Shown here: positions 1 through 64,000 of the stretch, piece after piece | Layout of the letters: each line of letters begins with the position of its first letter | How positions within the stretch are numbered: position 1 is the first letter of the stretch | Source of the DNA: Glutamicibacter sp. PS | Lineage (GTDB): Bacteria > Actinomycetota > Actinomycetes > Actinomycetales > Micrococcaceae | NCBI GenBank assembly: GCA_031317595.1 | Contig: JANCMB010000001.1 | Span: 3,276,468-3,340,467 of the forward strand | DNA length: 64,000 nucleotides | Direction of reading: 5' to 3' | Notes under the pieces: generated by a model | Seen by the model: the letters and a program-made list of their open reading frames with translations, nothing else | Told to the model about the DNA's origin: nothing | The model's database searches: none | Translations under genes and position numbers: made by a program

Positions 1-397
1 GCGCGGTGGTTTCTACGCACATATTCGTTTGAATGCCGGCCACAATGAGCGTGGTTATGCCACGGGCCCGGAGCCAAGCCGCTAGGTCGGGTTCGCCCAG
101 GAAGGCCGAGTTCACGCGTTTCCGGATCATGAGCTCCGGCGCCACCGCTGCTACCTCAGCGAAAAGCTGATTTCCGGGGTTGGCCGGGTGCAGCGGCGAA
201 TCGACGTGGACACTGTCATGTTGCACGATGATCACAGGAACCTCGTTTCGTTCGCAGTCCCGCAGCAACGTGCGTACCGCGGCACGGCAGCCCGGCAGGT
301 CCACCGGCTCACCCCAGATTGGGTCTTCGAAGCCGCGTTGCATGTCGATGAGGATGAGGGCGGTCTTGCTCGGGTCTAGGAGCATCATTTCGTTCAT
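1..397 (-). CDS. Isochorismatase-family cysteine hydrolase (3' part outside window)
   Basis: Reading the minus strand from ATG at 397 gives an open frame that runs off the window after 132 codons. It begins MNEMMLLDPSKTALILIDMQ. The fold's usual triad is visible: Asp18 (in IDMQRGF), Lys93 (in IRKRVNSAF) and Cys127 (in TNMCVE). The family hydrolyses amides, ureas or isochorismate; the substrate cannot be told from this fragment. It is divergent from the GlxA-type regulator at 468, with 70 bp between them, so that regulator may control it (inference). Met4 or Met5 are alternative starts. The C-terminus is missing. Confidence 0.88.
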   Translation of the reverse strand, partial: MNEMMLLDPSKTALILIDMQRGFEDPIWGEPVDLPGCRAAVRTLLRDCERNEVPVIIVQHDSVHVDSPLHPANPGNQLFAEVAAVAPELMIRKRVNSAFLGEPDLAAWLRARGITTLIVAGIQTNMCVETTA

Positions 398-455
398 GGT
401 TCTATTGCACCGTCGTTCGCAGCCGCCGACCAGTGGCAGATATGACAGTAACCGG

Positions 456-461
456 TAGAAT
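456..461 (+). promoter_or_regulatory. Possible -10 hexamer of a leaderless promoter
   Basis: TAGAAT ends 6 bases before the ATG at 468, with TGGCAG 16 bases further upstream as a weak -35. A -10 box this close to the start implies a leaderless transcript, common in actinobacteria, and no Shine-Dalgarno is seen before the ATG. Prediction from sequence only. Confidence 0.4.
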
Positions 462-467
462 TCTGCC

Positions 468-1433
468 ATGCCTAATTTCCGAGTCGGTATTTTGGTGTTT
501 GATCAGGCGCGCAGTTATGACGTGGTCACGGCGACCGAAATTTTCGCAGACCGTTCCGCCCATGGCCTACCGGCGATGCACGTCGAATTTTGCTCCGGCG
601 CACCGAGGGAATCGGTTCGGTTAGACACCGGGCTGCAGATCGCCCCGGTCCACCACTCACGCGCCTATGATCTTCTGGTCGTGCCCGGTTCGGAGCAACT
701 CCTGGGTCGGCTACCGGAGGCCGACCTCGAGCTCATTGCACGCGGCACGCGGCAGACTAAAGCGGTGGCTGGCCTATGCACCGGTGCTTTCGCGCTGGCC
801 GAAGCCGGGGTGCTAAATGGCGGGCAAGCCACCACACATTGGCGCTATACCGACCTCTTGGCGCAGCGGTACCGACAGATCTCGGTGCAAAGTTCCCAGA
901 TTTATATAGCGAGCGGTGGGTTCTGGACCTCGGCGGGGGTCAGCGCCGGGGCGGATCTGCTGCTGCATTTAGTCGACGAATTCCACGGTCGGCCAGTGGC
1001 CGCGCACATCGCGAAATCCATGGTGTTGCCGCTGCATCGAGCGGGAAACCAGTCACAGTTCGTTGATCACACGCTTGCCGGCCAAAGGGCCTCGCCCCTG
1101 TCCGAACTCGCCGATCGCGTACGTCATAATCCGCGTCGGGATTGGTCGGTTCGCGCACTGGCCCGAGCGTTGGCCGTCTCGGAACGCTCGTGCCATCGGC
1201 TCTTCCACGCCCAGCTCGGGTGCACGCCTGCGGCGTGGATTCAGCGCGAACGGCTCGAGGTCGCCCGGCAGCTGCTAGAAACTACCGAGCTAACCGTGGG
1301 GCGGGTGGCCGAGCAGTCCGGTGTGGGCAGCGCAGAAAACCTGCGTAAGCTCTTTGCGGCCCGCTTCGGGATCTCGCCCACCGACTACCGCCGCCGCTTT
1401 GGCGGGCAAGTTAGCCGCGTAGCACCCGCATAA
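468..1433 (+). CDS. GlxA-type regulator: DJ-1/PfpI domain plus AraC HTH
   Basis: The 321-residue protein has an N-terminal DJ-1/PfpI-like domain (about residues 5-175; VGILVFDQA start, nucleophile-elbow-like GLCTGAFALAEAG, then ATTHWRYTDLL) and a C-terminal AraC/XylS double HTH (about 210-310; WSVRALARALAVSERSCHRL, then VGSAENLRKLFAARFGISP). This is the usual layout and length for GlxA-family transcription factors; the PfpI domain serves as a sensor rather than a protease. The gene is divergent from the isochorismatase-like hydrolase, often a target in such pairs. Its 3' end overlaps the convergent phosphodiesterase gene by 23 bases. Family firm, effector unknown. Confidence 0.9.
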   Translation: MPNFRVGILVFDQARSYDVVTATEIFADRSAHGLPAMHVEFCSGAPRESVRLDTGLQIAPVHHSRAYDLLVVPGSEQLLGRLPEADLELIARGTRQTKAVAGLCTGAFALAEAGVLNGGQATTHWRYTDLLAQRYRQISVQSSQIYIASGGFWTSAGVSAGADLLLHLVDEFHGRPVAAHIAKSMVLPLHRAGNQSQFVDHTLAGQRASPLSELADRVRHNPRRDWSVRALARALAVSERSCHRLFHAQLGCTPAAWIQRERLEVARQLLETTELTVGRVAEQSGVGSAENLRKLFAARFGISPTDYRRRFGGQVSRVAPA

Positions 1434-2130
1434 GGGTCGGGGCCCGATCGGTCATCAGCGCGTCGACCCCAAACTCGACCAACCTGCGCATCTGCGCCTC
1501 GTCGTTGACCACCCAGACGTGTACCTCGGTGCCCGCACCTTGCACCGCGCGCACCAACCGCCTGGTTGCCACGGGCAGGCCCTTATAGGTGGCGGGGATC
1601 TGGACCGCCCAGTAGGGTTTGAGAAGCCCGCGCGGCACCCGACCCAAGAGCTGGGCGCAGGCGTAGATCTGGGCCATCTGGCGCTGACCCGGCGAGCGCC
1701 GCACCGGGCGCCCAAGCAGATGTGCCACGGCGGCCGATCGCTTGTCGTCGAAGGAGGCCAGCGCGATGCGTTCGTGCACCGAGCGACGGTCGATGAGGCA
1801 GGCCAACGGGGCGATAACCGACTCGTCCTTGACGTCGATATTCAGCATGGCCTCGGGAAAGGCATCCAGCAGTTCTTCGAGCCGGCACAGCGGCTGGCCG
1901 TTGGCCCGCACCGTGGCGAGCTGAGCGTCGGTGTATTCGGCGATGGGGCCGCGCGCATCGGTTACCCGGTCGAGGGTGTCGTCGTGAAAGGCGTAGACCG
2001 TACCGTCCTTGCTGGCGCGCACATCGGTTTCGAAATGCCGGATGCCGACCTGCCAGGCGCGTTCAAAGGCCAGCAGGGTGTTTTCCTCGCTGCCGGTGCG
2101 CACCCCGCGGTGGGAGAAGGCGTAGGTCAT
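1411..2130 (-). CDS. Glycerophosphodiester phosphodiesterase
   Basis: A 239-residue cytoplasmic GDPD-family protein with no signal peptide. Motifs in order are SHRG near residue 7, EENT, ETDVRASKDG (metal ligands E and D) and FHDDTLDRVT, followed by LNIDVKD. These place it with UgpQ-like enzymes that hydrolyse glycerophosphodiesters to glycerol-3-phosphate and an alcohol. Its start overlaps the stop of the upstream HAD phosphatase gene by 4 bases (ATGA), so the two are translationally coupled. It converges on the GlxA-type regulator with a 23-base overlap. Confidence 0.9.
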   Translation of the reverse strand: MTYAFSHRGVRTGSEENTLLAFERAWQVGIRHFETDVRASKDGTVYAFHDDTLDRVTDARGPIAEYTDAQLATVRANGQPLCRLEELLDAFPEAMLNIDVKDESVIAPLACLIDRRSVHERIALASFDDKRSAAVAHLLGRPVRRSPGQRQMAQIYACAQLLGRVPRGLLKPYWAVQIPATYKGLPVATRRLVRAVQGAGTEVHVWVVNDEAQMRRLVEFGVDALMTDRAPTLMRVLRG

Positions 2131-2921
2131 TTCAAGATCCCCTCGATCACCTGGGCCACCCCGTCCTCGAGCAACGGCGGGGCAAGATACTCGGCGGTGT
2201 GGCGGACCAGCGCGTGCCCGGAGGCCATGGCGTAGCCGTGTCCGGCGTAGCTAAGCATCTGCAGGTCATTGGGCATGTCGCCGAAGGCCATAACTTCTTC
2301 CGGGGCGATGCCCAGACGTTCGGCATAGACCCGTAGGGTCTGTGCCTTATCGATCTCCACATGGGCCATCTCCAGAAGCGACATGTCGAAGGCCGAATGG
2401 GTAACCGAGAGCATCTGTCCCAGCTGCTCGGCGACGAGCCCATAGAAGTCGTCGATCGGCAGGTGTGGGGAGCGGGCCAGAAATTTCACGATCCCCTCGC
2501 TATCGAGCACCGGCCCGTTCAAGTCCAACTCGCCGAGGCATTCCATGGGGCGGTGCGGATCGGTGAAGCCCGGGCCCAGATGCAGCCCCTTGGTGGTTTC
2601 CGCCGCGAAGCTGGCCTGCGGTTCGTGCTCGAGGATGATCTGTGCGGCGGTGCGCGCGGTGGCTGCGCTCAGCGTGCGCGAGAACAGAATCTCGCCGCTG
2701 GCTAGGTCATAGAGCACGGCACCGTTGGAGCAAATCACCGAGCCGAGGCCGCCGAAGGCCTCGACCACCGGGTCCAACCAACGATAGGGCCGTCCGGTGA
2801 CGAAGACGATTTCGATGCCCGCGTCCCGCGCGGCGAGGAAGGCCTCACGGGTGCGCTGGGAAATCGTACCGCCGGGGGTGATGATCGTGCCGTCGAGATC
2901 GGAAGCGATCAGCCGAATCAT
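2127..2921 (-). CDS. Cof-type HAD-IIB hydrolase
   Basis: A 264-residue HAD-superfamily phosphatase. Motif I is DLDGTI at residues 8-13, motif II is VFVTGRP and motif IV is AFGDMPNDLQML near residue 217, with a type IIB cap between. The family dephosphorylates sugar phosphates and cofactors. The gene overlaps the neighbours on both sides by 4 bases (pfkB-like upstream, GDPD downstream), so sugar-kinase, phosphatase and phosphodiesterase are probably made from one mRNA. Exact substrate unknown. Confidence 0.88.
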   Translation of the reverse strand: MIRLIASDLDGTIITPGGTISQRTREAFLAARDAGIEIVFVTGRPYRWLDPVVEAFGGLGSVICSNGAVLYDLASGEILFSRTLSAATARTAAQIILEHEPQASFAAETTKGLHLGPGFTDPHRPMECLGELDLNGPVLDSEGIVKFLARSPHLPIDDFYGLVAEQLGQMLSVTHSAFDMSLLEMAHVEIDKAQTLRVYAERLGIAPEEVMAFGDMPNDLQMLSYAGHGYAMASGHALVRHTAEYLAPPLLEDGVAQVIEGILK

Positions 2922-3823
2922 GCAAGCTCCGTCCGATGCGGCGGATTGGCCCCGGCGCGAGAAACGGTGACCGCTGCCGCCTGCGAGGCGAAGTCCAGCG
3001 CCTGGCGCAGCTCGGGAACGCTTAGTTCATGCAGGGCCTGCCGGTTCTCGGCCCCGAGCATCTGGTGCTCGGCCAACCAGCACAATAGCGCGGCGGTGAA
3101 GGTGTCGCCGGCGCCGACGGTGTCGACGACCTCGACCACCGGCGAGGCGTGTTCGGCGTCCCCGGCACGCACCACGCCCCAACAGCCGCGTGAGCCGGAG
3201 GAGGTCACCACGATGCCCGGGCCCATATCAAGCCAGGCCCGCGCCGAGTCCTGCACCGAACGCATCGGGTAGAGCCAGCGCAGGTCGATACCGGATACGC
3301 GCACCACGTCGGAATGTGAGACGAACTGCTCCACATGGGCGACGGTTTGCGCGTGGCTGGTGACCAGCGAGGGGCGCAGATTCGGGTCGTAGCTTATGGT
3401 GGCGTGTGCGCGGGCCTTTTGGAGCAGCGGAAGTAGCTCGTCGGGTCCGAAGAGCGTGGCAATGGAGCCGGTGTGCACCAGCTCGCTGTCTTCCGGCAGG
3501 GCCGCGCCGATATGCGGCAACTTCCAGTAGGCGTTAAAGGCGAAGGCCGCACCACCGGCCGGGTCGAGAATGCCGTGGGCAATCACGGTGGGTTCCTCGT
3601 CGCGTCCCCCGAGCACCTTGACTTGATTCGCGGCCAGATAGGACTCGATCTTCGCACCGTGTTCGTCGTCGCCCCACCGTGAAATCAGGGTGCCGGGGTA
3701 ACCGAGCCGGGAGAGCGAGACCGCCACATTCAGCGGGCTACCGCCGACGAATTCCTGGGCCGGTGCAATGCCGGAGGCCAGCACGTCCACTAGCGCCTCG
3801 CCGATCACGGTCGGGTTCATCAT
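2918..3823 (-). CDS. PfkB/ribokinase-family carbohydrate kinase
   Basis: A 301-residue PfkB-family kinase (fructokinase/ribokinase type). Seen: the substrate-binding signature GGSPLNVAVSLSRLG near residues 28-42 and the C-terminal catalytic signature VDTVGAGDTFTAALL near 240-254 with the GAGD anion hole and catalytic Asp. It phosphorylates a sugar or nucleoside with ATP. A GAGGAG lies only one base before the first ATG, so Met2 is the better-spaced start. It leads a tightly packed run with the HAD hydrolase and GDPD. The sugar cannot be assigned. Confidence 0.88.
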   Translation of the reverse strand: MMNPTVIGEALVDVLASGIAPAQEFVGGSPLNVAVSLSRLGYPGTLISRWGDDEHGAKIESYLAANQVKVLGGRDEEPTVIAHGILDPAGGAAFAFNAYWKLPHIGAALPEDSELVHTGSIATLFGPDELLPLLQKARAHATISYDPNLRPSLVTSHAQTVAHVEQFVSHSDVVRVSGIDLRWLYPMRSVQDSARAWLDMGPGIVVTSSGSRGCWGVVRAGDAEHASPVVEVVDTVGAGDTFTAALLCWLAEHQMLGAENRQALHELSVPELRQALDFASQAAAVTVSRAGANPPHRTELA

Positions 3824-3829
3824 GCTCCT

Positions 3830-4504
3830 CTATCCCCCATGCAAACTGACCACCTCGCGTACGCAGGCGGCCCATTGCGCACTCGTCGGGTCGATCCACG
3901 TGTAGTGGTCCCCCTCAAACATTTCCCACCGGTGCTCCTGGCCGACGGCCTGGGCACGGGTTACGGCGCCGCTAAGAAGCTGCGCCGGAACATCCTGATC
4001 GGTGCGTCCATGAAAGAGTATGACACGGGCCGCGACGGGCCATAATTGCACCGGGTCATAGGGCGCCAGATCCAACGGGCCGAGCAACTCGTTCACCGCA
4101 TCGTGGCTTAGCCCCAGCTCGCGGGCCACCCTCAAGTCCAGCACCCCGGCCTGCGAGATGACCTGGTTGACGCGCGGCTCATGGGCGGCCAGCAGGCAGG
4201 CCAGCTGGCCACCGGCGGAGTGACCGATGACGCTGATCGGTCCCGGCTGCTCGATCAACGCCAGCGCCGCCCGGGCGTCGTCCAGCATCAGCTGTGCGCT
4301 ACCCGGTCCCCGCCGGTACTCGAGGTTGTAGGCCGGCACGCCGCGGACGGCCAGATCCTTGGCCAGCGGGACGCCAAGCTCGGCGGTGTACTTCTGCCGC
4401 CAGTAGCCGCCGTGAATGATCAGGGCGGCCCCGGGCAGGGAAGGGTGTGCCGGGGCGAAGTACTGCAGCTGCTGGTCGGGGTGATCCCCGTAGTGCACGA
4501 TCAT
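3830..4504 (-). CDS. Alpha/beta hydrolase, esterase/kynurenine-formamidase-like
   Basis: A 224-residue alpha/beta hydrolase. The oxyanion-hole motif HGGYWRQ is near residue 32, the nucleophile elbow GHSAGG near residue 95, an acid in HGRTDQDVP near residue 165 and the histidine in EGDHYTWID near residue 204. The HGGYW plus GHSAGG pattern matches small esterases and arylformamidase-like enzymes; no kynurenine pathway gene is nearby, so that reaction is not claimed. Start overlaps the stop of the enoyl-CoA hydratase gene by 4 bases (ATGA). Confidence 0.85.
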   Translation of the reverse strand: MIVHYGDHPDQQLQYFAPAHPSLPGAALIIHGGYWRQKYTAELGVPLAKDLAVRGVPAYNLEYRRGPGSAQLMLDDARAALALIEQPGPISVIGHSAGGQLACLLAAHEPRVNQVISQAGVLDLRVARELGLSHDAVNELLGPLDLAPYDPVQLWPVAARVILFHGRTDQDVPAQLLSGAVTRAQAVGQEHRWEMFEGDHYTWIDPTSAQWAACVREVVSLHGG

Positions 4505-5289
4505 TTGCCTTCGAATTGTGCGGCGCGCTTCTGCACGAAGGCGGCACGTCCCTCCACCGAATCGGCGGTGGTGAAGGCCTCACGGAAGGATTCGGCCTCG
4601 ATCTGGAGCGCCGTGGCGGTGTCCTGGCCGTCCATGCGCACCATGGCCCGTTTCGCGTTGGCCACCGCGGTGGGCGCCACCTTGGCGATGTCGTTGATGG
4701 TCTGCACCGCGCTTTCGAGCAGTTCTTCGCCCGGGACGACGCGGTTGACCAATCCGATGCGTAGCGCCTCGGCGGCGTCGATGCGGCGGCCGGTGAAGAT
4801 CAATTCGCGGGCCATCCCGGCGCCAATTCGGCGCGGCAGACGCACCGATCCGCCAAAGCCGGGCACCAGGCCCAGGTTGACCTCCGGCTGCCCAAAGCTG
4901 GCGTTCTGCGAGGCGTAGATGAAGTCGCAGGCCAGCGCCAATTCGCAACCACCGCCGAGGGCGAAACCATTGACCGCGGCGATCACCGGGATCTGCAGTT
5001 CTTCAAGGGCCAGGGTGACCGCGTGCATGCGCTGCCCGTAGGCCTGGGCCTGTTCGGGGCTCATCCCGTTCATCTGCACGATGTTGGCACCGGCCACAAA
5101 GGCCTTGCTGCCGGCGCCGGTCAGGACGATGCCGCGGTAGCTAAAGCCACTGTCGCTTAGCCAGTTCACCAGTCGTTCAAGGTCTGCAACGACCTCGAGG
5201 GCTAGCGCATTGAGCGATTCTGGCCGATCGATGGTGACGATCAGGGCGTTCTCGCGGGTCTCTAGGGTCAGTGTCTCAAAGTGCTCCAT
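4501..5289 (-). CDS. Enoyl-CoA hydratase/isomerase family protein
   Basis: A 262-residue crotonase-fold protein of typical length. Seen: the CoA-binding oxyanion segment GAGSKAFVAGANI near residue 58, the helix AVNGFALGGGCELALACD near 104 with the first catalytic Glu, and FGQPEVNLGLVPGFGG near 132 with the second. It most likely hydrates 2-enoyl-CoA thioesters in fatty-acid degradation. It starts the four-gene coupled run with the alpha/beta hydrolase, separated by 43 bases from the LysR-domain gene upstream. Confidence 0.9.
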   Translation of the reverse strand: MEHFETLTLETRENALIVTIDRPESLNALALEVVADLERLVNWLSDSGFSYRGIVLTGAGSKAFVAGANIVQMNGMSPEQAQAYGQRMHAVTLALEELQIPVIAAVNGFALGGGCELALACDFIYASQNASFGQPEVNLGLVPGFGGSVRLPRRIGAGMARELIFTGRRIDAAEALRIGLVNRVVPGEELLESAVQTINDIAKVAPTAVANAKRAMVRMDGQDTATALQIEAESFREAFTTADSVEGRAAFVQKRAAQFEGK

Positions 5290-5332
5290 GCTCCCACTTT
5301 CTCACGACTGTGGCCCGGGCCACTGTCGTGGC

Positions 5333-6028
5333 TTAGCGGCGTTTCTTCGGCCCCTTGCCCTGGCGTCGCGGCCGTTGGGAGCCGCCGCGGGCGGGTCCAC
5401 CGCCGCGTTTGGCCGGGCGTGCGGCGGGCTTGGACTGCTGTTGCTGCGCCTGGCGCACCGAGGCCTGCCGCGAGGAACTCGCCCCGCGCCCGCGCACCAC
5501 CCCAATAAATTCCTCGAGGGCTTCGGCCACCGGGGAGTCCACCGGCCAGCAGATGCCGATCATGCTCGGCTCTCCGCCCTCGATTTCGCGGGAAATCACG
5601 TCCTTGCGGCCAAAGAGGCGGGCCAGGCTCATCGGCATGCGCGCAATGAAGGCGCCGGTGGCTACCAACTCCATGGCCGCGTCCACGCCCCCGGCCTCCG
5701 GCGGGAAGTCGGCCAAATCCAGTTGGGGGTACTGTTCGAGCTCCGCGGCGGGGATGCTCTCGTCGTAATACTCCACGTCGTGATCGCGTGCGGCACAGAC
5801 CACCTCGAGCTCTTCATAGAGCGGAATGACATGCCGGGTGTCATCCTTGGGCGACTGGCCCGGGACAAAGCGCAGGAACACCGCGTCGGCCAGGTCATCG
5901 CCGAGCAGGCTGAGGATATTGTCCGCATCGTAGCGTTCGGCATGCAGTTCGATCTGCGGATAGCGTTCGGCAAACCGGGTCAACCATTTACCCGGGGTGA
6001 CCCCGGCGGTGTAGAAAATTCGCAGCAC
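5333..6028 (-). CDS. LysR substrate-binding-domain protein without HTH, basic RG-rich tail
   Basis: 231 residues. The first ~175 residues (MLRIFYTAGVTPGKWLTRF...) resemble the effector-binding domain of LysR-type regulators, but there is no N-terminal winged helix. The last ~55 residues are low-complexity and strongly basic (glutamine run, then RPAKRGGGPARGG and KGPKKRR), able to bind nucleic acid in principle. Stand-alone LysR-effector-domain proteins occur in actinobacteria (family knowledge); function is not established. Upstream, across a terminator, is the universal stress protein gene. Confidence 0.75.
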   Translation of the reverse strand: MLRIFYTAGVTPGKWLTRFAERYPQIELHAERYDADNILSLLGDDLADAVFLRFVPGQSPKDDTRHVIPLYEELEVVCAARDHDVEYYDESIPAAELEQYPQLDLADFPPEAGGVDAAMELVATGAFIARMPMSLARLFGRKDVISREIEGGEPSMIGICWPVDSPVAEALEEFIGVVRGRGASSSRQASVRQAQQQQSKPAARPAKRGGGPARGGSQRPRRQGKGPKKRR

Positions 6029-6059
6029 GCGTTAAGCCTACGCGCCCACAGATACAACA

Positions 6060-6090
6060 GGGCACCGCCTCCCGAGGGGAAGCGGTGCCC
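6060..6090 (-). terminator. Terminator-like hairpin after the universal stress protein gene
   Basis: A 9-bp GC-rich stem (GGGCACCGC with GCGGTGCCC) lies between the usp stop and the LysR-domain gene. On the minus strand it follows usp; there is no clear T-run. Confidence 0.6.
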
Positions 6091-6107
6091 TGGTAGGCCG
6101 CTGGGAC

Positions 6108-6539
6108 CTACTTGTCGGTCTTCACAACCAGCACATCGCACGGGGCGGAGTGTGCCACCGAGGAGGCAACCGAGCCGAGCACGCGGCCCAGGCCCTTCAT
6201 GCCGACGTTGCCGACGACGAGCATCGAGGCGTTGCGGCTCTCGGCCTCGGAGATCAGCACATCGCCAGGCTTGCCGTGACCGGCAGCTGCGGTGATGTTC
6301 ACGCCAGCCACCTTCTCCTTGACGTCGTTGGCCACACGCTGAGCCAGCTTGCGGGCCTGCTCGGCGTCGTCCAAGATCCAGGTGTCGGAGCCGATGGAGA
6401 CAACCTCGGTGTTATCCGAAGCGTGAGCGGTCACGACGACCAGCTCGGCCTCCAGCTTCACGGCCAGGCTAGCGGCACGAACGGCGGCGCGCTGTGCGGT
6501 TTCCGAACCGTCGACTCCAACGATGATGGTTTCAGACAT
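6108..6539 (-). CDS. Universal stress protein, ATP-binding type
   Basis: A single-domain UspA-family protein of 143 residues. It has the N-terminal IIVGVDGSETA strand and the ATP-binding signature G-x2-G-x9-G-S as GNVGMKGLGRVLGSVAS near residue 113, then CDVLVVK at the C-terminus. Such proteins are induced by starvation, oxygen limitation or DNA damage. It is preceded by a GAGGAG-type ribosome site and followed by a hairpin, so it is probably monocistronic. Confidence 0.93.
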   Translation of the reverse strand: MSETIIVGVDGSETAQRAAVRAASLAVKLEAELVVVTAHASDNTEVVSIGSDTWILDDAEQARKLAQRVANDVKEKVAGVNITAAAGHGKPGDVLISEAESRNASMLVVGNVGMKGLGRVLGSVASSVAHSAPCDVLVVKTDK

Positions 6540-6612
6540 GTTTTCTCCTCTATGTCAGTAGTGAGTTCGTTTGGTAGCTTACATCCATTGGTGACCGAGG
6601 TCACAGTTTGCG

Positions 6613-7311
6613 TTAGTTTGCGTGCTCGCGCAGGAAAGCGACCGCTCTCCCCCAGGCCTGCGCGGCGAGTTCGGCGTTGTAATTGCCGGCCGGATTTTCG
6701 TCGTTGTGGAAGGCATGCGCGGCGTCGTAGTAGTAGAACTGCACCTCGGCGCCGGACTGCTCCCGGATCTGCTGCTCCTGCGCCTTGGCCTGCTGAACCG
6801 GGTAAAAGTCATCGAAGTTGGCGTAGTGGCCCTGTACCGCGGCGCGCACCGAACTGTAATCCTCCGGCACGCCCTGGCCCACACCGTAGAAGGGCACCGC
6901 GGCGCTGATGCGCTCCCCCTGCTGCGCGGCGAGGTTCAGCACAAAGCCGCCGCCCATGCAGAATCCGATGGCGCCCACGCGCTGACTTGTCACTTCCTCG
7001 CGCCCCAAGAGGTAGTCCACGGCACCCGCCAGGAGCCGGGCGCCGGTTGCTTCGGGAAGCTTGGACATCATTTCGGCCGCTTCATCGCCGTCGTGGGTAA
7101 TCCATCCGCCGAACAGATCCGGGGCCAGCGCCACAAAGCCTTCGGCGGCCAAGCGATCGGCCACGTCGCGGATGTGGTCGGTCAGGCCCCACCATTCCTG
7201 AACAACAATGACCCCCGGTCCACGGCCCGACTCCGGGATCGCTAAATAGCCGTGAGCGCTCTGCTCGCCGGAGGCGAAAGAGACATTCTGGTGCGGGGTT
7301 TTTTCAGCCAT
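6613..7311 (-). CDS. Dienelactone hydrolase family protein
   Basis: A 232-residue alpha/beta hydrolase of the dienelactone hydrolase family. Seen: VVVQEWWGLTDHIRDVADRL (conserved Glu and oxyanion region) near residue 34, the nucleophile motif GFCMGGG with Cys near 117, and AHAFHNDENP with the catalytic His near 200. DLHs open dienelactones in chloroaromatic degradation, but many act on other esters; no ring-cleavage genes are nearby. It is divergent from the LacI-type regulator at 7437, which may control it (inference). Confidence 0.88.
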   Translation of the reverse strand: MAEKTPHQNVSFASGEQSAHGYLAIPESGRGPGVIVVQEWWGLTDHIRDVADRLAAEGFVALAPDLFGGWITHDGDEAAEMMSKLPEATGARLLAGAVDYLLGREEVTSQRVGAIGFCMGGGFVLNLAAQQGERISAAVPFYGVGQGVPEDYSSVRAAVQGHYANFDDFYPVQQAKAQEQQIREQSGAEVQFYYYDAAHAFHNDENPAGNYNAELAAQAWGRAVAFLREHAN

Positions 7312-7436
7312 TGACTTCCCTATTCAGGTAACGATTAACTGCGCTCTCAGTGTAGGCACACGGCGGTGATTTCGTCATTGATTACAGTCACATCTGGGCA
7401 AAATTATCGCGGCCACCCTTCGCTAGGATGAATGGC

Positions 7437-8477
7437 ATGAGCAACGCACCACACCCGCGCAGCGACTCGCCGACCCGGCGGGTGACCGCCGCCATGGTTG
7501 CGGCCGAAGCCGGGGTTTCCACCGCAACGGTGTCACTGGTGGTCAACGGCAAAACGGCCGGACGAGTCTCGGCCGCCAATGAGCAGCGCGTCCGCGAGGC
7601 CATCGATCGGCTCGGCTACGTATTGGACTCGGTGGGCAGCTCGTTGGCCCGCGGCGTGAGCTCCACCATCATTCTGGTGGCCCCGGATATCTCAAACCCG
7701 TTCTTCGCCCAACTCATCTCCGGGGTGCGTCAGGTGTTGGCCACGGATTACCACCTGTTGCTCTCGGTCAGCGATCCCGGACAGCGCCCTAGCCTCACCG
7801 AGGTTTCACGCCTCTTTGGCCAGCGTCCGGCCGGACTGATCCTCCATGCCCCGGACCCCGAATTCTTAGCTGGCGTGCCCGCGCATGTGCCCGTGGTGGC
7901 CGTCGATGCCCCCGATGCCCCCGAGACGGTACCGGCGGTGAATTTCGACGTGAGCCAGGGCGCCCGGCTGATTGCCGAGCATCTGCACTCCCGCGGCCAC
8001 CGCACCATTGCCTACCTCGATGCCGCCACGGGCACCGCGACGCTGCGCGTGCGCCGCGAGGCCTTTATGGCCGCCGCAACAAGCCTGGGGATGACGGTGC
8101 TGCAGCATCTGCCCGTGGCCACTACCATCGACATTGCAGCCGCGGGCGCTAGTTTTACCGCCGCCTGGCCGCAAATGCACGCGGCACAGGCCAGCGCGGT
8201 GGTCTGCGCTACGGATACCCAGGCCTATGGCGTCTTGCAGGAGGCCCGCGCCGCCGGATTAGAGGTTCCACGCGACCTAGCTGTGACAGGCTTCGATGAC
8301 CTACCGTTCTCCGCGTCGATGAACCCCGGGTTGACCAGTATCAACCTAGCCGCGGACGCAGTGGGCGTGCAGGCGGCAACGATGCTGCGCAACCTGCTAA
8401 GCGATACGAGCATCGAGCAGCGTCAGCTAATCTGGCCAAGCCGACTGGTCGTACGTGGCTCAAGCGCCTTGGACTAG
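7437..8477 (+). CDS. LacI/GalR-family transcriptional regulator
   Basis: 346 residues from ATG 7437. This start was chosen over ATG 7428 because TAGGATG then sits at Shine-Dalgarno distance. The N-terminal LacI HTH (VTAAMVAAEAGVSTATVSLV, then NGKTAGRVSAANEQRVREA) covers about residues 15-65; a periplasmic-binding-protein-like sensor fills the rest (SNPFFAQLISGVRQVL; VTGFDDLPFSASMNPGLTSI). It probably represses in response to a small ligand. It is divergent from the dienelactone hydrolase gene, with about 125 bp between. No clear operator palindrome was found. Confidence 0.9.
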   Translation: MSNAPHPRSDSPTRRVTAAMVAAEAGVSTATVSLVVNGKTAGRVSAANEQRVREAIDRLGYVLDSVGSSLARGVSSTIILVAPDISNPFFAQLISGVRQVLATDYHLLLSVSDPGQRPSLTEVSRLFGQRPAGLILHAPDPEFLAGVPAHVPVVAVDAPDAPETVPAVNFDVSQGARLIAEHLHSRGHRTIAYLDAATGTATLRVRREAFMAAATSLGMTVLQHLPVATTIDIAAAGASFTAAWPQMHAAQASAVVCATDTQAYGVLQEARAAGLEVPRDLAVTGFDDLPFSASMNPGLTSINLAADAVGVQAATMLRNLLSDTSIEQRQLIWPSRLVVRGSSALD

Positions 8478-8567
8478 CCCGCCTCACCTTCGACAAAGGG
8501 CGTGCGCCTACGGCCGCACGATACTATACTGACGTGCACTAGCCCCGCGCACGGAAGGCGAATAATC

Positions 8568-9032
8568 ATGCCCCACGCCGAACCAGAGATTATTCAACGA
8601 CCCGCCATCCACACCGCTGCGGTGCGCGATACGGTGGCCCTGGCCAACATTCCCGCCTTTTACGATCGGGCCTACCCGTTGATTTCGCGTACCCTTGCCG
8701 CAGCGGGAGTAAGCCCTTCGGCGGCACCCATGGGAATTACGCACGGGGAACCCGGGGAACTACTCGACCTTTCGGCCGCCATTCCGGTGGCCGACCCGTT
8801 TGCCTCTACCGGCGAGGTCATCGGTGAAACCCTCCCGGCCGGCCGCACCGCGACCCTGCTGGTGACCGGGGACTATTCGCAGCTGGCCGATGCCTATGGA
8901 TACCTCTTTCGGTGGATCGGCGAGCGCTCGCTCACGCCCTCGGGTCTCGCTTGGGAGCAGTATCTTACCGAGCCTCACCCGGACGCAGACCCTGCGTTGA
9001 ATCAGACGCTACTGGCGGTCGCGATCGACTAA
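8568..9032 (+). CDS. GyrI-like/SOUL-type small-molecule-binding protein
   Basis: 154 residues from ATG 8568, preceded by GGAAGGCG at Shine-Dalgarno spacing; an earlier in-frame ATG at 8502 lies upstream of a promoter-like TATACT at about 8524 and was rejected. The sequence (PAIHTAAVRDTVALANIPAF; PVADPFASTGEVIGETLPAG; YSQLADAYGYLFRWIGERSL; WEQYLTEPHPD) matches GyrI-like effector-binding domains, which bind small hydrophobic or cationic ligands. There is no DNA-binding domain. Its 3' end overlaps the convergent MFS gene by 68 bases. Confidence 0.8.
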   Translation: MPHAEPEIIQRPAIHTAAVRDTVALANIPAFYDRAYPLISRTLAAAGVSPSAAPMGITHGEPGELLDLSAAIPVADPFASTGEVIGETLPAGRTATLLVTGDYSQLADAYGYLFRWIGERSLTPSGLAWEQYLTEPHPDADPALNQTLLAVAID

Positions 9033-10236
9033 GCGATGCCCAGGCGAAAACCGTAAATCCGATCCCGAGTAGCGCACACACCGCCAGTACCAGCGCAATC
9101 TGCGATAGCCCGATACGCGCTCCCAGCACCCCAGCCAGTGGATAGCACAGCAAGAAACACGCATGAGACAGCGAGAACTGCGCCGCGAACACCGCTGGGC
9201 GTTCATCGCTTGAGGCATTGCGGCGCAAGAGCCGAGCCGAGGGGGTCAACACCCCAGAGGTCGCCGCACCGAACAAAACCCAGAGCACGACGAGAATGAG
9301 CCACTGCTCGCTACCTCGGCCCCAACCGATGACGGCGGCCGCCGCGAACAGCAACACCGGAAGCGTGCCAGCACAGAGCAGCATGACCCGCCGATCCGTG
9401 AACCTCCCCAACAACCCGGGCATGCTCACGGCGATGCACATGGATCCCGCGCCATAGGCACCCAGTAGCAGTGCGACTTCCACCTGCCCCAGCGCCAGGT
9501 TGCCGCGCACGAATACCACGGTGTTGATCAGCACCATGGAGGAGGCCGCGGCGACGGTTAAATTAAGGCCGAGAACTCCGCGCAGTTCCGTGCTGCGTCC
9601 GAAGCGGTGAATTCCGCGGGTCAGCCGGTGCACGAATCCCCCGGGCGACGTAGCAGGCTGGAGCGGGAAGTTGGTGGCGGTCACGAGGATCGCCGAAAGC
9701 AGGAACCCGGCAACGGTCCCCAGAAATAGATTGCTGTAACTGAGCACCGACAGCAGCGCTGCGGCGAGCAACGGGCTTAGTAGCGCCTCGAGGTCGTAGG
9801 CCAAGCGCGAAAGCGACAGCGCCCGGGTGTAGTCCTGCTCTTCGGGCAGGATGGACGGTATCAGGGCCTGAAAGGCCGGGGTAAAGGTGGCCGATGCACT
9901 TTGCAGGACAAAGATCAGCACGTATATCTGCCACACCTCACCGACGAAGGGCAGGCAGAGCGCCACAGCGGCCCGTAGCAGATCCGCGGTAATTATGACC
10001 GCCTTGCGGGGCAAGCGGTCGATCAAGGCCCCGATGAGCGGCGCACAAAATACGTAGGCCAGCATCTTAATGCTCAAGGCCACGCCGAGCACCGACCCGG
10101 CCTGGGCGCCGGCCAAGTCGTAGGCCAAAAGCCCCAGCGCCACGGTCAGTAGGCCGGTACCTAGCAGGGCGACTACTTGGGCCGTGAAAAGCTTTGCGTA
10201 CTGCCGGTTACCGAGAACGCGCAACATCGTGATCAC
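8965..10236 (-). CDS. Major facilitator superfamily exporter
   Basis: A 423-residue polytopic membrane protein with about 12 predicted segments and the MFS loop GALIDRLPRKAVI between TM2 and TM3 near residue 64. It looks like a drug/metabolite efflux permease of the EntS/antibiotic-exporter type; the substrate is unknown. It starts 2 bases after the stop of the ArsR-family gene, so the pair is one operon and the regulator probably controls it. The C-terminus overlaps the convergent GyrI-like gene by 68 bases. Confidence 0.88.
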   Translation of the reverse strand: MITMLRVLGNRQYAKLFTAQVVALLGTGLLTVALGLLAYDLAGAQAGSVLGVALSIKMLAYVFCAPLIGALIDRLPRKAVIITADLLRAAVALCLPFVGEVWQIYVLIFVLQSASATFTPAFQALIPSILPEEQDYTRALSLSRLAYDLEALLSPLLAAALLSVLSYSNLFLGTVAGFLLSAILVTATNFPLQPATSPGGFVHRLTRGIHRFGRSTELRGVLGLNLTVAAASSMVLINTVVFVRGNLALGQVEVALLLGAYGAGSMCIAVSMPGLLGRFTDRRVMLLCAGTLPVLLFAAAAVIGWGRGSEQWLILVVLWVLFGAATSGVLTPSARLLRRNASSDERPAVFAAQFSLSHACFLLCYPLAGVLGARIGLSQIALVLAVCALLGIGFTVFAWASLSRSRPPVASDSTQGLRPGEAR

Positions 10237-10238
10237 CC

Positions 10239-10601
10239 TTAGGCGTGGTGGTGTGGCGGCGTCTGGCCATTGGCCACCGCGTGCTCGGCCTGTTTTACCG
10301 CCTCAATGACCAGCTTGGCGGCATGCTCATCGCTGAGCCGGTAGAGCACACTGGTGCCCTCCTGTCTCGTGGTGACCATGCGCGCCATACGCAAGCGCGC
10401 TAGGTGTTGGGACACCCCGGCGCGCTTTTTCTCGACGATTTCGGCCAGGGCGTTGACCGAGAGTTCCCCAGCCTTGCGCAACGCAAGGATGATTCTGATG
10501 CGCGTGGCATCGGAAAGTATGCCCATGACCTCGGCCGCGAGTTCGATGTATTCGGACTCGGGATTCAGTCCGCATCGCTTGTTATGTGCATCCATGCGCA
10601 C
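10239..10601 (-). CDS. ArsR/SmtB-family regulator with His-rich C-terminus
   Basis: 120 residues, winged-helix ArsR type: LSDATRIRIILALRKAGELS, then VNALAEIVEKKRAGVSQHLA (recognition helix), then the wing TTRQEGTSVLYRLSD. The N-terminus has H6 and C10 (counting from the first Met), and the chain ends HAVANGQTPPHHHA, features of metal-sensing members of the family (inference). It probably represses itself and the following MFS exporter, to which it is coupled. Met3 is an alternative start. Confidence 0.88.
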   Translation of the reverse strand: MRMDAHNKRCGLNPESEYIELAAEVMGILSDATRIRIILALRKAGELSVNALAEIVEKKRAGVSQHLARLRMARMVTTRQEGTSVLYRLSDEHAAKLVIEAVKQAEHAVANGQTPPHHHA

Positions 10602-10656
10602 AGACTAACATTAAAGATTCTCGAAGTTCACGAGACTATCGCGCACCTAGCGGCGA

Positions 10657-11187
10657 CTACTCGATAAGTTTTCCGCCCTTGGCCACTTCGGGATCGGTGC
10701 ACGACGACAGATCAAAGCAGCAGGGGCGTCGCTTTCCATCGCGTAGTTTCGAAATGCTGACTTCGACGCGGCGCTCGCGCGTTTGCTCGTTCTTCGTTGC
10801 GCCAACCCAACGCACCCATTCCCAGCGCGCCATGGGTGTCAGCGAAGTCCAGGTGTCCGCTAGATCGTCGGCCTGTTTCAACGCATCGGAGAGATCCTCC
10901 GGCACCTCGACCTCGGGCCAGACCTTGCTTACCGAAGCGGGCAGAGACACGGGATCGCCGGATTTTACGGACCCGCGTAGCGACGCGGGGAGAGGCAACC
11001 AGTGCCCGCGACGCCCATCCGGTTCGATCACCAGGGTCGTCGGTTCGCCCTTGATCTCTGTATCCACCGCCACCTGCCCTCGACTTGGCAATTGCGCGCT
11101 GGACTCTTCGTCAAAACGGATAATCGCACGGCCCGCGACCTCGTCAACGGTTCCGTGGAGCTCAAAGCTGTGTGATTCGACTGCCAT
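10657..11187 (-). CDS. YdeI/OmpD-associated family protein with DUF1905 domain
   Basis: 176 residues. The N-terminal ~95 residues resemble DUF1905 (beta-rich; HSFELHGTVDEVAGRAIIRF, then GHWLPLPASLRGSV and VSLPASVSKVWPEVEVPEDL). The C-terminal part (DALKQADDLADTWTSLTPM, then ARWEWVRWVGATKNEQTRER) is the YdeI/OmpD-associated helical segment. Homologues are linked to bacteriocin or peptide resistance in some bacteria, but the mechanism is unknown. It sits alone between two unrelated genes. Confidence 0.8.
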   Translation of the reverse strand: MAVESHSFELHGTVDEVAGRAIIRFDEESSAQLPSRGQVAVDTEIKGEPTTLVIEPDGRRGHWLPLPASLRGSVKSGDPVSLPASVSKVWPEVEVPEDLSDALKQADDLADTWTSLTPMARWEWVRWVGATKNEQTRERRVEVSISKLRDGKRRPCCFDLSSCTDPEVAKGGKLIE

Positions 11188-11215
11188 AGGGGCATCCTAG
11201 CGGCAGCACCCACGG

Positions 11216-11605
11216 CTAGCGAGGCGCCGGTCGTTCGGCACTCGATTCAATGAGGTAGCTTCGCACCTGGGCGATGTTTGCAGTCTTACCAGCCCCGGTG
11301 AAGCGAAGAACATGACTAAAATCCAGACGCGCCCCAGCACCGAGGAGGAATCCGTCACAGGAGGCGAAGCGACCGTGGGTGATCACCGAACTAATTTCGG
11401 CATGTTCTGCTTCGAATCCCGGAAACATTCGCGTGACGTTCTGGGACCCCTGAGCAATCCTCTCTCCCGCACGCCACCACTCGAAATCCTTGGTAAGCCA
11501 CGGTAACCATGAATCCGCGTTTCCCAGCACCCATTGCTCAAAGAGTTCAACCGTGAACTGCGATCGCGGAGAATTCCCGCAACCGCCGGGGGTTATGACC
11601 TGCAT
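11216..11605 (-). CDS. SnoaL/NTF2-like protein
   Basis: 129 residues from ATG 11605, chosen because AAGGAG precedes it; an in-frame GTG at 11626 would place that site inside the gene. The pattern FTVELFEQWVLGNADSWLPW, then LTKDFEWWRAGERIAQGSQN and LRFTGAGKTANIAQVRSYLI is typical of SnoaL/NTF2-like folds (cone-shaped alpha+beta barrels), which include isomerases, cyclases and many proteins of unknown role. No catalytic residues can be assigned. Confidence 0.7.
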   Translation of the reverse strand: MQVITPGGCGNSPRSQFTVELFEQWVLGNADSWLPWLTKDFEWWRAGERIAQGSQNVTRMFPGFEAEHAEISSVITHGRFASCDGFLLGAGARLDFSHVLRFTGAGKTANIAQVRSYLIESSAERPAPR

Positions 11606-11750
11606 ATCGTCCACACTCCTTAACACGACGATCCTAGGCTGAGGCGTTGGCCAAGCACAGTGCCTTCGGCCGGTGCGCCGCGAGAGGCAACTGTTCCTAT
11701 ATATAAGGAGTATGCGTCACCCCGGGCCTAATTCGCCGGCCGGAAATACG

Positions 11751-11797
11751 AAAATGACCCTTGACCAGAGATTTCCTCCCGGTCAAGGGCCATTTTT
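11751..11797. terminator. Bidirectional terminator next to tRNA-Leu
   Basis: A near-perfect stem of about 15 bp (AAAATGACCCTTGACC with GGTCAAGGGCCATTTT) lies just downstream of tRNA-Leu on the minus strand. It has T-rich flanks on both strands. Confidence 0.75.
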
Positions 11798-11803
11798 GTT
11801 TTG

Positions 11804-11887
<84 letters not shown>

Positions 11888-12169
11888 ATATTCATTTTTT
11901 GGTCACCACTCTCGCGGCAACAAGAAATAGCTTACACACTCTTTTTGCGATCGCCTAATCGAATGGGATGGTTGTGACGACAAACACCAACGGAACCAGT
12001 TTTGAGTCCAAATCGTTGCCTTTCTGGCACCCTCTGCGGCCACCTATTTCCGGTGATTCCACAGCTGGTGACAGTAAGATCGACTTTGAGCTTCCGTACC
12101 CGATGCCGTTTGGGTGCGGATTTCATTGCAATGTATCGGGCATAACCACCAAGGGAAGGAGCACGCGCT

Positions 12170-12982
12170 ATGGGTTTTTTCGACAACGTCGAACGTGGTC
12201 TCGAAAAGGTCGTCACCGGCTTCTTCCGTGGCAACAGCACCGCCGAAATCAAGCCGGTCGAGCTCACCACCGCGCTACGCAATCAGATGGATCGTTCGAT
12301 CCTCGCCATTAGCGAGGGTCGAAGTCTGGCGCCGAACTCGTTCACCGTGGCGTTGAACCAACGCGACTTTGACACGGCCAAGAGTTGGAGCTCGGTTATC
12401 GTGCAGGAAATCGCGACGGTAACCGCCGACCACGCCTCGAGCCAGGGCTACAACCTTCAGGGCGAGGTGCGTATTCGTTTCACGCTCGACGACGAGCTGC
12501 GCCCGGGTGAACGAGAAATCTCCGCCGACTTCCAGGACGCCGCGAAACCTACGGCCAACCCAGCTCCGACACCGCGCCCGGCCGCCAAGCCAGCACCGCA
12601 ACCACAGGCGCATCCGGCGACACAGACCGTCGCTCAGCCGCGGCCGGTGCCGCATCCCCCGGCAGCCCCGGTCGCTAAACAAGCCATCGTAGAAGTCGCC
12701 GGTGAACGCTACGCGGTACACCACCACTCGATTGTGCTGGGACGTTCGAATAGTAGCGACATCCCCGTGGACGATGCGGGTGTCTCACGCCAGCATGTGC
12801 GCATCGAAACGCACTCCAACGAGAAATTCACCGCCACCGATCTGGGTTCAACCAATGGCACCTACATCGACGGCAAGAAGATCTCCTCAGCCACGCAAAT
12901 CTTTGACGGCACGGTGATCACCATCGGGCAAACCAAAATCATCTTCAGATTAATCACCCCCAAGCAGGGAGGTGCTGCATGA
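12170..12982 (+). CDS. fhaA: FhaA: DUF3662 plus FHA phosphopeptide-binding protein
   Basis: 270 residues. The N-terminal DUF3662 domain (MGFFDNVERGLEKVVTGFF, residues 1-115) is followed by a Pro/Ala/Gln-rich linker (about 125-165) and a C-terminal FHA domain (VLGRSNSSDIPVDDAGVSRQ, HVRIE, then LGSTNGTYIDGKKI). FhaA binds phosphothreonine on PknA/PknB substrates and, in mycobacteria, the MviN/MurJ pseudokinase, affecting peptidoglycan synthesis at the pole (family knowledge). It heads the operon fhaA-fhaB-pstP-rodA-pbpA-pknA-pknB. AAGGGAAGGAG precedes the ATG. The fhaB start overlaps its stop by 4 bases. Confidence 0.95.
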   Translation: MGFFDNVERGLEKVVTGFFRGNSTAEIKPVELTTALRNQMDRSILAISEGRSLAPNSFTVALNQRDFDTAKSWSSVIVQEIATVTADHASSQGYNLQGEVRIRFTLDDELRPGEREISADFQDAAKPTANPAPTPRPAAKPAPQPQAHPATQTVAQPRPVPHPPAAPVAKQAIVEVAGERYAVHHHSIVLGRSNSSDIPVDDAGVSRQHVRIETHSNEKFTATDLGSTNGTYIDGKKISSATQIFDGTVITIGQTKIIFRLITPKQGGAA

Positions 12983-13458
12983 ACGACCTAGTACTAAACA
13001 TCTTCCGGCTCGCGTTCTTGGCCTTGATTTGGCTACTGGTGCTTGGCATCGTAGGTTCAATGCGCCTTGACCTCTCGATCGGTCGCAAAGCCCGCACTGG
13101 CACCCCCAGTGCCCGCACGCTTCGCAAGCATCCCGAGCTGGCCGAGCCGGAGCCAACCTCGCGCAAGGCCGCCAGCACGTTGGAAATTACCGACGGCCCA
13201 CTGGCCGGACGCGTTATTGAGCTTCAGGGCCAGCCGATCCTTTTTGGTCGGGCCCAGGACGCCACCGTCGTCTTGGAGGACGACTATGCCTCGGGCCGAC
13301 ACGCCCGACTCTTCCCGCAGGGTTCACGCTGGTTTATCGAGGATCTCGGGTCCACCAATGGCACCTTTGTGGGCGATACGCAATTGACTCGGGCGCAGGC
13401 TGTCGAACCCGGTCAGCGAATTCGCATCGGGAAGACCGTTCTGGAATTGAAGGCCTAG
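12979..13458 (+). CDS. fhaB: FhaB/FipA: membrane-anchored FHA protein
   Basis: 159 residues. One N-terminal transmembrane segment (about 8-28, FRLAFLALIWLLVLGIVGSM) is followed by a basic linker and a C-terminal FHA domain (ILFGRAQDATVVLEDDYASG, RHARL, DLGSTNGTFVGDTQ). In mycobacteria the homologue FipA links PknA-dependent signalling to FtsZ/FtsQ at the septum. ATGA overlap with fhaA and 3 bases to pstP indicate one operon. Confidence 0.95.
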   Translation: MNDLVLNIFRLAFLALIWLLVLGIVGSMRLDLSIGRKARTGTPSARTLRKHPELAEPEPTSRKAASTLEITDGPLAGRVIELQGQPILFGRAQDATVVLEDDYASGRHARLFPQGSRWFIEDLGSTNGTFVGDTQLTRAQAVEPGQRIRIGKTVLELKA

Positions 13459-13461
13459 CCT

Positions 13462-14862
13462 ATGGCTCTAAAGCTTGAATTCGCGGCCAAGTCTGATGTT
13501 GGACGGGTCCGAAAAAAGAATGACGATTCTGCCTACGTTGGGCAGAATCTCGCCGTGCTGGCAGATGGCATGGGTGGTCATGTTGGCGGCGACGTCGCCA
13601 GTGCCTCGACCGTCCTCGATCTAATCCACCTGGACAACCCGCACACCCCCGAGCCGGAAAATGCGTTGCCCGATGAGATTCAGGCGGCCAATCTTGTGCT
13701 CAATGAGCTTGTCGCCTCCAATCCGAAGCTTTCGGGCATGGGCACCACCGTCACCTCCCTTTTGCTCTCCGGCAGCACGCTGTACATGGCCCATATTGGC
13801 GACTCTCGGGCCTACCGGCTCAAGGACGGGGTCTTTGAGCAAGTCTCGAAGGATCATACCTTCGTGCAGCGACTCGTCGAAGAGGGACGAATCTCCCCTA
13901 CCGACGCCGAAAGCCACCCTCATAAGAACGTGCTTTTGCGCGTTCTGGGCGATTCAGATGCCTCTCCCGAACTTGATATCCAGCAACACGAGGCAGCACC
14001 CGGCGAACGCTGGTTGCTCTGCTCCGACGGATTGACCGACGTTGTCCCGGAGCCGGTTATCGAACAGGCCCTGCGCGGGACCAAAGATCTGGATCAAGCG
14101 GTCAATGACCTGGTCGCAACCACCCTGCAAAACGGTGCACCCGATAACGTCACCGTGGTGATTTTCGAGGTTGTCGAATCCGATGACGTAAACGCAGATG
14201 TCACCGACCCCTATGAGCCGGCGCCGAATACCGAACAGCTGACCATTGCCGCCGAAGGCGATGTCGAAGCCAGCGCGGTCTTGCTGCGCCATGAGATTTC
14301 ACAGCGCCCGCATCTACTGGTTGGTGCCGCCCAGCTGGCCACTCAAACCGGGCAGATACCCGTGGTCACGCAGAGCACGGGCGAACGCCGCGCGGCTGCC
14401 CTACTGACCCACCGCTCCCCCGAGGCCAGCGAGATTCTCGATCCGGCCGTGGAGCCGGAGCGACCACGTCGCCGCTGGTTCCTCTCCGCCCTGTTGACCA
14501 TGATGACCATCTTGATCGTGGTCGTGGGTGCTTGGGGCTACCTGTGGACACAAACCCAGTACTACGTTGGGTCGGTGGATAACAGGGTCGCGATATTCAA
14601 GGGCGTTCCGCAAGAACTGGGGCCGATTTCACTCTCCGAGGTCGATTCGGTCAGTAATGTGCCGCTGGATGCGTTACCGGAATATTCACGCCAGCGTGTG
14701 CAATCGAGCATTCACGCCAAAGATTTGGACCATGCCCGTGCGATGGTTCAAGAACTACTGGTCACCGCCAAACAGAACTGCCCCGTGCAGGCTCCCGGCG
14801 ACGATGACAAGGAAAATGAGCAACGAGACCTGCCAGACTACTGCAAGGAGATTCTGCGATGA
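13462..14862 (+). CDS. pstP: PstP: PP2C-family Ser/Thr phosphatase
   Basis: 466 residues. The cytoplasmic PP2C domain spans about 1-240: SDVGRVRKKNDDSAYV, ADGMGGHVGGDVAS (metal ligands), GDSRAYRL, CSDGLTDVV and GAPDNVTVVIFEV. A juxtamembrane linker, one TM segment near 338-360 (LSALLTMMTILIVVVGAWGY) and an extracytoplasmic C-terminus with two Cys follow. It dephosphorylates PknA/PknB and their targets. Overlaps rodA by 4 bases (ATGA). Confidence 0.96.
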   Translation: MALKLEFAAKSDVGRVRKKNDDSAYVGQNLAVLADGMGGHVGGDVASASTVLDLIHLDNPHTPEPENALPDEIQAANLVLNELVASNPKLSGMGTTVTSLLLSGSTLYMAHIGDSRAYRLKDGVFEQVSKDHTFVQRLVEEGRISPTDAESHPHKNVLLRVLGDSDASPELDIQQHEAAPGERWLLCSDGLTDVVPEPVIEQALRGTKDLDQAVNDLVATTLQNGAPDNVTVVIFEVVESDDVNADVTDPYEPAPNTEQLTIAAEGDVEASAVLLRHEISQRPHLLVGAAQLATQTGQIPVVTQSTGERRAAALLTHRSPEASEILDPAVEPERPRRRWFLSALLTMMTILIVVVGAWGYLWTQTQYYVGSVDNRVAIFKGVPQELGPISLSEVDSVSNVPLDALPEYSRQRVQSSIHAKDLDHARAMVQELLVTAKQNCPVQAPGDDDKENEQRDLPDYCKEILR

Positions 14863-16244
14863 CCGAAGTGCAAACGGCACCGGTTTCACGCCGTAATCTC
14901 GAACTGCTCCTGTTGCTCTTGGCCCTCGCCGTGGGTGCCTCGGCCTTCTATCTGGTCGGCGTCACCACGGAGGCCACCGACGTGATGGTGATCGTGAAGC
15001 AGATCGGCGTCCTAGGCGTTCTGGGGCTGATTATTCACGTGCTTCTGCGCATCTTCGCCAAATATGCTGATCCGGTAATACTTCCGATCGCAGTGGCTCT
15101 CAATGCCCTGGGCTTGGCCATGATTTACCGAATTGACATGGCAAAATCTACCGACCAGGCGAGCCGTCAGCTGCTCTGGACGGTCATTGCCGTGCTCGTT
15201 GCGGCGGTGGCTCTGTGGATTATTCGGGATCACAGAACGCTGCGACGCTTCACCTACATATCGCTTGCGGCATCTTTGATTCTGCTCGTCCTGCCGATGA
15301 TTCCTGGGCTGGGCGTCACGATCAACGGTGCACGCATTTGGATCCACGTAGGTAGCTACTCGATGCAGCCCGGCGAGCTGGCCAAGATTACCTTGGCGGT
15401 CTTCTTTGCCGCCTACCTCTCATCGAATCGCGACTTGATCCTCATGGCCGGGCGCAAGGTCGGCCCGCTCCAGCTGCCGCGTATGCGCGATATGGCCCCC
15501 ATGGTGTTGGCCTGGCTCATGTCTATAGGTGTGCTCGTGGTCCAACGTGACCTCGGATCCTCGATCCTCTTCTTCGGCATGTTCATCGTCATGGTTTACG
15601 TGGCAACTGCTCGAATTTCGTGGGTACTGATCGGCTTCCTATTGGTGGTCGTTGGCGGCGTTTTCGCCGGGTCGACCATGGGTCACGTGACCCGCCGCCT
15701 GAACACCTGGCTCAACGCGTTCGACCCCGAGGTGTATCAGGCCTCGGGCGGCAGTATGCAGATCGTCGAAGGACTGTTCGGCATGGCCGATGGTGGACTC
15801 TTTGGCACCGGCTTGGGCGCTGGTTCCCCCTACCGGGTACCACTGGCCAACTCCGACATGATCATTGCTTCGTTTGGTGAAGAAATTGGGCTGATCGGTG
15901 TTGTCGCCATCGTCTTGCTGTTCATGCTGTTGATCAGCCGTGGGCTGCGTACCGCGCTAGGTTCACGCGACGCCTTTGGAAAGCTACTGGCAACCGGCCT
16001 ATCGGTGACCTTGGCACTGCAATGCGTGGTCATTATCGGAGGAGTCACCCGACTGATCCCTCTCACGGGTCTCGCCACGCCCTTTATGGCAGCCGGTGGT
16101 TCGTCCCTGCTGGCGAACTGGATCATCGTGGTCATTCTCCTGCTGATCTCCCACAACGCTCGACGCCCAATGGACGAGACAGCAACCCCAACCGATGTCG
16201 TTGCCACTCCCTCAGCTACTCATAAGGCGGTGAAATCCTCATGA
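14859..16244 (+). CDS. rodA: RodA/FtsW-family peptidoglycan polymerase
   Basis: A 461-residue SEDS protein with about 10-12 membrane segments. Characteristic stretches are RIWIHVGSYSMQPGELAKIT near 160, VVQRDLGSSILFFGMFIVM near 227, GLFGTGLGAG, and SDMIIASFGEEIGLIG near 330 with the conserved acidic/Glu region. It polymerises glycan strands during elongation together with the class B PBP encoded next. The start overlaps the pstP stop and its stop overlaps pbpA (both ATGA). Confidence 0.96.
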   Translation: MTEVQTAPVSRRNLELLLLLLALAVGASAFYLVGVTTEATDVMVIVKQIGVLGVLGLIIHVLLRIFAKYADPVILPIAVALNALGLAMIYRIDMAKSTDQASRQLLWTVIAVLVAAVALWIIRDHRTLRRFTYISLAASLILLVLPMIPGLGVTINGARIWIHVGSYSMQPGELAKITLAVFFAAYLSSNRDLILMAGRKVGPLQLPRMRDMAPMVLAWLMSIGVLVVQRDLGSSILFFGMFIVMVYVATARISWVLIGFLLVVVGGVFAGSTMGHVTRRLNTWLNAFDPEVYQASGGSMQIVEGLFGMADGGLFGTGLGAGSPYRVPLANSDMIIASFGEEIGLIGVVAIVLLFMLLISRGLRTALGSRDAFGKLLATGLSVTLALQCVVIIGGVTRLIPLTGLATPFMAAGGSSLLANWIIVVILLLISHNARRPMDETATPTDVVATPSATHKAVKSS

Positions 16245-17692
16245 ATCACGCAATTCGACGCGTATGGATCGCGCTAACCGCCCTGTTCCTCATCTGCATC
16301 GGCGGACTCACCTATATTCAGTTCTTTGCCTCGCAGACCCTTGCCGATAACCCGATGAACAAACGGCAGTTGTACCGTGAGTTCGATTTACCGCGTGGGG
16401 CGATTCTGGTCGACGGTAAGTCGATTGCCGAATCAGTCGCCACCGACGAGGGTCAGTTCACCTACCAGCGCAAGTACAACAACCCAGAGGTGTATGCGCA
16501 CCTGACCGGGTTCTATTCGTTGGCCAACGGGAGCACGCATCTCGAGTCGCAACTCAACGGATGGCTCACCGGTTCAAGTTCCGACTTGCTCTTCGATCGT
16601 CTGGCGGCAATGTTCACCGGCCAAGAATCCGAAGGTGCCTCGGTTGAGCTGACCATCGATGGAAGGCTGCAACAGACCGCCTATGACTTAATCCCCAACG
16701 ATGGAACCAAGGCAACGATCATCGTCACCGACGTGAAGACCGGCGCCATCAAGACCATGGTGACAAAGCCCAGCTACGATCCGAATCAATTGGCCGTCCA
16801 CTCCACGAAGAAGGCTGCCGATAACCTGAAGAAAATCAATGCGACAGATGGTCTCAGCGTTTATCGAAACCCGGCGATCAACGATCTTGTGTCCCCCGGT
16901 TCTTCATTCAAAATCCTAGACACCGTGGCGGGCATCGAGTCTGGAAAGTACAACAAAGACACCAAACTTGAGAACCCATCGAAGATCAAATTGCCCGGCA
17001 CCAACACGCAATTGGGTAACTTCGACGCGGGCATTTGTTCCAGCCGCCCGAACGCCACCTTGGAGTTCATCTTCACTCAAAGTTGCAATACACCGTTCGT
17101 GAATATGAGCCAGGATCTTGGCGAAGGTGCCTTCGTAGACGTGACCGAGCGTTTCGGTTTCGGACAACAGCTTAATATCCCATTGCGCGTGACTCCATCG
17201 GAGTTTCCACGTGATATGGAACCTTCGCAATTGGCAATGGCAGTCATCGGTCAGTTTGATACTAAGGCCACACCACTACAGATGAACATGGTCGCCATGG
17301 GCATTGCGAACAAGGGTGTGATCATGCAACCGAACCTGATCAAAAAGGTGATCGCCCCGGACCTACGGATCGTCGATGAACCAAAACCGAAGGCATTCTC
17401 GACCGCGACTACGCCTGAGGTGGCCGCACAGGTTGCCGAACTGATGAAGGGGCCGGTGGAATCCGGAACCGCCATGAATACTCGAGTTCCTGGGGTGGAT
17501 CTGCGGGTTAAGACCGGAACGGCACAGATCGGCAATACCGGCCTCGTTAATTCGTGGATCACCGGTTTCGCACCAGGGGACGACCCACAGTATGCCATCA
17601 CAGTAAATGTGGAACGCGTTCCCTACGACAAGGGCCATAATCTGGCCGGAGCACTTATGAAAGAAATGACGAAGGCGGTGTTCGCCCAGTGA
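16241..17692 (+). CDS. pbpA: PbpA: class B penicillin-binding protein (transpeptidase)
   Basis: 483 residues with an N-terminal membrane anchor (about 7-28), a dimerisation/pedestal region, and a transpeptidase domain from about 140. The active-site motifs are SSFK (in [14 protein letters not shown]), SCN (in FTQSCNTPF) and KTG (in VKTGTAQIG). It cross-links peptidoglycan and partners with RodA. It overlaps rodA upstream and the pknA GTG downstream by 4 bases each, so translation is coupled through the whole operon. Confidence 0.96.
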
Positions 17693-19509
17693 GGCCAGTA
17701 ATCGGTACCACCATGGGAGGTCGCTACAAGCTGACCGAACGCATCGCGATCGGCGGCATGGGCGAAGTTTGGAAGGCCCGCGACCAAGTACTTGGTCGTC
17801 TCGTGGCCATCAAAATCCTCAAAGAGGAATACACCAATAACGAAGCCTTCCTCAAGCGCTTCCGCGTCGAGGCGCGCCATACCGCCCTGCTGAACCACCC
17901 CGGCATTGCCGGCGTCTTCGACTACGGCGAAGAGGGCGGCTCTGCCTACCTCGTCATGGAGCTGGTCCCCGGCCAGCCGCTGTCCAGCATTATCGAACGG
18001 GAACGCAAGCTCGACGTCGACCGCACCCTCTCGCTCATTGCGCAAACTGCCCGGGCCTTGGCCGCTGCCCATGCCCACGGTTTAGTGCACCGAGACGTGA
18101 AGCCGGGAAATATCTTGGTCATGCCCTCGGGCACCGTGAAGATTACCGATTTCGGTATCGCCCGCGCCGCCGACCAAGTCCCGCTGACCGCTACCGGACA
18201 GGTTATGGGCACCGCCCAGTACCTGGCCCCGGAACAGGCCACCGGCCAGCAGGCAACCGGTAGTTCGGATATCTATGCCCTCGGCGTTATCGGCTACGAA
18301 TGCCTTGCGGGACGACGTCCATTCACCGGCGAGTCTCAGATTGCTATTGCATTGGCTCAGGTCAACGACGCACCGCCGCCGCTGCCTGAAAGTCTGCCGG
18401 CTCCGGTCCGTCAGCTGATCATGTCTATGCTCGCCAAGGAGGCCGCAGACCGTCCCAAGGATGCCACGGCGCTAGCCGAGGCCGCCGATGCCCTGCGGGC
18501 CGGCGATACGAACACTGCAGTCATCGCCGTTCCTGGCATGCTGGCCACCGGTGTTCAGGATGCCGCCACGCAGGCGCTGAATGTAGATGACTCAGATGCA
18601 ACGCAGGTCGTACCCCGCACCACGGCGAACCCCTCGGCTCCGATGACCAATGCCATGCCCACCGTGGTGGCCCCGGCGGACGAGAGTTTCTCGGCTAGCT
18701 CGAGCGGCGCAAAAGCCCCCGGAGGCTTCGATGCCGATGGCAGCGATCATCCAGAGGAAGAAGAGGAAAAGCGCAACCCGTGGCTGATCCCCTTGATCGC
18801 GATCATTGCAATTGCGCTGTTGGTCGCCCTCGGCGCATGGTTGATTCCGAAATTTACCGGCGCAAGCGAACCTGAGAAAACACCGTCCAATCAACCGAGC
18901 ACGCAGGTCACGGAGTCCGAGTCACCCTCGGAAAGCGAAAGCGAGTCGTCAAGCCCGAGTGAGTCCGAGTCGGAGTCGGAAACCTCGACCAGCGAGTCGC
19001 CAAGCGAGAGCGAATCGACGGTAAACGTCAATCCCGAAGCTCTCGTGGGGCAATCCTTTGACTACGTGCGCGGGCAGTTGGAAGGCCTTGGACTCACCGT
19101 TTCCGAGAAGGTCGTTGAAGACCCCGATTTTGCTCCGGATACGGTGACCGACATCCAGCCGTACGGCGATGTCGCCCGAGGTTCAACGGTGACCGTTACC
19201 TACACCAAGCTTCCGGAACAACAGCCAGTGCCGTCGGTGACTGGAACTAGCCGCAGCCAGGCCGAGTCCACGCTGAAAGCGGCTGGCTTTAAGGTGGGCG
19301 ATGTCGACACCGAGTACTCGAATTCGGTGGCCAAGGGTTCGGTCATCAGCCAAAGCCCAAATGCCGGTGCCATGCTCGAACCCGGTGATGAGGTAGATAT
19401 CGTCGTATCCAACGGTCCGGAGCCAACCACGCCGTCGCAAACTCCTACCGAATCGAGTACTCCGACGACCTCCAGCATCCCTAAGGAAACGGCGCAGGGC
19501 GATGAATGA
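17689..19509 (+). CDS. pknA: PknA: Ser/Thr kinase with two PASTA domains
   Basis: 606 residues from a GTG overlapping the pbpA stop. The kinase domain spans about 12-275: glycine loop [19 protein letters not shown] with Lys42, HRDVKPGN and DFGIARA. One TM segment near 362-384 is followed by an unusual Ser/Glu-repeat linker (about 402-448, alternating [10 protein letters not shown] units) and two PASTA repeats (about 450-515 and 517-580), then a Thr/Ser tail. Mycobacterial PknA lacks PASTA repeats, so this protein senses muropeptides more directly (inference). It regulates growth and division with PknB and PstP. Confidence 0.94.
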
Positions 19510-21355
19510 GACGCAACTTCCGCCGGGCGTGCCCACGCTGATTAGCGACCGTTATGAAATGCTGTCGCTAATCGGCAGGGGAGGCATGGCCGATGTCTAT
19601 CTTGCAACCGACCATGTACTGGACCGTCCGGTAGCTGTAAAGCTTCTGCGCGCGGACACAGCCAATGACCCAATGGTGCTCAATCGATTCCGCCGGGAAG
19701 CGCGTAGCGTCGCGGGACTGAGCCACCCGAATATCGTGGCCGTCTATGACACCGGCGATCTGCCCGTGCAACAGGGACAGGAGCCGCTGCCCTACATCGT
19801 CATGGAGTACGTTGAGGGCCATTCGCTCCGCCAGATTGTGCGCGAAGAACGACTGGATATAGGCACCAGCATCGAGATTGTCTCCGGTGTGTGCGCCGCT
19901 CTGGATCATTCGCACGCGAAGAACGTGGTGCACCGCGACATTAAACCGGCCAACGTGATGGTCACCAATGATGGCCACGTCAAGCTCATGGACTTCGGCA
20001 TCGCTCGAGCCGTCGATGCCTCGGCCACCATGACACAGACAGCCGCGGTAGTGGGCACCGCACAGTATTTCTCCCCCGAACAGGCGCGCGGAGAAGCCGT
20101 GGACTCCCGCTCAGACATCTACTCAACCGGATGTTTAGCCTATGAGCTGCTGACCGGACGTCCACCGTTTATGGGTGACTCTCCGGTATCCGTGGCGTAC
20201 CAGCACGTCGGTGAGGAACCAGAGGTTCCCAGTCAGGTTGATTCCGCCCTGCCCGACCTCTTTGATGCCGTACTGCTCAAGGCGCTGAATAAAGATCGTG
20301 AACAACGTTTCGCCACAGCCGGACAGTTCGCCGCGGCACTACGGGATGCCGAAAACGGCATTCCCTTCGTCGAGGACGAGGCTGACGCAACGGTCCCGGC
20401 TCTGGCGATCTATGCGCAGGATTCAACGTCCACGCGACGAGAAGAACACCCCGCGACCGACCAGCACCCACTCTTTGCCCCGCAGGAATATTCTCGCGCC
20501 GCGGCCCAGAAAACGGGGACCACCGCGGGGATGCTATGGCTGCTCTCCATCATTGCCGTAGCGGCAGTCGCCATCGCCAGCTACTTCGTCTACACGTGGT
20601 ACCAGGCCGATCAGGAGCGACGAGCTCCTGTTTCGGTTCCTGAGGTGACGAATATGGACGAGGGCACGGCTACCACCCTGTTGCGTGATGCTACGTTCAA
20701 CGTGAATGTCGAGCCTAAATTCGACGATAACGTCGAAGAAGGCAAAGCCATCGGCACCGACCCTGGCGCCGGAGAGAGTATCGCCAAGGAATCGACCGTT
20801 AAGCTCTTCATCTCTCAGGGTTCTGAGCAGCGCACCATTCCGCAATCTCTAGCCAATACCTCCGAAGCAACGGCTCGCGCTACATTGCAGGACGTCGGGC
20901 TTGAAGTGGGAGAGGTAACCCACGAACACAGCGCCACGATTCCGGAGGGATGGGTCATTTCTACCTCCCCGGACCTCGGCGCCAACGTGAAAGCTGGAAG
21001 CACCGTTGACTTGGTTCTTTCCACCGGAAAAGTAGTCGTCCCCTCCGTAACCGGGATGTCGAAGGAAGAAGCCGAGAAGACTCTGACTGCCGAAGAGCTA
21101 GGCCTCAAGGTTCAGTTCATTGATGAAGAGACAACAGAGTACACGGAAGGAAAGGTCTTCAAGCAGGATCCCGAGTCCAAACAAGAAGTCACTCCGGGTC
21201 AATTAATTACGCTGACCGTGGCAAAAGCACCCGAAGAACCGACGCCTAGCAAAGAACCCGAAGAGTCTAACGAACCTAACGAGCCTTCCGAAAGCCCTCA
21301 GAGGTCCTCGAAACCGCCGGTTTTGAACCCAACGACCCCTGGCCGCGCCAACTAA
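19502..21355 (+). CDS. pknB: PknB: Ser/Thr kinase with three PASTA domains
   Basis: 617 residues; its ATG overlaps the pknA 3' end by 8 bases. The kinase domain spans about 18-275: [37 protein letters not shown], then [14 protein letters not shown] single TM segment near 345-367 precedes three PASTA repeats (start motifs [42 protein letters not shown]) and a Glu/Pro/Ser-rich tail ending GRAN. It is the main PASTA kinase controlling cell-wall synthesis. A strong hairpin overlaps its stop codon and ends the operon. Confidence 0.96.
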
Positions 21356-21370
21356 ATGGCGCGGCCGGGG
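21336..21370. terminator. Terminator hairpin shared by pknB and pabA
   Basis: The stem CCCCTGGCCGCGCCA pairs with TGGCGCGGCCGGGG around the loop ACTAAA. The loop contains the TAA stop codon of pknB. It lies between convergent genes and could end both. Confidence 0.8.
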
Positions 21371-21377
21371 AGCTCGG

Positions 21378-22022
21378 CTATTCGCCGCTGAAAAGCGGGC
21401 TGAGCCGGGCTGAACGCGCGGCAACGCCGCCCATCCCTAGCGATTCAAGCCAGTTACCCAGCATAAGATAACCGTCCTGGGTGAGCACGGACTCCGGGTG
21501 GTACTGCACGCCCCATAGAGGCTTCTCACGGTGTGCGAGCCCCATGATCACGCCTCCAGCGGTCTGTGCGGTGATCTCCAGCTCGTCCGGGATGGTCTCC
21601 CGCACGGCAGCCAGCGAGTGGTAGCGCGTCGCCGTAAAAGGATTGGCGACGTTCGCAAAGAGTGGATGCTCTTCATGGCTGACCAATGAGGTCTTGCCGT
21701 GCATGAGCTCTTCGGCGTGGGTGACCGTTCCGCCGTAAGCCTCGGCGAGCGCCTGGTGTCCTAGGCAGACGCCGAGCATGGGTTTGGCGTGCTCTCCACA
21801 CCAATGAATCAAACCAATGCTGACGCCGGCCCCCTGTGGGTCTCCAGGCCCGGGAGAGACCAGTACTCCGTCGAATCCCTGAGCGAGCTCAGTAGCCTCT
21901 TCAAGGCTAAGTGCATCGTTGCGAATCACCGTGGTTTCGGCGCCAAGCTCCTGCAGATAACCAACGAGGGTATAGACAAAACTGTCATAGTTGTCGATGA
22001 CGAGGATCTTGCACGTGCTCAC
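21378..22022 (-). CDS. pabA: PabA/TrpG-type glutamine amidotransferase
   Basis: 214 residues from GTG 22022. This start was chosen because the GTGA there overlaps the stop of the upstream 55-residue membrane-protein gene, and the protein then begins next to ILVIDNYDSFVYTLVGYLQE. A start at 22076 would add 18 unusual residues. The class I amidotransferase triad is visible: Cys in GVCLGHQALAEAYGG, and His and Glu in GVQYHPES. It supplies ammonia to aminodeoxychorismate or anthranilate synthase; no partner synthase is in this window. The same gene sits next to pknB in mycobacteria. Confidence 0.92.
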   Translation of the reverse strand: MSTCKILVIDNYDSFVYTLVGYLQELGAETTVIRNDALSLEEATELAQGFDGVLVSPGPGDPQGAGVSIGLIHWCGEHAKPMLGVCLGHQALAEAYGGTVTHAEELMHGKTSLVSHEEHPLFANVANPFTATRYHSLAAVRETIPDELEITAQTAGGVIMGLAHREKPLWGVQYHPESVLTQDGYLMLGNWLESLGMGGVAARSARLSPLFSGE

Positions 22023-22186
22023 GGTGTGTTGAGACCAATCGTTGATTCGGTGAATGGGCTGAACTGACTCAGCCACGGGAAAACATACACCATCAGTAAT
22101 AGCACGATCGCTGCGATCAGGATCAATGCTTCAATGATTCGTAACCAAATGGGTCCGGGCAGATTCCGGAATATCCATGCGTACAT
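22019..22186 (-). CDS. Small single-pass membrane protein, 55 residues
   Basis: Not previously obvious because of its size. ATG 22186 is preceded by TAGGAGGCTTGA, an excellent ribosome site whose TAG is also the sortase stop codon. The protein starts MYAWIFRNLPGPIWLRIIEA, then a long hydrophobic run (LILIAAIVLLLMVYVFPWLS), and ends GLNTP. Its TGA overlaps the GTG start of pabA (GTGA), so it couples sortase, this protein and pabA in one transcript. A single transmembrane helix spans about residues 20-41. Function unknown; it may be a small partner of the sortase or envelope machinery (inference). Confidence 0.85.
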   Translation of the reverse strand: MYAWIFRNLPGPIWLRIIEALILIAAIVLLLMVYVFPWLSQFSPFTESTIGLNTP

Positions 22187-22195
22187 TCAAGCCTC

Positions 22196-23005
22196 CTAGC
22201 TCGTAGCGTCCTTAACCATCTCGCGAATTTCCTTGGGTGGCCCGGCTTCAAGTGGCCGCCAGTCCGTCAATTCCGAGTAGGCGATGATACGTAACCGCGT
22301 AGTGAAGGGTGGGTGACAGCTGGTCATCGTCAGAATCGAACGTTTCGGCTCCGCGTCGGGTTCGTGGGGGACCGGCAAGAGCACGTCACCGTTGGAGGGT
22401 TGAACAATCTCTGTCTCGTACCAGGTGTAGGTGTAATAGCCTTCCTTGGTTTGCAGATAGATCTTGTCGCCCTTCTGGAGCTTGTCGATATCCCAGAAAA
22501 CCTGGCCGTGCGTCTGGCGATGAGCGGCCACAGCGAAGTTTCCCTTTTCGCCCGGTAATTGGGTGCTTGGGTAGTAGCCGATGCCGAGGTTGTCGATGAC
22601 GTCGCGCCCGACACCGTAGGTCACCGGGTGGTGCGAACCATTAGATCCGAACCGCGGGAAGTACATGATGCCAAAGGTTTCTCCCGGATTGACTTCTGCG
22701 ACGGGCGCTGGGCCATAGTCGATGTCTTCCTCGGTATCATCACCGATTTTGACGTCACCGATGTTCTGCACCAGGTTTTGGGTGACCTGCTTTTGCGCAT
22801 TAGCAGAGTCAATGTTCGTCCACCACAGTTCCCACGCCACATAGAGCATGAGCAGGATGCCGAGAGTAATCAGGATTTCACCCAAGACGCCCAAAATCCG
22901 GTTACCGGCGCTCGGTTTCTGCCTGGTCATTCTGCGCCCAGGCGCAGTTGCGACTCGGTTCACGGTGGATTTACTCCTTCGGCGCGCGGTTCCATGGGTA
23001 CCCAT
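22196..23005 (-). CDS. Class E sortase
   Basis: 269 residues. A basic N-terminus (RRRSK; MTRQKPSAGNR) precedes one TM anchor near 40-60 and an extracytoplasmic sortase domain. The catalytic residues are visible: His in AAHRQTHG near 165, Cys in LTMTSCHPPF near 236 and Arg in TTRLRI near 244. Class E sortases, common in actinobacteria, attach LAXTG-type proteins to the wall or act as housekeeping sortases. No LPXTG substrate gene is adjacent. The linker after the TM is acidic. Confidence 0.92.
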   Translation of the reverse strand: MGTHGTARRRSKSTVNRVATAPGRRMTRQKPSAGNRILGVLGEILITLGILLMLYVAWELWWTNIDSANAQKQVTQNLVQNIGDVKIGDDTEEDIDYGPAPVAEVNPGETFGIMYFPRFGSNGSHHPVTYGVGRDVIDNLGIGYYPSTQLPGEKGNFAVAAHRQTHGQVFWDIDKLQKGDKIYLQTKEGYYTYTWYETEIVQPSNGDVLLPVPHEPDAEPKRSILTMTSCHPPFTTRLRIIAYSELTDWRPLEAGPPKEIREMVKDATS

Positions 23006-23146
23006 CTCACTGCGGCGTTATGGCTAAAATGGAAACAACACGGGATAAGAACGTGAAATACGTCTAATCCCTGACATAAGGTTACCGGGAAGATCCTTCA
23101 GTCTCCCGTTGATTCCAGCTATTGGACGAAGCCGAGGGAGAAAACA

Positions 23147-23401
23147 GTGCCTGAATCGAAGTCACGTCGCAAGAACAAGGTGTCCGAGTCCCAGCAGCAG
23201 GGAAGCCACGCCATTGATAAGCCCATGCCAGTTTGGTACAAGCCGGTCATGTTTGGCCTAATGCTACTGGGCCTGCTGTGGATTATCGTCTACTACGTTT
23301 CACAGACGCTGTTTCCGATCCCGAATATCGGAGGTTGGAACATTGTCGTTGGCTTCGGCATTGCCATGGTTGGCTTCTTCATGACAACAGGCTGGAAATA
23401 G
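23147..23401 (+). CDS. crgA: CrgA cell-division protein
   Basis: 84 residues from a GTG preceded by GAGGGAG. A charged, Ser/Lys-rich N-terminus (PESKSRRKNKVSESQQQG) is followed by two TM helices (about 29-50 and 62-80) with the conserved WYKPVMFGLMLLGLLWIIVY and IPNIGGWNIVVGFG stretches. CrgA is an actinobacterial septum protein that interacts with FtsZ, FtsQ and PBPs. It is divergent from the sortase gene, as in related genomes. Confidence 0.95.
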   Translation: MPESKSRRKNKVSESQQQGSHAIDKPMPVWYKPVMFGLMLLGLLWIIVYYVSQTLFPIPNIGGWNIVVGFGIAMVGFFMTTGWK

Positions 23402-23413
23402 CGCCAGTCACGT

Positions 23414-23731
23414 TTAGTGGCTGACCGCCTTCAAACCGATGACACAGCCAATCAGGCCGAGAATGAACACCACCTTGAGCACCGAGAATGGCTCGTCTCC
23501 GGTGATAATCGAATAGATAACCGTCAGTGACGCTCCGATCCCCACCCATATCGCATAGGCGGTACCGGTGGGGATTTCGCGCATTGCATAGGCGAGCCCC
23601 GCCATGGAGACGATCATTCCGCCGACGAAAACTAGCGTTGGTACGAGGCGGGAGAAGCCTTCGCTACGACCAAGTGCGACGGCCCATACGGCTTCGAATA
23701 GCCCTGAAATGATCAACACGATCCAATGCAT
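23414..23731 (-). CDS. SMR-family exporter, SugE/Gdx (guanidinium) type
   Basis: 105 residues and four TM helices. It has the central membrane Glu at residue 13 in SGLFEAVWAVALG, and GTAYAIWVGIGASLTVIYSI, both typical of the SugE/Gdx subgroup rather than EmrE. Gdx proteins are dual-topology guanidinium/H+ antiporters; some members export quaternary ammonium compounds. A hairpin directly before the ATG holds the ribosome site in its loop (23732-23748). No guanidine-I riboswitch core was recognised upstream. Confidence 0.88.
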   Translation of the reverse strand: MHWIVLIISGLFEAVWAVALGRSEGFSRLVPTLVFVGGMIVSMAGLAYAMREIPTGTAYAIWVGIGASLTVIYSIITGDEPFSVLKVVFILGLIGCVIGLKAVSH

Positions 23732-23748
23732 GCCAGATTCCTTCTGGC
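23732..23748 (-). promoter_or_regulatory. Hairpin enclosing the Shine-Dalgarno of the SMR exporter gene
   Basis: On the minus strand GCCAGA-AGGAA-TCTGGC ends directly before the ATG. The 6-bp stem puts the AGGAA ribosome site in the loop or stem edge, so folding could limit initiation. Whether it is regulated is unknown. Confidence 0.4.
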
Positions 23749-23807
23749 CGTCTTGTCGTGCGATCCGGGTACGGCTCCCTCGTCCGGAGGTAGGTCTTGT
23801 ACGCTAC

Positions 23808-24710
23808 CTATCTTGAGGATAGCAATGTTAGCCCCGCTTCGCTGGCCGCTGTGACAAGAATTGCACCCAGTCGATCAAGGGCCGGTGACTGTATTGACCA
23901 GCGTTGCCAGTACAGCGGAACATCGACGTGCCAGTTCGCATCGATAGTGCGTAGTTGAGGCAGCGAGCGCATCTGCGCAACGGGAACTAGCCCCCAACCC
24001 AATCCGGCAGCGATGGCTACAGCGAATTGTTCAGATTCCGGAATGTAGGAGATGCTCGGCGGGGACGAGGTTTCCCCTGTGAGCGTTTCGCGGAAAACAT
24101 GCTGCAATGAGTCATCCCGGTCGTAGGCCACCATGGGTGCGGTGATTAAAGCCGTGCTCTTGTCTGCCGTTTCGAATACCGCGTGATACATCGATTCTGA
24201 ACAAACGGCGTGGTAGCGCAGGTTTCCTAAGCGCGTGCTCGTGCAACCTTGAGCTACTTCTGCGCTGGTGGTGATCACACCGCTCGCCCGCCCAGATCGA
24301 AGCAGGCTCAACGATAGATTCTCGTCGCTCCGCACGAATTCGCAAGAGAGCTCGGGCCATCGGGCTAGCTCCCGGAATACCGGCGCAAACCAATACGCCA
24401 ACGAGTCCGCGTTGACTCCAACAGTCAGGGTCATCCGCTCGGCGCCTTTCGTATCGGCCCGAAGTTCCCGTTCGGCTTCGGTACCCAACAGTGCAATTTG
24501 CCGCGCGTAGCGCAGAAGGCGTCGCCCATGCTCCGTGGGCGTAACCGGTCGCGAACGAACTAATAGGACTGCTCCGACCGCCGATTCGAGAGATTTCATG
24601 CGTTGCGATACTGCCGAAGCGGTAACGCCGAGATCAATCGCGGCATCATCGAAGCTTCCTGCATCGACAATCGCCAAGAGGGTCTGCAGTTGGGCCAGAT
24701 CTACATTCAC
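23808..24710 (-). CDS. LysG/ArgP-type LysR regulator
   Basis: 300 residues from GTG 24710, giving the family-typical start NVDLAQLQTLLAIVDAGSFD. A start at 24755 would leave only 26 bp to the exporter and would cover an inverted repeat. The HTH (DDAAIDLGVTASAVSQRMKS) is followed by the substrate-binding domain to the C-terminus. LysG/ArgP regulators activate the adjacent LysE/ArgO exporter when lysine, arginine or similar amino acids accumulate. The gene is divergent from that exporter, exactly the expected arrangement. Confidence 0.93.
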   Translation of the reverse strand: MNVDLAQLQTLLAIVDAGSFDDAAIDLGVTASAVSQRMKSLESAVGAVLLVRSRPVTPTEHGRRLLRYARQIALLGTEAERELRADTKGAERMTLTVGVNADSLAYWFAPVFRELARWPELSCEFVRSDENLSLSLLRSGRASGVITTSAEVAQGCTSTRLGNLRYHAVCSESMYHAVFETADKSTALITAPMVAYDRDDSLQHVFRETLTGETSSPPSISYIPESEQFAVAIAAGLGWGLVPVAQMRSLPQLRTIDANWHVDVPLYWQRWSIQSPALDRLGAILVTAASEAGLTLLSSR

Positions 24711-24746
24711 ATTAGGAACTCTAATGGAGACTAAGAATATTAAGTT

Positions 24747-24766
24747 GGACTCCATAGAGAGAGTCC
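24747..24766. promoter_or_regulatory. Inverted repeat, candidate LysG operator
   Basis: GGACTC-N8-GAGTCC, a perfect 6-bp inverted repeat, lies in the lysG-lysE divergent intergenic region, 15 bp before the exporter ATG. Its position fits a regulator site, though LysR boxes are usually T-N11-A. Binding is not shown. Confidence 0.35.
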
Positions 24767-24781
24767 GCCTAGCTTTATTCC

Positions 24782-25417
24782 ATGCTTCATACCGCCCTTC
24801 TTGGACTCACTACTGGCCTAAGCCTCATCATTGCCATCGGCGCACAAAACGCATTTGTGCTACGCCAAGGAATACGCAAAGAGCATGTGTTGACCACCGT
24901 GCTGATTTGCTCGCTGTCAGATGCAATCTTGATCACGGCCGGCGTTAGCGGCATCGGATATCTCATCGAACGCGCGCCCGTGGCACTTATCATTGCGCGC
25001 CTTGGGGGAGCAGCGTTCCTTATCGGCTACGCGGTACTCGCACTGCGTCGCGCCATAGCGCCAGGATCACTCGATGTGTCGGCCGGATCAGGAGGAACCT
25101 CGCGCAAGGCTGTGGTGCTGACGGCGCTGGCACTCACCTGGCTAAATCCACATGTCTACTTGGATACCGTTCTACTTCTAGGTTCTTTGGGAGCTGCGCA
25201 GGGAGAAAGTGGACGATGGGCCTTTGGCCTTGGCGCCGTCTTGGGTTCCATTCTTTGGTTTAGTGCCTTGGGTTTTGCGGCTCGCTACCTATCCACTGTC
25301 TTTGCTAGACCCCTGGCATGGCGCATTCTGGATGGGCTCATTGCGTTGTTGATGAGCTATTTCGCCGTGCTGCTGCTTCTCCCGTTGATAACAGAAAGTC
25401 GAGCTATCCACATTTAA
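24782..25417 (+). CDS. lysE: LysE/ArgO-family amino-acid exporter
   Basis: 211 residues and about 6 TM helices. The family signature is clear: LGLTTGLSLIIAIGAQNAFV, then LRQGIRKEHV, CSLSDAILITAGVSG and ALALTWLNPHVYLDTVLLLG. LysE/ArgO exports lysine, arginine or related toxic amino acids, controlled by the divergent LysG/ArgP regulator. The gene is followed directly by the DnaA-box cluster. Confidence 0.95.
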   Translation: MLHTALLGLTTGLSLIIAIGAQNAFVLRQGIRKEHVLTTVLICSLSDAILITAGVSGIGYLIERAPVALIIARLGGAAFLIGYAVLALRRAIAPGSLDVSAGSGGTSRKAVVLTALALTWLNPHVYLDTVLLLGSLGAAQGESGRWAFGLGAVLGSILWFSALGFAARYLSTVFARPLAWRILDGLIALLMSYFAVLLLLPLITESRAIHI

Positions 25418-25868
25418 ACAGGAGTTTCCACAGGGGTGTGCATCAAAAGCTCGCATTCTTGTTCACAACTCTATCCACAGTTGTGGGTAAATGACTCTCA
25501 ACGAGGAGGCTCTGGTGGAATGTCCAGATCAACCCCGGAATTACATACCTGGAATCACACGCTTGTAAGTTATTAACACTGTGGATAGTAGGTGTGGATA
25601 ACGCGACTTGTTCACAAAACGTCAGATGGCGGCCGCTTTTCGCAAGTTTATTCGAAGACCGAGTTAGCCAATCCCACTCACTCGCAGATCCAGCTATCTA
25701 CAGGGACTGTTAAAAAGTTATCCACAACTGTGGGGAACTCTGTGTAAAATGCACTGTCGTGTCTACCAATGACCATAAACAAGGGCGTGGATCGATCTTG
25801 AGTCGATCCACGCCCTTTATGCAACCGGTGCATAAGTTATTAACAGTGTGGATAACGCGTGTGGATAT
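25404..25868. other. DnaA-box cluster in the lysE-rhomboid gap; candidate origin or DnaA-titration site
   Basis: The gap between lysE and the rhomboid gene (25418-25888) holds no gene but many DnaA-box-like 9-mers. Perfect TTATCCACA at 25718-25726 (+), 25593-25601 (-) and 25847-25855 (-). One-mismatch CTATCCACA at 25404-25412, 25471-25479 (+) and 25580-25588 (-). TTGTTCACA at 25459-25467 and 25608-25616; ATATCCACA at 25860-25868 (-). A 20-of-21 direct repeat (AAGTTATTAACA, any base, TGTGGATA) occurs at 25567-25587 and 25834-25854. A long hairpin sits at 25781-25817. This density exceeds that beside dnaA. Whether it initiates replication or titrates DnaA is unknown. Confidence 0.75.
25781..25817. 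repeat. Perfect 15-bp-stem hairpin inside the DnaA-box cluster
   Basis: AAGGGCGTGGATCGA, a 7-base loop TCTTGAG, then the exact complement; CATAAA and TTTATG outside it extend the stem with a small bulge. A TAAAAT at 25745 could be a -10 for a short transcript ending here. It may be a terminator, a small RNA end or an origin structure. Confidence 0.6.
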
Positions 25869-25888
25869 CCACGGCCCACATCTTCGAT

Positions 25889-26740
25889 TTACACCAGGGG
25901 CAAGGCAGCACTTGTGGTGCTTACGAAAAGCACAATGGCTAGCACGGCACTCAAGGCACCCAACAATCCGAGTTGAGTTATGTTGCGCTTCGGGCCACGC
26001 GGCACCAAAGTTATACACAGGGCTGCAAGGCCGCCGACAATGGCGCCACCAAGGTGACCTTGCCACGAGATGTTTGGCACCGTGAAGCTCAGCACGATGT
26101 TGAGTACCAGCACAATGCCCAGCTGACTGAGGACTCCACGGTTTCCCCGGAGTGCAACGAGTGTAGCGATGAAGAGACCGGCTAGGGCACCGGAAGCTCC
26201 GAGCGTTCCACTTAATGGGGGACTCAACAACATGATGCCGGCAGTGCCCCCAAAGAGTGAGAGCATGTAGAGCCAGATAAACCGAAGTCTTCCCATACGT
26301 GGCTCGAGCAGCGTCCCAAAGATGTAGATACCGTACATGTTCATCAGGATGTGAAAGATCGACCCAGTGGAGTGGGCGAAGGCGTTAGTGAACAATCGCC
26401 ACGGTTCATAAATGGCAATCCCCGGTACCAGCATCATGGCCTGAGTGGTTCCGCGCAGCGCCCACTGCGCGAGATAGGCAAGAATATTCAGCGCAATGAT
26501 GGTGTAGGTCGCCATGGGCTTGGTCGCCACGGCACCGCCATACTGTGTGCGCTGGGTTGGCATCTGACGATTAGCTTCCTGGACGCACTCGCGGCATTGC
26601 ACACCCACCGGGGCGGAGACCTGACATTCCGGGCAAACCGGCCGGTTGCACCTCGCGCAGCTAACGTACGACACTCGATCTGGATGCCGGTAACATCTCG
26701 GCTCGCCGTGGCCTGAGGGGGATACTTGCCCGTATGACAT
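25889..26740 (-). CDS. Rhomboid-family intramembrane serine protease with zinc-ribbon
   Basis: 283 residues. The N-terminal cytosolic part (about 14-58) has Cys/His pairs (CYRHPDRVSYVSCARC, CPECQVSAPVGVQCRECV) like a B-box/zinc ribbon. The membrane domain follows, with about 6-7 helices. The catalytic dyad is Ser in GASGALAGLFIA and His in WQGHLGGAIVGG, with the conserved Asn/His region IFHILMNMYGIY. The family cleaves membrane proteins within the bilayer. This gene lies next to ppiA and crgA in many actinobacteria. Substrate unknown. Confidence 0.93.
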   Translation of the reverse strand: MSYGQVSPSGHGEPRCYRHPDRVSYVSCARCNRPVCPECQVSAPVGVQCRECVQEANRQMPTQRTQYGGAVATKPMATYTIIALNILAYLAQWALRGTTQAMMLVPGIAIYEPWRLFTNAFAHSTGSIFHILMNMYGIYIFGTLLEPRMGRLRFIWLYMLSLFGGTAGIMLLSPPLSGTLGASGALAGLFIATLVALRGNRGVLSQLGIVLVLNIVLSFTVPNISWQGHLGGAIVGGLAALCITLVPRGPKRNITQLGLLGALSAVLAIVLFVSTTSAALPLV

Positions 26741-26789
26741 TCTTTTCCTGCGCCTTAAATGTGGTTGTTCAAAGTGGACGGGGATGCAC

Positions 26790-26832
26790 GAAGGCTCCGG
26801 AAAAAACGCTCAATGCGCTTCCCGGAGCCTTC
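26790..26832 (-). terminator. Terminator hairpin after ppiA
   Basis: GAAGGCTCCGG and CCGGAGCCTTC form an 11-bp stem between the ppiA stop and the rhomboid start, on the minus-strand transcript. Confidence 0.7.
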
Positions 26833-26850
26833 AACTGAGTAGGTCGAAAC

Positions 26851-27396
26851 TTACAGGGTTTCGATATCGATGGAGTTGATAACCACCGGCTCCAGCGGCT
26901 TGTCACGGCCGTCGGTGGCCACAGTGTTGAGCGCGTCGACAACCTTGCGGGATTCCGCGTCGGTGACCTCACCGAAGATGGTGTGCTTGCCCTGCAACCA
27001 AGTGGTAGGGGTGGTGGTGATGAAGAACTGGGAACCGTTGGTTCCGCGACCCATGCGGATACCGGCGTTGGCCATGGCCAACTTGTAAGGAGCGGTGAAG
27101 TCCAGTTCTGGGTGGATTTCGTCGTCGAACTGGTAACCCGGGCCACCGAAGCCCTGGCCCAGCGGGTCACCGCCCTGAATCATGAAGTCAGCAATGATGC
27201 GGTGGAAAATCGTCCCGTTGTACAGGGGAGTGCCGGTCTTCTGATCGCCGGTCTCTGGGTGTACCCACTCCTGCTCACCGGTCGAAAGACCAACGAAGTT
27301 CTTCACGGTCTTCGGAGCGTGGTTACCGAACAGTTCAACAACGATGTCGCCCAAGCTGGTGTGAATCGTTGCTTTGTGTGTTGCGTTTGCAGTCAT
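26851..27396 (-). CDS. ppiA: Cyclophilin-type peptidyl-prolyl isomerase
   Basis: 181 residues from ATG 27396 (MTANATHKATIHTSLGDIVV), the usual actinobacterial cytosolic PpiA start, preceded by GGGAGAA; earlier in-frame starts add unrelated residues. Cyclophilin motifs are present: FHRIIADFMIQGGDPLGQGF near residue 60, MANAGIRMGRGTNGSQFFIT near 100 and LQGKHTIFGEVT near 122 (Trp of human CypA replaced). It isomerises Xaa-Pro bonds in folding. A terminator separates it from the rhomboid gene. Confidence 0.93.
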   Translation of the reverse strand: MTANATHKATIHTSLGDIVVELFGNHAPKTVKNFVGLSTGEQEWVHPETGDQKTGTPLYNGTIFHRIIADFMIQGGDPLGQGFGGPGYQFDDEIHPELDFTAPYKLAMANAGIRMGRGTNGSQFFITTTPTTWLQGKHTIFGEVTDAESRKVVDALNTVATDGRDKPLEPVVINSIDIETL

Positions 27397-27548
27397 AGCG
27401 CTATTCTCCCATGTTGCAATGACTGACCGCCAAGCTACGGGTACGCGGTCAGTGAAACATTCATGAATACTGCCCAACGGCACCTGTGCGCACGGGATCC
27501 GTCCTAGGCTGGAAGAGACAGCTAACGACTAATTTCAGGAGGTTCCAG

Positions 27549-27764
27549 ATGGCCTGCACCAAGAGTACTGGCGGGAAGTTTTTGCTCATCGCAGCAATTG
27601 CGGGAGTTGTCGCCGTGTTGGTGGCGTTGTGGAAGGCATCAAAGCCGGTGCCCGATCCTTGGTCCTCGGAGAGTCCTCAACCCGACACCATTGAACCGGT
27701 CTCTTCACGAGAGGCCAGCGTGGACGAGATCCGTGACCTCGCTCGGGATGATGAAGCAAACTAG
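27549..27764 (+). CDS. Small membrane-anchored hypothetical protein, 71 residues
   Basis: ATG 27549 follows CAGGAGGTTCCAG, an ideal ribosome site, so the frame's upstream extension was dropped. One N-terminal TM helix (about 10-30, FLLIAAIAGVVAVLVALWKA) is followed by a short acidic, Pro/Ser-rich extracytoplasmic or cytoplasmic tail (VPDPWSSESPQPDTIEPVSS, VDEIRDLARDDEAN). Small proteins of this plan near ppiA occur in related actinobacteria. No function is known. It is divergent from ppiA. Confidence 0.8.
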   Translation: MACTKSTGGKFLLIAAIAGVVAVLVALWKASKPVPDPWSSESPQPDTIEPVSSREASVDEIRDLARDDEAN

Positions 27765-28627
27765 CCGCTAACCAGGCGTGATTGTCCGCGGACAACACAC
27801 CATAGCCCAATTAAGATTGCGCCCAGCCCGACGAATGTGCCCCATGGGACAACCTGCTCAAGGAAAAGTGCAGCGAGCAGGGCTGCCCCTGGAATTTCTA
27901 GCAGGATCAGTGTCGATACGGTCAAAGCGCCCAGCACCTTGAGTAGATGGTTCATTACCGTGTGCCCAAGTAGCTGGGCGCAAACCGTGAGTAGGATGAT
28001 GCCAATCCATCCGAGGGTGTCGAATCCCCACAGCGGTTGCCCCGTAACGAGGCACAGCACCAGCAATATGACGGCGGTTACCGCATAGCAGGTAGATGCA
28101 TAGGTACCGGTGCCCAGAGTGCGCCTGGCCGCAGAACCGGCCAAGGTGTAGGCCGCGGCCAACATACCGCCCATAATCGCCAGCAGATCCCCGATGAGCG
28201 CCTCGCGTCCTAGGCCTAGATCGAGTCCGGTGATCGCTACAACCCCACAGATCGCAAGACCCATCCCAATCAGTACGATCGGTTGGTAGCGCACGCCTCG
28301 ATACATCTGAAACAGCGCGATCCAAACGCCTTGAATACAGACTAAGGCCGTGGCCGCCGCGACACTGGTCATACGAACCGCATACATGAAGCACACGAAA
28401 TGCAGAGCCAGGGCCACTCCAGAGGCCACCACGATGCTCCATTCGCGTCGGGTCATCTCACGGAATATGCGGCGGTTTTTCCGCAGTGCGGGAGCTGCAA
28501 GCAGAACGGCGGCTGAGCCATTGCGCCAGAGAGCCATGGACAGCACGGGTACGGTGGGAAAAGCGGCAATAATGGGGCCCGAGGCGGAGATTCCCAGTAC
28601 TCCGACAATGGCCAACAGAATGGTCAC
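27761..28627 (-). CDS. EamA/DMT-superfamily transporter
   Basis: 288 residues with about ten TM helices in two EamA repeats, the second starting near residue 150 (LLAIMGGMLAAAYTLAGSAA) and ending VPWGTFVGLGAILIGLWCVV. Drug/metabolite exporters of this class move amino acids, nucleosides or other small metabolites; the substrate is unknown. Its 3' end overlaps the convergent small membrane-protein gene by 4 bases. Confidence 0.88.
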   Translation of the reverse strand: MTILLAIVGVLGISASGPIIAAFPTVPVLSMALWRNGSAAVLLAAPALRKNRRIFREMTRREWSIVVASGVALALHFVCFMYAVRMTSVAAATALVCIQGVWIALFQMYRGVRYQPIVLIGMGLAICGVVAITGLDLGLGREALIGDLLAIMGGMLAAAYTLAGSAARRTLGTGTYASTCYAVTAVILLVLCLVTGQPLWGFDTLGWIGIILLTVCAQLLGHTVMNHLLKVLGALTVSTLILLEIPGAALLAALFLEQVVPWGTFVGLGAILIGLWCVVRGQSRLVSG

Positions 28628-28737
28628 GCTATAAGGTTATCTGCATTATCACGGCCCGATTGACCGATCTTCCGTTGCGCCAAACTCAGCGCCAACAATA
28701 GATTTCATTTAGAGTATATAACCAAGTCAAACACATT

Positions 28738-29700
28738 TTACTTGGTTATTCCTTTGCGGCGCCAGTAGGCGGCAACCAATGCGCCAGACAAGTTATGCCA
28801 AACCGAGAATACTGCTCCGGGCAGCGCAGCTTCGGGGGCGAAATACTGTTTCGCCAAGCCTGCGGCCAGTCCAGAGTTCTGCATTCCTACCTCGACGGAG
28901 ACAGTTCGTCGTGAGGCTTCAGGCAGCCGCAACACACGACCTATGCCATAACCCAACAATAGGCCCAGTCCGTTGTGAATCACCACGGCCAGTAGGACAA
29001 GCCACCCGGCGGCAAACAGCGTCTGCGCACTGGCGGCCACCACGATCGTGACCACAAAGGCGATGGCCAGCACTGATACCCATGGCAGCGCAGGTACCAG
29101 TCGTTGCACAAGCTTCTGGAACAGCGCCCGGACCACCAGACCGCCGATGATTGGGACGAGCACGATCTGCACCACGCTAAGGGCCATGGATCCGGCATCC
29201 ACCGGTAGGTACTGGCCCGCAAGCCAGAGCGTGAGCAGTGGGGTAAAGATCGGAGCCAGCAGGGTGGAGACGCTAGTCATCGCCACCGACAGCGCAATAT
29301 CTCCACGGGCCAGATAAGACACCACGTTGGAAGCCGTTCCGCCCGGTGCGCACCCAACGAGGATGATGCCCGCGGCGAGCATCGGATCGAGCTGAAGCAC
29401 TACGGCTACCGCCCATCCCAGCAGTGGCATGACCAAAAATTGTGCCAGAACTCCGCCAGCGACGGGCCAAGGATTCTTCGCGACCAGTGCAAAGTCCGGG
29501 AAGGTCAAAGTTAGCCCCATGCCGAACATGATCACCATGAGCATGGGATTGATCAGTCCCGAAAGTGGGAGGAAAGGCTCTGGCATGAGAGCACCGAGCG
29601 CGCCACCGGCAAGAATCAATACAGGGAACAACAGTACGGCGATATAGGAATTGCGTGTTTCGGTGTCAGCTGACGCCACGCTCGAGTTTTTATCCGGCAC
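28738..29700 (-). CDS. Bile acid:sodium symporter (BASS) family protein
   Basis: 320 residues from GTG 29700, preceded by AGGATAATCAG; the frame is open to an ATG at 29745. About nine to ten TM helices. The BASS core shows PMLMVIMFGMGLTLTFPDFA, GCAPGGTASNVVSYLARGD (sodium-site region) and VSVEVGMQNSGLAAGLAKQY. The family imports organic anions such as pantoate or other acids by sodium symport; the substrate is unknown here. Divergent from the glycosyltransferase. Confidence 0.87.
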   Translation of the reverse strand: MPDKNSSVASADTETRNSYIAVLLFPVLILAGGALGALMPEPFLPLSGLINPMLMVIMFGMGLTLTFPDFALVAKNPWPVAGGVLAQFLVMPLLGWAVAVVLQLDPMLAAGIILVGCAPGGTASNVVSYLARGDIALSVAMTSVSTLLAPIFTPLLTLWLAGQYLPVDAGSMALSVVQIVLVPIIGGLVVRALFQKLVQRLVPALPWVSVLAIAFVVTIVVAASAQTLFAAGWLVLLAVVIHNGLGLLLGYGIGRVLRLPEASRRTVSVEVGMQNSGLAAGLAKQYFAPEAALPGAVFSVWHNLSGALVAAYWRRKGITK

Positions 29701-29811
29701 CTGATTATCCTGCCACGCGGACCTGCCGACGAAAACTTTCGGCATATGTTGTTAAGCCACTGCCAGAATCGTGTTCATGGGGAAGTTACCCTCGACCAGC
29801 ATGCTGGTGCT

Positions 29812-30954
29812 GTGAAGATCGCAATCATCGCAGAGTCATTTCTTCCACACTTCAACGGCGTCACGAACTCGGTGCTACGTGCACTGGAGCATTTTGCGGC
29901 GCGAGGGCACGAGGCGGTTGTCATTTGCCCGGCGGCCGCTCGGCTAGACGAACTACGCGGCAAGGGAGTGCCAGGGTCTGCTCATGGTTTCCCCGTGCAT
30001 ACGGTTCCTTCTGTGCCACTGGCGACTTATCCGGCAGTGCGTCTGGCCACCGTCAGTACGCTTCGTTTGCGCAGGTTGCTGGCCGATGTCCGGCCAGATG
30101 TCGTCCACTTAGCTAGTCCGTTCGTTCTGGGCTGGAAAGCACAGTGCGCTGCAGAACAGTTGGGGATACCCACCGTGGCGATGTATCAAACCGAAGTACC
30201 GAACTACGCCAACCGGTACAAGATGCCGTGGCTCACCCAGCGCCTGTGGGATCACGTGCGCACGGTGCACAGCAGCGCGGATCTAACCCTCGTACCCAGC
30301 AGCTTCTCCCAGGATCAGTTAGCCGCCCTCGGTGTACCACGCCTATCGTTGCTGGGCCGCGGAGTCGACACCGAGCAGTTCACGCCCACACGCCGAGACG
30401 CCGCGTTCCGCAAGGCCATCGCGCCGAACGGTGAGCGACTAATCGGGTTCGTTGGTCGTCTGGCCGCCGAAAAACAGGTCGAGGATCTGCGTGTGCTCAA
30501 CGATCTCGAGAATACACGGCTGGTCATCGTTGGCTCCGGCCCAATGGAGCCGAGCCTGCGTCAGGCACTTCCCGGAGCACATTTCACCGGATTCCTCTCC
30601 GGGACCCGGCTCGCGTCCGTGATGGCTTCGCTGGATGTCTTCGTCCACACCGGGGAATCCGAAACATTCTGCCAAACCATTCAAGAGTCAATGGCCTGTG
30701 CCGTTCCCGTCGTGGCGGTGGGACGCGGGGGCCCACTGGACCTCGTTGATTCTTCACGGACCGGCTGGCTGTACCAACCCGGTGCGCTCGATGATCTACG
30801 CGCCCGTGTCGTCGATCTGGCCTACGACGATGCAAAACGCCTAGCCTTCGGGCAGGCTGCTCAGCGGGCCGTACAGGGCCGTTCATGGGAATCCATCGGG
30901 GACCAGCTCTTGGCCCATTACCGGAGCGTGTGCCGCTCATACGCCACCAGCTAA
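29812..30954 (+). CDS. GT4-family glycosyltransferase, MgtA-like mannosyltransferase
   Basis: 380 residues from GTG 29812, giving the family start KIAIIAESFLPHFNGVTNSV; upstream in-frame codons to 29746 are not conserved-looking. The GT-B fold shows VHLASPFVLGWKAQCAAEQL, TVAMYQTEVPNYANRYKM, LIGFVGRLAAEKQV and the E-x7-E motif in ESETFCQTIQESMACAVPVV. These resemble GDP-mannose-dependent alpha-mannosyltransferases making lipomannan or mannosylated glycolipids in actinobacteria. Inositol-phosphate synthase elsewhere in the window would feed the same lipids (inference). Confidence 0.88.
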   Translation: MKIAIIAESFLPHFNGVTNSVLRALEHFAARGHEAVVICPAAARLDELRGKGVPGSAHGFPVHTVPSVPLATYPAVRLATVSTLRLRRLLADVRPDVVHLASPFVLGWKAQCAAEQLGIPTVAMYQTEVPNYANRYKMPWLTQRLWDHVRTVHSSADLTLVPSSFSQDQLAALGVPRLSLLGRGVDTEQFTPTRRDAAFRKAIAPNGERLIGFVGRLAAEKQVEDLRVLNDLENTRLVIVGSGPMEPSLRQALPGAHFTGFLSGTRLASVMASLDVFVHTGESETFCQTIQESMACAVPVVAVGRGGPLDLVDSSRTGWLYQPGALDDLRARVVDLAYDDAKRLAFGQAAQRAVQGRSWESIGDQLLAHYRSVCRSYATS

Positions 30955-30963
30955 GCGTGGCGT

Positions 30964-31584
30964 TCAGTCGCGGGGCACAACCCCCGAGTATTCTTCGGTC
31001 TGAACCGCGCCGGCATACGAAAATTCGAGGAGGGTCAGTCCCGTCGAGGTGACGCGTTGGCTGGTGAGCTCAAAGGAGGAATCACGGTGCCCGGTAAATA
31101 GGCGCCGGCCCTGGCCCAGGACCACCGGGGCGATAGCCAATCGGATGGAATCGATCAGCCCGGCATCCAGCAGCGAGGCTGCCAGAACGGAGCTACCGTG
31201 GATCTGAAGTTCTCCTCCGGCTTTTCCCTTCAACGCACTGAGCTGCGCCACGACATTCGAATAAAGCACCGTCGTCGGCTTCCACTCGCCCGTCTTCAGG
31301 GTGCTACTGACCACGTACTTGGGCAGCGTATTCATGCGCACCGTGAACGGGTCTGGTTCTTCAATCTGCGGCCAGTCGCGGGCAAAGGCAAGGTAGGTAC
31401 GCCGCCCAAAGAGCAACCCGTCTGCGGCGTCGAGCCACTGGGAGGCCTGCTGCAGGAAGTCGTCGTCAATGAAGGGCACAAACCACCCGCCTCGGGTGAA
31501 TCCGTCGCTCTGATCCTCCGTAGGGGAGCCGGGACCCTGGCTCACGCCATCGAGGGTCACAAACTGTGTCAGGGTTAGCTTCAT
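30964..31584 (-). CDS. RibD C-terminal/dihydrofolate-reductase-family protein
   Basis: 206 residues of the RibD_C/DHFR-like fold: MKLTLTQFVTLDGVSQGPGS at the start, LLFGRRTYLAFARDWPQIEE, YVVSSTL and LQIHGSSVLAASLLDAGLID. Such single-domain proteins probably bind NADPH, but most have no known substrate. The paralogous gene at 32449 shares the plan. It lies downstream of, and on the same strand as, the GNAT gene, with 27 bases between. Confidence 0.85.
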   Translation of the reverse strand: MKLTLTQFVTLDGVSQGPGSPTEDQSDGFTRGGWFVPFIDDDFLQQASQWLDAADGLLFGRRTYLAFARDWPQIEEPDPFTVRMNTLPKYVVSSTLKTGEWKPTTVLYSNVVAQLSALKGKAGGELQIHGSSVLAASLLDAGLIDSIRLAIAPVVLGQGRRLFTGHRDSSFELTSQRVTSTGLTLLEFSYAGAVQTEEYSGVVPRD

Positions 31585-31611
31585 TTCATCTCCCGGCAGT
31601 CAATAGTACGT

Positions 31612-32217
31612 TTATGAATCGACCGCGCCGTCGCTCTCGAGGCGCAGCGATAGGTACTCGTGAAATCCCGCTCGTCGGGCGAAACGCACCGGGCGACGTT
31701 CGTACTCACGAAATCCCAAACCCCGGTACAGCTGCAATGCTGCCTGATTAGTGTCCTTGATGTCTCGCAACACAAAGCGTTGAAAGCCAGTGTCGCTCAC
31801 CAGATGCTGCATCAGCGCCCGAGCCAGGCCCCGACGTTGAAAGCCCGGTGCCGTGGTAACGAAGCCGATTTCCGCAAGATCCGGGCTGGGTTCGGGGTAC
31901 GCCCCAAGAAATTGGCTGCGCACGATCTGGTAGCTGATCGATCCGCGAATCGCTCCCAGATGCGCCCGGAGCTCGGCGGCGACCGGTGCAAAGCATTCCT
32001 GCTCACCGGTGGTCAGTGAGGCCACGGCCGCGGGTTGCCCGTCGACGAGGGTCACGTAGAAACGTTCGAGGATGAGCATGTGGGCGAAGGCTGCGGCCAC
32101 CCGCGCAGGATCGGGGGAGAAGAAGGCAAAATCCTCGGCGAAGCCGTGTGCGAGCACGCCGGCAATATCGTCGCGGTAGCCTTCGCCTAATTCGTCGGCC
32201 CTGCACTGCTCAATCAT
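31612..32217 (-). CDS. GNAT-family N-acetyltransferase
   Basis: 201 residues from ATG 32217 (MIEQCRADELGEGYRDDIAG), with GGAGCC at ribosome-site distance; the frame stays open upstream to 32829 but without GNAT-like sequence. The acetyl-CoA binding motif A is GFVTTAPGFQRRGLARALMQ near 134, followed by DTNQAALQLYRGLGFREYER. Substrate unknown. It is divergent from the second RibD_C gene at 32449. Confidence 0.85.
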   Translation of the reverse strand: MIEQCRADELGEGYRDDIAGVLAHGFAEDFAFFSPDPARVAAAFAHMLILERFYVTLVDGQPAAVASLTTGEQECFAPVAAELRAHLGAIRGSISYQIVRSQFLGAYPEPSPDLAEIGFVTTAPGFQRRGLARALMQHLVSDTGFQRFVLRDIKDTNQAALQLYRGLGFREYERRPVRFARRAGFHEYLSLRLESDGAVDS

Positions 32218-32448
32218 GTTCCAGGCTCCGTGAGGGGACGGCGGGCGACGGATTGCCACTGCGCATTGCGGGCACGACGTTCGAGGTGCATTGGGATCCC
32301 CTCGTGAGTCGACGAACCGCCCTGTGATGGCGCTGTTTGTCTCCATCGTGGCACCTCGTGCGAAGTGGTGGCAATACTTCGGGCTCTTCAATCTCGGGGT
32401 CTGCGGCTGTAGGCTCCATGTCATCGCCACGCCAGAGGGAAGGTTCTC

Positions 32449-33045
32449 ATGCCCGCCAGCTATACATTCGACGTTCTCTGTAGCCTCGATGGTTACGGCT
32501 CTTTCGGTCCCGAAGGGGACTGGGGTGGCTATTGGGGTAAGCAAGGTCCGGAATTCCTCGCGCATCGAGCCGAGCAGTACGCGGCCGAAATGCAACTGGT
32601 CCTTGGAGCGGCGACCTTTCGAATGTTCCGAAAATTCCTTGGGGCACTGAGCCGGGACTCCGAGGCCAGCGACCCGGTAAACACTCGGATGAAGTTTCAG
32701 CCCACGACCGTCATATCTTCCACCTTGGACGAACCGCTGGATTGGCCGGATGTACAGGTGGCGCGCGGTGACGCCGTCGAGATAGTCACCGAGCTCAAGC
32801 GGCAGTCGGAGCGACCCCTGCGTTCCCATGGCAGTTTGATGCTCAATAACGCACTGTTAAACGCCGGATTGGTCGATTATCTGCAGGTCGCCATGTTTCC
32901 GGTGCTCACCGGGCGCACCGGGACAGGAGCTATTTTCGCTGCGGTCCAAGATTTCGATCTCGAGCTAGTTTCCGAGCGGGTTTTCGACGGGCGGATCGTG
33001 GAGTTAACCTATCGGCCCACAGCACATCTCTCGAGCGGCGGCTAG
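32449..33045 (+). CDS. Second RibD C-terminal/dihydrofolate-reductase-family protein
   Basis: 198 residues from ATG 32449, preceded by GGGAAGG. It starts YTFDVLCSLDGYGSFGPEGD, then LVLGAATFRMFRKFLG, TVISSTLDEPLDWPDVQVAR, LRSHGSLMLNNALLNAGLVD and MFPVLTGRTGTGAIFAA: the RibD_C fold with the GxGS-type cofactor loop varied to SHGS. A distant paralogue of the protein at 30964. A strong terminator follows, then tRNA-Ala on the other strand. Confidence 0.85.
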   Translation: MPASYTFDVLCSLDGYGSFGPEGDWGGYWGKQGPEFLAHRAEQYAAEMQLVLGAATFRMFRKFLGALSRDSEASDPVNTRMKFQPTTVISSTLDEPLDWPDVQVARGDAVEIVTELKRQSERPLRSHGSLMLNNALLNAGLVDYLQVAMFPVLTGRTGTGAIFAAVQDFDLELVSERVFDGRIVELTYRPTAHLSSGG

Positions 33046-33073
33046 TACACCGCACTAAGGGGAGGGAGACAAC

Positions 33074-33104
33074 GAAGAACCCCGGACAATGTCCGGGGTT
33101 CTTC
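33074..33104. terminator. Terminator between DHFR-like gene and tRNA-Ala
   Basis: A 15-bp palindrome (GAAGAACCCCGGACA and its complement, one base between) with T-rich flank. It ends the plus-strand gene and lies just past tRNA-Ala on the minus strand. Confidence 0.8.
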
Positions 33105-33111
33105 TTTCTTG

Positions 33112-33184
33112 TGGAGCCTAGGAGATTCGAACTCCTGACATCCTGCTTGCAAAGCAGGCGCTCTACCAACTGAGCTAAGGCCCC
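33112..33184 (-). tRNA. tRNA-Ala (anticodon TGC)
   Basis: 73 bases on the minus strand. GGGGCCT pairs with AGGCTCC (one G-T pair), discriminator A; anticodon loop TTTGCAA gives TGC; T-loop GTTCGAATC. CCA is not encoded. Confidence 0.97.
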
Positions 33185-33191
33185 GTAAGGG

Positions 33192-33311
33192 TTAGGATAC
33201 CGTGTCAGTTACCTTTTGCCAGGTAACCTTGGTTTCCGAAGAAGCCTTGACCTTCTTGTAAACCACAGCCGCTACCGCAGCTAGGGTTCCCAGGAGTAGA
33301 AGCTTTTTCAT
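33192..33311 (-). CDS. DLW-39 family small membrane protein
   Basis: 39 residues between tRNA-Ile and tRNA-Ala, too short for usual gene callers. It starts MKKLLLLGTLAAVAAVVYKK and ends KVTWQKVTDTVS: an N-terminal hydrophobic helix, a basic turn and a polar C-terminus with the Trp that gives the family its name (here VTW rather than DLW). GGAAGG precedes its ATG. The family is conserved next to gyrA and these tRNAs in actinobacteria (established knowledge); function unknown. Confidence 0.85.
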   Translation of the reverse strand: MKKLLLLGTLAAVAAVVYKKVKASSETKVTWQKVTDTVS

Positions 33312-33343
33312 TCTTCCATCCCTTCCATTAGGCAAGGTTTCCG

Positions 33344-33417
33344 TGGGCGTACCAAGACTTGAACTTGGGACCTCTTCGTTATCAGCGAAGCGCTCTAACC
33401 GCCTGAGCTATACGCCC
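33344..33417 (-). tRNA. tRNA-Ile (anticodon GAT)
   Basis: 74 bases on the minus strand. GGGCGTA pairs with TACGCCC, discriminator A; anticodon loop CTGATAA gives GAT; T-loop GTTCAAGTC. CCA is not encoded. Confidence 0.97.
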
Positions 33418-33480
33418 TTACCTGTTCCGTTCTCTTTGGAACGAAATAAAACTTTACCGGTGATTGGCTACAGACACAAA

Positions 33481-33524
33481 TCGAGCCCGGGTGTCATGCG
33501 TCACAGCACATTTCCCGGGCTCGA
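33481..33524 (-). terminator. Terminator after the DUF3566 gene
   Basis: An 11-bp stem, TCGAGCCCGGG with CCCGGGCTCGA, lies 10 bases past the DUF3566 stop on the minus strand and probably ends the gyrB-gyrA-DUF3566 transcript. Confidence 0.75.
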
Positions 33525-33534
33525 CCAGTGACTA

Positions 33535-34149
33535 TTAGTCGTCGGTCAGGGTCACGCCGATGCCGCCGACCAGCGAGGCTGCGAGGTTATACAGCACTGC
33601 ACCGAGCATCGAAAGCACGGAAATGACTACAACGTTCACCACGGCAATGATGGTGGAGTACGAAGCAACTTGACCCAGCGACATGGCGGTGCGTAGATCA
33701 AAGCTACTCTCCGCACCAATCGCGTCACGCATCAGCTGATTGAACACGTCGAAGGTGCCGGTCAGATCCAGCACGCCCCAAATCGCCACGCCCGCCACCA
33801 CGGTCAGCACACCAAAGCCGACCGAAAGCAGAAAGGCAAGCTTGAGCACCGAGAAGGGTTCAACCTTGGATACCAGCAGGCGCGCCTTACGCACCTTAGC
33901 CTTCGGGGCCGGGCGAACCAGGCGCTCCTGATTACCGGACGGACGCTGCTGCGTCCCGGTCGGACGCGCGGAGGAACCTGCCGGGCGCTGCGCGCCGGCG
34001 GGACGTGCCCCGGCCGGACGTGCACCCGAGGCACCTGCCGGACGCGGGTTGTTACCCGCCGGGGTGGTTGGGCGCTTCACCTGAGTTGCGCGCGGGGCAC
34101 CTGCCTGAGGCGGATTACCGTTTGGGCGAGGCGTCGAGGGCGTACTCAT
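33535..34149 (-). CDS. DUF3566 membrane protein
   Basis: 204 residues. An N-terminal, disordered Pro/Ala/Arg-rich segment of about 85 residues has repeated [17 protein letters not shown]-like units, followed by a basic patch (KAKVRKARL) and two TM helices (about 105-127 and 165-190) of the DUF3566 domain ([20 protein letters not shown]). The family is always found just after gyrA in actinobacteria and is uncharacterised. It overlaps the gyrA stop by 4 bases (ATGA), so it is coupled to gyrase expression. Confidence 0.92.
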
Positions 34150-36773
34150 GCGTTACCTCCGTCGTTGGTTTCATCCGTCGCAGTCTGAACTGGTGTTGCC
34201 GGTACGTCAGATGATTCAGTGGTCGTATTTTCTTCGTTTAACGTTACGCCATCTTCCTCGGAGTTCTCTTCGAGCCCCGTCTCCGAATTCTTAGCGACGG
34301 CGATGATGCGATCCTTCTTGTCCGGCTTCGCGAAGATCACACCCATGGTGTCGCGGCCCTTGGAAGGAACCTGGCTCACCGAGGAGCGAACGACCTTGCC
34401 CGACTCCATGACCACGAGCACTTCGTCGGTCTCCTCGACGATCAGCGCACCGACCAATTCGCCGCGCTCTTCGGCCAGCTTAGCGACCTTAATACCCAGA
34501 CCACCTCGGGACTGTACGCGGTATTCGGCCACCTCGGTGCGCTTGGCGTAGCCTTCGTGAGTAACGGTGAAAACGTAGGAGTCTTCGCGTACCACGTCGG
34601 CGGCCAAGAGGGTGTCGTCGTCGCGGAATTTCATGCCCGTCACACCCGAGGTCGCGCGACCCATCGGGCGCATCGCGGTATCGGTAGCCGTGAAGCGCAC
34701 CGACTGACCCTTGCGCGAGACAAGCATCACATCGTCGGTGGGGTGCAACAGCTGCGCCGAGACCAGTTCGTCGTCCTCGCGCAGGTTGATCGCGATCAAA
34801 CCGGCGGTGCGGTTCGTGTCGTAATCCGCCAGGCGGGTTTTCTTCACCAGACCATTGCGGGTGGCCAACATCAGGTACTCGGCGTCCTGATAGGTACGCA
34901 GGTCCAGCACCTGGGCAATGTGCTCATCCGGCTGGAAGGCCATCACGTTGGCCACGTGCTGACCCTTGGCGTCGCGGCCGGCCTCGGCCAGTTCGTAGCA
35001 CTTGGCGCGGTAGACGCGGCCGTGGTTGGTGAAGAACAGCAACCAGTTGTGCGTGGAGGTGACGAAGAAGTGCTCCACCACGTCGTCCCCGCGGAGGGAA
35101 GCACCCTTGATGCCCTTACCCCCGCGGGCTTGCGAGCGGTAGTTGTCGATCCGGGTACGCTTCACGTAGCCACCGCGGGTGATGGTGACAACCATTTCCT
35201 CTTCGGGAATCAGGTCCTCGACACTCATGTCACCGTCGAAGCCCATGAGAATCTTGGTGCGGCGCTCGTCCCCGTGCTTCTCGACGATCTCGGCCAGTTC
35301 CTCGGAAACGATCTCACGCTGTCGCGACTCGGAGGCCAGGATCGCCTTAAACTCGGTGATCATCGCCATCAGGCGGTCGTAATCGTCGAGAATCTTCTGG
35401 CGTTCCAGAGCAGCGAGCTTACGCAGCTGCATATCGAGGATGGCGCGCGCCTGATCGTCGTCGATCTCCAGCAGGCTCTTCAGTCCCTCGCGAGCATCTT
35501 CGACCGTGGCCGAAGCGCGAATCAGCGCGATGACCTCATCCAACGCATCGAGCGCCTTGAGCAAACCCTTGAGGATGTGGGCCTCGGCCTCGGCCTTCTT
35601 CAGGCGGAACTTGGTGCGCCGAACAATGACCTCGATCTGGTGGGTAATCCAATGACGGATGAACCCATCCAGCGGCAGGGTGCGCGGCACGCCGTCCACG
35701 ATGGCCAACATGTTGGCCGAGAAGTTCTCCTGCAGCTGCGTGTGCTTGTACAGGTTGTTTAGCACGACCTTGGCCACGGCATCGCGCTTAAGCACGATGA
35801 CCAGGCGCTGGCCGGTGCGGCCCGAGGTTTCATCGCGCATATCGGCGATGCCCGAGATCTTGCCGTCGCGGACAAGTTCGGCGATCTTCACCGCAAGATT
35901 ATCCGGGTTGGCCATGTACGGCAGCTCGGTCACCACGAGGCAGGTGCGGCCCTGAATTTCCTCGACGTTGACCACCGCACGCATGGTGATCGAGCCACGA
36001 CCGGTCCGGTAGGCGTCGGCGATGCCCTTGGTGCCCAGAATCATGGCTCCCGACGGGAAATCGGGGCCCTTAATGCGCTGCATCAGTGCGGCCAACAGCT
36101 CCTCCCGGCTAGCCTCTGGGTTTTCGAGGGCCCACTGCACGCCCTCGGCCACTTCGCGCAGGTTATGCGGCGGAATGTTGGTGGCCATACCCACGGCGAT
36201 ACCGGAGGATCCGTTGACCAAGAGGTTCGGAAAACGCGCCGGCAGCACCGTCGGTTCCTGGTTCTTGCCGTCGTAGTTGTCCTGGAAATCAACGGTGTCT
36301 TCGTTGATGTCGCGGACCATTTCCATGGCCAGCGGGGCCATTTTGGTCTCGGTGTAACGCTGTGCGGCCGCGCCGTCATTACCCGGCGAACCGAAGTTAC
36401 CCTGGCCCAGGGCCAGCGGGTAGCGCATCACCCAGTCCTGGATGAGACGGACCAGCGCATCGTAAATGGCCGAGTCACCGTGCGGGTGGTACTGACCCAT
36501 CACTTCGCCGACCACGCGGGCGCACTTGTTGTAGGACCGGTCCGGGCGGTAGCCACCGTCGTACATTGCGTAGATCACGCGGCGGTGCACCGGCTTCAGG
36601 CCGTCACGCACGTCGGGCAGTGCACGGCCGACGATCACGGCCATTGCATAGTCCAGGTAGGAACGCTGCATTTCGGTCTGCAGGTCCACCTGATCGATGC
36701 GGTCCAGCACCGGCCCGTCGGCGGTTACGTCCTGTGGTTCTAGGTTGTCTTGCGGATTCTGCTCGTCGCTCAT
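34146..36773 (-). CDS. gyrA: DNA gyrase subunit A
   Basis: 875 residues. The catalytic Tyr is in [10 protein letters not shown] near 127. The quinolone-resistance region reads [18 protein letters not shown], with Ser and Asp at the usual resistance positions, that is, the susceptible-type residues. C-terminal beta-pinwheel repeats include a GyrA-box-like [11 protein letters not shown], required for negative supercoiling. The acidic tail ends in NDGGNA. It follows gyrB by 18 bases and overlaps the DUF3566 gene. Confidence 0.98.
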
Positions 36774-36791
36774 TATTTCCCTAAGTCGAGG

Positions 36792-38846
36792 CTAGATGTC
36801 CAGGAACCGGACGTCCTTGGCGTTTTGCTGGATGAAGGTGCGGCGGGATTCGACATCCTCGCCCATGAGCACCGAGAAGACCTCGTCGGCCGCGGCCGCG
36901 TCGTCCATCGCCACCTGGCGCAGCGTGCGGTGCGACGGATCCATGGTGGTGTCCCACAGTTCCGAGTAGTCCATCTCGCCCAGACCCTTGTAACGCTGGA
37001 TGCCGTTTTCCTTGGGAAGACGCTTGTTGGCTGCCTGCCCGCGTACCAGAGCCTCATCGCGTTCACGGTCGGTGAAGACATATTCGTGGGCTGCGTTGGA
37101 CCACTTGATGCGGTACAGCGGCGGCGAGGCCAAGTAGACGTATCCGTGTTCGATCAACGGCCGCATGAAGCGGAAGATCAGGGTCAACAGCAGCGTGGTG
37201 ATGTGCTGTCCGTCGACGTCCGCATCGGCCATCAACACGATCTTGTGGTAGCGCAGCTTGGACATATCGAACTCTTCGCCGATACCCGTGCCAAAGGCGG
37301 TAATCATTGACTGCACTTCGGCGTTACCCAGCGCGCGGTCCAAACGTGCACGTTCCACGTTCAGGATCTTGCCACGTAGCGGCAGGATCGCTTGGGTGCG
37401 CGGATCGCGTCCGCGCTTTGCCGAACCACCTGCGGAGTCACCCTCCACCATGAAGATTTCGCACTCGATGGGGTTCTTCGAGGAGCAGTCCGAGAGCTTG
37501 CCCGGCATGCCGAAGGACTCCATCGGCGACTTGCGGCGGGCATTGTCTCGCGCCTTGCGCGCGGCCATGCGCGCCTGCGAGGCCAGCTGTGCCTTGCGGA
37601 TGATGTCCTTGGCGTGAATCGGATTACGCCCGAGCCAGTCACCGAGCTCGTCGTTGACCACACCCTGCACGAAGCCACGCGCTACGGAGTTACCAAGTTT
37701 CGTCTTGGTCTGACCCTCGAACTGCGGCTCGGACAGCTTAACCGAGATGACGGCGGTGAGGCCCTCGCGCACGTCGTCGCCGGTGAGGTTATCGTCCTTG
37801 TCGCGCAGGATTTTGTTCTCACGGGCATAGCGGTTGAGCAGGCCGGTCAGTGCGGCACGGAACCCTTCTTCGTGGGTACCGCCCTCATGGGTGTTGATGG
37901 TGTTCGCGTAGGTATGCACGGACTCTGCGTAAGCGGTGGTCCACTGCATGGCGATTTCCACGCTGATCCCGCGGTCGTTATCTTCGGATTCGAACGCGAT
38001 GACCTCGGGGTGGACGAGTTCCACCTTCTTGGCAGCATTCAAGTGCTTGACGTAGTCGAGCAGACCGTCCTTGTAGAGGTAGTCCACAACGCGAGGCTTA
38101 ATCGCCTTCTCGTCCTGATCCTCCACTTCGACCTCGGGCTGCTCATGAATACGCTCATCGGTCAGGCGAATGCGTAGACCCTTGTTCAGGAAGGCCATCT
38201 GCTGGAAGCGCGCGCGTAGCGTCTCAAAATCGAACTCGACGGTCTCGAAAATTTCCGGATCCGGATAGAAGGTCTGCGTGGTGCCGGTGGCCTGAGTTTC
38301 CTCGCCCTTGGTCAGCGGCATCGTGGTGCGGCCACCGTCGGCGAACGAGATGCGCCAGGCATGCCCCTTTTGTCGGACCACGGTATCGACACGGCGCGAC
38401 AGCGCGTTCACCACGGAAATACCCACGCCGTGCAGACCACCGGAGACGGCGTAACCGCCGCCGCCGAATTTACCGCCGGCGTGCAGGATCGTCATCACGA
38501 CCTCTACCGCGGGCTTGCCTTCGGTTGCGTGCATATCGGTGGGGATTCCTCGGCCGTTATCTTCGACGCGAACGCCGCCGTCGGCCTGCAGGGTCACATC
38601 AATGGTGTCGCAGTATCCTGCCAGCGCCTCGTCAACCGAGTTATCTACGACCTCGTAGACCAGATGGTGCAAACCACGCGGCCCAGTCGAGCCGATGTAC
38701 ATGCCAGGACGCTTGCGAACAGCTTCGAGCCCTTCCAGCACCGTGATGTCTTCGGCTCCATAGGTATGTTCGACCTTTGAAGTCATCGAGTCGGCCGTTT
38801 CTGTGGGCTGCCCGGGTTCCTGCGGCGAAGTGTTTTCAGTAGACAC
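36792..38846 (-). CDS. gyrB: DNA gyrase subunit B
   Basis: 684 residues from GTG 38846, which has GAGGAG about 12 bases upstream; ATG 38882 in frame would add 12 residues (MSRANFEEF...). The ATPase domain ([25 protein letters not shown]) and the TOPRIM domain ([32 protein letters not shown]) are complete. It forms the A2B2 gyrase with GyrA and supplies the ATP-driven gate. The upstream gap to the DUF721 gene holds no gene. Confidence 0.97.
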
Positions 38847-39131
38847 TGGTGCTACGAACTCCTCAAAATTTGCGCGCGACATCCCCGCGGTGCCAGAGTG
38901 CGGCCCCTAAGGATTGCCAATATCGGGTGCTATGCGCCCGAGCGGAGCTCAGGCTGCGACAATACACGTAACCTTAAGTCTACCGTGTCATGTGTATTTT
39001 TCACGGATCTGGCGAGCTAAAACACTGGATAGAACGCACAGAAACCATGATCTGAGAGCTTCTCGCTTGGTCGCTGAGGGGGGATGCACCCGACAGGGGC
39101 GTTCACGCGGCGTAGGCAGCGTCAGCGATTT

Positions 39132-39659
39132 CTACCCGTAGGTATCGCGGGGGCCGCGGCCAGCAACCGAACGACCACCGTGGCGCCACGATGGAGCGTT
39201 AGGTCCCAGCACCCGGATTACCGTCACGATCCCCGGCCCCAACTCGGCATCAAATTTCTTGAGAATTTCGTGGCTGAGTAGGCGCATTTGCGTAGCCCAC
39301 GAAGTTGAATCACAACGAACAACAACCACCGTATCCTCAAAAGATTCGGGTTTACAGTGCTCGGCCACGTTGGTTCCGACAAGTTCCGCCCAGCGACCCA
39401 ATACGGATCCGACCGCGACCTGAGTATTCCACCCGCGAGACTTGGACAGACGGGACACCACATCACCGATGGCCCGTGGATCCCGGTCCGGAGCATTTGA
39501 ATCTTTGTTCGAACCTGGTAGTTGACCGCCACGCTGTTTTTTCCGCGCTTGAACCCGGGCTAAACGCGCCGCGTCCATACGGGTTTCACCACGTTCTTCG
39601 GCTAGTTTCCGCATCCGATTCAGCAATGCCTGTGCGGGATCAAGTTCCTGCTCAAACAT
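39132..39659 (-). CDS. DUF721 (DciA-like) protein
   Basis: 175 residues from ATG 39659, which overlaps the recF stop by 8 bases; the frame extends upstream but this start gives the family-typical MFEQELDPAQALLNRMRKLA. A basic middle (RKKQRGGQLPGSNK) leads to the KH-like DUF721 domain: WAELVGTNVAEHCKPESFED, then STSWATQMRLLSHEILKKFD. DciA-type members load or assist the replicative helicase (family knowledge). It lies between recF and gyrB as in other actinobacteria. Confidence 0.92.
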   Translation of the reverse strand: MFEQELDPAQALLNRMRKLAEERGETRMDAARLARVQARKKQRGGQLPGSNKDSNAPDRDPRAIGDVVSRLSKSRGWNTQVAVGSVLGRWAELVGTNVAEHCKPESFEDTVVVVRCDSTSWATQMRLLSHEILKKFDAELGPGIVTVIRVLGPNAPSWRHGGRSVAGRGPRDTYG

Positions 39660-40809
39660 CGGCGACCTGTCCCGGGCTGACCTGGAAATAGTGTCCCTGA
39701 AGTGTTTCGGGAACATCTTCGGGAACCGCGGCGGTGACGATCACCTGCTCAGCACCGGCTACGATTCGGGCCAATCGAGCTCGACGTGTGGCGTCGAGTT
39801 CGGCAAAAACGTCGTCGAGAATCAGAATTGGACCTGAGCCGGGACGCGGATCATCATCACAAAAAACCCGGTAGGCAGCTAGACGCAAGGCGAGAGCGAA
39901 TGACCAGGTTTCGCCGTGTGAGGCATAGCCTTTGGCTGGTGTGAGCCCTAGTTGCAAACCTAAATCATCACGATGTGGGCCGAATAGGGTGATGCCGCGA
40001 TCCAGTTCGCGGGATCGATTTGATTCGAGCGCCTCAAGAAGTAACTCTTCGATCTGGTTTTGATCGAGAGTGTTGAGATCTTGCGCCAGATTCTCGGAAT
40101 TCTCCTCGACCAAGGAACTGCGATAGCTTGCGCTGGCTTGTTTCGAACCATCAGCAAGATCGGCATATGCCGCCTGGAGATACGGTTGTAGCTTGTCTAA
40201 AACATCAAGCCTCCCTCGGATCAGCCGCGCCCCACAGGAGGCTAGCTGCAGATCCCAAGCCGTAAGGGTATTTTCTTGCGAGGCGGTGAGCTTGGACTTG
40301 CCACGAACTGATTTGAGCAGGGCGTTTCGCTGTTTCACGATTCGTTCGTAGTCATTTCGGGTCGTTGCTTCGACGGGGCGAAGAGAAACTAACAGTTCGT
40401 CAAGGAAGCGTCGACGATTACCTGGGTCGCCTTTAACCAACGCCAGATCTTCGGGGGCGAACAGAACCGTGCGAACAATCCCTAGAATTTCACGGGCTCG
40501 GACCGGGTTACCGCGGTTGATCCGTGCGCGATTGATCTTGCCTGTGGTGATCTCAACCTCGAGCGTCGTTTGTTGAGAACCACGGTGAACCGTACCGCGG
40601 ACAAGTGCTCGCTGTGCCCCGAAATTTAACAGTGGGGCATCATTGCTGACGCGATGAGAAGAGAGATTCGCTAGGTATCCAATGGCTTCGACGATATTAG
40701 TTTTACCGACTCCATTAGGCCCGATCAGAATGTTCGTGCCATCGACTAGCTGCACTTCGGCGTGCTGATAAGAGCGAAAGCTCGTCAAGGACAGCTGAGA
40801 AATGAACAC
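39652..40809 (-). CDS. recF: RecF recombination mediator
   Basis: 385 residues from GTG 40809, preceded by AGGAATCTAAG; it then begins FISQLSLTSFRSYQHAEVQL as in relatives. Walker A is LIGPNGVGKTNIVEA near residue 31; the ABC signature and Walker B are in the C-terminal third (AKGYASHGETWSFALALRLA; ILILDDVFAELDATRRARL). It helps load RecA at gaps and restarts forks. Follows dnaN by about 52 bases. Confidence 0.97.
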   Translation of the reverse strand: MFISQLSLTSFRSYQHAEVQLVDGTNILIGPNGVGKTNIVEAIGYLANLSSHRVSNDAPLLNFGAQRALVRGTVHRGSQQTTLEVEITTGKINRARINRGNPVRAREILGIVRTVLFAPEDLALVKGDPGNRRRFLDELLVSLRPVEATTRNDYERIVKQRNALLKSVRGKSKLTASQENTLTAWDLQLASCGARLIRGRLDVLDKLQPYLQAAYADLADGSKQASASYRSSLVEENSENLAQDLNTLDQNQIEELLLEALESNRSRELDRGITLFGPHRDDLGLQLGLTPAKGYASHGETWSFALALRLAAYRVFCDDDPRPGSGPILILDDVFAELDATRRARLARIVAGAEQVIVTAAVPEDVPETLQGHYFQVSPGQVADV

Positions 40810-40861
40810 CTTAGATTCCTGAAGTGCCGCGGCAGTACGCAATTACTGCCGCGGCCACTAG

Positions 40862-41989
40862 TTAGTTGGAGTTTGGAAGTCGAACTGGCATGACCAGATA
40901 GCGGTACTCGCTTTGATCGTCTTCATCGATCTGTTTCTGGCCGGTCAACATCGCAGGCTTCGGTGCACTAGTGAACGAGAACCGAACGTAATCGGTGTTG
41001 AAGGTTCCCAAACCCTCGCTGAGGTAGGTCGGATTGAAAGCAACAGTGATGTCTTCACCACGAAGGGCAGCAACAATTGACTCCTCGGCTTGAGCATCAT
41101 CACCGGTGCCAGCATCGAGGGTTACTTGACCGTCGACAAACGCCAATCGAACTGGGGTGTTCCGTTCAGCGACAACAGAAACGCGTCGGACCGCTTCAAT
41201 TAGTTCGCTGGTACGAACGGTTGCATGGATCGGAGTCGACTCGGGGAACAACGATCGGATCTTGGGGTAATCTCCGTTGACCAACAGAGAAGTAGTTCGG
41301 CGGTTGGCACTTTGGAAGCCGACAAGTTCACCGTTCTGGCTGATCGCGATCTCTAGATCACCGGCGCTGGACAGGGACTTGGCAACATCATTTAGCGTCT
41401 TGGCTTTGATCAGGAAGCTAGTAGAAATTTCTGGATTATTTGGAGTCCAGTGAAGTTCGCGCATGGCTAGCCGATAGCGGTCAGTTGCCAGGAAAGTAAT
41501 GAGGTCATTCTCGATCTCTACCTTGATACCGGTGAGAACAGGCAGCGTGTCATCCTTGGAAGCAGCAACGATAACTTGGCTTACGGCCTCGGCAAATACT
41601 TGCCCATCGACACGTCCAGATACTTCGGGCAATGAAGGCAGCGAAGGATATTCATCAACGGGCATGGTGGCCAAGTTGAAGCGTGAACGCCCACAGCTCA
41701 GAAAGACTTTGGCACCTTCGGTTTCCAACGTAACTGCGGAGTTTGGCAAGCTGCGGGTGATCTCTGCAAGTAGCTTGCCCGAAACCAAGATGGAACCTTG
41801 TTCGGCAATGTCAGCTGGAAACTCAATATGAGATGAGATCTCGTAATCAAAGCCTTCGAGCTGAACGACTCCGTTATGGGTAGTAATCAGAATTCCGGCA
41901 AGTACGGGCGATGGCGGACGCTGTGCCAATGATTTAGCGGTCCAGGATACGGCATCGGCCAGTACATCCTTTTCAACGCTGAACTTCAC
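40862..41989 (-). CDS. dnaN: DNA polymerase III beta sliding clamp
   Basis: 375 residues from GTG 41989, with AAAGGCGG at good spacing; an in-frame TTG at 41995 is a weaker alternative. Three clamp domains of about 120 residues each, with KFSVEKDVLADAVSWTAKSL at the start and the closing YRYLVMPVRLPNSN (MPVRL motif). The clamp tethers polymerase to DNA. The candidate oriC region lies between it and dnaA. Confidence 0.98.
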   Translation of the reverse strand: MKFSVEKDVLADAVSWTAKSLAQRPPSPVLAGILITTHNGVVQLEGFDYEISSHIEFPADIAEQGSILVSGKLLAEITRSLPNSAVTLETEGAKVFLSCGRSRFNLATMPVDEYPSLPSLPEVSGRVDGQVFAEAVSQVIVAASKDDTLPVLTGIKVEIENDLITFLATDRYRLAMRELHWTPNNPEISTSFLIKAKTLNDVAKSLSSAGDLEIAISQNGELVGFQSANRRTTSLLVNGDYPKIRSLFPESTPIHATVRTSELIEAVRRVSVVAERNTPVRLAFVDGQVTLDAGTGDDAQAEESIVAALRGEDITVAFNPTYLSEGLGTFNTDYVRFSFTSAPKPAMLTGQKQIDEDDQSEYRYLVMPVRLPNSN

Positions 41990-42519
41990 GAACAATCCGC
42001 CTTTCGGAACCTTTGGTCGTTGTCAATGCCGATAAGTAGCACACCGGCAAGTTCTTAAGCATAGAGCAGATACGAATGACTCCACTCATCCAATCTTGCC
42101 ACGGACGTTGAGTAGCTGATCGATCTAGTTCCCAAACTGTGTGCCATGTGGCTTATTGGATGATTCGTGCTTTTGTCTTGATAGCTCCAGCAAGTGGCCG
42201 AGACGCGGTTTTGCTAATGAGTTGTCAGCTTATGAGCCGTTCGAAACGAGCACGCGAGGTAGTGGTCTCGTTATTTAGCAGGCAAAAGGTTAAAAGGTGG
42301 GAGTGTTAATAACCCCTGTGGAATCTGTGGAGAAGCGATTAAAGCCCACATCCGAGCCCGATTGTGCATGTGAACAATCTGTGATCGAAAGTGGAACTGA
42401 GTCTCACGAGCGTGTTGATACTCAGTTTCACCTTAATGGCCATCCACACGTGGTTTGAGGTTTATCCGCAGGTACTCACCAGATCATCCACAAAATTATC
42501 CACAGGTGTGGTTATCGCA
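41990..42519. other. dnaA-dnaN intergenic region, classical oriC position
   Basis: 530 bp without a gene. DnaA-box-like 9-mers gather in the half nearest dnaA: perfect TTATCCACA at 42496-42504, TCATCCACA at 42484-42492, TTATCCGCA at 42462-42470, CCATCCACA at 42440-42448 and TTGTTCACA at 42369-42377 (-). A GGTGTGG at about 42505 adds a weak one. The half nearest dnaN holds few boxes. The position is the usual actinobacterial oriC, but the box number is modest compared with 25.4-25.9 kb. Confidence 0.7.
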
Positions 42520-43965
42520 TTAAAGTTCGCGCTGGCTCTGTTTGATGCGATTGGTGAGCTCGGTGACTTGATTGAAGATCGCACGTCGTTCTGCCATGAG
42601 TTCGCGAATCTTTCGATCTGCATGGATGACCGTGGTGTGATCACGTCCGCCGAGCTCGGCACCAATTTTCGGTAGTGACATATCGGTCAGCTCGCGCAGG
42701 AGATACATCGCAATTTGCCGAGCAGTAACTAGCGTGCGCGTGCGTGACTTGCTGTTCAGTTCGTCGATAGACAGCCCAAAGTATTCCGCGGTTTGCTTGA
42801 TGATGGTCGACGGGGTGATTTCCTGGGCGCCATCCTCACTGATCAGGTCCTTGAGGACGGTCTCAGCTAGGGCGAGATCGACGCTTTGATCGTTGAGGGA
42901 AGCAAAAGCGGTGACACGAATGAGCGCCCCCTCCAACTCACGAATATTCGTTGAGATGCGGGAAGCGATGTACTCCATCACGTCGCTTGGTGCGGACAAA
43001 TTCTCCGCATCAGCTTTCTTACGCAAAATCGCAATGCGTGTCTCGAGCTCGGGAGGCTGAATATCCGTTAGCAGGCCCCACTCGAAGCGGGATCGCATAC
43101 GATCCTCGAATCCTTGCAATTGCTTCGGGGGCAGGTCCGAGGTGATGACTACTTGCTTGTTGTGGTTGTGCAACGCATTGAAGGTGTGGAAGAACTCTTC
43201 CTGCGTTGCATCCTTGTTAGCCAAGAACTGAATATCGTCAATGAGCAGGATGTCAACGTTTCGATAGGTCTGCTTGAAGCTCGCACCTTCGTCATCTCGA
43301 ATTGAGTTGATGAAGTCGTTGGTGAACTCTTCCGAATTGACGTATCGGACTCGAATGCCCTTGTAGAGGTGGCGGGCGTAGTGGCCGATGGCATGCAACA
43401 AGTGCGTTTTGCCGAGACCGGAGTCGCCATAAATGAAGAGCGGGTTGTAGGCCTTTGCTGGCGCTTCGGCAACGGCTACTGCTGCTGCATGTGCAAAACG
43501 GTTCGACGAACCGATAACGAACGTATCGAAGATGTACTTCGGATTTAGACGCCCGAACTCTTGCGAATTCGACGGGGGAGTCGGCTGAGGTGCCGGCTGA
43601 AGTCGCGGCCCGGGTGCAGGTTCGGCGATTTCTTCCTCTGCTGCACTTTGCTTTGGCTGAGCCGCTTCGATGGTGTGCTCATCCTCAGAGGAAGCTAACG
43701 ACAGGTCCACGCTGACTGCGCAGGAGATATCATCCTGGAACACTTCACGGAGCGCTTCATCAAGAGGCTCGCGTAGCTGACCTTGCAGAATGTCTCGGGT
43801 GAACTCGTTCGGAACGGCAACTAGGAGCGTCTTTCCGATGAGCCCTTGGGGCTTAGCTAGGGACACAAAAGGCCGGTTTCGTGCCGAAACCCGGTCGTTG
43901 TCTTCGATGCGCCGAATCACCTGGCGCCATGAGCTACCGATGCTGTTGGTCTCATCGCTGCTCAC
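42520..43965 (-). CDS. dnaA: Chromosomal replication initiator DnaA
   Basis: 481 residues from GTG 43965, preceded by AAAGAGGCGCC; the frame is open to an ATG at 43995. Domain I (SSWRQVIRRIEDNDR) and an acidic, Pro-rich domain II (about 95-150) precede the AAA+ domain with Walker A FIYGDSGLGKTHLLHA and Walker B ILLIDDIQFL. The C-terminal HTH carries the signature ELGGRDHTTVIHADRKI. It binds DnaA boxes and opens the origin. Three DnaA-box groups lie in this window. Confidence 0.98.
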   Translation of the reverse strand: MSSDETNSIGSSWRQVIRRIEDNDRVSARNRPFVSLAKPQGLIGKTLLVAVPNEFTRDILQGQLREPLDEALREVFQDDISCAVSVDLSLASSEDEHTIEAAQPKQSAAEEEIAEPAPGPRLQPAPQPTPPSNSQEFGRLNPKYIFDTFVIGSSNRFAHAAAVAVAEAPAKAYNPLFIYGDSGLGKTHLLHAIGHYARHLYKGIRVRYVNSEEFTNDFINSIRDDEGASFKQTYRNVDILLIDDIQFLANKDATQEEFFHTFNALHNHNKQVVITSDLPPKQLQGFEDRMRSRFEWGLLTDIQPPELETRIAILRKKADAENLSAPSDVMEYIASRISTNIRELEGALIRVTAFASLNDQSVDLALAETVLKDLISEDGAQEITPSTIIKQTAEYFGLSIDELNSKSRTRTLVTARQIAMYLLRELTDMSLPKIGAELGGRDHTTVIHADRKIRELMAERRAIFNQVTELTNRIKQSQREL

Positions 43966-44475
43966 GAAGGCGCCTCTTTTCTCTGGGAAATGCAATGTTG
44001 GTCACAACGAAGCACCGCATAGTCGATGTTTTACCGTCTTTCGGGCAACGTCGCTTCCGATTCTAGCGGTCATCCACATGGTTATGCACAGTTCTGGGGA
44101 AAAAGTTCCCTCTCAGGGTGTGTAGAACCGCATTACTCAATTTCACTTGGGCATATCTAGGCTCAGGTGTTCTGTGTATACAGAGATATCCACGTTCGTT
44201 GCCCGAAAAGTATGTCGTAATCCACAAGATTCGGATAGATTATTCACAACCTCCGGGTCCTTGGTTCAGCTGGGAGGTGAAGTTGTCGTGCCGGTTTGAC
44301 GGGGCGAACTTATTTTTCTATCGTTATTTAGTCCTATGCGCGTGTTTCGTGCCCTGCTCAGGTTTAGAAGAGCCCACGAAATTGCGCATGTCAAAAGAAC
44401 GAGCGTCGGCCTGTTGTTATTCAGCTAGCTAGTAACGGGTAAGACGCGCCATCTAGATCGTCTTGGAGTGTCACC
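43966..44475. other. dnaA-rpmH intergenic region with scattered DnaA boxes
   Basis: 510 bp without a gene, holding the divergent promoters of dnaA and rpmH. DnaA-box-like 9-mers: TCATCCACA at 44070-44078, TTATGCACA at 44082-44090, ATATCCACG at 44186-44194, TAATCCACA at 44218-44226 and TTATTCACA at 44240-44248. None is perfect. They may regulate dnaA or form part of the origin. Confidence 0.6.
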
Positions 44476-44613
44476 GTGAGCAAGCGGACTTTTCAGCCTA
44501 ACAACCGTCGTCGTGCCAAGAAGCACGGTTTCCGTCTACGTATGCGTACCCGTGCGGGTCGTGCCATCATGTCGGCACGCCGCGGCAAGGGCCGCAGCTC
44601 GCTGTCCGCATAA
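44476..44613 (+). CDS. rpmH: 50S ribosomal protein L34
   Basis: 45 residues from a GTG preceded by TTGGAGTG, too short for routine ORF lists. It begins [20 protein letters not shown] and continues [20 protein letters not shown], the standard L34 pattern. It is the first gene of the rpmH-rnpA-yidD-yidC-khpB-rsmG run, divergent from dnaA. Confidence 0.99.
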
Positions 44614-44676
44614 ATTTGCGGATTAGCGTTTGGTCTCATGCTCTGACGCGTTTCACGCGAAACCGTCGTATCTGAC

Positions 44677-45033
44677 ATGTTGCCAAAGAGCCAGCGACTG
44701 CGCCTAGCGCAGGACCTTACAGCCACTGTACGTTCCGGCGTCCGAAGCGGACGCCGGAACGTCGTGCTATATGCACGTCTTCGAAATGACGACGTGCAGG
44801 GTGATCGTTTTGGGTTTATCGTTTCGAAGGCTGTCGGCAATGCGGTGCACCGGAACCTAACCAAAAGACGTATGCGCGAGATTTCTCGAATTTTGCGTAC
44901 CGAAGACGGCAATATCGATTATGTGCTTCGGGCATTGCCTGGCGCCGCAGAGTTGCCTTGGACCGAATTGAACCGGCAGATTATCGGTGCTCACCAGTCT
45001 GTCCTACGTAAGGTTCAGGACAGTCGTGCGTAA
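44677..45033 (+). CDS. rnpA: Ribonuclease P protein component
   Basis: 118 residues. It has the central RNR motif [14 protein letters not shown] near 65-80 and [13 protein letters not shown] before it. It binds RNase P RNA to mature tRNA 5' ends. Its 3' end overlaps the yidD start by 8 bases. Confidence 0.97.
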
Positions 45034-45403
45034 AGATACGGTTCCCCGCACGGGAGTATTCTGGTTTCTCATAGATATACCGAGGAACCTGCTCATTGCC
45101 TTGCTCATTGCCTATCGTAAGGTGATTTCGCCGATCTACGGTGACGTGTGCAGATACTTCCCTAGTTGCTCGGCTTATGGACTTGAAGCCGTGACCCAGC
45201 ATGGGGCAATTAAGGGCATTGGTTTGACTACTTGGCGGGTCCTGCGCTGCAATCCGTTCTCCCACGGGGGAGTGGACCATGTGCCGGAGGGACCGCGGAT
45301 TTGGCCCAAGGGCAAGGTCCCGAGGATCATAGTTCTGAATCACCCTGTGATTCCCGACGATGAAGATGCCGCGGAAAGCGGTAACAAGGAGCTTGACCGC
45401 TAA
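45026..45403 (+). CDS. yidD: Membrane protein insertion efficiency factor YidD
   Basis: 125 residues from GTG 45026, preceded by AAGGTTCAGGA and overlapping rnpA by 8 bases; longer in-frame starts would run inside rnpA. An N-terminal amphipathic/hydrophobic helix precedes the Cys-rich core [20 protein letters not shown], then [20 protein letters not shown]. It helps YidC insert proteins. Longer C-terminal acidic tail than E. coli YidD. Its TAA overlaps the yidC ATG (TAATG). Confidence 0.93.
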
Positions 45404-46368
45404 TGAATTTCCTTGATTGGATACTGACCCCGTTCACGTTCGTCGTGTCGTGGATTCTGTGGGCCTTCCACGAACTGTTCACGATGATCGGCATGAACGC
45501 CGATTCTGGTGTCACCTGGACCCTATCGATCATCTTCCTTGTGTTGCTGATTCGTACGGCGCTGATCCCTGTTTTCGTCAAGCAGATCAAAGCGCAGCGT
45601 GCAATGCAGGCCCTGCAACCTGATCTGCGCAAGCTGCAGGCGAAGTACAAGGGCAAGACCGATCAGCTCTCGCGTCAGGCGATGGTTCAGGAGCAGCAAG
45701 CTCTATTCAAGAAGCACAAGACGAACCCGCTGTCATCGTGCCTTCCGTTGCTCGTGCAGATGCCGTTCTTCTTTGCGCTTTTCCGCGTACTTAACGAGGC
45801 ATCGCGAGCAAGCGAGAATAACACCGGTATCGGTGCATTGTCGGCTGCGCATATTCGCAGTTTTGACGACTCTTCAATCTTCGGTGCTCCATTGTCGGAA
45901 ACGTTCTTGGGGACCATCAATTCAGGTTCGGTGAACGTAGCTGTCATCGTCGTCGCGGTCATCATGATTCTTGCGATGACGGCGTCACAGTTCATTACTC
46001 AGCGTCAGCTAATGACCAAAAACATGAGTGCCGAGGCTCTGCAGGGGCCATTTATGCAGCAGCAGAAGATGATGCTGTACATTCTGCCCTTGGTCTTCGG
46101 TATCGGTGGTATCAACTTCCCAATTGGTGTTCTGATCTACTGGACCGCTTCGAACTTGTGGACCCTGGGTCAGCAGTTCTGGGTTATCCGCAACAACCCG
46201 ACGCCAGGTTCTGAGGCTGAGCGTGACCTTAACGCCCGCCGTGCTGCCAAGGGCTTGCCTCCGGTGGGTCAGAAGAAGAATTCCGCTCCTGAAGTGACTG
46301 CGGTTGACGAGCAGTCGAAGGGTCAGCGTCAGCAGCCACAGCGTAAGAACCGTCGGAAGAAGAAGTAG
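45403..46368 (+). CDS. yidC: YidC/Oxa1-family membrane insertase
   Basis: 321 residues of the Gram-positive (Oxa1-like) type. TM1 near 10-35, the basic cytoplasmic hairpin QAKYKGKTDQLSRQAMVQEQ, then the conserved core LPLLVQMPFFFALFRVL and further TM helices; the C-terminus is basic (QQPQRKNRRKKK) as in members that bind ribosomes. It inserts and folds inner-membrane proteins. ATG overlaps the yidD stop. Confidence 0.97.
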   Translation: MNFLDWILTPFTFVVSWILWAFHELFTMIGMNADSGVTWTLSIIFLVLLIRTALIPVFVKQIKAQRAMQALQPDLRKLQAKYKGKTDQLSRQAMVQEQQALFKKHKTNPLSSCLPLLVQMPFFFALFRVLNEASRASENNTGIGALSAAHIRSFDDSSIFGAPLSETFLGTINSGSVNVAVIVVAVIMILAMTASQFITQRQLMTKNMSAEALQGPFMQQQKMMLYILPLVFGIGGINFPIGVLIYWTASNLWTLGQQFWVIRNNPTPGSEAERDLNARRAAKGLPPVGQKKNSAPEVTAVDEQSKGQRQQPQRKNRRKKK

Positions 46369-46370
46369 TC

Positions 46371-46895
46371 ATGACCACCACCGAAGAGACCGCATCGGCG
46401 GAGTTGAAGCCCCAGGAAGTAGTAACCGAGTCCCTTGACGAGGGCGACGTAGCTGCTGACTACCTTGAAGAGCTACTCGATATCGCAGACCTTGATGGCG
46501 ATATCGATATCGAGATTCGTGGGGGACGTACCTACATTTCGATCGTAGCTGACGACCAGCCAGCCGATCTCTCAAGCCTCGTTGGGGCAGAGGGTGAAGT
46601 TCTCGACGCCTTACAGGAACTGACACGCCTAGCCGTATTGAGCGCTACGGGCGAACGTTCCCGCCTTGTACTTGATATCGCCGGTTACCGTGCGCAGCGC
46701 GCTGAAACCCTTCAAGCAATGGCGCAGGAAGCTATCAAGCAAGCCCAAGCAGATGGAGAACCCGTCCATCTAGAGCCGATGAGCGCCTATGAGCGCAAGA
46801 TCGTCCATGATGTTATTGCCGAAGCGGGGTTGCATTCCGAATCCGAGGGCGAAGGCTCTCGGCGGCACATAGTGGTTTCGGTTTCCGGAAACTAA
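46371..46895 (+). CDS. khpB: KhpB (Jag): KH and R3H domain RNA-binding protein
   Basis: 174 residues. An acidic N-terminal stretch (about 1-45) is followed by a KH domain (DIDIEIRGGRTYISIVADD, then LVGAEGEVLDALQELTRLAV) and a C-terminal R3H domain (EPMSAYERKIVHDVIAEAGL). KhpB binds RNA and affects cell division and envelope synthesis in Gram-positives. It lies between yidC and rsmG, 2 bases after yidC, as in other actinobacteria. Confidence 0.95.
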   Translation: MTTTEETASAELKPQEVVTESLDEGDVAADYLEELLDIADLDGDIDIEIRGGRTYISIVADDQPADLSSLVGAEGEVLDALQELTRLAVLSATGERSRLVLDIAGYRAQRAETLQAMAQEAIKQAQADGEPVHLEPMSAYERKIVHDVIAEAGLHSESEGEGSRRHIVVSVSGN

Positions 46896-46920
46896 TTGCT
46901 TTTACCTTAAGGACGATCCT

Positions 46921-47562
46921 ATGACTGAAGACCTGAGCTTGAGCGCTACAGAAGAGGTAGCTGCGGAGAAGATCTTTGGAGATCGCCTAGACCTCGCGCG
47001 ACGCTATGTACAGCATTTGGCTACATCCGGAATTGAACGTGGCCTGTTAGGGCCACGTGAGGTACCACGCCTCTGGTCGCGCCATGTACTGAACTGCGCT
47101 GTCATCGCGGAGCTCATGGACAAGGACGCAGAAGTTGCCGATGTGGGCAGTGGCGCGGGATTGCCGGGGTTGTGTCTGGCCATCGCGCGAGCTGACTTGA
47201 AGCTCACCCTGATCGAGCCATTGGAACGCCGTTGTATTTGGCTTACGGAAGTTATCGAGGATCTTGGACTGGATAACGTCACAGTCATGCGGGGACGAGC
47301 CGAGCAAATGGTGGACGTCGTTAACGCACAGTATGTCACGGCGCGCGCCGTATCAGCACTGTCCAATCTAGCCGGCCTGACTTTGCCTCTGTTGCACGGC
47401 CAAGGTGAGCTTCTCGCCATTAAGGGACGTTCTGCGGCTGAGGAGATCGCGAAGGCCGAGAATGCCGTCAAGAAGCTTGGCGGGGCTAATACCGAAGTCA
47501 TCGTCGTAGGCGAGGCAGTCCTAGAAGAACCAACCACGGTGGTTCGAATTAAGGTTGGCTAG
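46921..47562 (+). CDS. rsmG: 16S rRNA (guanine-N7) methyltransferase RsmG
   Basis: 213 residues. The SAM-binding motif VADVGSGAGLPGLCLAIARA near 75 and the RsmG start (EKIFGDRLDLARRYVQHLAT, SGIERGLLGPREVPRLWSRH) are clear. It methylates G527 of 16S rRNA; loss gives low-level streptomycin resistance. 25 bases after khpB. Confidence 0.97.
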   Translation: MTEDLSLSATEEVAAEKIFGDRLDLARRYVQHLATSGIERGLLGPREVPRLWSRHVLNCAVIAELMDKDAEVADVGSGAGLPGLCLAIARADLKLTLIEPLERRCIWLTEVIEDLGLDNVTVMRGRAEQMVDVVNAQYVTARAVSALSNLAGLTLPLLHGQGELLAIKGRSAAEEIAKAENAVKKLGGANTEVIVVGEAVLEEPTTVVRIKVG

Positions 47563-47664
47563 AGGTTAGGCGATAGTCTTTAAGGTGTGGGTGCCTCTCC
47601 GAGGGAGGCATCGGCACGGAAGATGATTTTCATAGCAAAACAAACGAAATCATTTGTCGCTGAT

Positions 47665-47680
47665 TGTTTCACGTGAAACA
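47665..47680. promoter_or_regulatory. parS site, perfect consensus
   Basis: TGTTTCACGTGAAACA, the exact bacterial parS palindrome, lies 51 bp before the parA start in the rsmG-parA gap. It is a ParB loading site; its place may also let ParB influence parAB transcription. Confidence 0.95.
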
Positions 47681-47731
47681 TGGTTCAAGCTGTCGTAGTT
47701 CTATACGTCACGAGATACAGAGGAGCATTCC

Positions 47732-48664
47732 TTGAGTAAGACGAAGGATCCGTCGAACAGTGTGTTCGACTTTAATGACTCCTCTTCTCCCCTTGCCAGC
47801 CAACTGGCCAGTGAGCATCGTCGTCGCGAGGCACTGGCGGAGAAGGTGATCCCAACGCCTGATAAGACCAGATACTTCACGATATCCAACCAGAAGGGTG
47901 GCGTCGGTAAAACTACGACCACCGTCAACCTTGCTGCTGCGCTGGCCAAGGGCGGGTTAAATGTTCTTGTTATTGACATTGACCCTCAGGGCAACGCTTC
48001 AACCGCTCTAGGCATCGAGCACCACGCCGAGGTTGAAAGTATCTACGATGTCCTCATCAATGATGTTCCCTTAGCTGAAGTGGTAGCCACTTGCCCTGAT
48101 CTACCGACCCTTCAGGTGGCACCGGCTACCATTCACCTGGCTGGCGCCGAAATCGAGCTTGTTTCTCTAGTTGCACGAGAGCAACGTTTGCAACGGGCGC
48201 TCGACGATTACGCTCGGACTCGCCAGCGCGAGGGTCTGCCGCGCCTCGACTACGTTTTCATTGATTGCCCGCCGAGCCTTGGGCTGTTGACAGTAAACGC
48301 TTTTGTCGCAGCTCGGGAAGTGCTTATCCCAATTCAGTGTGAGTACTATGCCCTCGAGGGATTGAGCCAGCTCCTAAAGAACATTGAGATGATTCAGAAG
48401 CATCTGAATTCTCGTCTGACGGTCTCCACTATCCTTCTGACGATGTACGATGGTCGAACTAATCTAGCGTCTCAGGTTGCTAATGAGGTTCGGGAACATT
48501 TCCCTGAGCAGGTTCTTGGTGCATTGATTCCACGTAGCGTTCGCATTTCCGAGGCTCCGAGCTACCAACAGACCGTTATTACTTACGACCCTAACTCCAC
48601 GGGTGCACTGTCTTACATGGAAGCAGCAATTGAAATTGCTGAACGCGGAGTACAGACGAAGTAA
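47732..48664 (+). CDS. parA: ParA chromosome-partitioning ATPase
   Basis: 310 residues from a TTG start preceded by GAGGAGCATTCC. A 50-residue N-terminal extension precedes the deviant Walker A KGGVGKTTTTVNLAAAL near 57. Walker A' and B follow (VLVIDIDPQGNAST; LDYVFIDCPPSLGLLTVNAF). It moves ParB-parS complexes apart. 112 bases before parB; a perfect parS lies upstream. Confidence 0.97.
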   Translation: MSKTKDPSNSVFDFNDSSSPLASQLASEHRRREALAEKVIPTPDKTRYFTISNQKGGVGKTTTTVNLAAALAKGGLNVLVIDIDPQGNASTALGIEHHAEVESIYDVLINDVPLAEVVATCPDLPTLQVAPATIHLAGAEIELVSLVAREQRLQRALDDYARTRQREGLPRLDYVFIDCPPSLGLLTVNAFVAAREVLIPIQCEYYALEGLSQLLKNIEMIQKHLNSRLTVSTILLTMYDGRTNLASQVANEVREHFPEQVLGALIPRSVRISEAPSYQQTVITYDPNSTGALSYMEAAIEIAERGVQTK

Positions 48665-48776
48665 GCAAATAAACGTCAATGTTGCATTAACACACCCCTT
48701 CTTGCGCTCTCTTAACTACCTCGGGCCAGTAGACTAGTCATATCTGCGATTTGCGAGGAAAGGGCGTTGGAACGCA

Positions 48777-49970
48777 ATGGTCGAGAAGAAGCGAGGCCTA
48801 GGACGTGGGCTTGGGGCACTGATCTCCAGTACGCCTACCGCACCATCTGGAGATGACACCGATTATGTTTCACGTGAAACCAAAGTGTCAGATACGACTC
48901 CGAGCGATAGCGCCAAAACCAAGCCCGTCCGCCCTGTTGACATGTTCTTTGAGCCAGGTCGTAAGACTGACTCACTGACTGCAACGCGTCAGCCCTCTGG
49001 CAACCCTCGCTCGAACCGTCGACACAGAGCCGAGATGCCTGCGTTGGCAGGGACGGTCAAGCCAAAGACTAACGATAAGACGGAAGAAGCTAGCAAGCGA
49101 CCCGAGACGGCTATGGAAGCAGCCAAGTCATCTGATGAGGTCGAATTGATCGATGTTCCTGGCGCACAGTTCATGGAACTTGATGTCACGAAAATTCACC
49201 CAAATCGCAAGCAGCCTCGTACCAATTTCGATCAGGAGCATATGGATGAGCTCATCCACTCCATTCGCGAGATTGGTCTCCTCCAGCCCATCGTCGTACG
49301 ACCTTCTCGTGAGGCGGGGGATGAGCCCTACGAGCTGGTCATGGGTGAGCGCCGTTGGCGTGCAACTCAGGCAGCTGGACTTGCCACAATCCCGGCTATC
49401 ATTCGTGACACGCTCGATACCGATCTCCTGCGCGACGCTCTGCTGGAGAATCTCCATCGTTCACAACTGAATCCCCTTGAAGAAGCTGCTGCGTACCAGC
49501 AATTATTGGAAGAGTTTAACTGCACGCAAGAGGTCCTTTCGGACCGTATCGGCCGCTCGCGTTCTCAGATATCAAATACCATTCGTCTGATGAAGTTGCC
49601 GCCACTTGTGCAGCGTCGGGTCGCGGCTGGCGTACTATCGGCAGGGCACGCTCGAGCACTTTTGGGGCTGACCAACAGTGAAGCGATTGAGCAACTAGCC
49701 CAACGAGTTGTGAATGAAGGTATGTCCGTTCGCGCCACTGAAGAAGCGGTAGCCCTCAGCGATGATCGACCCAAGAAGATGGAAAAGAAGCCGCGCGAAG
49801 TTAATCGCAACGAACGTCTCGATTTCCTAGCCTCGTCATTAGCCGACAGACTCGATACGAATGTGAAGATCTCGCTCGGCGCACGTAAGGGTAAGGTGAG
49901 CATCGAGTTCGCCTCCGTCGAAGATCTGAATCGGATCATGGAAGTTCTGGACCCTGGGGCCAAGAGTTAG
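48777..49970 (+). CDS. parB: ParB chromosome-partitioning protein
   Basis: 397 residues. An N-terminal ParA-interacting start ([19 protein letters not shown]) leads to a low-complexity linker, then the CTPase/ParB domain ([40 protein letters not shown]), the HTH ([20 protein letters not shown]) and a C-terminal dimer domain. It binds parS, slides as a CTP clamp and spreads. A 15/16 parS match lies inside its own linker-coding region (48866-48881). Confidence 0.97.
48866..48881. promoter_or_regulatory. parS-like site inside parB
   Basis: TGTTTCACGTGAAACC matches 15 of 16 parS bases; it encodes VSRET in the ParB linker. Probably a functional but weaker ParB site. Confidence 0.8.
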
Positions 49971-49982
49971 TTCCTCTTTCGC

Positions 49983-50020
49983 AAAGCGGTGTGTGTTTCA
50001 CGTGAAACACGCACCGCTTT
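49983..50020 (+). terminator. parB terminator built around a parS site
   Basis: A 38-base near-palindrome (arms AAAGCGGTGTG on the left, CGCACCGCTTT on the right) has parS 49994-50009 at its centre; only 49992/50011 do not pair in DNA (a G-U pair in RNA). A T5 run (50018-50022) follows, 13 bases past the parB stop, as for an intrinsic terminator. Confidence 0.75.
49994..50009. promoter_or_regulatory. parS site, perfect consensus, inside the parB terminator
   Basis: TGTTTCACGTGAAACA, exact parS palindrome, forms the core of the hairpin after parB. ParB bound here would sit on the transcript end of its own gene. Confidence 0.95.
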
Positions 50021-50039
50021 TTCAAGCCGGGCGCGAGCA

Positions 50040-50055
50040 TGTTTCACGTGAAACA
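50040..50055. promoter_or_regulatory. parS site, perfect consensus
   Basis: TGTTTCACGTGAAACA, 46 bp (centre to centre) from the site at 49994. It marks the left edge of the non-coding stretch. Confidence 0.95.
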
Positions 50056-51293
50056 GGGAGATACACCGCCGCTGCGCTGCGAGAACGACCCGTGAGTGAC
50101 TTGAGCTCGGGAAACGAACTAAACGTTGATAGTCAGAAGGGGCCACAGGGGTAACGACCACTGTCCACGGAGTTGGTGAATATTTCGTACGTTCGGACTA
50201 GTCGCTCGATGAGCCGCTAGCTCGAGATACCTAAGGGGAGTGAGCTGCAGTCTGAGGGACACCAACGAGCAAGCGGCGCGGTCCCTTTGTCCTATTCTCG
50301 CGAATGAATGATCTACAAACTGACTTGCGTTCTCTGAATAACATGGTGCAGCACGCAATGCGGACTGCGGTCACGGCTCACGCGATCACCTACAAGTAAA
50401 GGAAGCGCGAAACAGCTACATGCAGGGAGACGGAGGCAGGCAGGGAAGAAACTTGTGTTGTCCGCGAGGATAAGTATCGACCTACCTCGTAGCCGGTGCC
50501 ATGGTAGGCGGCCATAGTGAATGTGCGCCCATAGACCGGGAGGGGAGACCCGAAAACCACGTCGAGCGTATAGCACGGGAGCGAAAACTAACGCCCGTCT
50601 CACATGGTTCACGAGACTGATCGCAGTGACAACGTTCGCACGACTGTAAGAGGCAGGTGTGGCATGAGATGTCGTGCAAGTACGACAGTTGCTGGCGAAG
50701 TCCGAAGTACGGGTAAAGTCGCGGCAAACGATATGTAATCACCGCGTCCACTTAGTGCCATGGGTGCGGCACGGCGAGCCGCACTAAAACTAGCCTTGCG
50801 TGCATCATCGAGGATGAGCAGTCGGATCAAGGAGACCTTCGACCTAAACTTCTGCGCGAGTCGCGACCTTACGCCTGGATGCTCACAAATTCGATGAAGC
50901 TGGGCTGCCATTCGGTCACTTCGCGTCATCCGTTGCCCTGCTTGAGACCCTAGGGCTTGAAGACCTGCGCTACCGTGAAAGCGCTGGCCTCCAGCAACAA
51001 CGGCAAAGGCATCGCTTGTCTCGAAGGTTCAGGACCCAAACTCTACGCAGTACGGCCGACTCGCCTCGGAACATGGGCGTAGGCCAGACGTGGGCCCTCG
51101 GAGGTGCGGATGTCACCCGGCGCCGGCATGCCGAATACCTTGAGCGTTACTGAGACCTGCGTAGTCAAACTTTACTCTCTCGAGAACTCACCGGTCTCCA
51201 CATGAAACCGTTCGCCAGAATGGCGGACAGCAGGGGAGGGGACTCTTCCCGTGACGTCTTGGCCGAGTGAGAGCGGATAGGAAATTTTGCTGA

Positions 51294-51488
51294 AGGCGAG
51301 AGGGCTGGCATTATTCACTAGCCAGGTGTAAGCGCTACAAGTTCAACTATCGAGGTACCACCAAGCACGGTCGTAGCCAGTGGGCAAGAAAGTCTCCGTG
51401 CGGGTGGATCGTGCAGCGGGCAAACGCGGCGCAGCTATACGACGATGCACCTGAAGACAGCGAAGATAGTCGATACTGTCGTGCTACG
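51294..51488 (+). pseudogene. Possible transposase remnant (weak)
   Basis: An open stretch of 65 codons without a proper start, containing CKRYKFNYRGTTKHGRSQW. In IS1249-like and related transposases a Cys-rich N-terminal ribbon includes a similar G-T-T-x-x-G-x-x-x-W pattern, but only half of the ribbon is seen and no catalytic motif follows in frame. Could be chance. Confidence 0.2.
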
Positions 51489-53945
51489 TGAGTTGCAGAA
51501 TTAAGCACCTGAATCGAGAGATGTTGTTTGCGAAAGAAAGCATGCGCCGTCTAAGTGCAAGATTGACTGGTGCGGGACGAGCCCACAAACTACACCCCCT
51601 ATCACGGCATCGTGCGTCAATCGCTTTGCCGGTCAATCTAGGTTCATGGATGCTTCCTCTAAGAGCAGGAGCGGAGCAATGCTCCGCCGCAAGATGTCGA
51701 AACGGGGTTTGATATTTGACATGGCTAGCTCACTGAGGGCGGCATCAACGTTCTAAGACGAACAGTCCAAAGTGGATAGCGCCGACGGAAATGAGATGTG
51801 CTGCCGGTAGGAAGCACGAAGTTCGAGTAATTCGACGGCAGTGAGGTCGCCTAGGTTGGTGTGACACGTGGTGACGTGCCCGCTAGTAAACGCTACGGGT
51901 CACCTGATTTATCCTTCAACCTGGTTCCCTCTTTCTGATTCGAAAGGTCCTCGAGATATAACCGCCTCTCATATTGTCGGCCGGCAACGCGTTCGACCGA
52001 ATTACTCATTGAGGCATCGCCAGACCTGATGCGTCAATCGGTGCTGGCTCTGATCAACCTGCTTCACTCCGTTTACGCCGACCCAGTGGTGGACGTGGCC
52101 TACAGAAGGAATACTCCTTCATGCGGTGCGCAGCATTATTGGTGCCGGCACTGAGATTTTGAGTACCCAGGTCGAGAGAACGGTTGTTGTCGTCTCCTAA
52201 CGCCGATAAGAAACCGACTTCCCCTCAGGGTCGTTAGAACGGAGTAAACATGCCTACACTGGGGTGATCACCGTCGTGATCGAGTACAACCTCGCTGGGT
52301 CTCTTCCCGATGCAGGGATAAGCGCGTCAAATGACTTAGCATTCGCCTACTGTCCAAATTCCAGCTCTCGCTCGTGACTACAGATCTAGAGGGAAGGTCG
52401 AAGAGTTCTGTACAGGTTGCCGGGGGAGACTGGATCGTTCGTGCTCGTCATTCTGAACGATGTCGAGCAGGGAAGTCTGTGCAGGCAGCCACGGTGATCC
52501 TGACAGTGCTCATGGTCGTCGCGATCGCCGCGACGGGATCCCACAAATGCTTGGAGCAACGGTTGAAACCAAGAGAACCCGTTCCTCATGGAATGGTGGC
52601 CTGCACCGAGCTGGTCACCCAGAGCTAGCTTAGGGTCGGGCTGGTCGCTTGGAGTGCACACCTGGGATCGGCGGAAGCACTTGTTGCTAATCTGCTCGCA
52701 GCGATGCCGCATCCGCTATGCGGCACCCCTGATATGGGTCACCCTGAAGGCCATGTGGCCAGCGGACAAAGCGGTTTGTCATTCGGTCTATGACCACATA
52801 GGCGAGGTTGCTGCATAACCAGAACGACCGGCTGCCGGCGTACATGTACCACTAGCTGCCGACCATCCTCGAGCATCTGGACATGGCCTGGGAGAATAAC
52901 CTCTCGTTGGCCGGGCTTCCGACGAATGGGTGACAGTGGATGTGATCGAACAACCCGAGTTCGCGATTGAACCGAGAGACGCCTAACCGTTTGCAGAGGG
53001 GAGATCATCTTCTAGACCCGAGAGACGTTCATCGCTCTAATCGGCGCGTTGATGGCTGAACACGGTGCTCAACGGGCCTGACACCATCACAGCAGAGACC
53101 GATGACACGGGATTCGCCCTTACGCGCTGGGTGCCCTATCCATCCCTCAGAAGAACCCACCGTTACACTGAAGCCGCGATCTGAGTTGAACCGTGCCATA
53201 TCTACATCAGCCCGTGATGAAGCCGTGTAGAAGTTCATGCAGTGTCGGTGATCGGTTGCATCGAGGCGAGGCCCGAAAGTTCAGGAAACGTCGTTAGAGC
53301 GTTGTAAGGTCGGCTGCACCTTAGGCTGAGCCTTCCATGCTGAGGGACTTTCTCAGCGCCCAGTGACACAGCGGCAGGTTGTTGGACTCCGAGACGTGAT
53401 AAACCCGCCTACGGCCCATCTGGAGGGCATCCTGAGGCCTTTACAACGGATTCAGGCAGCGGGATCATACTGGCCGTGCTGGTCCTTTAGCGCCCGACAG
53501 AGGCACGAGGATAATGAACTAACTGGTGCCCGATTGCTGCTGAATGGGTGTTGCTCAGAGCTAGTGATCGTTGCGGCACAGTAGTTGAACCTGCTGACTC
53601 ATGGAGTAATAGGTTATCTGGTAACAGGATGTATGACGCATTCCTTCAATTTCACTTGGGCTCCGCGCAAGTCCTTTGTAAGTGTGGCATGTCAGGGATA
53701 GGGATGAATGTCTAGCTTTGCCGCTCAGCGGCACCGCATGCTCGGGGCTGTCCATCGCGTAGCTAACGACCACGTTAGTCGAAACTCTAACGAAGATATG
53801 CACTGTGTCCGCCCCCGAGAAATCACGGGAGAGCTACAACTTGAGATAGGGGAGTGCCTGCTTTGCGGACAGGGGGTTAGCCATGCGAGGATCCCTGCTG
53901 ATCCCAGGGTAGGACGTTGTGTAATGAGGTTCCTTGAAACAGTCA

Positions 53946-53961
53946 TGTTTCACGTGAAACA
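53946..53961. promoter_or_regulatory. parS site, perfect consensus, isolated
   Basis: TGTTTCACGTGAAACA in the middle of the gene-poor stretch, 3.9 kb from the previous parS. A perfect 16-mer is far beyond chance, so this site is under selection although the surrounding sequence seems not to be. Confidence 0.95.
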
Positions 53962-55266
53962 TGCAGGAGGGGTGGACCAGCAAGCAGAGACCTCACCTAC
54001 CAAGGGTGCGTATGCCGCCGATAAGACGTTGCTCGAGGATGGCACTAACTGATCCCAGCGGGGCACCCGATGGGTATCGAGTAGGGGAGTGCTATGAGCG
54101 TCGTCGGCTCGAGGTCTTAAGGTGTTTAGCAAAGATGTCTAGCGGCCAAAAAACCTATTCAGATTCGACACCGGTTGCAACCTCGATAGAAGTTGAACCT
54201 CTACTCAGTTCATGTGTCGAACGCTGTTGTATAGAAAGCGAGGTAAGGACGAAACACGGACTTAGGTCACAGAGCGCAACCCATGATGCCGGAAGATTGG
54301 ACCTTCTGCCACTAAGACGCCTGAAGTGATTGAGTCCGTATTGGAGCTGTAGTTCAGCGAACTCTGGATGAGGGATTGCGCGCGGCTTAGCAGACGAGCG
54401 AAGAAGTATCGCGGTGCAGTGGAGTGACTTACTACCGTCGGCTCATCTACATTGCTGAGAGCGGTTACCTGGGAAACTGTCCCGGATGCACTTGTTATTT
54501 CTCGTTTCAATCCGTTGAAAGACAACGTACCGTTCGCACAGGATTCCATAAAGCCGTTCGTTCTGCAGACCATGCGATTGCTACGGGCTGGAACAGTGAA
54601 ATCCATCTTGAACGAAGCGGCGACCGCAACATTACACACTGGCTAACGGAGAAGACTCGCAAGGGATATTTATCGTGCTGGGAGTGGGGTAGGAGCAGAG
54701 AAATAACGGCAGTAACTGTTCTTGGTGCGGATGTATTCGTTAGTACTCACGTAGGGACACAGTTCATCATTTTGGCACAGCTCTTGAGACTAACTTTTGG
54801 GTGAAGGACGTTGAGGTACAGGAGCAATGGTCTTGGAACGAGCATTCGCAACAATAGACAGCGAAAGTAGTACCCACTTCCCGAAGATTCTCGGTTCGGA
54901 AGAGCGACTGTCTAGGGGTTCGCGTAAGAGTAGTGGTTGCCTTACTGAACCTGCGCCGTGTCCGTCGTGCGACACGCTCGAGTGAAGAAGAATGAGCAAA
55001 GTGTCGGCGCGATGCAGCGCGGAAGAAGCCACACGTGATCACGAGTGTGTTTCGAGGTATAAAGGTCATCTGGAACAGTATGAGTGGCTTTGTCGGCAGC
55101 TAGGACGATGTCGAGCCAGGGACACCGAACTGACGTAGCGAGAGGACCGTCATGGCTCAATAAGTACTGAGCAAGAACTCCAACTAAAAAAACAAAGCAC
55201 AATACTTGTTTATTGGTCTTCGTCATCTCAGATTCTCTGAAAACGCCTCGTAAGCCTAGGTACAAC

Positions 55267-55302
55267 AATGGGGGTAGATAGCTCACGCCATCTACCCCCA
55301 TT
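55267..55302 (-). terminator. trxA terminator
   Basis: AATGGGGGTAGAT pairs with ATCTACCCCCATT (13 bp, 10-base loop), 12 bases past the trxA stop on the minus strand. Confidence 0.8.
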
Positions 55303-55314
55303 TGTTCGAGACTT

Positions 55315-55638
55315 CTACAGGTATTCTGCGAATTCCTTCTCGAGCACCGGCTTGGGCTTTGCTCCAATCGAGGTAGCTACATGCTCGCCACCCTTGAAAA
55401 CGTAAACAGCCGGGATGCTGGTGATGCCGTACTTGGCCGCGATGCCCTGGTTCTCGTCAACGTTGACCTTAACGACCTCTACCTTGTCTGCGTGCTCGGC
55501 AGCAATCTGGTCCAGTACCGGACCAAGCTGACGGCAAGGGCCGCACCATTCGGCCCAGAAATCTACGATGACCGGCTTTTCGGCATCCAGGACGTCATTC
55601 TGGAAAGTTGCTTCCGTTACATCTTTTGCATTGCTCAT
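55315..55638 (-). CDS. trxA: Thioredoxin
   Basis: 107 residues of the classical thioredoxin fold. Active site WCGPC with Cys32 and Cys35, cis-Pro in GITSIPAVYVFKGGEHV. Reduces disulfides in cytoplasmic proteins using electrons from TrxB, encoded 21 bases upstream on the same strand; GAAAGGAGTG precedes its ATG. A strong hairpin ends the transcript. Confidence 0.98.
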   Translation of the reverse strand: MSNAKDVTEATFQNDVLDAEKPVIVDFWAEWCGPCRQLGPVLDQIAAEHADKVEVVKVNVDENQGIAAKYGITSIPAVYVFKGGEHVATSIGAKPKPVLEKEFAEYL

Positions 55639-55659
55639 GGAGCACTCCTTTCGGGAGGT

Positions 55660-56628
55660 TTACTGTGCGGCTTCAGCCGGAGTCTTGATATCTGCGAGGT
55701 AGTGTTCAACGTCGACGGCCGCAGCACAACCCGACGCAGCGGCCGTGATGGCCTGGCGGTAGGTCGAGTCAACTACGTCGCCGGCTGCAAACACGCCCTT
55801 GACCGAGGTACGCGATGAACGTCCCTCGACAGCGATAGTTCCGTCAGCGGTGAGTTCGAGCTTGTCTTTGACTAGCTCGATCCGAGGGTCGTTACCAATG
55901 GCAACGAACACACCCGTAACATCCAGGGTCGTTTCTTCACCGCTGTGGCGGTTCTTGACGACGAGTCCGGAAACCTTTTCGTCGCCCTGGATGGCGGATA
56001 CTTCCGAGTTCCATACGAACTCGATCTTCTCGTGTGCCTGAGCACGATCGCCCATTATCTTGGAAGCGCGAAGCTCATCGCGACGCACCACTACATAGAC
56101 CTTGGACGCAAACTTTGTCAGGAATAGCGCCTCTTCCATAGCCGAATCGCCACCGCCAACCACAGCGATTTGCTGATCGCGGAAGAAGAAACCATCGCAT
56201 GTTGCGCACCAAGAAACGCCGTGGCCGGACAAGCGCTTCTCATCGGCCAGACCCAATTCCCGGTAGGCAGATCCGGTGGACAGAATGATGGAGTGTGCAC
56301 GGAACTGCTTGCCGTCATTCAGGGTGACAGTCTTGATTTCATCATCAAGATCCACCGCGGCAACGTCGTCGTACATGACCTCAGCACCGAAACGTTCGGC
56401 TTGCTTCTGCATGTTGTCCATTAGATCTGGACCCATGATGCCTTCGGGAAAACCCGGGAAATTCTCAACATCAGTGGTGTTCATCAGCTCGCCGCCGGCG
56501 GTCACCGAACCAGCGATGACCAGTGGATTCAAGTTCGCACGCGCCGTGTAAATGGCTGCGGTGTATCCGGCAGGACCAGAACCCACGATGATGACGTCGC
56601 GGATATCGTCGTTCAGTGCTGCTGTCAC
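55660..56628 (-). CDS. trxB: Thioredoxin-disulfide reductase
   Basis: 322 residues from GTG 56628, which gives the family-like TAALNDDIRDVIIVGSGPAG; ATG/GTG codons up to 56691 lie upstream. FAD-binding GSGPAGYTAAIYTARANL, redox-active CATC in SWCATCDGFFF near 138, NADPH-binding GGGDSAMEEALFL and GVFAAGDVVDSTYRQA are all present. Transfers electrons from NADPH to thioredoxin. No fused thioredoxin domain. Confidence 0.97.
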   Translation of the reverse strand: MTAALNDDIRDVIIVGSGPAGYTAAIYTARANLNPLVIAGSVTAGGELMNTTDVENFPGFPEGIMGPDLMDNMQKQAERFGAEVMYDDVAAVDLDDEIKTVTLNDGKQFRAHSIILSTGSAYRELGLADEKRLSGHGVSWCATCDGFFFRDQQIAVVGGGDSAMEEALFLTKFASKVYVVVRRDELRASKIMGDRAQAHEKIEFVWNSEVSAIQGDEKVSGLVVKNRHSGEETTLDVTGVFVAIGNDPRIELVKDKLELTADGTIAVEGRSSRTSVKGVFAAGDVVDSTYRQAITAAASGCAAAVDVEHYLADIKTPAEAAQ

Positions 56629-56727
56629 GGGGAAAGAACCTTTCGTTCTCAAAATGCGAGGTGGATAGCGAGGGCTATCCTCACTATCCACCTCAACGCT
56701 TAGCTATGGAAAATAATTCCGGGACTG

Positions 56728-58341
56728 TTACTTCACGGAGAACTCGCCGATCTGCAGCCCATACGGGCGTGAGGAGTTAGCGCCTGATGCCACCCGCGGC
56801 AGGTCGGTAATGTTCAGGAAGACGTGGGTGCCTTCCATGAAGTCCTGACCATCACCATTGACCGGGATCGAGATGGAAGGCCCGCTAAAGGAGCCATTGG
56901 CAACAGACTTAGCCTTGCCCAGGTCGTCCGAGGTTCCTACCAATACTTCGTAGTTACCGCCGGTTGCATTCAGTCCCTCGAGGTTGATCTCGTGAACGCC
57001 TGACTTCTGCTCTAGGTCCAGAATCAACACCATATTCGATGCAAACCCACCAAAATTTCCTGTGGTGTATGAATACGTTTTGTAGGTGCTGGATGGGTTG
57101 CCATCAGTCATCTTCGACAACGTATTATCGGTCTCGGCGTTGAGTTCCTGATTGCCCGGAACCAGACGTGAAACCCCTGCTACCTTCGGGTCCGGAAGAC
57201 CTGTTTCACTGGGCTCAGTTTCACCGCTAGGCTCTTGCGAAGTCGGTTGCTCCGCCGACTGCTGCGTGGGCGTGCCGGCCTGAGGGTCGCGCTCACTGCC
57301 GTTGCCCAAGAAATTAAAGGCAAAGACCACTGCGATCACCAGAACGGCAATGAGCACTGCACCGACCATGAGGCGCACACCCTTGTTATTGCCTTCTTCT
57401 TCCGGCTCGTCTTCAACAAGTGGCTCGTCCTGAGCCGGAACATTCTTGGCTCCAGCTGGGAAGGTGGAAGCCTTGGGTGCTGCAGCCAGAGAAGCCGCCG
57501 CGCCTGCACCGGCCGCACCAGCCACGGCTGCCTTCTTCTTGGAATCCGTCTCGTCCTCTTCGACGGATTCCTGCTGGGAGGCAGACTCGGTTCCCTTGGA
57601 CTGGGCCGCAGCAGCGAGTGCCGCCGTGGCGGTGACGCTCGGCTCAGCGTCCTTATCCAGCTTGGTTACCTTTGGCTTCTGCTCAGGCTCTGCTTGAGTG
57701 TCTGGGTTATTCACGGCCGCGACTGGCGCAGTAGCCGTCGAAGTAGCCTCCTCGGAGGTCACTTCTTCGTCCTGCTCCGGCTGCTCATTTTCGTGTTCGG
57801 AGTGTTTCTTGCCGAAACGATTCTTCAACCCGGCGAAGCCGGCGCCAAGGGCGGCTCCGCGGCGCTTGTGTTCTGGTTCTTCTTGAGGATCGTCGTACTG
57901 GATTTCCTCGTAGTAGCCGTCCTGGTCTTCGTAGGTCTCTGGGACCGCCTGCCGGGACTCACCGAAGATTTCGGTGCCCAGCGTATCGGTGAAGAAAGGC
58001 TCTACGTATGGTGCGGCTTCGGTGCTCAGCACCAGATCGAGCAAGTCTGTTGCTCGTGCAGGATTGGTCACGAGGTACGTCTGGTTCGTTTCGGTCACGC
58101 CGAGATCCAGAACCTGGACGTTTGAAGAACGCTGATCCATAGCGATCTCGCGCGCACTGGTCGCTAGCTGTTCTGAGGTTCCCTGTGAAGCGACGAGAAT
58201 ACTCACGGTGCGGTTAAGCACCTGATCGATGCCACTCAGAACGAGATCGCCTTCGGCAGAGGTCAGTACATTTTCGGTGACCTGGTAGCGACCGCTGAGG
58301 ACGGACCCGACATCGATGGGCTGCGACACTTGCATCTCCAA
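56728..58341 (-). CDS. MviN-partner protein: pseudokinase-like domain, TM, discoidin-like domain
   Basis: 537 residues. The N-terminal ~110 residues resemble a Ser/Thr kinase N-lobe (VLSGRYQVTENVLTSAEGDL, VLNRTVSILVAS) but lack the catalytic HRD and DFG motifs. An acidic, Glu/Ala-rich disordered stretch (about 130-320) and one TM helix (about 330-350, VGAVLIAVLVIAVVFAFNFL) follow. The extracytoplasmic part (about 395-537) looks like a galactose-binding/discoidin sandwich (TDGNPSSTYKTYSY, LDLEQKSGVHEINLEGL). Mycobacterial MviN carries such parts fused after MurJ; here they are a separate gene 87 bases after murJ. FhaA (12170) is the likely phospho-partner. Confidence 0.8.
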   Translation of the reverse strand: MEMQVSQPIDVGSVLSGRYQVTENVLTSAEGDLVLSGIDQVLNRTVSILVASQGTSEQLATSAREIAMDQRSSNVQVLDLGVTETNQTYLVTNPARATDLLDLVLSTEAAPYVEPFFTDTLGTEIFGESRQAVPETYEDQDGYYEEIQYDDPQEEPEHKRRGAALGAGFAGLKNRFGKKHSEHENEQPEQDEEVTSEEATSTATAPVAAVNNPDTQAEPEQKPKVTKLDKDAEPSVTATAALAAAAQSKGTESASQQESVEEDETDSKKKAAVAGAAGAGAAASLAAAPKASTFPAGAKNVPAQDEPLVEDEPEEEGNNKGVRLMVGAVLIAVLVIAVVFAFNFLGNGSERDPQAGTPTQQSAEQPTSQEPSGETEPSETGLPDPKVAGVSRLVPGNQELNAETDNTLSKMTDGNPSSTYKTYSYTTGNFGGFASNMVLILDLEQKSGVHEINLEGLNATGGNYEVLVGTSDDLGKAKSVANGSFSGPSISIPVNGDGQDFMEGTHVFLNITDLPRVASGANSSRPYGLQIGEFSVK

Positions 58342-58428
58342 GAGTTGGCGATTGATTACGGCGGGAGCACCCCGCCACCCTTCATGTTACCTTCCGACCC
58401 TGCCTATTTGGTGGTGATTCAATGTAAA

Positions 58429-60186
58429 TCACTTGCGGCGTAAGCCGGGGATTCTACGGATGATCGGGCCGGCAAAACCCTCGAGCTCCGGAACTTTGGT
58501 GCGGTGCAGAAGGAAGAAATACACCGAAGCCATGACCACGCTCACGACGGCGATCGTAACCAGTGCCGAGAAGACGGAATCGTAGGCGAAGCCGAAGGTA
58601 AGACCGCCAAGCAGTGCGAGAGTTAGCGCGCCGGCGAGGCCCGACAACGTGGCCATCCATCCGATGCGAACGTACGTGTCGATCACGGAGATTACTCCGT
58701 AGTCACCGTAACGCCGCTTAACCAGATAGTGCGTCACGACGGCCGAAAGCACATTGGTGGCACCGTAGATTAATGCGATGGCCGCGGCGATGTGCAGGGG
58801 ATCGACGAGTATGGCGGCCAGCGTGGCGCTGACCAAACCAACCATTGCGATCGTTGTTTGAATCAACATGGGTGTGCGCGTATCTTCGTCGGCAAAGAAC
58901 ACCCGCAACATGAAGAACTGTAGCGACTTGAACGGCAAGCCCAGCGCCGTCAAAACAAGAAGCTGTCCCAATGCGCAGGCCGCCGCCACTGCGTACTGAG
59001 AATGTCCGGCGAACAGGCGCCCGAGTGGGCCGGCCAAGACGATAAAAGCGACCGTAGCGAAAACGATGGGAATAGCCGTGCTGCGCATGCCACGGTTCAA
59101 CAGCCCACCGATATCTTCGCGCCGGTTGTCGGTGAAGGCCTTGGTGAAGTCGTTGAACAGGACGGTGGCTACGGTCAAGGCAAAGAGTGAATGCGGTAGC
59201 ACGGTAATCAGCTGCGAGGTATTGAGCGCATACTCACCGGCAACGGATGCCGCAGCCTGCGGATCGAGCGATGTACGGGCGGCAGTGGCTCCCGAAACGA
59301 TCTTTGAGTACAGCAGTGATGCGATGTTGCCGATCATCATCGCCGCGATGGTCCACAGCGCTAGTTTTCCAACATGGCGTAGGCCGATGCCGCGCCAGGA
59401 GAAATCAAAGTGCAGATTCAGTCCAAGCTTCCGCAGCGGCCACAGCAGCACTAGAGCCTGTAAAACGATACCCAGAGTCGCGCCGCCGGCGAGCCAGACG
59501 GTTTTCAGTCCGTTCCACTGATCCATTGGATCACCGTGCGAGTAGGCGCTGAACATCCAGATGAACGAGCCAATCACAACAAGCTGCAACAGGTTATTGA
59601 CTGCAGGCGCCCACATGAATGCGGCGAATCTGCCATGCGCGTTGAGGACCTGCCCGAGAACGGCATACAGTCCGTAAAAGAAGACCTGCGGTAGTGACCA
59701 GTAGGCAAATGAGGTGCCCAAAGTGATCATCTCATCGGACCAGTTATTGGTCAGCCCGATAATAATGGGCCGAGCGGCGATCGTCAGCAGCACAGTAAGC
59801 GCACCCATGACGACGATCGTGAGCGTCACCAACTTGGATGTGTACGAAGAGCCGCGATCGTTGGCCTTTGAGGCTTTGATCAACTGCGGAATCAGGATCA
59901 CATTGAACACACCACCGGCCAACAACATATAGATGATGGTCGGGATGACGTTGGCCTTTTCGAAGATGTCCGCAATCGACGTCACGGAACCTATGGCAAC
60001 GGCGAGCAATGCCGTACGCACGAAGCCCAGCACACGGGAAACCAGTGTCCCGGAGGCCATCAGTGCGTAGATCTTCGAGCGTCCTGCGGCGGGCTTGCTG
60101 ACCGGAGAAGAACCGTTGGCGCCGATCTGATTAAAAGCGCCTGTTTCCGGGTCGGAGCCCGACAGGTGGTTAGGAGCCTGAGACAT
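58429..60186 (-). CDS. murJ: MurJ lipid II flippase
   Basis: 585 residues with about 14 TM helices of the MOP superfamily: ALMASGTLVSRVLGFVRTAL near 37, IYMLLAGGVFNVILIPQLI near 90, and LPHSLFALTVATVLFNDFTK near 340. It flips lipid II outward for peptidoglycan synthesis. No C-terminal pseudokinase is fused; that part is encoded by the next gene. Its ATG lies inside the 3' end of the NUDIX gene (17-base overlap). Confidence 0.95.
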   Translation of the reverse strand: MSQAPNHLSGSDPETGAFNQIGANGSSPVSKPAAGRSKIYALMASGTLVSRVLGFVRTALLAVAIGSVTSIADIFEKANVIPTIIYMLLAGGVFNVILIPQLIKASKANDRGSSYTSKLVTLTIVVMGALTVLLTIAARPIIIGLTNNWSDEMITLGTSFAYWSLPQVFFYGLYAVLGQVLNAHGRFAAFMWAPAVNNLLQLVVIGSFIWMFSAYSHGDPMDQWNGLKTVWLAGGATLGIVLQALVLLWPLRKLGLNLHFDFSWRGIGLRHVGKLALWTIAAMMIGNIASLLYSKIVSGATAARTSLDPQAAASVAGEYALNTSQLITVLPHSLFALTVATVLFNDFTKAFTDNRREDIGGLLNRGMRSTAIPIVFATVAFIVLAGPLGRLFAGHSQYAVAAACALGQLLVLTALGLPFKSLQFFMLRVFFADEDTRTPMLIQTTIAMVGLVSATLAAILVDPLHIAAAIALIYGATNVLSAVVTHYLVKRRYGDYGVISVIDTYVRIGWMATLSGLAGALTLALLGGLTFGFAYDSVFSALVTIAVVSVVMASVYFFLLHRTKVPELEGFAGPIIRRIPGLRRK

Positions 60187-60709
60187 ACTTCGTTAGGACC
60201 TCGCGCGCCAAGTCGGCAATTCGGCGCTCATTAGGGAAAGACAACCGCTTGCCAAGCGCGTTTAACGGAACCCAAGCCACATCCACGGCCTCATGATCCG
60301 GGTCATTTTCGATCGTGAGCTCACCACCGGTGGCCTGCAACAGAAAATGGTGCACAGTTTTGTGAACCCGATAGTTAGTCACGGTGAACCAATAGTCCAC
60401 CGATCCGAGCGGAGCCAGAACGCGTCCCGCGATGCCGGTTTCCTCCTCGATTTCACGAACGGCGGCTTCTTCGTTAGATTCCGGGCCCTCGGGATGTCCC
60501 TTGGGTAAGCACCATTCCAAACGCCCACCACGGTTATAGCGAGCAATAATCGCTACGGGAAACTGCGGATTTTCGAAGTCAATGACGATACCCCCGGACG
60601 AGACTTCCTCGACCGTTGGAAGTGGCTGATGACCGGCGTGTGCCTGAGCGTGGGCCATTGACGCAGTCAATGGTGTGCGCTTTGGGGCAGACGGGATCGG
60701 TCGGTTCAT
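60170..60709 (-). CDS. NUDIX hydrolase
   Basis: 179 residues. The Nudix box is complete: G(x5)E(x7)REIEEETGI in GHPEGPESNEEAAVREIEEE near 95. The N-terminus is basic and disordered for about 30 residues. It hydrolyses a nucleoside diphosphate linked to another group; the neighbourhood (murJ, cca) is the usual one in actinobacteria. Overlaps murJ by 17 bases; divergent from cca. Confidence 0.93.
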   Translation of the reverse strand: MNRPIPSAPKRTPLTASMAHAQAHAGHQPLPTVEEVSSGGIVIDFENPQFPVAIIARYNRGGRLEWCLPKGHPEGPESNEEAAVREIEEETGIAGRVLAPLGSVDYWFTVTNYRVHKTVHHFLLQATGGELTIENDPDHEAVDVAWVPLNALGKRLSFPNERRIADLAREVLTKYVSGS

Positions 60710-60800
60710 GAAACCACTCTATCGAGAAAATGCCCCTGCGCGCCGTAGCCACGAGTGGAAGCGAGCGCAGGATCGCGAAATCTGGCACGCTTAAGTCACT

Positions 60801-62243
60801 ATGTACGAACTTCCCTCCCGCGCCGCGTTGCGCCAAATCCTCCCTCCGGTCATCTTTGAGCTGGCTGATCGATTCGTGTCCGCAGGGTTTGAACTGTCTC
60901 TCGTCGGAGGGCCAGTTCGTGACCTATACCTAGGGAGAGTCTCGCCGGATCTTGACTTCACCACCAGTGCACGTCCGGAAGAGACGCTTAAAACCATCGC
61001 TGGTTGGGCCGACACCGTATGGGATGTTGGCCGAGAGTTCGGCACTATCGCCCTGAGAAAGGGCGAACATACGCTTGAGGTCACAACCTATCGGGCGGAC
61101 GCTTATGACAAAGAGTCGCGTAAGCCCATTGTGGCTTTCGGGGATAACTTGAACGACGATCTTTTCCGGCGAGACTTCACCATGAATGCCATGGCACTGC
61201 GCCTGCCGGATCTCGAACTCGTGGATCCTTTTGATGGATTGGCATCGTTGAACGAAGGTTTAATCCGCACTCCGGGCGCGCCGGACATTTCCTTTTCCGA
61301 CGATCCGTTGCGCATGATGCGTGCAGCTCGGTTTGCATCACAGCTCAAGCTCGAGGTCTCTGCTCCGGTCCGCAAGGCCATGCGGGAGATGACCGATCGT
61401 ATTGAGATCATCTCGGCCGAACGCGTGCGTGATGAACTGGTCAAGCTCATCAACGGAGCTGATCCGCGGGCAGGTATAGATCTGCTCGTCCAAACCGGCC
61501 TGGCAGACAAGGTGCTCCCAGAAGTGTCCGCGTTGCGGTTGGAGATCGATGAGCATCATCGTCATAAGGACGTCTATCAGCATTCACTGACCGTCCTTGA
61601 ACAAGCGATGGGGCATGAAACCGACGCCGAAGGCGTTCTGCCGGGACCGGACTTCATCTTGCGTTTCGCAGCTCTGATGCATGATGTGGGTAAACCGGCA
61701 ACGAGGAAGTTCGAACCTAGCGGTGCGGTCTCCTTCCGTCATCACGACATGGTCGGCTCGAAACTAGTGAAGCAACGTATGCGTACCTTGCGCTTTGATA
61801 AGGACACGACGAAGGCCGTGGCGCGCCTAGTGGAGTTGCATATGCGCTTCTACGGTTACGGCGAGGCGGGATGGACCGATTCGGCCGTACGCCGCTACGT
61901 AACCGATGCCGGCAGCCTCTTGCAGCGCTTGCATGCACTGACTCGCTCGGACGTCACCACTCGAAACCGTCGCAAGGCGGAGCGTTTGGCATTTGCCTAC
62001 GATGACTTAGAGCAACGCATCGAGCAGATTGCTGCCCAAGAAGAGCTGGCCGCCATTCGACCAGACTTGGATGGGCAACAGATCATGGAGCTCTTGCAGG
62101 TCAAGCCCGGCCCGGTGGTTGGGCGAGCCTATAAGTTCTTGCTTGAACTGCGACTCGACGAAGGGCCGCTAGGGGTTGAAGAATCCACTCGCCGCCTTCG
62201 AGCGTGGTGGGCTGAACAGCCTGAATCAGCCACCGACGTATAG
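60801..62243 (+). CDS. cca: CCA tRNA nucleotidyltransferase
   Basis: 480 residues. The nucleotidyltransferase head is FELSLVGGPVRDLYLGRVSP with DLDFTTSARP near 45; the template region RRDFTMNAMAL follows, and an HD-type phosphohydrolase segment (HHRHKDVYQHSL; ALMHDVGKPATR) lies near 255-300. It adds the 3' CCA end to tRNAs; the three tRNA genes in this window lack encoded CCA. A hairpin follows the stop. Confidence 0.95.
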   Translation: MYELPSRAALRQILPPVIFELADRFVSAGFELSLVGGPVRDLYLGRVSPDLDFTTSARPEETLKTIAGWADTVWDVGREFGTIALRKGEHTLEVTTYRADAYDKESRKPIVAFGDNLNDDLFRRDFTMNAMALRLPDLELVDPFDGLASLNEGLIRTPGAPDISFSDDPLRMMRAARFASQLKLEVSAPVRKAMREMTDRIEIISAERVRDELVKLINGADPRAGIDLLVQTGLADKVLPEVSALRLEIDEHHRHKDVYQHSLTVLEQAMGHETDAEGVLPGPDFILRFAALMHDVGKPATRKFEPSGAVSFRHHDMVGSKLVKQRMRTLRFDKDTTKAVARLVELHMRFYGYGEAGWTDSAVRRYVTDAGSLLQRLHALTRSDVTTRNRRKAERLAFAYDDLEQRIEQIAAQEELAAIRPDLDGQQIMELLQVKPGPVVGRAYKFLLELRLDEGPLGVEESTRRLRAWWAEQPESATDV

Positions 62244-62255
62244 TCAAGCTGTGCC

Positions 62256-62292
62256 GTGAAGCCCACCATGTAGTACGCGTGGTGGGCTTCAC
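62256..62292 (+). terminator. Hairpin after cca
   Basis: A perfect 13-bp stem, GTGAAGCCCACCA with TGGTGGGCTTCAC, 11-base loop, 12 bases past the cca stop. No T-run directly after. Confidence 0.7.
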
Positions 62293-62467
62293 TACGTGCG
62301 CTGCAATCTTTTTCTCCAAAGGTGTTGTATTTCCAGTCACCCGTGCGATAAGGTTAAGCTTGTGATTGGGAAGTCTCAATGAGGCTTGCGTGATCGACTA
62401 GACAATATACGTTGCAGTCTTGCCAGTACTTGGCAATCGACTCGAGCAGATTTAGGAGGTGGGAAGC
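62293..62467 (+). promoter_or_regulatory. Probable promoter and leader of the small-ORF region
   Basis: No gene. TTGTAT near 62324 and GATAAGGT near 62347 could form a promoter. A small hairpin (TTGCCA-gtact-TGGCAA) lies at about 62420-62436. A strong TTTAGGAGGTGGGAAGC ribosome site precedes the ATG at 62468. Confidence 0.45.
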
Positions 62468-62575
62468 ATGTTTATTTTTGATTTTGCGGGCAATCGAACT
62501 GCCCCGGTGCGCGGCCGTGTCTCGGCGTATACCGGCAATCGTGCTTCCAACGCCTCCAGAATGATGAAGATCTAA
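62468..62575 (+). CDS. Small ORF, 35 residues, possible leader peptide
   Basis: ATG 62468 follows AGGAGGTGGGAAGC, one of the strongest ribosome sites in the window, although the ORF is only 35 codons: MFIFDFAGNRTAPVRGRVSA, then YTGNRASNASRMMKI. It is Arg/Asn/Ala-rich with no signal peptide. Its stop is followed within 18 bases by a terminator hairpin (62593), the layout of translation-sensing attenuators. It may encode a functional small protein instead. No homologue was recognised. Confidence 0.6.
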   Translation: MFIFDFAGNRTAPVRGRVSAYTGNRASNASRMMKI

Positions 62576-62592
62576 GAATCTCACGCTTCATC

Positions 62593-62649
62593 AAAGTTCC
62601 TGGGGGCTGAAAAGTCAGTCATCGACCGAAACCCCTGAGGAACTTTTTT
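62593..62649 (+). terminator. Intrinsic terminator/attenuator after the 35-residue ORF
   Basis: AAAGTTCCT-GGGG on the left pairs with CCCC-(TG)-AGGAACTTT on the right, followed by T6 (62644-62649). A small internal CTGA/TCAG hairpin sits in the loop. The next ORF begins right after the T-run, so this looks conditional. Confidence 0.7.
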
Positions 62650-62650
62650 C

Positions 62651-62809
62651 ATGTCTGCCCCACTTTGCACCTCTCCCACAGCGAGTGCCCTACGGAACTC
62701 GGAACTAATCTTCGCTGGTCCGGAAAGCCTCAAAGCGCGTGGTGTGCTGACCACGCGACAAGCTAACTCACCCGCCTCTTCATATGCAGAGAGGAGGGAC
62801 ACCAAATGA
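62651..62809 (+). CDS. Small ORF, 52 residues, unknown
   Basis: ATG 62651 directly follows the terminator T-run; AGGAAC is about 11 bases upstream. The peptide starts MSAPLCTSPTASALRNSELI and ends YAERRDTK, polar with one Cys and no recognisable domain. Its TGA overlaps the ATG of the next ORF (ATGA). The GAGAGGAGGGACACC ribosome site of that next ORF lies inside its last codons. It may be real or serve only to couple translation. Confidence 0.4.
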   Translation: MSAPLCTSPTASALRNSELIFAGPESLKARGVLTTRQANSPASSYAERRDTK

Positions 62810-62928
62810 GTAGCAAACGACGCCAACAGCCTCGCAAGCGCATCTCGCTCGAAGAGCTAGATCAACGACTGCGCGAACGTGATTTGAAGAATCACTTGCC
62901 TATGGAAATGTACTTCCGAGTTCGCTAG
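62806..62928 (+). CDS. Small basic protein, 40 residues, unknown
   Basis: ATG 62806 is preceded by GAGAGGAGGGACACC, a near-perfect ribosome site, so this is the best-supported coding ORF of the cluster. MSSKRRQQPRKRISLEELDQ, then RLRERDLKNHLPMEMYFRVR: strongly basic, with a central amphipathic helix (ISLEELDQRLRERDLKNH). Possibly a nucleic-acid- or ribosome-binding microprotein (inference only). A hairpin (62932-62954) begins right after its stop. Confidence 0.6.
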   Translation: MSSKRRQQPRKRISLEELDQRLRERDLKNHLPMEMYFRVR

Positions 62929-62931
62929 CGC

Positions 62932-62954
62932 TGATGATGCCATTACCATCATCA
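62932..62954. repeat. Small hairpin after the 40-residue ORF
   Basis: TGATGATG, 7-base loop, CATCATCA: an 8-bp perfect stem between two small ORFs, 3 bases after a stop codon. Confidence 0.5.
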
Positions 62955-62977
62955 CCGCCCGCGACACAGGAGTTCAT

Positions 62978-63043
62978 ATGAGATACGACGATCCCACGCA
63001 GAGGCCCGCCGGCCTTAAGCCGGCGGGCTTTCCGCATCTCTAA
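62978..63043 (+). CDS. Tiny ORF, 21 residues, overlapping a terminator (doubtful)
   Basis: ATG 62978 has ACAGGAGTTCAT before it, a fair ribosome site. The peptide MRYDDPTQRPAGLKPAGFPH runs through the terminator hairpin at 63004-63028, so translating ribosomes would break that hairpin. It could be a leader-like ORF or chance. Confidence 0.3.
   Translation: MRYDDPTQRPAGLKPAGFPHL
63004..63031 (+). terminator. Intrinsic terminator of the small-ORF region
   Basis: GCCCGCCGGC, loop CTTAA, GCCGGCGGGC, then TTT: a perfect 10-bp GC stem. Confidence 0.8.
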
Positions 63044-63060
63044 GGGGTATGAGAATAAAA

Positions 63061-63115
63061 AAGAGCCTCGAACTCCCCTGCCGCTGGTACAGCGGTTGAG
63101 AAACTCGAGGCTCTT
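63061..63115 (-). terminator. Terminator after inositol-phosphate synthase
   Basis: AAGAGCCTCGA and TCGAGGCTCTT form an 11-bp outer stem with an inner hairpin (CCGCTG/CAGCGG), 18 bases past the stop of the minus-strand gene. Confidence 0.75.
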
Positions 63116-63133
63116 GCGAGTATTGGGCGATTC

Positions 63134-64000
63134 TTAACGCTCAACCTCTCCGCGGATGAACGCTTCCACCTTCGAGCGGGCCGTATCGTCGTCGTACTGC
63201 TCCGGCGGGGACTTCATGAAGTAGCTCGAGGCAGACAGGATTGGACCGCCGATACCGCGATCCAGAGCGATCTTCGCTGCGCGAACCGCGTCGATAATGA
63301 CACCAGCCGAGTTTGGCGAGTCCCAAACTTCGAGCTTGTATTCCAAGGACACCGGCGCATCACCAAAGTTGCGGCCCTCGAGGCGCACGAAGGCCCATTT
63401 ACGATCGTCGAGCCACGACACGTAGTCACTTGGACCAATATGCACATCATCATCGCCGAGCTCGGCGCTGGTGTTCGAGGTGACGGCCTGAGTCTTGGAA
63501 ATCTTCTTCGATTCGAGGCGCTCGCGTTCCAGCATGTTTTTGAAGTCCATGTTGCCACCGACATTCAGCTGGTAGGTGCGGTCGAGAACGACACCGCGGT
63601 CTTCGAAGAGTTTGGCCATCACACGGTGGGTGATGGTTGCACCAATCTGGCTCTTAATGTCGTCACCCACGATGGGCACGCCTGCATCGGTGAACTTCTG
63701 AGCCCATTCCGGGGTTCCGGCGATGAACACGGGTAGTGCGTTGACGAAAGCTACGCCGGCATCAATAGCTGCCTGGGCGTAAAACTTCGCCGCCGCGTCA
63801 GAACCTACGGGCAAATAGCAGACCAAAACATCGACCTGGGCGTCCTTGAGGCTCTGCACCATGTCGACCGGCTCAGCTGTGGACTCTTCGATGGTCTGGC
63901 GGTAGTACTTGCCCAGTCCGTCTAGGGTGTGGCCGCGCTGGACCTTTACGCCGGTGGCAGGCACGTCGGCAATCTTAATGGTGTTATTTTCACTGGCCAC
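63134..64000 (-). CDS. ino1: Inositol-3-phosphate synthase (5' part outside window)
   Basis: 288 residues are visible; the frame is open at the window edge. The first visible codons ([20 protein letters not shown]) match an internal region of actinobacterial Ino1 about 75 residues from the start, so the GTG at 64000 is not the real start. Seen: [59 protein letters not shown] and [20 protein letters not shown]. It converts glucose-6-phosphate to inositol-3-phosphate with NAD+, for phosphatidylinositol, mannosides and mycothiol. Convergent with the small-ORF region; a terminator separates them. Confidence 0.95.

What the first reader, a model, noticed from the sequence alone, without database searches (positions are those of the whole stretch)
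25404..25868. Dense DnaA-box cluster with direct repeats 17 kb from dnaA
At least nine boxes (three perfect TTATCCACA) on both strands, a 20-of-21 direct repeat pairing an AT-rich word with a box, and a long hairpin fill the 470 bp between lysE and the rhomboid gene. That is richer than the dnaA-dnaN gap. It could be the true oriC, a second initiation or DnaA-reservoir site (like datA/DARS), or a relocated origin module.
Basis: partly seen in the sequence, partly recalled or inferred. Interest (0 to 1): 0.75.

Follow-up and report, generated by a model that had tools for sequence, protein, structure and literature searches.

The report
DnaA-box cluster with McdR site
A dense group of binding sites for the replication starter protein DnaA, lying near but not at the replication origin, turns out to carry a docking site for the cell-division regulator McdR/ResR at a nearly fixed distance, and to be shared by many actinobacteria, which suggests a switch that ties DNA replication to growth and division.

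Summary
In detail: 8 DnaA boxes with at most one mismatch (3 perfect) lie in 25404-25868; the genome-wide density predicts about 0.05. It is probably not oriC: GC skew and a conserved box-bearing gap favour dnaA-dnaN. The cluster is an old element of the crgA-rhomboid interval. Of 52 Micrococcaceae loci, 51 have a 600-bp stretch with 3 or more boxes in the DNA fetched 3' of rhomboid. Copies chosen and aligned by their boxes reveal an 18-bp palindrome; in other families palindrome start to last box is 39-42 bp, mostly 40. The palindrome is the published McdR/ResR (Rv1830) motif AATnACAnnnnTGTnATT (PMC9040748 passages); the window's copy departs from it once. A model of the composite hits 182 of 246 class genomes; crgA lies within 1.5 kb in 28 of the 30 best loci. 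The mycobacterial counterpart (Rv0010c-Rv0011c) is a mapped DnaA site whose palindrome is recurrently mutated in clinical isolates and was read there as DnaA boxes (PMC7738170). Best reading: an origin-proximal DnaA control site gated by McdR. The site is shown; the gating is inferred.

The parts
25471..25479 (+). DnaA box A of copy 1 (CTATCCACA)
   Evidence: head-to-head with box B, 2-bp gap; recurrent in family
25482..25490 (-). DnaA box B of copy 1 (TTACCCACA)
25553..25570 (.). McdR/ResR-type palindrome AATCACACGCTTGTAAGT (one departure from AATnACAnnnnTGTnATT)
   Evidence: motif from PMC9040748. Taken alone in this window it is not beyond chance (a relaxed pattern, 2 matches = this one site on both strands; 12 of 100 shuffles reach 2)
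25570..25578 (+). degenerate DnaA box E (TTATTAACA), touches the palindrome
   Evidence: identical in all 5 congeners
25580..25588 (-). DnaA box C of copy 1 (CTATCCACA)
25593..25601 (-). DnaA box D of copy 1 (perfect TTATCCACA), starts 40 bp after the palindrome start
25718..25726 (+). DnaA box A of copy 2 (perfect)
   Evidence: identical in 5 congeners
25729..25737 (-). DnaA box B of copy 2 (TTCCCCACA, 2 mismatches)
25781..25817 (.). hairpin, 15-bp arms, terminator-like (inferred), between convergent lysE and rhomboid
25820..25837 (.). place of the palindrome in copy 2, degenerate in this species (the 5 congeners have it there with two departures)
25837..25845 (+). degenerate box E of copy 2 (TTATTAACA)
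25847..25855 (-). DnaA box C of copy 2 (perfect)
25860..25868 (-). DnaA box D of copy 2 (ATATCCACA)
25404..25412 (+). DnaA box in the 3' end of lysE
25889..26740 (-). rhomboid protease-like gene, 3' end faces the cluster
   Evidence: below the curated cut-offs of the matching NCBIfam models
24782..25417 (+). LysE-type exporter gene, convergent with rhomboid
23147..23401 (+). crgA; the usual neighbour of the element, separated here by an SMR-family gene, an argP/lysG gene and lysE
41996..42519 (.). dnaA-dnaN gap, likely oriC
43996..44475 (.). rpmH-dnaA gap with further boxes (rpmH start read by eye)

Best explanation
The cluster is an origin-proximal DnaA-binding control site, not an origin. 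Its core is a composite: an 18-bp operator for the MerR-type regulator McdR/ResR, then a degenerate box E, a box C head-to-head with E, and a box D in tandem with C, at nearly fixed spacing; Micrococcaceae add an A-B box pair and often a second copy. Shown here: anatomy, spacing, conservation, and that an McdR orthologue is encoded. Shown by others in mycobacteria: DnaA binds the counterpart site, McdR binds this motif at other places, and McdR overexpression raises copy number near the origin. Inferred: McdR binds here and, abutting box E, changes how much DnaA the cluster holds. I commit to the sequestration form: DnaA held at C-D (and A-B) is withheld from oriC; McdR loosens that hold when division is to be restrained and replication or repair favoured. 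McdR would thus act on replication through this site and on division through whiB2.
For: 8 boxes vs about 0.05 expected. In the window and 5 congeners, site columns are 0.85 identical to the window against 0.42 outside; 0 of 470 shifts of the site mask reach this. 51 of 52 family loci have 3+ boxes in some 600 bp 3' of rhomboid; the 5' flank does so in one (L101) and the reversed-pattern control in one (L012). The palindrome emerged from 52 copies chosen by boxes A, C, D and aligned on C (ACA 0.83-0.92, TGT 0.85-0.87). Spacing (26 of 34 loci with the composite). In the own genome R1 scores only the two copies highly. R2 hits 182 of 246 class genomes, crgA within 1.5 kb in 28 of 30 best loci, rhomboid within 3 kb in 42 of 43 comparable genomes. 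The bare motif is in 38 of 46 genomes, the reversed control in 0 of 46, also before a WhiB-family gene divergent from an fbiA-like gene. McdR orthologue in 43 of 43 genomes, in FHA-MerR-BFN-MerR order. Literature.
Against: No binding of McdR or DnaA was measured in this organism. The window's palindrome alone is not beyond chance, the own genome has no exact copy of the motif, and copy 2 has lost it. McdR DIP-seq in M. smegmatis named three targets among five peaks; I could not see whether this site is one. In mycobacterial-type loci the element lies upstream of a PH-domain gene, so it could be its operator there. PMC7738170 reports an unchanged initiation rate in mutants of the mycobacterial site, which does not favour a strong titration effect. 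The strict composite was absent in 8 of 34 loci tried, all 5 Streptomyces-like f24 loci among them, though these carry boxes. 64 of 246 class genomes gave no R2 match, and part of R2's 28 training copies come from those same genomes.
Confidence: 0.6

Rival explanations
1. DARS-like: the head-to-head boxes E-C plus D (and A-B) reload ADP-DnaA with ATP, and McdR is the local helper as IHF/Fis are in E. coli.
For: Head-to-head boxes I and II plus a third box are characteristic of DARS (PMC10380432, section 10); order here is E(+) C(-) D(-) and A(+) B(-). More active DnaA when McdR is high fits the raised origin copy number.
Against: Box E is weak; no nucleotide exchange data; I know of no actinobacterial DnaA reactivation site (recall, not searched).
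Confidence: 0.2
2. Transcriptional operator: McdR and DnaA regulate a neighbouring gene (Rv0010c-like PH protein, crgA or rhomboid), with no effect on replication.
For: McdR acts as repressor at other promoters; in mycobacterial-type loci the element is upstream of the PH-domain gene.
Against: Where both genes were found, crgA and rhomboid converge on the boxes in 19 of 20 family loci, 15 of 15 order/class loci and 14 of 15 R2 loci (the sets overlap in a few genomes, a further gene lies in some gaps, and 32 family, 3 class and 2 R2 loci had no crgA in the stretch, 13 R2 loci no rhomboid). Neither Rv0010c nor Rv0011c expression changed in dnaA mutants (PMC7738170).
Confidence: 0.15
3. The cluster is the true or a second replication origin.
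For: More and better boxes than dnaA-dnaN; AT-rich words beside boxes.
Against: Skew minimum near 40 kb, though shallow; boxes kept in dnaA-dnaN in 30 of 30 genomes; parS sites beyond dnaA; in mycobacteria oriC and this site are separate DnaA peaks.
Confidence: 0.03
4. The palindrome is simply two more DnaA boxes, as PMC7738170 read the mycobacterial one, and McdR has nothing to do with it.
For: The arms end in ACA like a DnaA box; in PMC7738170 the palindrome is said to comprise two sequences resembling dnaA boxes.
Against: Arms differ from the DnaA consensus at 3-6 of 9 positions in all 28 copies of A2 (rows picked partly by palindrome match); the base that is C in DnaA boxes is the free n of the McdR motif (10 C, 12 T, 5 G, 1 A). 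The same palindrome stands without a box nearby in 25 of 30 loci (first listed match of each genome).
Confidence: 0.1

Closest known systems
DnaA interaction site Rv0010c-Rv0011c of mycobacteria (PMC7738170)
   Same: Interval beside crgA, DnaA boxes, palindrome; four of the five mapped regions (oriC, rpmH-dnaA, upstream dnaB, crgA interval) have box groups in this genome
   Different: That paper saw no obvious correspondence in other species and read the palindrome as DnaA boxes; here it is tied to McdR/ResR and to many families of the class
McdR/ResR operator (PMC9040748, PMC10336103)
   Same: Same 18-bp motif; exact in several relatives, one departure in the window
   Different: Reported sites are promoters such as whiB2; here it is part of a DnaA-box array
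Streptomyces coelicolor DnaA-box clusters (Smulczyk-Krawczyszyn 2006; cited in PMC4585315; paper itself not held)
   Same: DnaA-box cluster near oriC said to repress untimely initiation
   Different: Whether one of those clusters is this locus is recall only and was not tested; no McdR part known to me
E. coli datA and DARS1/2
   Same: Non-coding DnaA-box loci outside oriC; DARS has head-to-head boxes
   Different: DARS2 uses IHF and Fis; here a MerR-family division regulator would be the partner

Membership tests
oriC | lies at GC-skew minimum | tested here: not met
   lowest cumulative skew near 40 kb, though the curve is nearly flat from about 20 to 40 kb
oriC | DNA unwinding element and initiation | not testable with these tools
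   no unwinding or marker-frequency data
mycobacterial Rv0010c-Rv0011c-type DnaA site | position in the crgA/ppiA neighbourhood near oriC | tested here: met
mycobacterial Rv0010c-Rv0011c-type DnaA site | box cluster plus palindrome of the same layout | tested here: met
   (compared with unnamed mycobacterial-type f9 genomes, not with M. tuberculosis itself)
mycobacterial Rv0010c-Rv0011c-type DnaA site | bound by DnaA | not testable with these tools
   shown for mycobacteria by others
McdR/ResR operator | AATnACAnnnnTGTnATT | tested here: met
   one departure in window copy 1; 0-1 departures in 21 of 26 loci with a composite; window copy 2 not met
McdR/ResR operator | genome encodes McdR | tested here: met
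datA / DnaA titration cluster | non-coding cluster of DnaA boxes outside oriC | tested here: met
datA / DnaA titration cluster | loss raises initiation | not testable with these tools
   needs deletion
DARS | head-to-head boxes I and II plus box III | tested here: inconclusive
   E-C-D and A-B arrangement fits in outline; exact E. coli spacing not compared
DARS | ADP-DnaA reactivation | not testable with these tools
   biochemistry needed

The most novel reading that the evidence does not exclude
A composite of an McdR/ResR operator and DnaA boxes, spread through the class, is the main physical link between the actinobacterial division regulator and the replication initiator; the clinical mutations that recur in the mycobacterial palindrome would then hit the ResR site, joining two loci (resR and the DnaA site) that have been treated as separate.
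Probability: 0.5. Interest if true: 0.9.

Novelty: new variant of a known kind. Interest (0 to 1): 0.75.

Why it matters
How actinobacteria couple initiation to division is poorly understood. Two published puzzles, why McdR overexpression raises copy number near the origin and what the cryptic DnaA site beside crgA does, would meet in one short element that can be tested in a harmless soil bacterium. It also offers a different reading of a palindrome in which mutations recur in clinical tuberculosis isolates.

Tried and rejected
Origin reading: tested by skew, gene direction and dnaA-dnaN conservation; set aside. BldD (spacing from recall) and MtrA were considered for the palindrome. MtrA is not strictly excluded: its half-site is given as starting with G or T in M. 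tuberculosis and A/G in C. glutamicum (PMC6265350 passages); I prefer McdR because the whole 18-bp symmetric motif agrees. The argP/lysE pair beside the cluster: an insertion between crgA and the element in this genome, not found beside crgA in the other loci whose gap I measured. Viral relatives of lysE: one locus, no lead. Rhomboid as the partner gene: in the 12 mycobacterial-type f9/g45 genomes compared, rhomboid is on another contig or at least 39 kb away, and the element stays with crgA in those looked at.

Rows dropped and limits: one search gave 69 hits from 39 of 70 loci, collapsed to 52 copies; 7 of 52 were left out before building A1. A2 (28 rows) was picked largely by palindrome match, so its invariance is not independent evidence; one search is. 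One search looked for box D only 34-45 bp from the palindrome start. Of the 52 family loci, 30 (the window's own included) came as best rhomboid matches out of 120 genomes and 22 were chosen one per further genus (of 23; g29 not fetched). understates L113 and L133, where the stop search ran through the element (compare). output was cut. One search uses only genomes whose rhomboid place was listed in the cut output. L268's gene, which I first took for sepX-like, matched no Pfam family; that label is withdrawn.

That the McdR-DnaA link is not in print rests and on 0 mentions of McdR/ResR in the main text of PMC7738170, of DnaA in PMC9040748 and in PMC10336103. Passages of PMC8613195, PMC9579286, PMC13308281 and PMC9480834 make no such link. 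The 2022 Science paper on resR and the 2006 Streptomyces paper were not read; the latter is not held.

Full report
WHAT IS THERE. dnaA (42520-43995) and dnaN (40862-41995) read leftwards, with gyrA, ppiA (26851-27483) and a rhomboid gene (25889-26740) on the same strand. lysE (24782-25417) converges on rhomboid. Between them lie 8 DnaA boxes with at most one mismatch, 3 perfect (the first one is inside the end of lysE), a 35-nt direct repeat and a perfect 15-bp hairpin. Genome-wide there are 365 such boxes in 3.44 Mb, against 254 for the reversed control pattern, so 8 in 465 bp is far beyond chance.

NOT THE ORIGIN. In samples, skew is negative from 1.04 Mb (except at 2.74 Mb) up to 32 kb of the window and positive after it. 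Inside the window the cumulative curve is nearly flat from about 20 to 40 kb and rises from 40 kb on. That resolution does not by itself exclude 25.6 kb. Other evidence agrees with dnaA-dnaN: this gap has 2-7 boxes, at least one perfect, in all 30 family genomes looked at; four perfect parS sites and one with a single mismatch lie at 47.7-54.0 kb beyond dnaA; and dnaN to rhomboid are read in the direction of a fork leaving dnaA.

CONSERVATION IN THE FAMILY. I looked at the rhomboid neighbourhood of 52 Micrococcaceae loci, the window's own included. 51 of 52 have at least 3 boxes (TTATCCACA or TTGTCCACA, at most one mismatch) in some 600-bp stretch of the 1-3 kb fetched 3' of rhomboid. The 5' side does so in one locus (L101) and the reversed-pattern control in one (L012). 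The one exception, L113, keeps the palindrome and weaker boxes. In 30 family genomes rhomboid is 11-24 kb from dnaA in 28, 61 kb in G104 and 107 kb in G001; in both outliers boxes are still at rhomboid (L098, L094). Among the window and five congeners the site columns average 0.85 identity to the window and the rest 0.42; none of 470 circular shifts of the site mask does as well.

THE MODULE. Boxes recur as A(+)-B(-), mostly 11 nt start to start and head-to-head (42 of 69 hits), and C(-)-D(-), 13 (53 of 69) or 12 apart; A to C is most often 107-111 (31 of 69) or 128-130 nt (11 of 69). Chosen by boxes A, C and D and aligned on C, 52 copies show a second conserved thing in front of C: GAATTACATGnGTGTAAGTTAT-like, with ACA at 0.83-0.92 and TGT at 0.85-0.87, followed by a degenerate box E. 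In other families the second arm is more regular and the palindrome reads AATnACAnnnnTGTnATT. Of 34 loci tried, 26 have the palindrome (up to 3 departures; 0-1 in 21) with box D 39-42 bp from its start, mostly 40, within an allowed range of 34-45; 8 have none. In the dnaA-dnaN and rpmH-dnaA gaps a loose form of it matched in 6 of 30 loci and not in the window's own. In this genus the copies differ: the window keeps it in copy 1, L012 and L014 only in copy 2. Taken alone, the window's site would not stand out from chance (12 of 100 shuffles); the case rests on the comparison.

WHO BINDS IT. The bare palindrome occurs in 38 of 46 actinobacterial genomes, the reversed control pattern in none; the own genome has no exact copy. 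Besides the cluster it stands before a WhiB-family gene divergent from an fbiA-like gene, and near DUF3263 and DUF3145 genes (fbiA and other names are my reading). Papers then gave the name: McdR (Rv1830), also called ResR, binds AATnACAnnnnTGTnATT in the whiB2 promoter; changing the arms or the spacer length abolishes the effect (PMC9040748, passages). A second paper repeats the 18-bp motif with a Kd of 0.33 uM at whiB2 (PMC10336103, passages). McdR overexpression raised copy number of genes near the origin and activated dnaB, dnaN and repair genes (PMC9040748, passages). The own genome encodes a MerR protein at C1:1515456-1516172 in the order FHA gene, MerR, BFN, MerR; the first MerR matches the Rv1828 structure and the second does not, which with the Rv1827-Rv1830 gene order (recall) makes the second the McdR orthologue. 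All 43 genomes searched encode it.

HOW WIDE. A sequence model of 45 family copies (R1) scores in the own genome only the two copies highly (49.6 and 40.5 bits); the next, 15.8 bits, is at the dnaB cluster. In a phylum sample R1 hits 81 of 296 genomes at E<=0.01, many of them weak or partial. A broader model (R2, 28 copies, some of them from genomes of the same sample) hits 182 of 246 class genomes at E<=0.01, 107 of them at E<=1e-5. Of its 30 best loci, 28 have a CrgA gene within 1.5 kb. Of 43 genomes outside f9/g45 with a listed rhomboid place, 42 have the hit within 3 kb of rhomboid and one at 5.4 kb. Where both genes were found, crgA and rhomboid converge on the boxes in 19 of 20 family, 15 of 15 order/class and 14 of 15 R2 loci (overlapping sets, and many loci too short to hold crgA). 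In the mycobacterial-type f9/g45 genomes rhomboid is elsewhere and the element lies between crgA and a PH-domain gene, with ppiA near. So the element belongs to the crgA interval. Not met: the five f24 (Streptomyces-like) loci lack the strict composite although 4-5 boxes lie in their crgA-rhomboid gap.

WHAT IS KNOWN. DnaA mapping with M. tuberculosis DNA in vitro and in M. [quoted passage not shown] the authors saw no obvious correspondence of the second in other species, and found convergent clinical mutations, all but one of those sites, in a small palindrome there, read as two DnaA-like boxes (PMC7738170, sections 9 and 10). This genome has box groups at four of the five, including one of 9 boxes upstream of dnaB (C1:3397069-3397395). 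The new points are that the site is not mycobacterial but spread through the class, and that its palindrome is the McdR/ResR motif. In 28 copies the arms differ from a DnaA box at 3-6 of 9 positions, and the base that is C in a DnaA box is free.

HOW IT MAY WORK. DnaA bound at C-D (and A-B) near the origin would be withheld from oriC, a role that a held paper ascribes to clusters in S. coelicolor and B. subtilis (PMC4585315 passage). McdR at the palindrome abuts box E and should compete with or re-shape the DnaA complex. More McdR then means more free DnaA, fitting the origin copy-number rise; a broken palindrome means more DnaA held, fitting the cell elongation that the authors liken to dnaA variants of lower activity. 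The unchanged initiation rate reported for those mutants is against a strong effect. A DARS-like activation with McdR as helper fits nearly as well. Binding by McdR here is unproven.

Noticed in passing
genome C1:3397069-3397395 (L042:7070-7396), outside the window: Second dense DnaA-box cluster, 9 boxes with at most one mismatch, directly upstream of dnaB (Pfam DnaB).
   Followed up: partly
genome C1:2698239-2698393 (L044:8240-8394): Third small box group (4 boxes, two perfect) between a TPP riboswitch (L044:8052-8146) and a radical-SAM RlmN-like gene, with a word like TGTAAAGTAATTAACA beside a perfect box, as in the element.
   Followed up: partly
23414-23813: Guanidine-III riboswitch (23743-23813) in front of an SMR-family gene (23414-23731), perhaps a guanidinium exporter, inserted between crgA and the element.
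   Followed up: partly
47665-53961: Four perfect parS sites and one with a single mismatch right of dnaA.
   Followed up: no
25817-25835: In this species copy 2 has another palindrome (TTATGCA-N5-TGCATAA) where congeners keep a near-McdR motif.
   Followed up: partly
genome C1, 0.87-1.06 Mb samples (L079, L080): The sampled GC skew turns from positive to negative between about 0.89 and 1.04 Mb, not opposite dnaA; unequal replichores or an assembly or inversion effect.
   Followed up: no
L181, L183 (f45 genomes): The composite occurs beside a csoR-like gene (my reading) in another class, a different place from crgA.
   Followed up: no
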